Below, piece after piece: positions 1 to 26,514 of a stretch of 26,514 nucleotides of DNA. The stretch lies in the IMG/VR virus record IMGVR_UViG_3300025086_000197, positions 1-26,514 of that record; one strand, 5' to 3'. The notes under the pieces are model-generated. The model made no database searches, was not told where the DNA came from, and saw only the letters and a program-made list of their open reading frames with translations. Numbering within the stretch: position 1 is the first letter of the stretch; every line of letters starts with the position of its first letter. A program made the position numbers and the translations under genes. Origin of the DNA: a virus.

Positions 1-25
1 GTCAAGTAAAAAAGAAATTATTTTT
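1..25. repeat. Left arm of a 25-base inverted repeat
   Basis: This segment is the reverse complement of 361-385 with a single mismatch (position 14), so 24 of 25 bases agree. The right copy is the AT-rich upstream element plus most of the -35 hexamer of the promoter at 381-408. By symmetry, the left copy should hold the upstream element and -35 box of a promoter firing leftward, with its -10 box outside the window. The repeat itself is directly visible; the divergent promoter is inferred. Confidence 0.8.
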
Positions 26-78
26 GGGGTTCCGAGATCAACTCTTTTGAGATTGTCAAATTATTTTTTAATTATTTC

Positions 79-87
79 TGTGGATAA
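79..87 (-). promoter_or_regulatory. Perfect DnaA-box sequence in an AT-rich tract
   Basis: TGTGGATAA is the exact reverse complement of the consensus DnaA box TTATCCACA. It sits in a very AT-rich stretch (about 59-120) that would melt easily. A weaker resemblance, TTATACACC, occurs at 331-339. One perfect nine-base match is suggestive only. Its position between two inverted promoter arms and beside large inverted repeats makes a replication-origin role plausible. Confidence 0.4.
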
Positions 88-137
88 CTTTTAGTAATAT
101 TTTATTACTTGATTTTTTATTGTGTCCGTAGTAAAAC

Positions 138-160
138 GACTCCTTAGAGTCTTTAAAGAC
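138..160. repeat. Overlapping hairpin and 12-base palindrome
   Basis: GACTC (138-142) and GAGTC (147-151) form a perfect five-pair hairpin with a CTTA loop. GTCTTTAAAGAC (149-160) is a perfect palindrome that shares bases with the hairpin's right arm. As RNA the two would compete; as DNA the palindrome could be a dimeric protein-binding site. Function is unknown. Confidence 0.6.
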
Positions 161-164
161 ATAG

Positions 165-260
165 GGTTACCAATAGGTGCACTGCCGTGCAGGGTGCCTA
201 GGGGGCTACCCTATATATGATTACACGGTAGTGCTAAAATATTGAGATAGGGTGTAAACC
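165..260. repeat. Large nested inverted-repeat structure
   Basis: Four helices nest inside each other: 165-170 with 254-260 (six pairs, one bulged A), 171-175 with 240-244 (five pairs), 179-189 with 224-234 (eleven pairs, one G-U), and 191-198 with 204-212 (eight pairs, one bulged T, five-base loop). The two inner helices are strong and G/C-containing in an otherwise AT-rich region. The element lies upstream of the rightward promoter, so it is not part of that leader. It could be a cruciform, an origin element, or a small RNA made from an unseen promoter. I do not recognise a known RNA family. Confidence 0.65.
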
Positions 261-290
261 ACAGCTGCCCTTTATAGTGTTGTCGGTTAC

Positions 291-344
291 ATATAGGTAT
301 ATATAAGGCTCCCCTAAGGGGGTAATTACATTATACACCTGTAT
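291..344. repeat. Second hairpin with a CCCC/GGGG core
   Basis: ATATAGGT (291-298) can pair with ACCTGTAT (337-344) over eight pairs, one of them G-U. Inside, CCCC at 311-314 faces GGGG at 318-321 across a TAA loop. No T-tract follows, so it is unlikely to be an ordinary intrinsic terminator. The left arm belongs to a 14-base direct repeat: GGTTACATATAGGT at 285-298 matches GGTTACCAATAGGT at 165-178 at 12 of 14 positions. Confidence 0.45.
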
Positions 345-360
345 GCCATTTTGTCAATAT

Positions 361-385
361 AAAAATAATTTATTTTTTACTTGAC
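361..385. repeat. Right arm of the 25-base inverted repeat
   Basis: This is the partner of 1-25 and covers the A/T-rich upstream tract and the first five bases of the -35 hexamer at 381-386. A second, shorter inverted pair, TTGTCAA (351-357) and TTGACAA (381-387), also uses the -35 box as one arm and could be an operator overlapping the promoter. Confidence 0.8.
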
Positions 386-408
386 AAATCTGCATACAAC
401 CCTATAAT
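381..408 (+). promoter_or_regulatory. Near-consensus sigma-70-type promoter for the structural operon
   Basis: TTGACA (381-386) and TATAAT (403-408) are both perfect hexamers, separated by 16 bases, one fewer than the ideal 17. The upstream tract is A/T-rich and resembles an UP element. The expected start point is about 414-416, exactly at the base of a 13-pair stem. No other strong promoter is visible before the tail genes, so this one probably drives the whole packaging and head module using host RNA polymerase. A nearby TTGTCAA/TTGACAA inverted repeat could bind a regulator. Confidence 0.8.
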
Positions 409-415
409 GACCGCA

Positions 416-487
416 TATACTATTAACGCAACATAGCACACACGCCAATGAAAACATTAAACATTAGGCTATACGCTTAATAGTATA
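416..487 (+). other. Stem-loop at the predicted 5' end of the mRNA
   Basis: TATACTATTAACG (416-428) pairs with 474-487 over 13 base pairs with one bulged C (476). The stem begins at the predicted transcription start. A 5'-terminal stem of this kind is known to protect bacterial mRNAs from 5'-end-dependent decay; that role here is inferred. The enclosed loop contains an unconvincing 10-codon reading frame (449-481) without a ribosome binding site. Confidence 0.6.
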
Positions 488-490
488 TTA

Positions 491-559
491 AATCCATTGT
501 GGGAGGGGAACGCACCACTATAAAACGAGTTCCAGCTATATGAACAACCCCAATGGATT
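491..559 (+). other. Second structured element of the leader
   Basis: AATCCATTG (491-499) pairs perfectly with CAATGGATT (551-559). After a bulged T, GGG (501-503) pairs with CCC (548-550). Within the loop, GGAAC (507-511) pairs with GTTCC (529-533). The element ends about 30 bases before the Shine-Dalgarno sequence (GGAGG, 591-595) of the first gene. This could be a cis-regulatory RNA, but it matches no riboswitch consensus I can recall. Confidence 0.5.
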
Positions 560-605
560 ATTGGTATCCTTTGGTGTCTTTAAAATTCGTGGAGGATAGA
601 AAAAA

Positions 606-797
606 ATGAGTGAATATAACGAACTAAAACAAGCAACAAAAGAAATAGAAGTATTAAAGTCAGAAATTAAGACATTAAGAGAACAAACCAACTTTGTAAT
701 GAACAAATTAGAGAAAGCTATTGAAGATAGGATAGTTTTAAGAGCAGAGAATTTTAAATTAAAACAAAATATGATACAAACGCAAATAGCCAGTTGA
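606..797 (+). CDS. Small coiled-coil protein, first gene of the operon
   Basis: This 63-residue protein has no recognised family. Most of its length is a predicted coiled coil: residues 8-55 show heptad-like spacing of Leu, Ile and Val among Lys and Glu (IEVLKSEIKTLREQ, then KLEKAIEDRIVLRAEN). It starts at an ATG ten bases after a good GGAGG site (591-595) and is the first gene after the structured leader. Its TGA stop overlaps the TTG start of the next gene. A short helical protein at this place could be an assembly or regulatory factor that oligomerises, but nothing in the sequence identifies a partner. It is unlikely to be a chance frame, given the ribosome binding site and the coupled downstream gene. 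Confidence 0.75.
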   Translation: MSEYNELKQATKEIEVLKSEIKTLREQTNFVMNKLEKAIEDRIVLRAENFKLKQNMIQTQIAS

Positions 798-976
798 ATA
801 ACCTAAAAGAAAAGATAGTCCAGATGAGTATTATGTATTATGGTGTACAAGATTCTGAGGCAAAGACAAAAGTAAAGAAAGAAATTAGCAGAATCGTTAA
901 GAAATCCCATAAATTTAGAGAAACAAACAAAGAAGATTACGAATTTATAACAAAACTAACTAGGAATATAACATAA
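794..976 (+). CDS. Small basic protein of unknown function
   Basis: This 60-residue Lys-rich protein has no family I recognise. The likely start is TTG at 794, overlapping the previous stop as TTGA; a later start at Met 11 (ATG at 824) would shorten it. It appears helical and has a basic centre (KTKVKKEISRIVKKSHKF). The next small gene begins one base after its stop, so it lies within the coupled chain of mini-genes. Its high charge suggests nucleic-acid contact, but that is inference from composition only. Confidence 0.6.
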   Translation: MNNLKEKIVQMSIMYYGVQDSEAKTKVKKEISRIVKKSHKFRETNKEDYEFITKLTRNIT

Positions 977-977
977 A

Positions 978-1121
978 ATGCTTTTTAAAAGAAAAAATAA
1001 TAAAAAATTAGCTGGAAAGAAGAAAGATATTGGCAAAGGGGCTACCGCTAGAGCTGCATCTACATCTTTAAAGATGCGTGCTGATAAAAAGCGTAAGAAG
1101 TCTACTGCTAGATATGCCTAG
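978..1121 (+). CDS. 47-residue Lys/Arg-rich mini-protein
   Basis: The frame runs from ATG at 978 to TAG at 1119-1121. The protein is very basic (starts MLFKRKNNKK, then KGATARAASTSLKMRADKKRKKS). The stretch GATARAASTSLKMRADKKRK resembles a small-protein type I remember from marine phages, with no known role. It follows the previous stop by one base and overlaps the next gene by eight bases, the typical packing in this region. Small size and extreme charge suggest nucleic-acid binding, but there is no defined domain. Confidence 0.55.
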   Translation: MLFKRKNNKKLAGKKKDIGKGATARAASTSLKMRADKKRKKSTARYA

Positions 1122-1383
1122 TTCTCCTAGTTACGTTAGAAATTATAAGCAAGAGTACAAAACAGACTCTCCGCTTAGAAAAGCTAAAAGAAGAAGTAGA
1201 TTAAAAGCTAGAAGAAAGCTAATGAAGACAGGCGTAGCAAAAAAAGGTGATGGAAAAGATGTACACCACAAAGACGGCAACGCTTTAAATAACAAAAGAA
1301 GTAATTTATCTGTGGTCAGTGCCAGGAAGAATAGATCTTATCCTAGAACTAGAACTGCAGGAAAAAAATTTAGGAGATCATAA
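1114..1383 (+). CDS. Small HNH-type nuclease-like protein
   Basis: This 89-residue protein (from ATG 1114) has the core of an HNH endonuclease: HHKDGNALNNKRSNL at residues 51-65, with paired His, Asp/Asn and the later Asn residues typical of the His-Asn-His metal-binding turn. The first half is highly basic (residues 18-48), suitable for DNA contact. A GTG at 1078 would add 12 residues, but the ATG that overlaps the previous stop fits the local pattern better. HNH proteins near terminase genes assist DNA packaging in several phages (HK97 gp74 is the known case), so a packaging role is plausible. It lacks the flanking zinc-binding cysteines of larger HNH enzymes. A homing nuclease is the alternative, although it is not inside another gene. 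Confidence 0.7.
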   Translation: MPSSPSYVRNYKQEYKTDSPLRKAKRRSRLKARRKLMKTGVAKKGDGKDVHHKDGNALNNKRSNLSVVSARKNRSYPRTRTAGKKFRRS

Positions 1384-1598
1384 TGTTAACCACAGGTAAT
1401 AAAGAAAAAATGATGGGAAATAATGGTGCAACAAGAAAAGTAGCATCAGGTAATGACAATCAAGATATTAGAAGAATACTTCAATTAAGAGATATCATCA
1501 ATAATGATAACAGGAATGAAGTAGAGCAGGAAATACGACAGATTATGGATGGTCTTAGTCCTGAAGGTAAACTCAAACTAGAGACAATGACAGGCTAA
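1383..1598 (+). CDS. Small hydrophilic protein of unknown function
   Basis: This 71-residue protein is not recognised. Its start codon shares an A with the preceding stop (TAATG), and its own stop overlaps the next start the same way, so translation is probably coupled on both sides. The N-terminal third is polar and flexible (Gly, Asn, Lys). Residues 27-65 are rich in Ile, Leu, Arg and Glu, read as helical, and end in a GLSPEGKLKLE segment. It is less basic than its neighbours, which argues against simple nucleic-acid packing. Confidence 0.6.
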   Translation: MLTTGNKEKMMGNNGATRKVASGNDNQDIRRILQLRDIINNDNRNEVEQEIRQIMDGLSPEGKLKLETMTG

Positions 1599-1732
1599 TG
1601 CCTGGAAAAGGTTTATATGCTAATATCCATGCAAAGCGTAAGCGTGGAGAAAAGATGAGAAAGAAAGGATCTAAAGGGGCACCTACATCAAGAGCATTTG
1701 CAAGAGCAAAGCAAACAGTTAGAAAAAAATAG
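1598..1732 (+). CDS. 44-residue conserved-looking phage mini-protein
   Basis: The ATG at 1598 overlaps the previous stop and the TAG ends at 1732. The sequence starts MPGKGLYANIHAKRKRGEKM and continues with RKKGSKGAPTSRAFARAK. The MPxxGLYANIxAKRKR opening followed by a GSKGAPT element is a small-protein type I remember from many marine phage genomes, always without a known function. It is almost entirely basic and polar. Both flanking genes are coupled to it by single-base overlaps (TAATG, TAGTG). Confidence 0.65.
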   Translation: MPGKGLYANIHAKRKRGEKMRKKGSKGAPTSRAFARAKQTVRKK

Positions 1733-2046
1733 TGAAGTTTATTATTGAAAAAAAACCTAGATGGTTGATGAGAGCATTAAACCCAAGATCCCCTATGACA
1801 GAAAATAACGAAACTGTAAAATTAATAAGTTATGACAATAGGGTAGCACCAACAATAGTTAGAATTGGAACAAGAGGTAAAGGAAAGTTTTTAAAATTGA
1901 CTAATGAAGAAGCTATACAAAGAGCAAATAAGAATAATACTTTTTTAGAATTTTCTACAAATAAACAAGCAGAAAACTTTGCAAAAAATTTTTCTAACCT
2001 TGTGCCCCATGAGTTTAAAGGAAAACCTAGAAGGACTAGCAAGTAG
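1732..2046 (+). CDS. Protein of unknown function, GTG start
   Basis: This 104-residue protein begins with GTG in the sequence TAGTG, sharing a G with the previous stop, and ends with the same TAGTG arrangement leading into the next gene. It is mixed alpha/beta in character. VKLISYDNRVAPTIVRIGTRGKGKFLKL (residues 29-56) alternates hydrophobic residues as a beta strand would. The C-terminal part (FSTNKQAENFAKNFSNL, residues 74-90) reads as a helix and is followed by a basic tail. I do not recognise it. Confidence 0.65.
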   Translation: MKFIIEKKPRWLMRALNPRSPMTENNETVKLISYDNRVAPTIVRIGTRGKGKFLKLTNEEAIQRANKNNTFLEFSTNKQAENFAKNFSNLVPHEFKGKPRRTSK

Positions 2047-2186
2047 TGGAAGAAAGAACAAGAAGAAAAATTAGAAAAGTAGCTAAAGCTTTAACTAAAG
2101 CATCTAGGTCTCATGCAGGTCAGTCTAGAACTTTAAAAACTTTAGTTAGAAAATCTAGAAGTACACATGGCAAAAACAAAAAGTAA
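2046..2186 (+). CDS. 46-residue basic mini-protein, GTG start
   Basis: The frame begins with GTG at 2046, coupled to the previous stop, and ends with TAA at 2184-2186, overlapping the next gene by 20 bases. The core KALTKASRSHAGQSRTLKTL resembles a helical segment I remember from small marine-phage proteins. It is Lys/Arg/Ser-rich with no hydrophobic core of any size, so it may fold only when bound to something. No function can be assigned. Confidence 0.5.
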   Translation: MEERTRRKIRKVAKALTKASRSHAGQSRTLKTLVRKSRSTHGKNKK

Positions 2187-2355
2187 ATCAACTGTAAATA
2201 AAGCAGGTAATTATACAAAACCTGGAATGCGTAAAAAAATATTTAATAGAATTAAAGCACAAGCTTCTCATGGAACAGGTGCAGGACAATGGAGTGCCAG
2301 GAAGGCCCAAGCATTAGCAAAGGCTTATAAAAAAGCAGGTGGAGGATATAAATGA
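2167..2355 (+). CDS. Conserved small protein with QWSARKAQ motif
   Basis: This 62-residue basic protein contains KAGNYTKPGMRKKIFNRIKA (residues 12-31) and then GAGQWSARKAQALAKAYKKA near the C-terminus. A KPxxRxxxFxRIKA...G.GQWSARKAQ.LAK.YK..GGGY pattern is a family of unknown function that I remember from phages and large DNA viruses; I think it may correspond to Pfam DUF5872, but the number is uncertain. The conserved Trp-Ser-Ala-Arg-Lys element and a Gly-Gly-Gly-Tyr ending are both present, so the copy looks full length. It overlaps the next gene as ATGA. A nucleic-acid role is suggested by charge only. Confidence 0.75.
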   Translation: MAKTKSKSTVNKAGNYTKPGMRKKIFNRIKAQASHGTGAGQWSARKAQALAKAYKKAGGGYK

Positions 2356-2498
2356 TTAAAAAGAAAGCTAAGAAAAAAAAGTTTCCTGATGTATCAGGTG
2401 ATGGTAAAGTTACCATGAAAGATGTATTAATGGCTAGAGGGGTTATCAAAAAGAATGGCGGATCCAAAAAAGGGAACAGGAAAAAAGCCAAAAGGTAG
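2352..2498 (+). CDS. 48-residue protein with an EF-hand-like loop
   Basis: The ATG at 2352 overlaps the previous TGA (ATGA) and the frame ends with TAG at 2496-2498. A basic N-terminus (MIKKKAKKKK) leads into FPDVSGDGKVTMKDVLMARGV. Residues 13-24 fit the canonical 12-position EF-hand/dockerin calcium loop: Asp 13, Ser 15, Asp 17, Gly 18, Val 20 and an acidic residue at position 12 of the loop (Asp 24), followed by a short helix. Only one loop is present, as in half-dockerins, so binding would need a partner or dimer. I remember FPDLxxDGKVTxxDxLxxRGV from marine-phage mini-proteins. The C-terminal 44 bases overlap the next gene. Confidence 0.7.
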   Translation: MIKKKAKKKKFPDVSGDGKVTMKDVLMARGVIKKNGGSKKGNRKKAKR

Positions 2499-2754
2499 TG
2501 GTAGAAGATTATATACTGATGAAAACCCAAAAGACACTGTCAGTATTAAATATGCAACTGTCGCTGACGCAAAGAAAACCATTCGCAAAGTTAAGAAGAT
2601 TAATAAACCTTATGCTAGGAAAATACAGATTCTAACTGTAATAGAACAAAGAAGTAAATTTGGAGGCAAACCTGAACAAGCGAGATTAGCTAAGAAAGCA
2701 AAACTTGCACTAAAGAAAAAACATGGCACTAGCAAAAAGTCAAAGAAGTCTTAA
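2455..2754 (+). CDS. Basic protein with GRRLYTDENPKDTV motif
   Basis: This 99-residue Lys-rich protein begins MADPKKGTGKKPKGSGRRLY, followed by TDENPKDTVSIKYATVADAK and then NKPYARKIQILTVIEQRSK. This combination (GSGRRLYTDENPxDTVxIKxxT, then a helix ending in an EQR element) belongs to a small conserved phage family of unknown function as I remember it. The last 30 residues are a Lys-rich tail. It overlaps the EF-hand-like gene by 44 bases and the next gene by 32, so all three are probably co-translated. Confidence 0.7.
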   Translation: MADPKKGTGKKPKGSGRRLYTDENPKDTVSIKYATVADAKKTIRKVKKINKPYARKIQILTVIEQRSKFGGKPEQARLAKKAKLALKKKHGTSKKSKKS

Positions 2755-2971
2755 AGCTTGGGGAAAGCAAAAGTGGAGAACCAAGTCTGGAAAGAAGTCT
2801 AGTGAAACAGGTGAAAGGTATTTACCTGAGAAAGCAATCAAAGCTATGTCATCTTCAGAGTATGCCAGATCAACTGCAAAGAAAAGAAAAGATAAAGCAA
2901 AAGGTAAACAGTTTAGTAAACAACCAAAGAGATTAGCAAAGAAGACAAGATCATATAGAAAGTTTTCATAA
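2723..2971 (+). CDS. Conserved basic protein with TKSGKKSSETGERYLP motif
   Basis: The 82-residue protein reads MALAKSQRSLKAWGKQKW, then RTKSGKKSSETGERYLPEKA, then KAMSSSEYARSTAKKRKDKA, and ends in another basic stretch. The W-x-x-Q-x-W-R-T-K-S-G-K core with the GERYLP element is a conserved small family that I remember from many phages, with no established function. The two Trp residues and GERYLP suggest a small folded core within an otherwise basic chain. Its start lies 32 bases inside the previous gene and its TAA is followed at once by the TTG start of the next gene. Confidence 0.75.
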   Translation: MALAKSQRSLKAWGKQKWRTKSGKKSSETGERYLPEKAIKAMSSSEYARSTAKKRKDKAKGKQFSKQPKRLAKKTRSYRKFS

Positions 2972-3499
2972 TTGGCAACAGTATCAGAAGATATAATCAA
3001 CTGGTCTAAAAAGTTTGTAGAAAAGATTAGTGATATAAACAACATGCCTATTTGTCCATATGCAAGAGGATGCAGGATTAAAAATACTTTTAAAGTAGAA
3101 GAAGTTTCGAGTAAGGAGGACTTACTTAATCTAACTGTACAGTGGTGCAACAAACTAAAAAAAACTAAATACAAAATAGTAATAATTGGTTGTACAGATT
3201 TATCTATAACGGCAGATCAGTTAGATAGCGGTGTCGAAGCACTGAACTATGCGTACATGCCTAAAGATATTTATCTAATGGCTAGTCACAATGATCAAAG
3301 TGGTGAGGTTGATTTCTTGTATGATGATGACTTCGAAACTGACAACGAGTTTTCAATGATACTAATTCAGAGATTAGCAGAGTTGGAAAAAGCGTCTCAG
3401 AACTTAAAGAAAAAAGGTTTCTATAAGAATTGGGATAAAGAATACTACAAACATACAGTACAAACAAGAAAAAATTTAATAAGGAGTATACTATCATGA
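2972..3499 (+). CDS. Hypothetical protein with CPYARGC motif, faint DUF1415 resemblance
   Basis: This 175-residue protein starts with TTG directly after the preceding TAA; the first internal ATG (Met 25) would cut into the motif-bearing region. Residues 11-36 (WSKKFVEKISDINNMPICPY then ARGCRI) resemble the W-x-x-x-x-V-x-x-x-N-x-C-P-Y/F-A opening of the uncharacterised DUF1415 family. The following VVQWCNK-like helix and KYKIVIIGCTDL strand (residues 66-76) fit its alternation of helices and strands. The C-terminal half is acidic (YDDDFETDNEF), then helical. It is the largest protein before the terminase and the only acidic-leaning one in this block. No enzymatic motif is identifiable and the resemblance is weak. 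It ends ATGA-coupled to the next mini-gene. Confidence 0.65.
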   Translation: MATVSEDIINWSKKFVEKISDINNMPICPYARGCRIKNTFKVEEVSSKEDLLNLTVQWCNKLKKTKYKIVIIGCTDLSITADQLDSGVEALNYAYMPKDIYLMASHNDQSGEVDFLYDDDFETDNEFSMILIQRLAELEKASQNLKKKGFYKNWDKEYYKHTVQTRKNLIRSILS

Positions 3500-3603
3500 G
3501 AGGCATGAAGAAGACAGCTAAAAAAGTTAACGGTAAAAAGAACCCAATGATGATGAAGATGGGTAAGAAAAAAGCTAAGAGTGGCGGAAAGAAAAAAAGA
3601 TAA
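3496..3603 (+). CDS. 35-residue Lys/Met-rich mini-protein
   Basis: The ATG at 3496 overlaps the previous TGA and is preceded by AAGGAG (3481-3486). The protein is MRGMKKTAKKVNGKKNPMMM followed by KMGKKKAKSGGKKKR. Nearly half the residues are Lys and one fifth are Met, with no hydrophobic core, so it is likely disordered and nucleic-acid binding. The good ribosome binding site and tight coupling argue that it is translated. It overlaps the next gene by 23 bases. Confidence 0.5.
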   Translation: MRGMKKTAKKVNGKKNPMMMKMGKKKAKSGGKKKR

Positions 3604-3868
3604 ACAGCCCCCTAAAACTAGAAAGTATTTTAGAAAAACTAGTTCCGGGGCAGGAATGACGAAAGCAGGGGTTGAACGCTATAGGCGTGATAACCCTGGG
3701 TCTAAATTAAAAACTGCAGTAACAGGTAAAGTAAAACCTGGTAGTAAATCTGCTAAGAGACGTAAATCTTTTTGTGCACGATCAGCAGGGCAAATGAAAA
3801 AATTCCCTAAAGCTGCAAAAGACCCCAACTCAAGATTGCGTCAAGCAAGAAAAAGATGGAAATGTTAA
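3581..3868 (+). CDS. DUF6321-like conserved basic protein, GTG start
   Basis: This 95-residue protein starts with GTG at 3581. It has the ordered motifs of a conserved phage family: GMTKAGVERYRRDNPGSKLK (residues 25-44), TAVTGK, KPGSKSAKRRKSFCARSAGQ (52-71), DPNSRL, and a KRWKC ending. The xAGVxxYRxxNPGSKLxTAVT...SKSAKRRKSFCAR...RKWxC pattern is, as I remember it, the uncharacterised DUF6321. Both conserved Cys residues (in SFCAR and at the C-terminus) are present, as is the final Trp-Lys-Cys. Function is unknown; the charge suggests DNA or RNA contact. A perfect AAGGAG site for the next ORF overlaps its stop. Confidence 0.8.
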   Translation: MAERKKDKQPPKTRKYFRKTSSGAGMTKAGVERYRRDNPGSKLKTAVTGKVKPGSKSAKRRKSFCARSAGQMKKFPKAAKDPNSRLRQARKRWKC

Positions 3869-3879
3869 GGAGAAATAAA

Positions 3880-3918
3880 ATGTGTGAATATTGTGGCGGA
3901 GAGTGTGTCTGTAGATAA
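3880..3918 (+). CDS. 12-codon Cys-rich mini-ORF
   Basis: The predicted peptide is MCEYCGGECVCR, with Cys at positions 2, 5, 9 and 11, giving a CxxC...CxC spacing that could bind one metal ion. The ORF has an excellent Shine-Dalgarno site (AAGGAG, 3867-3872) seven bases before the ATG. Its TAA shares an A with the start of the next gene (TAATG). It may be a functional metal-binding micropeptide, or a translated leader that delivers ribosomes to the next gene, which has no site of its own. It is too short for homology-based confidence. Confidence 0.45.
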   Translation: MCEYCGGECVCR

Positions 3919-4223
3919 TGCCTCTCTATCAATACGAGAATAAAAAAACTGGCGAAGAGTTTGAGAAAGTCTTACCTATCGCCAGACGGTTTGAGCCTTG
4001 TGTAGCACCTTATATAAAATTAAAAGTTGTTGCACCTAAGATATTAAAAATATCAGATAGTAAAGGCAAAGAAGATAAGTTAAGAGAAGATATGTATACA
4101 AAAGCACAGACTGCAAAAAAAGAAAGAGCAGTGCTAGAAGCTGATACAAAGTATACAGCAGTTAAAAAAGAGTTTAAAAAAAGATATGGAACTAGTAAAA
4201 AAAGAACCAAAGAAGCTAACTGA
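3918..4223 (+). CDS. FmdB-like protein without the zinc ribbon cysteines
   Basis: This 101-residue protein opens with MPLYQYENKKTGEEFEKVLP, which closely follows the MPLYEY...G..FE opening of the FmdB regulatory-protein family. In typical FmdB proteins two CxxC pairs form a zinc ribbon; here only Cys 28 remains, so metal binding in the usual way is not possible. Such FmdB-like N-termini lacking zinc occur in other phages, as I remember. After residue 50 the chain becomes a long basic helix (KEDKLREDMYTKAQTAKKER). The last 38 bases overlap the small terminase gene, so the two are probably co-translated. Its role is unknown. Confidence 0.6.
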   Translation: MPLYQYENKKTGEEFEKVLPIARRFEPCVAPYIKLKVVAPKILKISDSKGKEDKLREDMYTKAQTAKKERAVLEADTKYTAVKKEFKKRYGTSKKRTKEAN

Positions 4224-4587
4224 TAAACAACAAGAGTTTTTAGATGTGTTGTTTACAGAAGCAAAAGGAGATCCTAAGAAAGCAGGAGAGATAGTTGGGT
4301 ATTCACCTAATCATCATTTACAAGTTGTAAAATCTTTAAAAGAAGAAATACTAAATAGAGCAGAGTATTCTTTAGCACTTCATTCAGGTAAAGCAGTACA
4401 AGGAATAATTGATGCTTTGGATGAAGATGGAAAAACCCCAGGTGTTAATATTAGAATGGAGGCAGCTAAACAAATATTAGATCGTATTGGTATTGTTAAG
4501 AAAGATAAGATAGATATTAATGCACAAGTTGCACATGGTATATTTATACTACCGCCAAAAGATGACTCTAATAAAACGCAAAGCTAG
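4186..4587 (+). CDS. terS: Probable terminase small subunit
   Basis: This 133-residue protein would recognise the packaging site and pass the DNA to the large subunit. Residues 9-60 read as the helical DNA-binding domain of small terminases: KKLTDKQQEFLDVLFTEAKG, then a helix-turn-helix (DPKKAGEIVGYSPNHHLQVV) and KSLKEEILNRAE. Residues 61-103 form a second helical part including MEAAKQILDRIGIVKKDKID, typical of the oligomerisation and C-terminal region. A length of 130-180 residues is usual for the family. The large subunit follows after one short overlapping gene. The assignment rests on fold-like pattern and place, not a search. Confidence 0.75.
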   Translation: MELVKKEPKKLTDKQQEFLDVLFTEAKGDPKKAGEIVGYSPNHHLQVVKSLKEEILNRAEYSLALHSGKAVQGIIDALDEDGKTPGVNIRMEAAKQILDRIGIVKKDKIDINAQVAHGIFILPPKDDSNKTQS

Positions 4588-4837
4588 AACAATCCCTTAT
4601 GGGTATAGGTTATCAGAAAATACAGATTATATAGAACCTGTTTTAGAAGAGCTGCATGCATTAGATGAAGCAAAAGAATATTTAAATAATTGTTCATATA
4701 GAGAAGTAGCAAAATGGTTAGAACGAAAAACAGGGAGAAGTATATCACATACAGGGCTAAGAAAGATACTAAATAAAAGATGTCAGACATTGAACCCCCA
4801 AAACCAAAATCCAACCTTGGAAGAAAAAAGGGAGTAG
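4562..4837 (+). CDS. Small HTH-like protein between the terminase genes
   Basis: From ATG at 4562 this gives 91 residues; an ATG at 4520 would add 14 residues in an implausible stretch (HKLHMVYLYY). The body contains IPYGYRLSENTDYIEPV (residues 11-27), a helix (LEELHALDEAKEYLNNC), then SYREVAKWLERKTGRSISHT and GLRKILNK. The last two segments form a clear helix-turn-helix of the type used by resolvases and transposases to bind DNA, without any catalytic domain. It overlaps both terminase genes (26 and 58 bases), so a role in packaging-site recognition beside the small subunit is plausible. Marine phages often carry such a protein here, as I remember. Confidence 0.7.
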   Translation: MTLIKRKARTIPYGYRLSENTDYIEPVLEELHALDEAKEYLNNCSYREVAKWLERKTGRSISHTGLRKILNKRCQTLNPQNQNPTLEEKRE

Positions 4838-6426
4838 TACAAGAAAAAAAATATTTTAGCAAAGAAGTAAAAGCTAAACAAGCAGCTAAAAGATCGTTAA
4901 AGGCACAGGATCTTAAAATAAGAAAAGCCCACGATACTATACAGAATGCAAAAAAAAGAAAACAAAAAATTGTTAAAGCGAATGAAGCTTTACAAGGCTC
5001 GTCTTCAAGTGTTATGGTTGAGGATGAAATTAAATCTTTACCTCCTACAGTTAAAGATTATGTTGAAGACAATGTATTGTTTAGGCCTAATGAAGGACCT
5101 CAAACACAGTTTCTAGCAGCTCCAGAAAGAGAAGTATTTTATGGTGGTGCAAGAGGTGGTGGCAAATCTTATGCCATGCTTATTGACCCATTACGATACT
5201 GTCATAAAGAAGCACACAGAGCACTTCTACTAAGAAGGTCTATGCCTGAATTAAGAGATATGATTAATCATTCTCAAAGGCTCTACTCAAAAGCATATCC
5301 TGGTGCTAAGTGGAGAGAACAAGAAAAAGAATGGAGATTCCCTTCAGGTGCTAGAATAGAGTTCGGATACGCAGAGAACTTAACTGATGTACTTCGTTAC
5401 CAAGGTCAATCATATACTTGGATTGGAATAGATGAACTTCCTCAGTATCCGACACCAGAGATATATAATTTTTTAAGATCATCTCTAAGAAGTGTAGATC
5501 CTGAAATACCTGTATACATGAGAGCAACAGGCAATCCAGGAAACGTAGGATCACAGTGGGTAAAAGAAATGTTTGTAGACCCTGCACAACCTAACACTGC
5601 GTTTGATGTAAACATAGATACAATAGTAGGTAATAAAACTATTACTAGAAGATTTATACCTGCAAAGCTACAAGATAATCCTTATCTAATGCAGACAGAT
5701 GATTATCTAATTATGTTATCATCTTTACCTGAGGTTCAGAAAAAACAGTTTTTAGAAGGAGATTGGAGTGCATTTGAAAACTCTTCATTTCCTGAATTTA
5801 ATATAGCTACTCATGTAGTACAACCTTTTGATATACCTAATAACTGGTTAAGGTTTAGAACATGCGACTGGGGGTATTCTAGCCCAGCATGTTGTTTGTG
5901 GATTGCAGTAGACTTTGATAATAATTTTTGGGTATATCGAGAATTGTACACAAAAAAAATTACAGCAGATATATTTGCTAGAAAAGTTTTAGAGATAGAG
6001 CAAGGGGAGTATATTAAATATGGAATATTGGATTCCTCAACTTGGTCAAAGAGAGGAGATGTCGGTCCTAGTATTGCAGAGACCATGATTAGAGAGGGGT
6101 GTAAATGGCGACCATCAGATAGATCTCCTAAAAGTAGAGTGGCGGGAAAATTAGAATTACATAGAAAGTTATCTTTAGATCAAGGAACAGGACAGCCGAG
6201 TTTAAAAGTATTTTCTAATTGTATTAATTTAATTAGAACACTACCTATGTTGCCTATTGACAGAAATAATCCTGAGGATGTAGATACTCATGCTGAGGAT
6301 CACGCTTATGATGCATTAAGGTATGGAGTTATGAGTAGATCACTACATCCAAATAGTTATGAGGCAAATAGATTTTATAAAGAAGAAAAAAACTTTAAAC
6401 CTGCAGATAGAATTTTTGGATATTAA
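4780..6426 (+). CDS. terL: Terminase large subunit
   Basis: This 548-residue protein is the DNA-packaging motor: an ATPase that drives DNA into the prohead and a nuclease that cuts the concatemer. The Walker A motif is GGARGGGKS (residues 122-130), Walker B is WIGIDE (214-219), and ATGNPGN (249-255) fits the coupling motif. The RNase-H-like nuclease has Asp 363 in CDWGYSSP, Asp 418 in ILDSSTW, and Asp residues around 502-511 in DTHAEDHAYDALRYG. All key residues are present. Residues 1-95 form an unusually long Lys-rich, helical extension before the ATPase; an internal start would be possible, but the ATG at 4780 matches the local overlap pattern. The next gene is coupled through TAATG. Confidence 0.95.
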   Translation: MSDIEPPKPKSNLGRKKGVVQEKKYFSKEVKAKQAAKRSLKAQDLKIRKAHDTIQNAKKRKQKIVKANEALQGSSSSVMVEDEIKSLPPTVKDYVEDNVLFRPNEGPQTQFLAAPEREVFYGGARGGGKSYAMLIDPLRYCHKEAHRALLLRRSMPELRDMINHSQRLYSKAYPGAKWREQEKEWRFPSGARIEFGYAENLTDVLRYQGQSYTWIGIDELPQYPTPEIYNFLRSSLRSVDPEIPVYMRATGNPGNVGSQWVKEMFVDPAQPNTAFDVNIDTIVGNKTITRRFIPAKLQDNPYLMQTDDYLIMLSSLPEVQKKQFLEGDWSAFENSSFPEFNIATHVVQPFDIPNNWLRFRTCDWGYSSPACCLWIAVDFDNNFWVYRELYTKKITADIFARKVLEIEQGEYIKYGILDSSTWSKRGDVGPSIAETMIREGCKWRPSDRSPKSRVAGKLELHRKLSLDQGTGQPSLKVFSNCINLIRTLPMLPIDRNNPEDVDTHAEDHAYDALRYGVMSRSLHPNSYEANRFYKEEKNFKPADRIFGY

Positions 6427-6677
6427 TGGAATATATTGTTATACTAGCTTTATCATTTGTTGATAATTTAGATTTAGAATTTTATAATTATAGAAATGTA
6501 AAATTTAATAATTTAGAAACTTGTGAAACTTTTGTTAATTCTAAAAAGAAATATTTAAATGATACTATACAGTTACAATTTAATCAAAAAAATAGATTAA
6601 AAAGTTACGTTATATCCTGCTGGACTTCTGAAGAATGGAATAAATATTTAGATTCTATATTTAAAATAGACACATGA
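6426..6677 (+). CDS. Hypothetical protein with hydrophobic N-terminus
   Basis: This 83-residue protein starts at ATG 6426, sharing its A with the terminase stop. It opens MEYIVILALSFVDNLDLEFY, a short hydrophobic segment that could be a weak signal or anchor, and continues with a polar body containing NLETCETFVNSKKKYL and VISCWTSEEWNKYL. Two Cys residues (33 and 65) flank the body and could form a disulfide if it is exported. The pattern of an N-terminal strand, an ETCE..F helix and a C-terminal SCW is one I associate with small phage periplasmic proteins, but I cannot name it. Its last four bases overlap the next start (ATGA). Confidence 0.6.
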   Translation: MEYIVILALSFVDNLDLEFYNYRNVKFNNLETCETFVNSKKKYLNDTIQLQFNQKNRLKSYVISCWTSEEWNKYLDSIFKIDT

Positions 6678-6991
6678 AAAATATAAAAGTTGGATATAAA
6701 ACTTACAGTTTAGAAGAATGGAAACAAACTGTAGCTAGTGCTAACGAAGCTACAGGTCAATTCTTTTCTAAAGAAGGTGTTATAGGTTATGCTAAAGATG
6801 AAAAAGGTGTATCTCATGCTAACACTATTTTACATGAATTGATACATGCAATTGTGTATCAATGGAATATAGAACTAGAAGATAAAGTAGAAGAGACTAT
6901 AGCTACATCTTTATCTAATGGTTTAATAACTATCTTTGTAGATAATCCAAAACTATTAGATTATTTAAAAGATAAAATAAAGGAGGGATAA
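6674..6991 (+). CDS. Small HExxH metallopeptidase-like protein
   Basis: This 105-residue protein has a zinc-peptidase signature: ILHELIHAIVY places His 54, Glu 55 and His 58 as an HExxH helix, with Glu 73 and Glu 74 about 15 residues later (KVEETIATSLSNGL) as candidates for the third ligand. That spacing and the EExxAxxLxNGL helix match minimal gluzincin-like domains that I have seen in phages near terminase or portal genes. There is no signal peptide, so it should act in the cytoplasm. Cleavage of a virion protein or of a host factor is possible; the substrate is unknown. It is short for a peptidase, but complete with respect to the motif. It overlaps the previous gene by ATGA and carries the AGGAGG site of the next gene in its 3' end. 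Confidence 0.65.
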   Translation: MKNIKVGYKTYSLEEWKQTVASANEATGQFFSKEGVIGYAKDEKGVSHANTILHELIHAIVYQWNIELEDKVEETIATSLSNGLITIFVDNPKLLDYLKDKIKEG

Positions 6992-6992
6992 G

Positions 6993-7187
6993 ATGCCACA
7001 ACCAGTATTAACAAAATACAAACAAGGAGATCTTCCACAAGACTATCCAAAGAAAGCTGATAGAATGAAAACTATTGATTTGAATGCAGAAGCAGATCCA
7101 AATGTTTCTACAGAAGATTTTCCAAACAAAAACGAAAAGCAAGTACAAGAGTCATTTTTTGCAATGGCTGATGAAAAAGATTACTAG
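6993..7187 (+). CDS. Small acidic protein with a KYxxG motif
   Basis: The 64-residue protein is preceded by a strong AGGAGG site (6981-6986) and looks well translated. It is polar, rich in Asp, Glu, Lys and Pro, and probably disordered. Residues 6-15 (LTKYKQGDLP) match the repeat found three times in the next protein (KKYTHGEVS and relatives). The rest (MKTIDLNAEADPNVSTEDFP) is unfamiliar. Its position between terminase and portal suggests a virion or assembly role. Its stop overlaps the AGGAGG site of the next gene. Confidence 0.65.
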   Translation: MPQPVLTKYKQGDLPQDYPKKADRMKTIDLNAEADPNVSTEDFPNKNEKQVQESFFAMADEKDY

Positions 7188-7195
7188 GAGGTAAT

Positions 7196-7396
7196 ATGGA
7201 TATTTTAAAAAAATACACACACGGAGAAGTTTCTAATGTTGCAGACGCTGCACCTAAAAAAGAAAAGCCAAGTGCACAACTATTAAAAAAGTATGCTCAT
7301 GGTGAATTATCAGGAGCTGCAGAAGCTAAGGCTGGCAAAGAAGGATTAGAAGGTTTCGTATCAAAAAAATATACACAAGGCTCATTTAACGAATAA
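7196..7396 (+). CDS. Small protein with three KKYxxG repeats
   Basis: This 66-residue protein has a perfect AGGAGG site (7186-7191). It consists of three copies of a short motif, ILKKYTHGEVS (residues 3-13), LLKKYAHGELS (about 29-39) and VSKKYTQGSFN (about 55-65), separated by Ala/Lys/Glu-rich linkers, and reads as a flexible chain of docking peptides. A fourth copy sits in the preceding protein. Its stop is directly adjacent to the portal start (TAAATG). Repeated short linear motifs next to a portal gene suggest binding to a multimeric head component, but this is inference. Confidence 0.7.
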   Translation: MDILKKYTHGEVSNVADAAPKKEKPSAQLLKKYAHGELSGAAEAKAGKEGLEGFVSKKYTQGSFNE

Positions 7397-9514
7397 ATGG
7401 CAATTATAAAACCTGCAGATATACTATCATTAAATGATGAAGATTCTTTAGATAATAAAGAGTCTTTTGATGTATCTAATTTAGCAGGTTATATTAGAAG
7501 TAAATTTATTGACTCAGAGAATGCTCGTCAATTTGATGAGCAGAGATGGTTAAGATCTTATCGTAATTATAGAGGTATTTATGGTAATGAAATGGCTTTT
7601 ACAGAAACTGAAAAGTCAAAGATATTTGTTAAGATAACAAAAACAAAAGTATTAGCTGCCTATGGTCAATTAATTGAAGTATTATTTTCTAGTGGAAAAT
7701 TTCCAATAGGAATACAGCCTACATCTGTGCCTGAGGGTATATCTGAATATGCACATGTTTCAAAACATAAGCAAGATAATAATCAAGATTCAAGCCCTTA
7801 TGGTTTTCCTGGTGACGGTAAAGATTTAGATCCAGGTAAAGTTGTAAATGATATACTAGGTGGTTTAAAAGAAGAATATGAAACTGCTGAATTTACAAAA
7901 GGTCCTGCTACAGATGGTGCTAACGAACCTCAAATTAGTCCTGCAGAAATGTCTGCAGCTAGTATGGAAAAACTAATACATGATCAGCTAGAAGAGTCTA
8001 GTGCAGTTTCTGTTTTAAGGCATACACTATTTGAATCTACTTTGTTAGGAACAGGCATAATCAAAGGGCCATTTACTTATGAGCAGGCTAAACATAGTTG
8101 GGTTAAAGATCCTGATACAGGGGCTAATAACTACACACCAAGAGTAAAACTGGTTCCAAAAATTGAATCAGTATCTTGTTGGGATTTTTATCCTGATCCT
8201 GATGCAACTAGAATAGAAGATGCAGACTATGTAATACAGAGGCATATATATACTAGATCTCAAGTTAGAGATTTAATGAACAGACCCTACTTTAGAAAAG
8301 AAGCAATAAAAAATTCTCTATCAATGGGTGCTTCTTATGAGCCAAGAGGATATGAATCATCTTTACAAGATAGGGAATCTACAGACGAACTTAATAGAAA
8401 TAGATATGAAATACTAGAATATTGGGGCACATTAGATACAGAGTTAGCTAGAGAAGCAGGTATTGAACTTGATGAGGATAGTGATGAACTGGATGAAATA
8501 CAAGTAAATGCATGGGTATGTAATGGAGAAATAATTAGATTAGTTTTAAATCCATTTACACCAAATAGAATACCATACTTAATATGTCCTTATGAAATAA
8601 ACCCTTATCAATTTTTTGGTGTAGGTATTCCTGAGAACATGGATGATTCACAAACTATTATGAATGGTCATGCAAGAATGGCTATTGATAATTTAGCATT
8701 AGCAGGTAATTTAGTATTTGATATAGATGAAACAATGTTAGTGCCAGGTCAAGATATGAAAGTATTTCCTGGTAAAATATTTAGAAGGCAAAGTGGTATG
8801 CCGGGGCAAGCTATACATGGAGTTAAGTTTCCCAATACATCACAAGAAAATTTAATGATGTTTGATAAGTTTAGACAGTTAGCAGATGAGTCTACAGGTA
8901 TTCCATCTTACTCGCATGGTACAACAGGAGTGCAAAGCACTACAAGAACTGCAGCAGGTATGTCTATGTTAATGGGAGCTGCAGCTTTAAGTATAAAAAC
9001 AGTTATAAAAAATATTGATGATTTTTTATTAAGACCCTTAGGGGAAAGTTTATTTGCATGGAACATGCAATTTAATGATAGTTCACCTGAAATAAAAGGA
9101 GACTTAGATGTAAAAGCTAGAGGCACATCATCTCTAATGCAAAAAGAAGTTAGATCACAAAGATTACTAACATTCTTACAAGTTGCATCTAATCAAAATC
9201 TTGCTCCTTTTGTAAGATGGCATTCTATCCTATCAGAGATTGCTAAGTCTCTAGATATTGAACCTGAAAAATTAATTAATGATCCTGAAAGAGCAGCGAT
9301 CTTTGCAAAGATAATGGGGATGGCAAATGGTAACAAACAAACTGAAAGCAATAATCAACAGTCCACAATGGCCACTGGTGGAGGAACTCCTTCAGGAGCG
9401 AATCCAAATGATATTACAGGGGCTGGTGGTGGCAACATCGGAGCAGGAGGTGTACCGACTCCAGGGGAGAGTGGCTTCGCTACAGGAACTCCTGAAGATG
9501 AGGGAACAGCTTAA
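7397..9514 (+). CDS. Portal protein
   Basis: The 705-residue protein forms the ring through which DNA enters and leaves the head and to which the tail attaches. It is long for a T7-type portal (about 530) and closer to P22- or N4-like sizes. Visible portal-like features are FVKITKTKVLAAYGQLIEVL (residues 76-95), the wing segment SCWDFYPDPDATRIEDADYV (about 254-273), and the C-terminal helical region FDKFRQLADESTGIPSYSHG followed by TRTAAGMSMLMGAA, which precedes the stem. Residues 652-705 are a low-complexity Gly/Thr/Pro tail. That tail is encoded over a second overlapping frame (9327-9518), which may constrain its composition. Scaffold and capsid genes follow. Confidence 0.9.
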   Translation: MAIIKPADILSLNDEDSLDNKESFDVSNLAGYIRSKFIDSENARQFDEQRWLRSYRNYRGIYGNEMAFTETEKSKIFVKITKTKVLAAYGQLIEVLFSSGKFPIGIQPTSVPEGISEYAHVSKHKQDNNQDSSPYGFPGDGKDLDPGKVVNDILGGLKEEYETAEFTKGPATDGANEPQISPAEMSAASMEKLIHDQLEESSAVSVLRHTLFESTLLGTGIIKGPFTYEQAKHSWVKDPDTGANNYTPRVKLVPKIESVSCWDFYPDPDATRIEDADYVIQRHIYTRSQVRDLMNRPYFRKEAIKNSLSMGASYEPRGYESSLQDRESTDELNRNRYEILEYWGTLDTELAREAGIELDEDSDELDEIQVNAWVCNGEIIRLVLNPFTPNRIPYLICPYEINPYQFFGVGIPENMDDSQTIMNGHARMAIDNLALAGNLVFDIDETMLVPGQDMKVFPGKIFRRQSGMPGQAIHGVKFPNTSQENLMMFDKFRQLADESTGIPSYSHGTTGVQSTTRTAAGMSMLMGAAALSIKTVIKNIDDFLLRPLGESLFAWNMQFNDSSPEIKGDLDVKARGTSSLMQKEVRSQRLLTFLQVASNQNLAPFVRWHSILSEIAKSLDIEPEKLINDPERAAIFAKIMGMANGNKQTESNNQQSTMATGGGTPSGANPNDITGAGGGNIGAGGVPTPGESGFATGTPEDEGTA

Positions 9515-9518
9515 ATAA
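9327..9518 (+). CDS. Small helical protein overlapping the portal 3' end
   Basis: This 63-residue frame lies almost wholly within the portal gene's glycine-rich tail in another frame (188 shared bases) and ends immediately before the next ATG (TAAATG). The product looks like a real folded protein: NSPQWPLVEELLQERIQMIL (residues 11-30), then ATSEQEVYRLQGRVASLQEL. The two helices with the YRLQGRVxSLxELL pattern recall small marine-phage proteins often annotated directly after the portal. A GGGGA site lies about seven bases before the ATG. In contrast, the portal frame here is a Gly/Thr/Pro linker, so this frame may be the more constrained of the two. It may help portal assembly or be a small virion protein. 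Confidence 0.7.
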   Translation: MVTNKLKAIINSPQWPLVEELLQERIQMILQGLVVATSEQEVYRLQGRVASLQELLKMREQLK

Positions 9519-10850
9519 ATGTCATCACAATACTCAGGTAATAATATGCAGTTACAGTATGACCCTGAAACACAACAATGGTCGTATGTAAATGTAGCAC
9601 AAACTTTTATAGACACATCTACATTTTCATCTACAGATCCTCAGTTTCAATATGGAAGTGATAATCAACAAGATGATAATGACGATGATGATGCTACAAC
9701 AGATCCATGTCCTGCAGGATATCGTCTTGTAGTTTTAGAAGATGGCAGCTCTACTTGTGAAAGAATAGAAGCACCTGCACAAGATAGTGGGGGTAGAGAA
9801 GATACTCCTGAACCGCCAAAGCCTGACCCTTTTGCACAAAATAAAGAATCGATAGAATCGTTTTTTGAATTAAAGAATGAAGGTAAAATAGATTTTAATA
9901 CTTACAACTCTAAAACTAATTTAGTAGAATATAATTCTAATCCTAATGAGACTACACTAGGACAACTAGCAAAAGCATTTGTTACAGGAGTAGGGGCTAT
10001 AGAATTTATAGACAATGCTATGGATGAATCAGAATTAAAAAGAGCAGGCATGTTAGTTGAAGGAGAAGATGGTAAGAAGTTTATAAATCTTCGAGCAGTC
10101 CATGATGTAATGAAAACAAAAGTTATGAACCCTGGAGTACCTGAAGGTAATGTACTAGCAAATACACCCAGTTATTATGGTTTAGATGATACTAATAATT
10201 ATTATAAAAATTATCTTGAAAATATGAACATTAAAAAAGAAGATATGAAAATATTTGGATCTACTGATGTAGGTATAATATTTGATGAGATGATGAAATC
10301 TGAAAATAAATTTAAAACTACTAAATTATCAAATCAAGGATTCGAAACTTTTGGAAACTCTTATTTCTTTAATGGTAAAAGACTAGATCAGGCAGAAGTA
10401 AACAGACTTATACAGTCAGGAGTTACTAACCCTAATGATATAGCTAATGAAATAAAAAAAGATGAAAGTAAATATATTGTAACAAAACAAGAAACTAAGA
10501 CTGATTCTGATTCAGGCGGAGATGAAGGAGACCCGGTATTTATTGGAGATCCAGGAGAAGAAGCAGAAAAAGGAGATAGCAGTGGTCCAGGAACACCAGG
10601 TTATGTGGCACCAGGAACAGGAAAAACAGGAGCACCGGGTAGAAATTATGAAAATATCCAAGAGTTTCCAGAAGCTCCTGACGTTAATAGAAGAAGAAGA
10701 CAATTAAATAATCAACGATTTACTAAAGCAAGTCAAGATGCTGCAAGATCAAAACAGCAAACTCTAAAGAAAAAAGCAAAGTATGGAACTATGGGAAGCG
10801 GAGGAGCATTCCCTGGACAAAAAGGTGGCGGAGCACCGGGATATAATTAA
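9519..10850 (+). CDS. Probable virion-associated protein with collagen-like C-terminal segment
   Basis: The 443-residue protein has no recognised family. Residues 1-60 are Gln/Ser/Asp-rich and end in an Asp run; DPCPAGYRLVVLEDGSSTCE (62-81) is a Cys-flanked element I remember from marine-phage structural proteins. Residues 105-320 are a mixed alpha region (ESFFELKNEGKIDFNTYNSK, LAKAFVTGVGAIEFIDNA, SGVTNPNDIANEIKKD). Residues 340-375 are collagen-like (GDPGEEAEKG, GPGTPGYVAPGTGKTGAPG), and the C-terminus is basic and Gly-rich. It sits between portal and scaffold, where marine podovirus-like phages often keep an ejected or internal virion protein, so I infer a virion role. The AAGGAG site of the next gene overlaps its stop. 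Confidence 0.65.
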   Translation: MSSQYSGNNMQLQYDPETQQWSYVNVAQTFIDTSTFSSTDPQFQYGSDNQQDDNDDDDATTDPCPAGYRLVVLEDGSSTCERIEAPAQDSGGREDTPEPPKPDPFAQNKESIESFFELKNEGKIDFNTYNSKTNLVEYNSNPNETTLGQLAKAFVTGVGAIEFIDNAMDESELKRAGMLVEGEDGKKFINLRAVHDVMKTKVMNPGVPEGNVLANTPSYYGLDDTNNYYKNYLENMNIKKEDMKIFGSTDVGIIFDEMMKSENKFKTTKLSNQGFETFGNSYFFNGKRLDQAEVNRLIQSGVTNPNDIANEIKKDESKYIVTKQETKTDSDSGGDEGDPVFIGDPGEEAEKGDSSGPGTPGYVAPGTGKTGAPGRNYENIQEFPEAPDVNRRRRQLNNQRFTKASQDAARSKQQTLKKKAKYGTMGSGGAFPGQKGGGAPGYN

Positions 10851-10859
10851 GGAGATAAA

Positions 10860-11255
10860 ATGGCAAACGGAATGATGAACGACCCAATGGCAACTCCCCC
10901 ACAGGGTGGTATGCCACAAAATAATATGGCTCAAGGTCAAACAGTATCAATGGATGATGCTGTATTAGACATGCATTTAACAGCAGATGTAAAAAGAGCA
11001 CTACAATCAAAAGGTGTAGATATATCTGCAGTACAAGATAAAGGTCCGAAAGAACCTGTAATAGTAATACCAGTTTCGGTTATTAGTAATAGATATCCAT
11101 CAGAAAGTGTAGAAGGATCTATGAAAGAGTTTATAGGCGACATGACTCAAAATAACCAACAAGTTTCTGCATCAGCGATGCCAGAAAATTCTACTCCACC
11201 ACAAGGCGGATTAGGATCACCAACAACAATGGACAGGCCACCTATGACTACTTAG
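10860..11255 (+). CDS. Small protein upstream of the scaffold gene
   Basis: The 131-residue protein starts five bases after AAGGAG (10849-10854). A Met/Pro/Gln/Gly-rich N-terminus (MANGMMNDPMATPPQGGMPQ) and C-terminus flank a more ordered centre: LDMHLTADVKRALQSKGVDI and PVIVIPVSVISNRYPS, then SVEGSMKEFIGDM. The low-complexity ends resemble those of other phage proteins that coat or fill the head. It is not recognised. A -1 frame stays open past its stop to 11365, but no slippery site is visible, so I treat the TAG as the true end. Confidence 0.65.
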   Translation: MANGMMNDPMATPPQGGMPQNNMAQGQTVSMDDAVLDMHLTADVKRALQSKGVDISAVQDKGPKEPVIVIPVSVISNRYPSESVEGSMKEFIGDMTQNNQQVSASAMPENSTPPQGGLGSPTTMDRPPMTT

Positions 11256-11318
11256 TCATAGCCCCAGTTAAAAAGAATAAGGGCGACCTGTTCTTCCACA
11301 GCACCCAAAGGAGACAAA
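11256..11318 (+). promoter_or_regulatory. Structured intercistronic leader of the scaffold gene
   Basis: This 63-base gap is longer than almost all others in the operon. CTGT (11288-11291) and ACAG (11298-11301) close a TCTTCC loop, and GGG (11281-11283) can pair with CCC (11304-11306) below it. The strong AGGAG site (11309-11313) lies directly after. The loop bases TTCC could also pair with GGAG of the site, giving a possible pseudoknot that would hide it. This could tune scaffold translation. I have no family match. Confidence 0.4.
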
Positions 11319-12164
11319 ATGGAAGAAAACAACCAAGAGATCCAAGAGCAGGATCAAACAACTGAGGCTCTTCTCGAGCCTACACCTTATAGAAATAAAT
11401 ACAAAAAAGATTTAGATAAGGAAGAAACAGACGATACAGCTACCGTTTCAAAGGACACATCTGATGAAGATGCGACTCCCGATGGAGAACGCCCTGTAGA
11501 TGCTGAAGAGAAAGTGTTTAAGAAACGATATGACGATCTTAAACGACATTACGATTCTACTTTAGTAAAACACAAAGAACAAGTAAATTCACTTGAGTCT
11601 CAACTAAAAGAGAATGTTGACAAAATAAACTTACCTAAAACTAAAGATGAGGTAAATGCATGGAAAGAAAAGTATCCTGACGTTTATGATATTATCGAAA
11701 CTATTGCATATACCAAAGCTGAAGAGAAAGCTAAGAAAGTTGAAGCCGATCTTAAAAACTTAGAGACTGAGCAAATAGCAGTCAAACAAGAGAAAGCAGA
11801 AGTTGAATTAGCTAGACTACATCCTGATTATCAAGAACTCAGAAAAAATGAAGACTTTCATAAATGGGTTGATGAGCAAGATGATGTCATTAAAGGTTGG
11901 TTATACAGTAACGCAACTAATGCTAAATTAGCAGCTAGAGCAATAGACTTATATAAATCAGATAAGAATATTACAAAGCAAAAAGCTAGTTCTAAATTAG
12001 AAGCATCAAAGTCAGTAACCTCTACTAGTAAAAAAGATGTAGACGCAAGTGTAAAGAAAGTTTGGAAGGTTAGTGATATTAGCAAATTAAAACCTGCTCA
12101 ATTTGAAAAATTTGAGAAGGAAATAGATCTTGCTAGAAAAGAAGGTAGAATTGTCAATGGTTAA
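11319..12164 (+). CDS. Capsid assembly scaffolding protein
   Basis: The 281-residue protein is acidic and disordered at the N-terminus (residues 1-65, rich in Gln, Glu, Asp and Thr), then a long coiled coil (about 68-100, KRYDDLKRHYDSTLVKHKEQ; and about 130-170, EEKAKKVEADLKNLETEQIA). It ends with a small helical domain, KVWKVSDISKLKPAQFEKFE then KEIDLARKEGRIV. Such an arrangement, directly before the major capsid gene, is typical of podovirus-type scaffolds whose C-terminal helices bind the capsid protein and which leave as the head matures. The DISKLxPAQFEKxEKEIDxAxxEGRIV ending is one I remember from marine-phage scaffolds. A strong AGGAG site precedes it. Confidence 0.85.
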   Translation: MEENNQEIQEQDQTTEALLEPTPYRNKYKKDLDKEETDDTATVSKDTSDEDATPDGERPVDAEEKVFKKRYDDLKRHYDSTLVKHKEQVNSLESQLKENVDKINLPKTKDEVNAWKEKYPDVYDIIETIAYTKAEEKAKKVEADLKNLETEQIAVKQEKAEVELARLHPDYQELRKNEDFHKWVDEQDDVIKGWLYSNATNAKLAARAIDLYKSDKNITKQKASSKLEASKSVTSTSKKDVDASVKKVWKVSDISKLKPAQFEKFEKEIDLARKEGRIVNG

Positions 12165-12191
12165 TCTTTAACAATCTAATAGGAGGATATT

Positions 12192-13091
12192 ATGGCAATA
12201 TCAAAAGCGGCAGGTTACGATAACCTACCTTCAGGTAATTTTTTACCTATTATCTATAGCCAAAAAGTCCAGAAGTTCTTTAGAACCGCATCAGTCGTAG
12301 AAGACATTACTAATACTGACTATGCAGGTGAGATTGAAGCCTTTGGAGATACTGTTAACATTATTAAAGAGCCAACAATTAGCGTAAGTTCATACACAAG
12401 AGGTGGACAGATCAACATCCAAAATTTGGCTGATGATCAGCTACAGCTTACTGTAGATCAAGCTAATGCGTTTGCATTTAAAGTTGACGATATCGAAGAA
12501 AGACAATCCCATGTGAACTTCGAAGCTTTGGCGACATCTTCTGGAGCATATGCTCTAAAAGATTCTTACGATGAAAATGTTATAGCAGCAATGGTATCAG
12601 GTGCTGGAACAACTATCGGTTCAGATGGTTCAGGTACAGATACTGGTTTTGGTTCATCCGAAACAGATCCGTTGGAAATCATGGCGAATGCGTCCAAGAG
12701 ATTACACGGAAATGATGTGCCTTTTGAAAACAGATGGTTTCTAGCAAGCCCTGAGTTCTATGAGGCATTAGCAAGTTCATCATCAAAACTACTAGACGCA
12801 TCTGTCACTGGAGACGCAGCATCACCTCTACGAAATGGTAGAGTAATGGATGGCATCATTCAGGGCTTCAGATGTTACATGACTAATAACTTTGCAGCTT
12901 CTTCAACATCAAATTACTTTAAAGTATTATTTGGTCACATGTCTTCAACTGCTACTGCTAATGCAATTGCAAAAACAGAAGTAGTAAGAGACCCTGACTC
13001 ATTTGCTGATATAGTAAGAGGCTTGCATGTGTTTGGCAGAAAGGTACTTCGTTCAGAAGCACTTATGGTTAGACATTTATTAATTGATTAA
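12192..13091 (+). CDS. Major capsid protein
   Basis: At 299 residues this fits a compact HK97-fold capsid protein. It has an N-arm (SGNFLPIIYSQKVQKFFRTA, residues 14-33), a segment with conserved-looking GEIEAFGDTVNIIKEPTISV (46-65), a spine-helix-like region (VDQANAFAFKVDDIEERQSH, 88-107), and a C-terminal strand region (FADIVRGLHVFGRKVLRSEA then LMVRHLLID). The VRGLHVxGRKVLRxEAL element is common to podovirus-like marine capsids as I remember them. It has a perfect AGGAGG site (12181-12186), as expected for the most abundant virion protein. It follows the scaffold and precedes a likely decoration protein and a strong terminator. No fused protease or scaffold domain is seen. Confidence 0.9.
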   Translation: MAISKAAGYDNLPSGNFLPIIYSQKVQKFFRTASVVEDITNTDYAGEIEAFGDTVNIIKEPTISVSSYTRGGQINIQNLADDQLQLTVDQANAFAFKVDDIEERQSHVNFEALATSSGAYALKDSYDENVIAAMVSGAGTTIGSDGSGTDTGFGSSETDPLEIMANASKRLHGNDVPFENRWFLASPEFYEALASSSSKLLDASVTGDAASPLRNGRVMDGIIQGFRCYMTNNFAASSTSNYFKVLFGHMSSTATANAIAKTEVVRDPDSFADIVRGLHVFGRKVLRSEALMVRHLLID

Positions 13092-13105
13092 TAGGAGGAA
13101 ATACA

Positions 13106-13543
13106 ATGGCAACTCATAGTAAAGTTACGGGTAGTACTGCAGGACATCCTTCTACTAGAAGGAAGCCTTATTGGGTAGAAAATACAGTTGATTTTTCACT
13201 GTTTGACCCTGCGGCTAACGACATAGTACAAATGTTAAATGTACCTGCTGAGACTTTAGTTATCAATGCAGGAATCGAAGTGCTAACTGCTTCTTCGTCT
13301 GGTGTTACACTAGATTTAGGAGATGCAGGCGATGTAGATAAATATGTAGACGGATTAGACTCTACATCTACAGGAAATGGTGCTATCGTAATCAATGCAT
13401 CAAACATTGGTCATGTCTATGACTCTGCTGATACTATTGATGTAAAAGTGCTTGGAGCACAAGATACAGCTGGTAAAGTCAGAGTATGGGCATTAATGTG
13501 TGATATTAGCGGTTCAGACGAAACTGCTTCTAACTCATCATAA
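13106..13543 (+). CDS. Probable head decoration or fibre-like virion protein
   Basis: The 145-residue protein has a perfect AGGAGG site (13093-13098). After a short basic N-terminus (STRRKPYWVENTVDFSLFDP, residues 17-36) the chain is a series of beta-like strands: DIVQMLNVPAETLVINAGIE, VLTASSSGVTLDLGDAGDVD, GAIVINASNIGHVYDSADTI, and VKVLGAQDTAGKVRVWALMC. This all-beta pattern fits a small jelly-roll-type head protein. Placement after the capsid gene with an equal-strength ribosome site suggests comparable abundance, as for decoration proteins. The terminator follows after 11 bases. Confidence 0.7.
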   Translation: MATHSKVTGSTAGHPSTRRKPYWVENTVDFSLFDPAANDIVQMLNVPAETLVINAGIEVLTASSSGVTLDLGDAGDVDKYVDGLDSTSTGNGAIVINASNIGHVYDSADTIDVKVLGAQDTAGKVRVWALMCDISGSDETASNSS

Positions 13544-13554
13544 TAATATATAAT

Positions 13555-13582
13555 AAGGGGGGGAGTTATACTCCCCCTTTTT
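13555..13582 (+). terminator. Strong intrinsic terminator after the head genes
   Basis: GGGGGAG (13559-13565) pairs perfectly with CTCCCCC (13571-13577) around a TTATA loop and is followed by TTTTT (13578-13582). Extra A-T and G-T pairs extend the stem to 13555. This is a textbook Rho-independent terminator. It lies 11 bases after the decoration protein gene and 44 bases before the tail adaptor, so it probably lowers expression of the tail genes relative to the head genes. No convincing promoter is visible between it and 13627. Confidence 0.93.
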
Positions 13583-13585
13583 AAC

Positions 13586-13627
13586 ATGAAAGAAAATAAA
13601 TTGGAGGCAATAGTATTTATTAAATAA
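13586..13627 (+). CDS. 13-codon leader ORF coupled to the adaptor gene
   Basis: The frame reads MKENKLEAIVFIK and ends TAATG, sharing an A with the adaptor start. A GGAGG (13603-13607) lies inside it, about 19 bases before the adaptor ATG and so too distant for ideal use. Translation of this short frame could bring ribosomes to the adaptor start. It has no good site of its own and may be chance. Confidence 0.3.
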   Translation: MKENKLEAIVFIK

Positions 13628-14751
13628 TGGCAACATATTTAACATTAGCGAATAGAGTTTTAAATGATTTGAATGAAGTAGAACTTACTTCTGCAAATTT
13701 TTCTAATAGTAGAGGTGTTCAAACATCAGTTAAAAACTTTGTTAACAGAGCGTTGCATGATATTTATAATGAAGTAGAAGAACTTCCTAGCCTACATAAA
13801 GAAACTTTTCAAGACACAAATGCAGGACAAAGAGAATACGAACTACCTACTGCAGATTCTCCACAATCAGGAGATTTGCAATGGCGTAAAATAGACTGGG
13901 ATACATTTTATTTAAAACCAAAAGAATTAATTACTAATGGTGAGTTCACATCTAATATAAGTAATTGGACTACAATAGCAGGAGCAGGTAGTGCAGCTTA
14001 TAATAGTGGTGGTAATGGTAGATTAAGATTAAATGACTTTGCAGCTCATCAGTCATTCAGTACTAGAGTTAATACAGAGTATAGATTACAAATAAGAGTA
14101 TTTGATTCTAATAGTACAGGACAAGCTTTGAAAGTACAAGCGGGCACTGCAGCAGAGGGAACACAAAATCTAAATACAACATTAACTGTAACAGATTTTG
14201 GTGAAGGTGAGGTATTAGATACAACCTTTACAGCAACTGCACAAACTACTTTTATAACTCTAAATAACCCTAGCACAGCTACTAATATGGATGTAGACTA
14301 TGTAAGAGTTTCTAGAAACATAAGTCCCAAAAGATTAAGATATATATCTTATGATGATTATATTAGACAATATTCAGAAAGGGATAAAACAAATTTAAGT
14401 TCAACACAAGGAGAACCTGATTATATTTATAAAACTCAAAGTGGTAAATTAGGCATATCTCCTGTGCCTGATAGAAGTGATTACTCTATAGTATATGAAT
14501 ATTTTAAAGAGCATACTGAATTATCTGCTCATGGTGATATTCCTGATTTAGATGATAGGCATGCTGATTTAATTGTAACAAGAGCAAGATACTATGCATA
14601 TCAATTAAGATCTGATCCTGATCATGCTATGATAGCACAAAAAGAATTTAAAGATGGTATGAAAAGATTAAGATCTGATTTGGTTACAAGACAAGAATAT
14701 ATGCGTGATGAAAGAGTCAATTTAAGATATTATGGCAAAGGCTTAATGTAA
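13627..14751 (+). CDS. Head-to-tail adaptor (tail tubular A-like) with inserted beta domain
   Basis: The 374-residue protein is likely the ring joining portal and tail. Residues 1-98 (YLTLANRVLNDLNEVELTSA, VKNFVNRALHDIYNEVEELP, REYELP) and 231-374 (PKRLRYISYDDYIRQYSERD, PDYIYKTQSGKLGISPVPDR, YSIVYEYFKEHTEL, and a helical C-terminus) give the pattern of T7 gp11-like adaptors. Between them, residues 100-229 are a separate beta-sandwich-like domain (ELITNGEFTSNISNWTTIAG through NPSTATNMDVDYVRV). It starts with the LITNGEF...NWT opening and ends with the DVDYVRV strand typical of carbohydrate-binding jelly-roll (CBM4/9-like) modules. An adaptor with such an insertion is unusual. The nozzle-like gene follows with a TAATG overlap. 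Confidence 0.8.
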   Translation: MATYLTLANRVLNDLNEVELTSANFSNSRGVQTSVKNFVNRALHDIYNEVEELPSLHKETFQDTNAGQREYELPTADSPQSGDLQWRKIDWDTFYLKPKELITNGEFTSNISNWTTIAGAGSAAYNSGGNGRLRLNDFAAHQSFSTRVNTEYRLQIRVFDSNSTGQALKVQAGTAAEGTQNLNTTLTVTDFGEGEVLDTTFTATAQTTFITLNNPSTATNMDVDYVRVSRNISPKRLRYISYDDYIRQYSERDKTNLSSTQGEPDYIYKTQSGKLGISPVPDRSDYSIVYEYFKEHTELSAHGDIPDLDDRHADLIVTRARYYAYQLRSDPDHAMIAQKEFKDGMKRLRSDLVTRQEYMRDERVNLRYYGKGLM

Positions 14752-16301
14752 TGCCAAATACATCTCAGATTGCACCTACAGTTGTAAGTTGTTTTGGAGG
14801 TTTAGTTTTAAATAAAGATGTATTCTCTATGAGACCTGGAGAAGCACTTTCTTTACAAAATATGGAGCCTGACATTGCAGGTGGATATAAAAAGATATCA
14901 GGAACTGCAAAATTTAATAGTAACATAGTACCTCAAGTATCTAGTTCTGGAGAAAGATTAAATATGGTAGCTATATTCAATGATCTCGTTGTAGCTGCTA
15001 GGGGTGGTGCAATATATACTGCAGGCACTTCAGGTAGTTGGACATCAAGAGCAACAGGTAAAGGCACTACAAATACTTATGATTTTGATAAATTTAATTT
15101 TGATGGCACTGAAAAAATAATAATTGCTACAGGAGAATCTGCAGCTTTTACTTTAAACACATCGTACTCAGAAGATGTAATAAACGCTACAGGTGGAGGT
15201 AGTGCTCCAACTAATCCTAAGTTTGTAAAATCTTTTGCTAATCATATGTTTTATGGGGGGATGTCTAATGCTACATCTACTATTCAATTTTCAGGTCCTT
15301 TTACAGAAGATGATTTTGATACAGGCGGGGGTAGTATTGTTGTAGGTGCTACAATAACAGGATTAAAAGTTTTCCGTGATAATTTATTTATATTTTGTGA
15401 AGATAGTATATACAAACTTGTTGGAACAAGTTCAAGTGATTTTGCACTTGCAGAGGTTGCAAAAGATGTTGGTACTATATCTCATCATTCTATTCAAGAA
15501 CTTGGTGGAGATTTGTTATTTTTATCTAAAGATGGTTTTAGAACTATTGCAGGTACAGAAAGAATTGGTGACGTTGAATTGGGCACAGTATCTAAACAGA
15601 TACAAAAACGTATAAGTGATATAGGTTATGATAATGTTACAGCGGTTGTCATAGCAGACAAATCTCAATATAGATTATTTTACCCACCCACAACTGCCGT
15701 AGAAACAACTTGTAAAGGTATAATCGCAGTTTTAAAAGCAAATCCTGAAACAGGAACATTAGGATTTGAGTATGCGGATTTAAAAGGTATTAAACCTGCA
15801 TGTTGTGATTCAGATTTAATAAGCAATTTAGAAACAACAATCTATGGAGGCTATGATGGATTTGTTTACAACATGGAATCAGGTAATGTATTTACATATT
15901 CATCTTCAACATCAAATATATCAGCATTTTATAGATCTCCAGATTTAGCTTTAGGAGATCCTGGCATAAGAAAAAACGTACAAAGAATATTATTAAACTA
16001 TGAAGCTAGTGATACTATAGATACAAGTAATCAAACATTCCAATTAAGATACAATTTTGAAGATACAAGCACACCTCAACCTCCTGCTTATGCGTTAAGA
16101 GAAGGTGGAGGTCAAAACTTCTACGGAAGTGGAACTTATGGAACATCCATATATGCAGCAGAATCAGGTATACCTTTAGCCAGGCACTCAGTTGAAGGGT
16201 CAGGATTTGTTGTAGCATTAAAATTAAATGATGCAAGTAGTAAAACACCCATATCATTAAAAGGATATGAATTAGAATATGTCAACGGAGGAAGGAGATA
16301 A
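14751..16301 (+). CDS. Tail nozzle-like beta protein (tail tubular B or P22 gp10-like)
   Basis: The 516-residue protein is almost entirely beta, with short repeated strand pairs typical of a propeller: NMVAIFNDLVVAARGGAIYT, FDGTEKIIIATGESAAFTLN, FANHMFYGGMSNATSTIQFS, ITGLKVFRDNLFIFCEDSIY, and LGGDLLFLSKDGFRTIAGTE. The motif KLVGTSSSDFALAEVAKDVG followed by a GxLLFLSxDGFR-type strand is common in podovirus nozzle proteins, as I recall. Length and position right after the adaptor also fit a tail-nozzle component extending the DNA channel. It would be assembled as a hexamer. The fibre gene starts adjacent to its stop. Confidence 0.75.
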   Translation: MPNTSQIAPTVVSCFGGLVLNKDVFSMRPGEALSLQNMEPDIAGGYKKISGTAKFNSNIVPQVSSSGERLNMVAIFNDLVVAARGGAIYTAGTSGSWTSRATGKGTTNTYDFDKFNFDGTEKIIIATGESAAFTLNTSYSEDVINATGGGSAPTNPKFVKSFANHMFYGGMSNATSTIQFSGPFTEDDFDTGGGSIVVGATITGLKVFRDNLFIFCEDSIYKLVGTSSSDFALAEVAKDVGTISHHSIQELGGDLLFLSKDGFRTIAGTERIGDVELGTVSKQIQKRISDIGYDNVTAVVIADKSQYRLFYPPTTAVETTCKGIIAVLKANPETGTLGFEYADLKGIKPACCDSDLISNLETTIYGGYDGFVYNMESGNVFTYSSSTSNISAFYRSPDLALGDPGIRKNVQRILLNYEASDTIDTSNQTFQLRYNFEDTSTPQPPAYALREGGGQNFYGSGTYGTSIYAAESGIPLARHSVEGSGFVVALKLNDASSKTPISLKGYELEYVNGGRR

Positions 16302-18809
16302 ATGGGAGCAACATACACAAGACAAAGTAGTGGGTCTATTGTAGATGGTTCTACTATTGAAGCTGCTCATTTTAATAATGAGTTTGATCAGCTATTAGCT
16401 GCGTTTGCTTCTAGTAGTGGACATACACACGATGGGACTGCAGGAGAAGGCGGCCCAATAACAAAATTATTAGGCACATCAATTACTGTTGGTGATGGAT
16501 CATCAGGTACAGATATAACTCTTACCTTTGATGGTGAAACTAATGATGGTGCACTAAAATGGATGGAAGATGAGGATTACTTTGAGTTCTCAGATGATAT
16601 ACTTGTAGCTAGCACAGAAAAATTACAATTTAGAGATACAGCAATATATATAAATTCATCTACAGATGGTCAATTAGATTTAGTAGCAGATACAGAAATA
16701 CAGATAGCTGCAACAACAATAGATATAAATGGTAATGCAGACATATCAGGTAATTTAGGAATAGGCGGTAATCTAACAGTTACAGGCACTACAACATTTA
16801 ATGGTGGTACTTTAACTCTTGGGGATGCCGATACAGATAATATTGTATTTGGTGGAGAAGTAGATTCAGATATTATTCCTGATGATGATGACACACATGA
16901 TTTAGGCAGTTCATCTAAAAAATGGAAAGATTTATATATTGATGGTGTTGCATACTTAGATGCTATAAACTTTAATGGAACATTAATTACATCTACAGCA
17001 GCTGAGTTAAACTTACTAGATGGCGTTACAGCAACAACATCAGAATTAAATATCTTAGATGGTGTAACTTCTACAGCATCAGAATTAAATTTAGTAGACG
17101 GTATTACAGCAGGAACAGTATCTGCATCAAAAGCAGTTATTGTAGATTCTAATAAAGATTTAACAGGTCTTAGAAATTTAACAATATCAGGTGACTTAAC
17201 AGTATCAGGTGATGATATTACTATGGGTACAAATACTGCAGGCAATCTTTTAATAGCAGACGGAACAAACTTTAATTCTGTAGCTGTAGGTTCTTTATCA
17301 GAAATATCTACAGTAGCTAATGATGATGTGTTCTTAGCAGTAGATACTTCAGGTGGTGGTCTTAAAAAAGTTACCAGAAGTGCTGTTGTAGCAGGATTAG
17401 CTACATCAAGTGCTATATCAAATGTAGCAGAAGATTCTACTCCACAACTAGGTGGCAACTTAGACTTAAATGGTAATGATATTGTTACCACATCAAATGC
17501 AGATTTAGAATTAGCACCAAATGGTACAGGTCATGTTACTATTAGAGGTAATACTAATCAAGGTACTATTCAGTTTAATTGTGAAAATAATTCTCATGGA
17601 CAGCAAGTAAAAGCTGCACCTCACTCAGAAAGTGCTAGTAATGTTTTAACACTACCTAGTACTGGTGGTGATTCTAGATTAGTTTCAGCAGCTTCTACAG
17701 CTACTTTAACAAACAAAACTTTAACATCACCTAAAATAAATGAAGATGTAGCAGTAACTTCAACAGCTACAGAAATAAATTTATTAGATGGTGTGACTGC
17801 AACAACTGCAGAACTTAACATATTAGATGGAGTAACTACAACTGCTGCTGAAATTAATTTAATTGATGGCGGTACTGCAAGAGGCACTACAGCAGTAGCA
17901 AGTGGAGATGGTATATTAATTAATGATGGTGGTACAATGCGTATGACCAATGTAGATACTGTTTCAACTTATTTTGCAGGGCATAATGTAGGTGGTTCAA
18001 ATATTGTAACAACAGGAGCATTAAACTCTGGTTCTATAACTTCAGGTTTTGGAAGTATAGATACTGGCTCATCAACAATAACAACTACAGGATTAATTAG
18101 TGGTGGTTCATTAGATATTGATAATGTTTTAATTAATGGTACAACTATAGGGCATACAGATGACACCGATTTAATAACTGTAGCAGATGGTTTAGTGACA
18201 GTAGCAGGTGAAGTTCAAATGACAACCTTAGATATAGGGGGTACAAATGTTACATCTACTGCAGCAGAACTGAATATTCTTGATGGTGTTACTTCTACTG
18301 CGGCAGAACTTAATATTTTAGATGGCGTTACATCTACTACAGCAGAACTCAATATACTCGATGGTGTAACTGCAACAGCAGCAGAACTTAATTTTTCAGA
18401 CTTAGCTACATTAGGTACAACCGCAGCATCAAAAGTTTATACAGCAGATGCTAATGGATTAACAAAAATATCTGGAGCGGCACTTTATACAGAAGATACA
18501 TTAACAGATGGCTCAACTGTTGCTTGGGATGTTATTGCATCTCCAGTAGCTAAACTAACAATGGCAGGTAATAGAACTTTATCTGCTCCAAGTGGTACTA
18601 CACCTGCAGCAGGACAGTTTATATCTTTATTATTAATACAAGATGGTACAGGCTCAAGAACAATTACATTTAATGCAGTCTATGAATTTACAGGTGACGA
18701 AGCACCCACATTAACAACAACAGCTAACAAAGGGGACTTATTTGTATTTAGATATAATGGTTCCAAATGGTTAGAAGTTGGTAGAAATTTAAATTTAACT
18801 TTATCATAG
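16302..18809 (+). CDS. Tail fibre with LLDGVT peptide repeats
   Basis: The 835-residue fibre would contact host surfaces. The N-terminus (MGATYTRQSSGSIVDGSTIE then AAHFNNEFDQLLAAF) resembles tail-attachment segments of podovirus fibres. A DLGSSSKKWKDLYIDG element (about residues 200-215) is a common fibre motif. Ten copies of a 12-13-residue repeat of the TAAELNILDGVT type occur in three clusters: about residues 231-270 (16995-17111), 485-524 (17758-17873) and 650-697 (18251-18393). The C-terminal 90 residues (TMAGNRTLSAPSGTTPAAGQ, FISLLLIQDGTGSRTITFNA, then FVFRYNGSKWLEVG) form a beta domain commonly found at fibre ends. Repeats of identical peptide use different synonymous codons. No enzymatic domain is visible. 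Confidence 0.9.
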   Translation: MGATYTRQSSGSIVDGSTIEAAHFNNEFDQLLAAFASSSGHTHDGTAGEGGPITKLLGTSITVGDGSSGTDITLTFDGETNDGALKWMEDEDYFEFSDDILVASTEKLQFRDTAIYINSSTDGQLDLVADTEIQIAATTIDINGNADISGNLGIGGNLTVTGTTTFNGGTLTLGDADTDNIVFGGEVDSDIIPDDDDTHDLGSSSKKWKDLYIDGVAYLDAINFNGTLITSTAAELNLLDGVTATTSELNILDGVTSTASELNLVDGITAGTVSASKAVIVDSNKDLTGLRNLTISGDLTVSGDDITMGTNTAGNLLIADGTNFNSVAVGSLSEISTVANDDVFLAVDTSGGGLKKVTRSAVVAGLATSSAISNVAEDSTPQLGGNLDLNGNDIVTTSNADLELAPNGTGHVTIRGNTNQGTIQFNCENNSHGQQVKAAPHSESASNVLTLPSTGGDSRLVSAASTATLTNKTLTSPKINEDVAVTSTATEINLLDGVTATTAELNILDGVTTTAAEINLIDGGTARGTTAVASGDGILINDGGTMRMTNVDTVSTYFAGHNVGGSNIVTTGALNSGSITSGFGSIDTGSSTITTTGLISGGSLDIDNVLINGTTIGHTDDTDLITVADGLVTVAGEVQMTTLDIGGTNVTSTAAELNILDGVTSTAAELNILDGVTSTTAELNILDGVTATAAELNFSDLATLGTTAASKVYTADANGLTKISGAALYTEDTLTDGSTVAWDVIASPVAKLTMAGNRTLSAPSGTTPAAGQFISLLLIQDGTGSRTITFNAVYEFTGDEAPTLTTTANKGDLFVFRYNGSKWLEVGRNLNLTLS

Positions 18810-18816
18810 GAGTAAT

Positions 18817-19476
18817 ATGTTTGCACAAGTAGAATCAGGAAGTATAACAAGTTTTCCAAAAGGAAATAAAGGAATACAAATAGGGGATAATTTATATCCA
18901 AGAAGTATTTATACATTATGGACAGAATCAGAAAGAAATGCTATTGGTATCTATACTGTAGAAATAGACAGCACTAATAGAAAAGATGAAGAGTTTTATA
19001 TTAATACAAATATTACTTATGCATTTGGTAGTGATAAAGTAACAGGTAGTTATGGAACAGCAACTGCAAAGCAATTGAATGATACTCTATATACTCAAGC
19101 AGAAGTAGACGCAGATACTTACGAAGCACCTCATCCACAGGCAGGAGAAAGAATTTCTGGTAAAACTTGGGTAGCTAATGATGTAAAACAATCAGGTTTA
19201 AAATCTATGTACAAAAATAAATTTAATGAAGAAGCTGCAGGACTATTAGCTAAGACAGATTGGTATGTTATTAAAGCTGCAGATGTCGGTAGCTATTCTG
19301 TACCTAGTAGTATTACAACATACCGAGCAGGAGTAAGAACAAAAGTCAATGCTATGGAAACATCTATAGATGGATGTGCCGATGTAGAAGCATTAATCAC
19401 TTTACTAACCTACACTACAGATAGTGAAGGAGTTACATCAAGACCATTAGGTGAGTTTCCAGACGAGGTAGTATAG
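18817..19476 (+). CDS. Fibre-associated or tail-assembly protein
   Basis: The 219-residue protein starts after an AGGAG site following the fibre. Its N-terminal part (MFAQVESGSITSFPKGNKGI, IGDNLYPRSIYTLWTESERN) resembles small tail proteins with a WxxxERxxIG element. The C-terminal part (LLAKTDWYVIKAADVGSYSV, PSSITTYRAGVRTKVNAMET) resembles the TDWxVIRxxExGxxVPxxxxxYRxxxR ending of phage tail-assembly or DUF4376-like proteins, in which the segment near the C-terminus is helical. I infer a role in fibre assembly or as a fibre-tip component. Function is not proven by any motif. Confidence 0.65.
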   Translation: MFAQVESGSITSFPKGNKGIQIGDNLYPRSIYTLWTESERNAIGIYTVEIDSTNRKDEEFYINTNITYAFGSDKVTGSYGTATAKQLNDTLYTQAEVDADTYEAPHPQAGERISGKTWVANDVKQSGLKSMYKNKFNEEAAGLLAKTDWYVIKAADVGSYSVPSSITTYRAGVRTKVNAMETSIDGCADVEALITLLTYTTDSEGVTSRPLGEFPDEVV

Positions 19477-20946
19477 ATGGTTGCTATACTTCCTGCTAAT
19501 AGTGTATCTGATAGTGGATATGAAGTAAGTAATTCTCTTATGTTCACTCCTACTGGAAGTGGCTCATATTTAAATAGAACTACAAGCACAGCAACAAACA
19601 CAAAAATATTTACATACTCAGTTTGGTTAAAAAGAAGTAATCTTGGAGATATCAATATATTTAATGGTGATGATGGCTCAGATGGAAATAATAATTTTGA
19701 TGCCTTTTATTTTAGAGCAGACCATAAAATATTTTTATATGGATATGCGGGTGGAGATAGAATTAGTATAGTTACTAATAGAGTTTTTAGAGATGTGTCA
19801 GCTTGGTATCATTTAGTTTTAGCTTGTGATACTACCCAATCAAGTGCGAATGATAGAATAAAATTATATGTTAATGGAGTTCAAGAAACTAGTTTTGACC
19901 CACATACTCAACCATCACAAAATATGGAAACTTATTTTAATGGTAGTTCAATAAGACAACAAATAGGAAGATACCCAGATTCTAGTTCTTTGCACTTTGA
20001 TGGGTATATGTCAGAAATAAATTTTGTTGATGGGCAACAATTATCACCTACTTCATTTGGAGAGTCTGATGATAATGGACAATGGGTTCCTATAAAATAT
20101 ACAGGAACATATGGAAACAATGGTTTTTATCATGAGTTTAAACAAACAGGAACAAGTCAAAACTCTAGCGGTATAGGTGCTGATACATCAGGTAATGATA
20201 ATCATTTCGCAGTAAATAATATTGCCTCTACAGATGTAAGCACAGATACTTGTACTAATAATTTTATGACTTTAAATTCTCAAGCAAAGGCTTCTTTAGC
20301 AGGAAACCCAACAAAAGGAGCTTTAGTTCATACAGGTCAAACTTCTGGTTATGCTCAAACTGTATTAGGTACTTTAGCATGGCATGGTAGTGGTGGAAAA
20401 TGGTATTGGGAAATGGAACAAGGTGGAGGAGCTGCAGGTAATTATGGGTTTATTAGAACTGATAAACCTGATGGTACTAATGGAGTTGGCAATATTATAC
20501 AGACTACAAGTTCCACACCTACAGAATGTGTAACTTATGATTGGGCTTGGGGAGTAAATCCTTCAAACGGAAATAGTAGGCATGATAATAATAGTGTTTC
20601 CTATGGTTCTGGTTTATCTAGTGGTGACCACGGAATGGTTGCTGTTGATACAGTAGCGGGAAAAGTATGGTGGGGTAAAAACGGAACTTGGTTTAATAGT
20701 GGTGACCCTGCTAATGGTACCAATCCTGCTTTTACAGATAGTGATATAACAGAAGGACTTTTTACAATATATAGCATTGTGTCAGATACAGATGGTAGAA
20801 TTAAAAGATACAATTTTGGTAATCCCCCAACAGATTTTGCAATAGCAAGTGGTAATTCAGATGCAAATGGATATGGTAATTTTGAATATGCACCACCATC
20901 AGGTTACTTTGCACTATGCACTAAAAATTTAGCGGAGTTTGGATAA
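19477..20946 (+). CDS. LamG- and SPRY-like adhesin
   Basis: The 489-residue protein appears to contain two carbohydrate- or protein-binding beta domains. Residues 20-190 read as a LamG/concanavalin-A-like fold (FTYSVWLKRSNLGDINIFNG, SAWYHLVLACDTTQSSANDR, IKLYVNGVQETSFD, HFDGYMSEINFVDGQQLSPT). The AWYHLVLxxD and DGYMSEINFVDG elements are typical. Residues 300-450 look SPRY-like (GKWYWEMEQGGGAAGNYGFI, SSGDHGMVAVDTVAGKVWWG, KNGTWFNSGDPANGTNPAFT). This combination is common in marine-phage tail genes. It is likely a receptor-binding protein or a side fibre. It is coupled to the next gene by TAATG. Confidence 0.75.
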   Translation: MVAILPANSVSDSGYEVSNSLMFTPTGSGSYLNRTTSTATNTKIFTYSVWLKRSNLGDINIFNGDDGSDGNNNFDAFYFRADHKIFLYGYAGGDRISIVTNRVFRDVSAWYHLVLACDTTQSSANDRIKLYVNGVQETSFDPHTQPSQNMETYFNGSSIRQQIGRYPDSSSLHFDGYMSEINFVDGQQLSPTSFGESDDNGQWVPIKYTGTYGNNGFYHEFKQTGTSQNSSGIGADTSGNDNHFAVNNIASTDVSTDTCTNNFMTLNSQAKASLAGNPTKGALVHTGQTSGYAQTVLGTLAWHGSGGKWYWEMEQGGGAAGNYGFIRTDKPDGTNGVGNIIQTTSSTPTECVTYDWAWGVNPSNGNSRHDNNSVSYGSGLSSGDHGMVAVDTVAGKVWWGKNGTWFNSGDPANGTNPAFTDSDITEGLFTIYSIVSDTDGRIKRYNFGNPPTDFAIASGNSDANGYGNFEYAPPSGYFALCTKNLAEFG

Positions 20947-21572
20947 TGCCAAGAAAAGTAGATGGTTGGACACTTTCAGGTTCTAGTGAAGATAGTCAAC
21001 CTGAGTTTAAAAAAAATTTAAAAGATTATGTTTATGTTCAAAAAAAGTTTATACCTGAAACAGTTTGCAAACAAAGTATAAAAGAAATAGAAGATATATC
21101 GTTTCAAGAACATAAATTTTATGACCCTGAAACTAAAACATATAAAACTAGAGCAGGTTCTCATGAACTACACATGAGTTGGGATAATATATCAACAACA
21201 CAAGTTATAATGGAAAACCTACATAATGCTATAAGTAATTATCAAAGTTATGTAAACTTACCTTGGTTTAAAAATTGGAATGGTTATAGTCCTATAAGAA
21301 TAAACAAGTATGAAGAAAAAAGAGAAATGGCTATGCATTGTGACCATATAAGAGATATGTTTGATGGAGAAAGAAAAGGCATACCTATAGTTACAATATT
21401 AGGTATTTTAAATGATAATTATAAAGGGGGTAATTTTATATTGTTTGATGATTATGATGTAAATTTAAAAGAAGGGGATGTTTTAATATTTCCTTCTGTA
21501 TTTATGTACCCTCATAAAGTAAAACCTGTAACAGAAGGAATAAGATACTCTTTTGTATCTTGGGTATGGTAA
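20946..21572 (+). CDS. 2-oxoglutarate/Fe(II)-dependent oxygenase, prolyl-hydroxylase-like
   Basis: This 208-residue protein carries the double-stranded beta-helix signature of the 2OG-Fe(II) family: His 131 and Asp 133 in MAMHCDHIRDMF (HxD), distal His 190 in MYPHKVKPV, and Arg 200 in EGIRYSFVSW, which would bind 2-oxoglutarate. The KYEEKREMAMHCDH and KGGNFILFDDYDVNLKEGDV segments, with GDVLIFPS before the distal His, match prolyl 4-hydroxylase-like members. All iron and cosubstrate residues are present, so it should be active. It lies between two adhesin genes, so modification of a virion protein is a reasonable guess; nucleic acid, a host protein or a small molecule are alternatives. Such genes are known in marine phages, often near tail genes. 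Confidence 0.85.
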   Translation: MPRKVDGWTLSGSSEDSQPEFKKNLKDYVYVQKKFIPETVCKQSIKEIEDISFQEHKFYDPETKTYKTRAGSHELHMSWDNISTTQVIMENLHNAISNYQSYVNLPWFKNWNGYSPIRINKYEEKREMAMHCDHIRDMFDGERKGIPIVTILGILNDNYKGGNFILFDDYDVNLKEGDVLIFPSVFMYPHKVKPVTEGIRYSFVSWVW

Positions 21573-21587
21573 GGATAAAAATTTAAT

Positions 21588-23465
21588 ATGGCATATACAA
21601 CTGTAGATGACCCTACACAATACTTTGATATAGTTACCTACGTAGGTGACGGAGGTAGTTCTAAAACAATTACAGGTTTAAATTTTTCAGCAGATTTTTT
21701 ATGGATTAAAAATAGAACAGAAGCAAGAAATCACATTCTTTCAAATTTAAAATTTAACCCTCCTATTATAGGTGCGTATGATGCTGTTGGAGGTTCTACA
21801 GATACTGTAATTAATTTATCAGTAGCTGCAGATTCTTTAAATTATGTTGTTTTTAATGAAGCATTAAAAGCAGGTTATGATGGAAAAGGTTTAGTAACTA
21901 TTAATTTAACATTATCTAGTAATGCTAAAATAGGTTCTTTTAATAGTGGATTGCCCGGTTTAGATTTTAGAGGATTTCCTACTAACTGCGTTTTAAATTT
22001 AACTATTAACTCTGGTTCTGCAATCTATGGTTGTGGAGGAGCAGGGGGTAATGGTGGTTCTTGGGGTAATACTGCACCATCAGGAAGTGCAGGTGGAGAT
22101 GCTATTTGGTTAGACAAAGCTACAACTATTGTCAATAACGGCACAGTCGCAGGAGGCGGCGGTGGCGGAGGCGGTGGAGCAGGTTGGGCCCCAACTGGAA
22201 TGTACGGCATGGGCGGTGCAGGAGGTGGTGGCGGAGCAGGTTTCAACGGAGGAGCAGGTGGAACAGCAGCAGGTAGTTCTGCAAATGTTTCAGCAGCTAG
22301 TGCAGGAAGTGCAGGAAGTACATCAAGTGGCGGCTCTGGTGGTGGCGGTTCTAGTAAAGATGGATATACTACTCACTCAGGTGCAACTGGCGGAGGCTTA
22401 GGAGCAGCAGGTGGAGGCAGTACAGGTTCTCACACAAGTTGGGCAGGTCAAGGTTCTTCAGGTGGTTCTGGAGGAGCAGGAGGTAAATATACAGATGGTA
22501 ATACCTTTGCTACTTGGTCAACAGAAGGCACTAGAACAGGTAGTGCCAATAATAGTGTAACTAATGGTGTAGCTTTAAGTCCTTTTTTAAACTCAAATAC
22601 TAATTCTGCACTAACAACTGATACAGACGTATTATTAGAAATTAATTCATCAGGATTTAAAGTAGGTGCAGATAATACAGTAAATGAAAATGCTAAAAAT
22701 TTTGTTGCTTGGTCATGGAAAGCAAAAAATGGAGCAGCAACATTTAATGATGCTAGTTCAACAAGTGTTGGTACTATAGATTCTGTTCATGAAGCAAATC
22801 AAGAAGCAGGATTTAGTATTGTAACTTATACAGGTACAGGAAGTAATGGAAGTGTTGCACATGGATTAGGTGCTAAACCAAATGTAATATTTCTTAAAGA
22901 CCTAGCAGGTTTTTCATGGGTAGTATATCACGATAAAGTTGCTTCTGACCCTGCAACAGATTATTTAGAATTAAATGGAACTATTGCGGCTACTGATTAT
23001 GCTGCACATTTCAACGACACAGAGCCAACATCTACTGTATTTAGTTTAGGTACTGATGGTGCTGTGAATGGTAGTGGCAGAAATATTCTAGCTTACTGTT
23101 TTGCAGAAGTAAAAGGCTACTCAAAGTTTGGTTCTTATATAGGTAATGGTAATGCAGAGGGTGCATACGTTCACACAGGATTTAAACCTGTTTGGCTTTT
23201 GGTAAAATTATCAAGTGGTAGTGGAGAAGAGTGGCATATGTTTGATAGTTCCCGCTCTACATCAAATGTTGTCAAAGAAAGACTAATAGCTAGTGGTACT
23301 TCACCAGAAAATGCAAATGATAGTATTTTAGATTTTGTTTCTAATGGATTTAAGTTCAGAGAAAATAATGTAGGATGGAATGGTAATGGCAATACATACA
23401 TCTATATGGCATTTGCAGAACATCCATTTGTGAGTAGTAAAGGAGTGCCGACAACGGCAAGGTAG
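21588..23465 (+). CDS. Glycine-rich modular adhesin
   Basis: The 625-residue protein has two or three copies of a repeat starting with an FxIVTYxGxG strand: residue 13 (FDIVTYVGDGGSSKTITGLN), residue 409 (FSIVTYTGTGSNGSVAHGLG, then NVIFLKDLAGFSWVVYHDK) and a looser third near 513 (FGSYIGNGNAEGAYVHTGFK, then WLLVKLSSGSGEEWHMFD). The first copy is interrupted after residue 52 and resumes near residue 330 (ALSPFLNSNTNS, EINSSGFKVGADNTVNENAK, NFVAWSWKAKNG). The inserted part has a beta region (residues 62-145) and a Gly-rich core (148-300, with eight consecutive Gly at 189-197), like glycine-rich receptor-binding tips such as T4-like gp38. The Gly-rich stretch is locally GC-richer than its neighbours. 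I infer a receptor-binding protein. Confidence 0.75.
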   Translation: MAYTTVDDPTQYFDIVTYVGDGGSSKTITGLNFSADFLWIKNRTEARNHILSNLKFNPPIIGAYDAVGGSTDTVINLSVAADSLNYVVFNEALKAGYDGKGLVTINLTLSSNAKIGSFNSGLPGLDFRGFPTNCVLNLTINSGSAIYGCGGAGGNGGSWGNTAPSGSAGGDAIWLDKATTIVNNGTVAGGGGGGGGGAGWAPTGMYGMGGAGGGGGAGFNGGAGGTAAGSSANVSAASAGSAGSTSSGGSGGGGSSKDGYTTHSGATGGGLGAAGGGSTGSHTSWAGQGSSGGSGGAGGKYTDGNTFATWSTEGTRTGSANNSVTNGVALSPFLNSNTNSALTTDTDVLLEINSSGFKVGADNTVNENAKNFVAWSWKAKNGAATFNDASSTSVGTIDSVHEANQEAGFSIVTYTGTGSNGSVAHGLGAKPNVIFLKDLAGFSWVVYHDKVASDPATDYLELNGTIAATDYAAHFNDTEPTSTVFSLGTDGAVNGSGRNILAYCFAEVKGYSKFGSYIGNGNAEGAYVHTGFKPVWLLVKLSSGSGEEWHMFDSSRSTSNVVKERLIASGTSPENANDSILDFVSNGFKFRENNVGWNGNGNTYIYMAFAEHPFVSSKGVPTTAR

Positions 23466-23466
23466 A

Positions 23467-24015
23467 ATGAAACAGTTATTAATAATATTATTCTTATTTA
23501 CAACAGTGGCTGTTGCAACAGATTCCATTGCTGAGACGAATACCGTGTCAAGCACGGTGGTAACAAATTCAACCCCACCTACTGCAAACGCACCCTCTAT
23601 AATTAATTCTAATAGTGATATATGTAAAGTTGGTGTTGGTGGAAGTGTACAGAATAATGTTTTAGGTGTAGCTACAGGAATTTTAGTAGACGACCAACTG
23701 TGTCAAAAATTAAAATTAAGTCGCTCTATGTACGCCTACGGCATGAAAGTTGCGGCTGTTTCTATACTCTGTCAAGACCCACGAGTTTGGGATGCGATGA
23801 CTGATGCAGGGACCCCATGCCCAGCACGAGGTTCTATAGGCGTAGAAGCTGCACAATATTGGTCGGATAATCCTGATGAGATTCCTGATGGGAGTAAATA
23901 TAAAACAGACTATGTACAGGCAGCTAAACCTGTAAAAGGAGAATTAAGTGATGTTGGTCATATTACACTTTATAAGACTTTGTTCCTTATTACTACTGGT
24001 CTCCTCTTATTCTAA
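23467..24015 (+). CDS. Exported protein with signal peptide, four Cys and C-terminal hydrophobic tail
   Basis: The 182-residue protein has a clear N-terminal signal peptide (MKQLLIILFLFTTVAVATDS), a Ser/Thr/Asn/Pro-rich linker (residues 23-50), then an ordered part: ICKVGVGGSVQNNVLGVATG, DDQLCQKLKLSRSMYAYGMK, VAAVSILCQDPRVWDAMTDA and GTPCPARGSIG. Four Cys could form two disulfides in the periplasm. The SVQNNVLGVATG...CQKLKLSRxMYxxGMKVAAVSxLCQDxRVxDAMxxAGTPCP pattern is one I recall from marine-phage genomes after the tail genes, with no function. The last 15-18 residues (ITLYKTLFLITTGLLLF) are hydrophobic and may be a second anchor. The final 68 bases overlap the next gene. Confidence 0.7.
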   Translation: MKQLLIILFLFTTVAVATDSIAETNTVSSTVVTNSTPPTANAPSIINSNSDICKVGVGGSVQNNVLGVATGILVDDQLCQKLKLSRSMYAYGMKVAAVSILCQDPRVWDAMTDAGTPCPARGSIGVEAAQYWSDNPDEIPDGSKYKTDYVQAAKPVKGELSDVGHITLYKTLFLITTGLLLF

Positions 24016-25399
24016 AGCAGACACTTGCTTACCTGATGTAGAAGGACTTTGTATACCTGGAGTAACAATCACAGAAGAAACAGAAGCAGTTGTTACTGAA
24101 GAAGATAAAGGTACAGAGATTATAACAACAACCACAACCACTGTAACCACTACCACTACAACAGTTACAAATGAGGATTCAGGAGATATTCTTGATGGTG
24201 ATAATGATTATGTATCATCATCTAAAGAAGGTGACATGGACATTGATTGGGGTGGACAAGGTGGTGCTAACATGCCAACAGGTAATGCTTGTTATGGATT
24301 AGGTTCAGATAAATGTGCACAGATTACAGGTAGTGGTAATTCAACATCAACAATGGGCGTTGCAGGAATGGGCACAACTTTTATACAGACTGTCGATATT
24401 TCTGATTTAGAAATAGATAATGGAGGACAAGTTAAGTATACTATAGAAGTAGATAAGCAAGATGCTCAAGATAGAATATATATGCACATTACAGGACTTA
24501 ATGGAACTAGTCAGGTCTTTTCAGGCACTGACATCCTGTCTGAATCTGGAGTATCAACAGGCTACCAGTCTTATAATGGGTCTTTCGATTTCGGTGGTGT
24601 ATTAAATAAAGTAGTTATAGAGATTGGTGGTAGAGACATCAATCTAGCTGTTGGTCCGTTATTTGATGATGTGACAGTTAACGTATTCTACAATGTTATC
24701 AATACGATAATTACACAACAGATTACTACAATAGAAGAAATATATTATCTAGATATATTTGACCCAACAGAATTAGACTTTATAGAAGAGGTTTTTGAGT
24801 TCAATGATGTTATTGTTGATGAAGCAGGAGATATAGAATTTGCTCCTATAGAATCACAATCAGAGGAAGTGTCGTACGAAACTGTAGAATTAGAAATACA
24901 AGAGTTTGAAATAGATATTCCAGAGTTAGATACTCCAGAGGTAGCCAGTGTAGAAATAGAGGCAGAAATGGAAATGGAATTAGAAATGGAAATGGAAGTA
25001 GCAGATGAGCCAGTCGAAGAAACAACAGAACCCGATAGCGAAACTACTGAAGAACCCGCTGTGGAAGCAGAGGATAATACAGAACAAGAAGAGGTACAGC
25101 AGGAAGAGGCTGAAGAACCTAAAGAATCTGTAAAAGAACCTTCTGCAAAAGAAAAAGCTGCAACTAAGATTGTTAAAAAGATAGATGATAAAGAACGATA
25201 TGATGATGCAGCTCAAATGAAAACATTAATTGTAATGCAAATATTAGGAAATACTAAAACATTTTTTGACACTCAATCAACTATTGTTGATACAGATGTC
25301 AATGAGTACTTAAACAAAACAATAGAAGATAACTATGGAGTATTATTTAACATGGCACAAGCACAAACTATAGAGGAGATGATAAATGCCCAGTATTGA
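23951..25399 (+). CDS. Large exported Thr/Glu-rich protein with a beta domain
   Basis: The start may be ATG 23951 (used here) or the adjacent GTG 23948; AAAGGAG (23935-23941) suits both. The signal peptide (MLVILHFIRLCSLLLLVSSY then SKAD) has a signal peptidase I-type end and no lipobox. The mature chain has a small Cys-flanked part (CLPDVEGLCIPG), a Thr run (about residues 58-75), a GDMDIDWGGQGGANMPTGNA element with another Cys pair (ACYGLGSDKCA), a beta-sandwich-like domain (VKYTIEVDKQDAQDRIYMHI, GGVLNKVVIEIGGRDINLAV), a Glu-rich stretch with a MEMELEMEMEV repeat, and a helical C-terminus (KIVKKIDDKERYDDAAQMKT...). I recall similar chains in other marine phages, with no function. It could be a periplasmic or surface-displayed phage protein. 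Confidence 0.7.
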   Translation: MLVILHFIRLCSLLLLVSSYSKADTCLPDVEGLCIPGVTITEETEAVVTEEDKGTEIITTTTTTVTTTTTTVTNEDSGDILDGDNDYVSSSKEGDMDIDWGGQGGANMPTGNACYGLGSDKCAQITGSGNSTSTMGVAGMGTTFIQTVDISDLEIDNGGQVKYTIEVDKQDAQDRIYMHITGLNGTSQVFSGTDILSESGVSTGYQSYNGSFDFGGVLNKVVIEIGGRDINLAVGPLFDDVTVNVFYNVINTIITQQITTIEEIYYLDIFDPTELDFIEEVFEFNDVIVDEAGDIEFAPIESQSEEVSYETVELEIQEFEIDIPELDTPEVASVEIEAEMEMELEMEMEVADEPVEETTEPDSETTEEPAVEAEDNTEQEEVQQEEAEEPKESVKEPSAKEKAATKIVKKIDDKERYDDAAQMKTLIVMQILGNTKTFFDTQSTIVDTDVNEYLNKTIEDNYGVLFNMAQAQTIEEMINAQY

Positions 25400-25901
25400 G
25401 TATCAAGGACTTAAATTTTCTGGTGGAAAATTCTTTATTATTCTATCTTTAATAGGTGCTATCATTGGTGGAGGATGGTCCGGGTATCGTTTTTATGATG
25501 ATTACTTGGATATGAAACAACAAGTTCAAGACTTTGTAGCCCCTGATTTAAGTGGGTTTGATAAGAAAATAGACCTTGCTAAAGCTGAAATGGATAAACG
25601 ATTAGAACTAATTGAACAAGAATTAGAAATGATAAAGGGTGAAATGTCCATGATATTAGAAGAAGTACAGCTTGTCGCAGGAGTTAGTTCTGAATTAAAA
25701 AATGACCTAAAGGCAGATTTAAGAGCCATGAATGGAGATATTAGGCACATTACAGAAATAGTAAATGATGTTGAGGATCGACAAAAAGAAGATACTAGGG
25801 AAGTTTTAGATGAACTTAAATTAATAGAAGAGGCTTTAGATCTAAAAATAGAAAAAGCATTAAATAATCCTTTATCAGGAATGTCAGCGAAAAGTAAATA
25901 G
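25386..25901 (+). CDS. Membrane-anchored coiled-coil protein
   Basis: The 171-residue protein overlaps the preceding gene by 14 bases. Residues 13-33 (GGKFFIILSLIGAIIGGGWS) are one transmembrane helix after a short N-terminus. Residues 34-160 are nearly all coiled coil (MDKRLELIEQELEMIKGEMS, DLKADLRAMNGDIRHITEIV, LKLIEEALDLKIEKALNN). The FSGGKFFIILSxIGAxxGGGWxGYxFYxDYxDMKxQVxxFVAPDLSxFDKK pattern is one I recall from marine-phage genomes. The topology (N-in, coiled coil outside) resembles inner-membrane spanin subunits or anchors, but length and neighbours do not make it a definite spanin. Confidence 0.75.
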   Translation: MPSIEYQGLKFSGGKFFIILSLIGAIIGGGWSGYRFYDDYLDMKQQVQDFVAPDLSGFDKKIDLAKAEMDKRLELIEQELEMIKGEMSMILEEVQLVAGVSSELKNDLKADLRAMNGDIRHITEIVNDVEDRQKEDTREVLDELKLIEEALDLKIEKALNNPLSGMSAKSK

Positions 25902-25909
25902 GAGATAGC

Positions 25910-26116
25910 ATGAACATAGATATAAAGATACTAGCACCATACTTAATAATGGTACTAGGTTTTGCCATGACTTGGGGTATGTGGGCAGAACGATTAGACG
26001 CTTTAGAAACAAAAACGGATAGCATTTCTACAATGCAACAAGACATAGCCATTATAAAAGAAAAGATAATATGGATGGAAGAATATCTTATAAAAACTAG
26101 AGAGGTAATGTACTAA
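25910..26116 (+). CDS. Small single-pass membrane protein, holin-like candidate
   Basis: The 68-residue protein starts after an AGGAG site. Residues 8-26 (LAPYLIMVLGFAMTWGMWAE) form one hydrophobic segment, followed by a short coiled coil (RLDALETKTDSISTMQQDIA, IIKEKIIWMEEYLIKTREVM). One membrane helix plus a charged helical tail fits small single-pass holins or pinholins, but also an accessory subunit of the preceding coiled-coil protein. There is no endolysin gene in the window to support a lysis role. It is coupled to the next gene by TAATG. Confidence 0.65.
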   Translation: MNIDIKILAPYLIMVLGFAMTWGMWAERLDALETKTDSISTMQQDIAIIKEKIIWMEEYLIKTREVMY

Positions 26117-26514
26117 TGCCACACACACCAGATCATACAGTTCCACCAACACAACAAGTTCCTGGGGTAGAATTACCTGCAGGTGTTGTTCCTAATCCTC
26201 AATCAGGTACATCACAAGACACATTAAATTTAGCTAAACAGCAAGTTATTAATCCTGCATTACCTCAAGGTGCAGTTATAACTCCTGCATTACAACAAAC
26301 TCAAACAAATGAAATGCTATCAACACCAGGAGTTTCAACAACTGTACCTACTGCTGTAGTCCCCACTGCAACAGCAGGTACGGCTACAGCTACAACACCA
26401 CAAACTGCAACACAAGTAGCAACACCTGCTCAACAAGCTGCAGCTAATTATACAGCTACTACGGTAGGCACAGCCCCTACTATGACTGCGGCACAAGGTA
26501 CAGTTACTGCACCT
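26116..26514 (+). CDS. Pro/Thr/Ala/Gln-rich protein, 5' part only
   Basis: The frame starts at the ATG that shares its A with the previous TAA and stays open to the window edge (133 codons). The N-terminus is MPHTPDHTVPPTQQVPGVEL, and the rest is low complexity in Pro, Thr, Ala, Gln and Val (VVPTATAGTATATTPQTATQ, then AAQGTVTAP at the edge). Repeats of this kind occur in very long marine-phage structural or internal proteins, as I recall. There is no signal peptide. The end and any folded domain lie outside the window. Confidence 0.65.
   Translation, partial: MPHTPDHTVPPTQQVPGVELPAGVVPNPQSGTSQDTLNLAKQQVINPALPQGAVITPALQQTQTNEMLSTPGVSTTVPTAVVPTATAGTATATTPQTATQVATPAQQAAANYTATTVGTAPTMTAAQGTVTAP

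Follow-up and report, generated by a model that had tools for sequence, protein, structure and literature searches.

A conserved divergent promoter locus flanked by a structured leader and a group-wide element in an HMO-2011-type phage and its relatives

Phages of the HMO-2011 type are dominant in the ocean, the HTVC033P subgroup being among the most abundant of them (PMC9038755). Promoters, terminators, intergenic elements and non-coding RNAs go unmentioned in the main text of the paper on this subgroup (PMC9038755). Our literature search returned nothing on promoters or non-coding RNA of HMO-2011-type phages, the pelagiphage transcriptome paper covering other phage types, and no description of their early versus late expression order. 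Elsewhere, phage HK022 carries putL and putR, mutually similar ∼70-nt two-stem RNAs behind divergent early promoters (PMC9378689). In translational riboswitches and other cis-regulatory mRNA leaders, a conserved folded domain of the 5' leader is accompanied by alternative helices with a strand in common and by a helix that covers the Shine-Dalgarno sequence. A structured regulatory RNA, the glutamine riboswitch, occurs in marine phages of streamlined hosts, namely methylophage Melnitz and Pelagibacter phage Mosig, where it belongs to a known family (glnA) common to bacteria (PMC9004378).

Here we describe a divergent promoter hub that is conserved in relatives and lies at the junction of the two divergently transcribed arms of such a phage; to one side it has an undescribed structured leader, to the other an element found group-wide. 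We consider it probable, if by no means certain, that this is an HMO-2011-type central control region, in which one of a pair of sigma-70 promoters, P_R, would feed a structured switch leader and the other, P_L, a conserved left element.

The phage and its two arms

The window is the whole virus record, a linear fragment of 26,514 bases with a G+C content of 34.9%. Its TerL matches best that of Pelagibacter phage HTVC033P (65% identical), then those of HTVC115P, HTVC103P, Roseobacter CRP phages and HMO-2011. The phage is of the HMO-2011 type by its terminase, portal and capsid families and by the group gene order; the group's DNA polymerase with a DnaJ-like insert falls outside the fragment, and the class assignment is accordingly one by TerL, portal, capsid and gene order. 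The host is probably SAR11: HMO-2011-type subgroups VII–IX have a G+C content of 31.9–35.4% and probable SAR11 hosts (PMC9038755), and the phage shares with the HTVC033P subgroup its TerL (65%), the two-arm layout and the low G+C. A nucleotide-level search of isolate phages with positions 1–1400 gave no match, so that protein and profile searches were needed. No tRNA genes were found in the window. Among its other genes are one for a 2OG-Fe(II) oxygenase family protein amid the structural genes (20946–21572), annotated in HTVC033P too, and one for a 101-aa HNH-endonuclease-like protein close to the start of the structural operon (1078–1383). At 13557–13577, between open reading frames just behind the capsid gene, the sequence GGGGGGGAG..CTCCCC makes a strong hairpin that has a T-rich tail on either strand, a possible bidirectional terminator.

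In HTVC033P the primase, helicase and polymerase genes run in one direction and the structural genes in the opposite one, and two long relatives of the window have the same layout. Gene direction turns at the same place as GC skew. In the two long relatives local skew minima fall at 38,058 (leader at 37,818–38,004) and 31,982 (leader at 32,629), while in HTVC033P the minimum, at 52,885, is ∼1.3 kb off the promoter pair near 51.6 kb. The divergent layout and the skew minima near the locus indicate that one control region serves both arms. This part of the preliminary description of the DNA stands; the element it held responsible for leftward transcription, a left-hand copy of the promoter at positions 1–25, does not, and is replaced by P_L.

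A back-to-back promoter pair and an inverted repeat beside it

P_R lies on the plus strand at 381–408 and points toward the structural arm; P_L, which had been missed, lies on the minus strand at 357–330. Both are perfect sigma-70 promoters, TTGACA-16-TATAAT (12/12), and both are kept in relatives. Just 23 bases (358–380) separate their –35 elements, so that the promoters face away from each other across a single A/T-rich spacer, which in relatives measures 8–61 bases and is 75–100% A+T. Shuffled windows are expected to hold 0.08 perfect promoters each, versus two here, side by side.

Conservation was assessed on 32 unique loci selected for the promoter pair and the leader motif. P_R is 12/12 in 31 and P_L in all 32 of these, with 16-base spacers in 32 (P_R) and 31 (P_L). 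Because this set had been selected for the pair, conservation was retested starting from the leader alone. Among 31 distinct leader-like sequences found by motif, blind to promoters, 30 have the back-to-back pair, P_L being 12/12 in all 30 and P_R in 29 (11/12 in the remaining one). The sole sequence lacking it, L099, also has no match to the leader model R1. The pair is present in HTVC033P, HTVC115P and HTVC103P as well, some spacers there being of 17 bases, and absent from the examined stretches of HMO-2011, CRP-1, CRP-3, CRP-212 and one spring phage. Judging by these sequences, transcription is predicted to start from both promoters. The proposal that a single factor co-regulates the arms comes down to both promoters resembling host sigma-70 promoters. 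Other promoter-like sequences were noticed in relatives: a second class (TTGACAT/TTGACAC, 17-base spacer, looser –10) in the early arms of L032, L041, L091 and L117, and further rightward promoters, perfect and with a spacer of 16 bases, within the structural arm (L015:15531, L059:20795 and L064:20293), which have no counterpart in the window.

The inverted repeat from which the left-hand promoter had been deduced is real. Positions 1–25 are the reverse complement of 361–385 with one mismatch (24/25), and the 335-base core between them is non-coding as described, with no open reading frame of at least 60 aa within 26–360. In 200 dinucleotide shuffles of positions 1–420 the longest one-mismatch inverted repeat reached at most 17 bases (mean 11.4) versus the 25 observed, so the repeat is not due to chance. 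Nor is it a contig-end artefact: two independent contigs, L012 (with a 25/25 repeat) and L084, run on past the left arm. The right arm overlaps the spacer and the –35 element of P_R; it had been correctly recognized as an A/T-rich element plus –35, though 'near-consensus' undersells a perfect promoter.

That the two 25-base arms are outward-firing promoter copies which arose by inversion of the core, as first proposed, is nevertheless extremely improbable, despite a repeat so far above chance. Beyond the left arm in L012 and L084 the best hexamer at spacings of 14–20 matches TATAAT at 3/6 positions. The adjoining gene in these close relatives points rightward instead of leftward; its end, that of a gene of ∼250 codons, is followed by a hairpin-plus-T terminator and then by the arm. 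Most relatives have no left arm: it is found in L012, L084 and, at 20/25, in L015, and all others are at background level. The core, moreover, keeps a single orientation in all relatives, which leaves its inversion unsupported. The left arm is thus, as far as its sequence tells, no promoter. By eye it belongs to a repeat tract whose units each comprise AGATCAA-n-TTGTCAA and an A/T run; one unit lies at 35–59, and L012 and L084 have a second copy immediately beyond the left end of the window. The arm is probably an extra partial copy of the spacer/–35 sequence within this tract, and is confined to a few close relatives.

The gene left of the control region itself varies in direction, being rightward in close relatives (L012:89–850, plus strand) and leftward in another clade (L032:3656–4453, minus strand). 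As the two proteins are homologous (31% identity over 246 aa, E = 1e–18) in spite of the opposite directions, this gene has been inverted or re-acquired.

The rightward leader

Downstream of P_R, positions 412–605 of the plus strand would form a structured 5' leader of ∼190 nt (covariance model R1 matches 411–594). The first gene behind it (606–797, plus strand), as given by the open reading frame list and by relatives, codes for a protein of 63 aa in which a DRI-LRAEN motif is conserved. The 32 leaders align well. RNAalifold alone finds 26 pairs in them, 13 of which are changed on both sides; a fuller structure including a pseudoknot has 35 pairs, of which 15 are changed on both sides, and 95.5% of its cells are paired. 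In a control with the partner strand slid by 1–3 columns, 38–44% of cells are paired and 4–6 pairs are changed on both sides. The leader consists of a hairpin domain (416–487) with P1 (416–424 with 479–487), P2 and P3, and of a pseudoknot domain (492–558) with P4 (492–499 with 551–558), P4b (499–502 with 515–518) and P5 (507–511 with 529–533). Most of the covariation is in P1, and P4b, being invariant, is uninformative. A conserved structured leader with covariation upstream of a gene, as expected of a riboswitch, is therefore found here.

R1 detects one copy per genome in three long relatives, in each at P_R. In HTVC033P it gives no leader at E below 0.1, and a P1-like hairpin is all that can be seen by eye, so the full leader is not group-wide. 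Searches further afield were negative. Rfam covariance models give chance-level matches to the locus and no family fits. A host origin of the leader found no support either: a leader pattern scan of a genome collection gave scattered matches, none titled SAR11, and R1 has no match in 385 genomes, a class sample around a Rhodospirillales genome. Unlike the riboswitch of Melnitz and Mosig, then, the leader belongs to no Rfam family, glnA included. It differs from translational riboswitches and related leaders in general in that it has no known ligand and precedes a small phage gene, not a metabolic one.

Two further helices bear on how the leader might work. Just downstream of P4 lies a second CCAUUGG copy, with which the 3' strand of P4 (CCAAUGG) is able to pair too, forming P6 (550–574; CCAATGGA at 550–557 with TCCTTTGG at 567–574) as an alternative to P4. 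The strand before this second copy differs by clade (UUUUCC, UAUCCU, CUUCUC) and pairs with the Shine-Dalgarno region to form P7 (565–598). In the window P7 joins TATCCT (565–570) to AGGATA (593–598), overlapping the Shine-Dalgarno sequence at 591–595. With one strand common to P4 and P6, and with P6 and P7 competing for adjacent bases, the helices are laid out as in a translational switch. P7 is possible in 16/16 distinct strand pairs, and the strands' own partners beat swapped ones (2/10,000 permutations were as good, in a test that does not control for relatedness). P6 has 89.6% of cells paired with covariation not above shuffles, which makes the alternative state the weakest step.

It is most likely that the leader works as a translational RNA switch. 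According to this model P_R would drive the structural and packaging operon through the leader. When P4 closes the pseudoknot domain, P7 could form and so mask the first gene's ribosome-binding site. If the shared strand instead engages its downstream partner in P6, the anti-Shine-Dalgarno strand would be pulled away and translation could start. Such switching, in response to some trigger, is what the competing helices suggest. The promoters might also be just ordinary strong divergent ones, with a structured leader that stabilises the mRNA or fixes the level of translation and does no switching. The absence of P6 covariation beyond shuffles would agree with this, as would minimum free energy folds of six leaders, all of which give the P4 plus P7 state alone. 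We find this somewhat unlikely, because a pseudoknot, a shared strand and a cover over the Shine-Dalgarno sequence, kept across diverged leaders, are more than stability needs.

The leftward element

On the other side P_L would transcribe a non-coding stretch bearing the group-wide conserved element. The predicted RNA extends on the minus strand from 323, a start estimated 7 bases after the –10 element, to 128, where a weak terminator-like hairpin (151–138 plus tail) is taken as its end. A terminator for the leftward RNA is seen in the window, in L012 and L088 and, in strong form, in HTVC115P, and is not clear elsewhere, so that it was dismissed as a general feature. Sequence conservation extends over the ∼150 bases that P_L would read (stretch 179–324), with the core motif GTGGTTTACA on the minus strand at 253–262 and with GTTWACA, TTTT and GT at nearly fixed spacing. 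A sequence-only model finds the element at the same place and in the same direction in CRP-1, HMO-2011, HTVC033P and the spring phage, with E-values of 3e–6 to 3e–4 over eight records, and hence in isolates infecting SAR11, SAR116 and Roseobacter. RNAalifold and helix scans of several alignments gave no well-supported helix on this side, which makes a function of the RNA indistinguishable from one of the DNA. An H-type pseudoknot that can be seen by eye in the window's leftward sequence (UUACAC..CCCUAU..GUGUAA..AUAGGG) does not recur in relatives, and BoxA-like and DnaA-like readings of the core motif are not kept across clades; all were rejected.

Further left, 280–550 bases from P_L, L084 (297–395) and likewise L090, L032, L098, L104, L105, L021, L059 and L112 carry an inverted repeat, GTRGTTTMC...GGAAACYAC, in which changes on one side are matched on the other. 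Its halves are mostly 90 bases apart start to start (100 in L059 and L112; 32 in L012), and the first resembles the left core motif GTRGTTTAC. In cultured HTVC115P (L118:7285–7406) a perfect leftward promoter is followed, ∼90 nt on, by a strong 9-pair intrinsic terminator, a combination whose sequence makes it a candidate small RNA.

The layout resembles that of HK022 in that an RNA element follows each of two divergent sigma-70 promoters. This raises the question of whether both RNAs are antitermination elements like putL and putR, which bind RNA polymerase while nascent and enable it to read through terminators. Rightward transcription must indeed cross ∼26 kb, including the terminator-like site at about 13557–13577. 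However, ∼70-nt two-stem RNAs alike on both sides, with the dimensions of put (PMC9378689), are not what is found here: the two sides have no evident similarity, the right leader is ∼190 nt long, pseudoknotted and ends over a Shine-Dalgarno sequence, and the left side has no supported structure. We therefore rate antitermination as quite unlikely.

For the left element the most likely role is one in cis, on early-side events, e.g. replication initiation or early transcription. One specific form of this would be a transcription-primed replication origin in the left half of the locus, where RNA from P_L enters G/C-rich and then A/T-rich DNA and primes synthesis. An origin here would fit GC-skew minima lying at the locus or within ∼1.3 kb of it in three genomes, the A/T-rich DNA with a DnaA-box match (TTATCCACA, minus strand, 79–87), and the retention of the left element even where the promoter pair is missing. 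But skew also tracks gene direction, which turns there too, some relatives lack the DnaA box, and in HTVC115P the P_L transcript would end at the strong terminator just short of a weak match to the element. A primed origin is for these reasons a tentative idea, to which we give limited credence.

Taken further, the leader would be a new phage-only class of pseudoknotted switch that times translation of the structural operon in one of the dominant phage groups of the ocean, while the left element, on the far side of the promoter spacer, marks a transcription-primed origin; we think this combination unlikely. If it were true, a single locus would set the timing of replication relative to virion assembly, with no phage repressor involved. 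To our knowledge, few RNA switches that time virion genes are known, and if the leader senses something, it would represent a new RNA switch family of this sort. The conserved divergent pair, the covarying leader and the group-wide element provide the exact nucleotides on which these possibilities can be tested.

Follow-up and report, generated by a model that had tools for sequence, protein, structure and literature searches.

A conserved three-gene envelope module in HMO-2011-type and other marine phages as a candidate spanin-like system

Two-component spanins, such as Rz/Rz1 of lambda and 18.5/18.7 of T7, combine an inner-membrane-anchored periplasmic coiled coil with an outer-membrane lipoprotein, and are encoded by neighbouring genes that overlap out of frame within a lysis neighbourhood. 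In T7, Rz/Rz1 are located between the holin and the terminase genes. Unimolecular spanins, such as T1 gp11 and the SIO1-type proteins of cobaviruses (PMC6775973), carry an N-terminal lipobox and a C-terminal transmembrane (TM) segment, and are proposed to link the two membranes as well. According to a published survey, ~13% of the phage genomes examined, of which many are marine, have no recognisable spanin; the survey allows for non-lipoprotein spanins and asks for alternative routes (PMC6139136). Pelagiphages are also known to carry exported surface machinery of the curli type, encoded by type VIII secretion operons (PMC9599517). The three-gene locus described here, A-B-C, is a candidate answer to the missing-spanin question in marine phages.

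The locus lies in the window, the whole 26.5 kb stretch of viral DNA that was analysed, and comparison of portal proteins identifies its source as an HMO-2011-type phage, related to those of SAR11 (pelagiphages), with 64% portal identity to Pelagibacter phage HTVC033P and 50–55% to HTVC103P, HTVC104P, HTVC115P, HMO-2011 and several roseophages. Because the window is a fragment, the absence of a gene from it carries little weight. The first-pass annotation of this region had described tightly coupled genes for exported and membrane proteins followed by a low-complexity ORF, and both its gene coordinates and this general picture were borne out (Table 1). Genes A and B overlap out of frame by 65 nt, B and C by 14 nt and D and E by 1 nt, and a gap of 8 nt separates C from D; a GTG at 23948 is a possible alternative start for B (483 aa). 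The pN/pS ratios of A-D are 0.04–0.24 against close relatives and 0.12–0.47 against more distant ones, low values indicating that these are genuine genes under purifying selection. Using our own simple heuristics for signal peptides, lipoboxes and TM segments, A and B are predicted to be exported and C and D to be membrane-anchored, and signal-peptide-like N-termini are present in 34 of 38 A and 36 of 36 B cluster representatives, against 2 of 25 ordinary coding sequences of HTVC033P.

Table 1. Genes of the A-B-C locus and its downstream neighbours in the window.
Feature	Coordinates	Strand	Description
Gene A	23467..24015	+	Exported (predicted), 182 aa; signal peptide, low-complexity Asn/Thr/Ser stretch, compact four-Cys domain, C-terminal hydrophobic helix
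Gene B	23951..25399	+	Exported (predicted), 482 aa; signal peptide, Thr-rich beta hairpin, jelly roll, acidic linker, helical C-terminus
Gene C	25386..25901	+	171 aa; N-terminal membrane anchor (predicted), long coiled coil, C-terminal NPL motif
Neighbour D	25910..26116	+	68 aa; N-terminal TM and short coiled coil; HMO-2011-lineage neighbour, outside the core trio
Neighbour E	26116..26514 (open at window end)	+	Low-complexity T/A/P/Q-rich N-terminus; outside the trio

In IMG/VR, hundreds of relatives were found for each of A, B and C, and HMM models were then run over all ORFs of the retrieved loci; since it was resemblance to one of these three genes that brought in the loci, the counts that follow describe relatives of these seeds and not phages at large. 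Where at least 3.5 kb of sequence was available beyond A, C was found within 3.5 kb downstream of A in 173 of 173 loci (32 of 32 clusters at 70% identity). The B model recognised B after A in 209 of 226 loci, and the misses listed hold an exported ORF at the B position, mostly a long one, but of about 290 aa in loci L284, L297 and L304. Searches with C were seeded with the C proteins of two groups because a diverse C alignment offered no sufficiently conserved stretch, and A was detected upstream of C in 67 of 67 loci (24/24 with window-type C and 43/43 with HTVC023P-type C). Annotated phage records give the same result, with A present in 11 of 50,697 and C in all 11 of these; applied to five A-free phages, the C model returned nothing in four and a weak match to the TM-coiled-coil gene TMcc (see below) of HTVC200P. 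The A/B overlap reaches at least 40 nt in 184 of 212 loci. The co-occurrence in other phages proposed as a check in the first-pass annotation is therefore seen, and the genes are not found independently of one another, but the unit is smaller than the four-gene module it had drawn. C has D as its neighbour in no more than 93 of 322 loci. Immediately before E, HMO-2011 and HTVC104P carry an unrelated XhlA-like coiled-coil/TM protein, and the conserved unit is therefore A-B-C. Both D and E are confined to the HMO-2011-like neighbourhood, and they were rejected as members of the system in favour of lineage-specific neighbours. The lack of A in HMO-2011 and HTVC104P indicates, in turn, that the trio is accessory within the HMO-2011-type group.

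The trio is carried by markedly dissimilar phages, comprising HMO-2011-like, HTVC023P-like, HTVC010P-like and T7-like phages and one T4-like myovirus. The HMO-2011-type podoviruses HTVC033P and HTVC115P, the latter being the closest isolate with the module, are joined by HTVC023P, HTVC202P (which its M15 peptidase and 32 kb genome suggest to be akin to HTVC010P-type phages) and EXVC032P Baldr, by the T7-like Votkovvirus genome MedDCM-OCT-S28-C10 (S28-C10), and by the 141 kb myovirus Mosig, in which B was assigned by position only. A and C are also present in the roseophages CRP-810 and CRP-207 and in the spring phage ct7L0027, where the gene between the two encodes another exported protein. 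Matches to A in cellular genomes all fall on contigs from metagenome-assembled genomes or single cells, most of which, where the flank is long enough, hold C downstream and are hence probably phage contigs; two matches, L334 and L335, are on longer alphaproteobacterial contigs that lack C.

In gene C, an N-terminal hydrophobic helix followed by a coiled-coil-like body is found in all relatives, a design that in general terms matches that of inner-membrane spanin subunits (N-terminal TM, periplasmic coiled coil), with an orientation predicted from the sequence. All 241 complete ORFs matched by an N-terminal-only C model, built from the first 100 alignment columns and thus excluding the motif, have NP[LMIV] among their final 15 residues, a feature shared by just 85 of the 12,090 remaining ORFs. 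A similarity between C and the Rz-like spanin family PHROG 1152 (E=0.019) lies within coiled-coil noise and was rejected, as were matches to tape-measure PHROG families, attributed to coiled-coil chance.

Gene A had been described in the first-pass annotation as Cys-rich, which amounts to four conserved cysteines (C53, C79, C102 and C118). An alignment of 71 rows contains 21 invariant columns, and a structure model predicts a core at approximately residues 80–150 with pLDDT of 91–95. The hydrophobic C-terminal tail is present in 18 of 37 representatives, and many relatives within the clade of the window have it. Searches of PDB sequences with A gave no credible match, and a fold search against the PDB found none either (best Foldseek E 1.4; best VIA-align Z 2.8), which does not prove a new fold. 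The only PHROG family resembling A is phrog_20531, of unknown function, whose C-terminal third it matches with E-values of 3e-9 to 7e-14; no functional assignment or link to B and C is described there.

Comparison with known systems places the trio close to two-component spanins. Common to both are a periplasmic coiled coil, predicted for C, with an anchor in the inner membrane, partners that are exported and adjacent genes that overlap out of frame; part of the genomes add a lysis neighbourhood and one a position equivalent to that of the T7 genes. The trio differs from them in comprising three proteins instead of two, in the large exported protein with a glycan-binding-type fold, in its lack of sequence homology to Rz and in the absence of an outer-membrane lipoprotein. 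The Rz family (PF03245) scored over cut-off in 0 of 26 records, with a positive E. coli control, and a regular-expression scan covering every frame of the window detected no ORF with a lipobox, and A and B have none either. The same scan was negative in the examined stretches of HTVC115P, HTVC033P, HTVC023P and HTVC200P, and its one hit in S28-C10 was an antisense candidate of 47 aa that lies far away from A-B-C. Unimolecular spanins have in common with the trio the proposed linking of two membranes, but no ORF of the window combines an N-terminal lipobox with a C-terminal TM segment, and A differs from them in its cleavable-type signal peptide, with a C-terminal hydrophobic tail in some clades. 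Lacking the lipoprotein feature, A-B-C falls outside both spanin families. Holins fare no better as a description, since A-D have no holin-family match over cut-off in Pfam or PHROG and C and D each possess a single N-terminal TM segment. The curli operons of pelagiphages resemble the trio in being multi-gene exported modules distributed across unrelated pelagiphages (PMC9599517), but they differ in gene number, and the CsgG, CsgF and curlin-repeat families give no Pfam match in A-E up to E=1. In fact, no Pfam family scored over cut-off in any of A-E, A included, and our literature search found no paper describing the trio. The view of the first-pass annotation that the set is conserved and undescribed is in agreement with these results, and the genes did not turn out to be ordinary spanin or holin genes.

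The window has tail-region genes on one side of the trio and E on the other. E is the positional equivalent of HTVC115P gp47 (685 aa) and HMO-2011 gp25 and probably a virion-module gene. This location, and the membrane and coiled-coil character of C and D, would suit a role in the virion, with A-C packaged and forming a trans-periplasmic channel for DNA ejection at infection, as the internal core proteins of T7 do. Tailed-phage virion proteins are assembled in the cytoplasm, however, so the Sec-type signal peptides of A and B disfavour such a role, which we regard as quite improbable, and in other genomes the trio lies away from structural genes and adjoins lysis genes instead.

This association with lysis genes takes several forms. 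Three close relatives of the window module (L064, L066 and L171) show the order lysozyme, three-TM holin, a TM-coiled-coil gene (TMcc), a small exported gene (exp71) and A-B-C. Lysozyme lies directly upstream of A in L035, L088, L113 and others, and lysozyme and holin follow C in L161, L162, L175 and L202. In HTVC033P, an XhlA-like gene, an amidase and a holin precede A-B-C; in HTVC023P, A-B-C is followed by an M15 peptidase, and HTVC023P-type contigs have the order A, [TMcc, exp71], B, C, M15 peptidase; and a PF11351 holin directly precedes A in Mosig. Both genes are present in 23 records, and in 11 of these no more than 3.5 kb separates A from the endolysin, against 3.6 expected (P=3e-4 ignoring relatedness, the records not being independent; 42% versus 16% by chance after weighting by lineage). 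In the remaining 12 it is distant, as in HTVC115P (26.7 kb), and no lysis enzyme was seen in the 26.5 kb of the window. In the Votkovvirus S28-C10, A-B-C takes up the interval that separates a three-TM holin-like gene from the terminase genes. In the sister votkoviruses HTVC200P and HTVC119P, as in other T7-like pelagiphages, this interval contains different small genes of the TM-coiled-coil kind. Among the functions that the first-pass annotation had offered (lysis, superinfection exclusion, virion release and DNA ejection), lysis is the one backed by the neighbours.

The best explanation of these observations, which we put forward tentatively, is that A-B-C constitutes a late-lysis, spanin-like complex for outer-membrane disruption made of non-homologous parts. 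In this complex, the N-terminal helix of C would anchor it in the inner membrane, its coiled coil would extend across the periplasm, and its conserved NPL tail would dock onto the exported partners. Gene A would supply an exported, disulphide-containing adaptor, possibly with additional anchoring through the C-terminal hydrophobic helix in the clade of the window, and the jelly roll of B would bind a glycan of the host envelope (peptidoglycan, LPS or a surface sugar); the acidic linker of B, together with its conserved helical C-terminus, would connect it with the other two proteins. After the removal of the inner-membrane and cell-wall barriers by holin and endolysin, the complex might pull on, fuse or rupture the outer membrane. 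The spanin-like reading is favoured by the combination of a predicted inner-membrane coiled coil with exported partners and by the repeated occurrence beside lysis genes, and the linkage of the three genes, the lack of an Rz homologue and the T7-like position in S28-C10 lend it further support. It is weakened by the records with a distant endolysin, by the lack of a lipoprotein anchor with which to grip the outer membrane, and by the absence of A from HMO-2011 and HTVC104P.

A further weakness resides in the TMcc-exp71 pair (gp48-gp49 of HTVC200P and gp52-gp51 of HTVC115P), which could itself be the spanin where it stands beside A-B-C. The pair alone separates holin and terminase in HTVC019P and HTVC200P, and it is found beside or inside A-B-C in dozens of loci, at three insertion positions, as might be expected if it were the real spanin equivalent and A-B-C an accessory envelope module travelling with the lysis region. 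We consider this unlikely, given that many A-B-C loci have no such pair, that S28-C10 carries A-B-C in its place, and that the stretch of HTVC200P containing the pair is likewise devoid of a lipobox ORF.

The composition of gene B bears on the main rival to a spanin-like complex, surface display. The structure model of B comprises a long Thr-rich beta hairpin (residues 37–79), a jelly roll of the carbohydrate-binding module (CBM)/galactose-binding type (approximately residues 74–250) and an acidic linker of very low model confidence, probably disordered (approximately residues 300–420). PDB sequence searches with B gave no credible match. By fold, the jelly roll aligns with CBMs, Fbs1 and tailspike CBMs at VIA-align Z-scores of 9.5–12.8, led by Fbs1 (1umi; Z 12.8, rmsd 3.0, 155 aligned residues) and including a K2-2 phage tailspike (Z 12.3) and CBM16 (Z 11.4), and Foldseek pairs it with CBM4-2 at E 3e-4. 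Residues 74–250 as modelled thus fit a beta-sandwich of the CBM4/6/16/61 type, with putative sugar binding. Whereas the N-terminal region of B varies by lineage, its final 110 residues belong to a single family: an iterative model started from the C-terminus of the window B alone recruited 272 of 286 B candidates, a coverage that is in fact slightly higher because misassigned ORFs (e.g., terminase) are among the candidates.

Surface display accounts for a large protein with a glycan-binding-type fold and N-terminal domains that vary no less well than a spanin-like function does, and this weakens the latter. A and C could present B outside the infected cell, where it might mask receptors (superinfection exclusion), bind neighbouring cells or debris, or otherwise change the surface. 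The extra exported genes lying between B and C in L284, L297 and L304 point in the same direction, as does the precedent of exported surface machinery, such as curli, in pelagiphages (PMC9599517). Yet the trio is repeatedly intermingled with genes of the lysis region (holin, endolysin and TM-coiled-coil genes), and one T7-like genome has it inserted between the holin and terminase genes; both would be unexpected for an exclusion function acting early. Neither an outer-membrane anchor nor a secretion apparatus was recognised. Surface display is somewhat less probable than the spanin-like reading.

Beyond the individual locus, it is conceivable, and suggested here with some reserve, that the trio represents a new three-protein envelope-spanning machine, formed by an inner-membrane coiled coil with an NPL tail, a disulphide adaptor and a glycan-binding outer component, and serving as a general outer-membrane-disruption system for many phages of SAR11 and further marine phages that have no recognised spanin. 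If it drives lysis, A-B-C would explain how phages of the most numerous bacteria of the ocean release their progeny; as a surface module, it would provide phages with a new means to alter the host surface during infection.

Published resources touch on the trio in a few further places. HTVC027P is of the HTVC023P type, and the main-text portion of the HTVC022P/HTVC027P transcriptome paper contains no passage on the trio genes. In the roseophage records, CRP-810 gp51 and CRP-207 gp73 are labelled 'lysozyme' and CRP-810 gp53 'OmpA family', labels that were rejected because the sequences are those of C and A relatives.

A second recurrent pair often stands beside the three-gene envelope module A-B-C, and combines a TM-coiled-coil protein (phrog_20984) with a small exported partner carrying two Cys (phrog_24646). 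In T7-like pelagiphages the pair lies between the holin and terminase genes, and outside this group it is inserted 5' of, within or 3' of A-B-C. It is a candidate two-component lysis pair in its own right.

The module itself varies among carriers. In the HTVC023P group, the coiled coil of C has midway along it a His-rich stretch, HSHDMPKHSHEVGEHQHDEHGH, which is possibly metal-binding. Three loci (L297, L284 and L304) carry additional genes between B and C; these had no match in Pfam and, by eye, resemble pilin/spore-coat-U and chaperone proteins. The B relatives of L289 and L301 have an N-terminal beta domain of another kind, nidogen-like in appearance by eye.

Features of the module and its neighbors in related phage loci (coordinates within each locus)
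Feature	Locus:coordinates	Remark
TM-coiled-coil + small exported pair, HTVC200P gp48-gp49	L307:7141-7715	
Same pair, HTVC019P	L309:5474-6048	
Same pair, HTVC115P gp52-gp51	L002:10382-10949	
C, HTVC023P gp48	L227:7023-7382	
Three additional small exported genes	L297:7391-8697	Between B and C; likewise L284, L304
B relatives with Cys repeats	L290:6345-8141, L293:6473-8152, L289:6506-8977	Type CPGYxxAYxxQQC
C relative, CRP-810 gp51	L232:6198-6620	GenBank: lysozyme
C relative, CRP-207 gp73	L233:3292-3873	GenBank: lysozyme
A gene	L234:4962-5468	Unannotated in MW202481.1
HTVC115P gp46	L002:13789-14238	Annotated toxin-activating lysine-acyltransferase

Two roseophage labels were rejected: the sequences of both 'lysozyme' proteins are those of C relatives (TM, coiled coil and NPL end), and the 'OmpA family protein' CRP-810 gp53 is an A relative. 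Across the A gene of MW202481.1, the record annotates only a pair of very small CDS on the opposite strand, together with the beginning of the gene that follows. HTVC115P gp46 is flanked by the gene of E, the low-complexity ORF, on one side and by large virion-type genes on the other.
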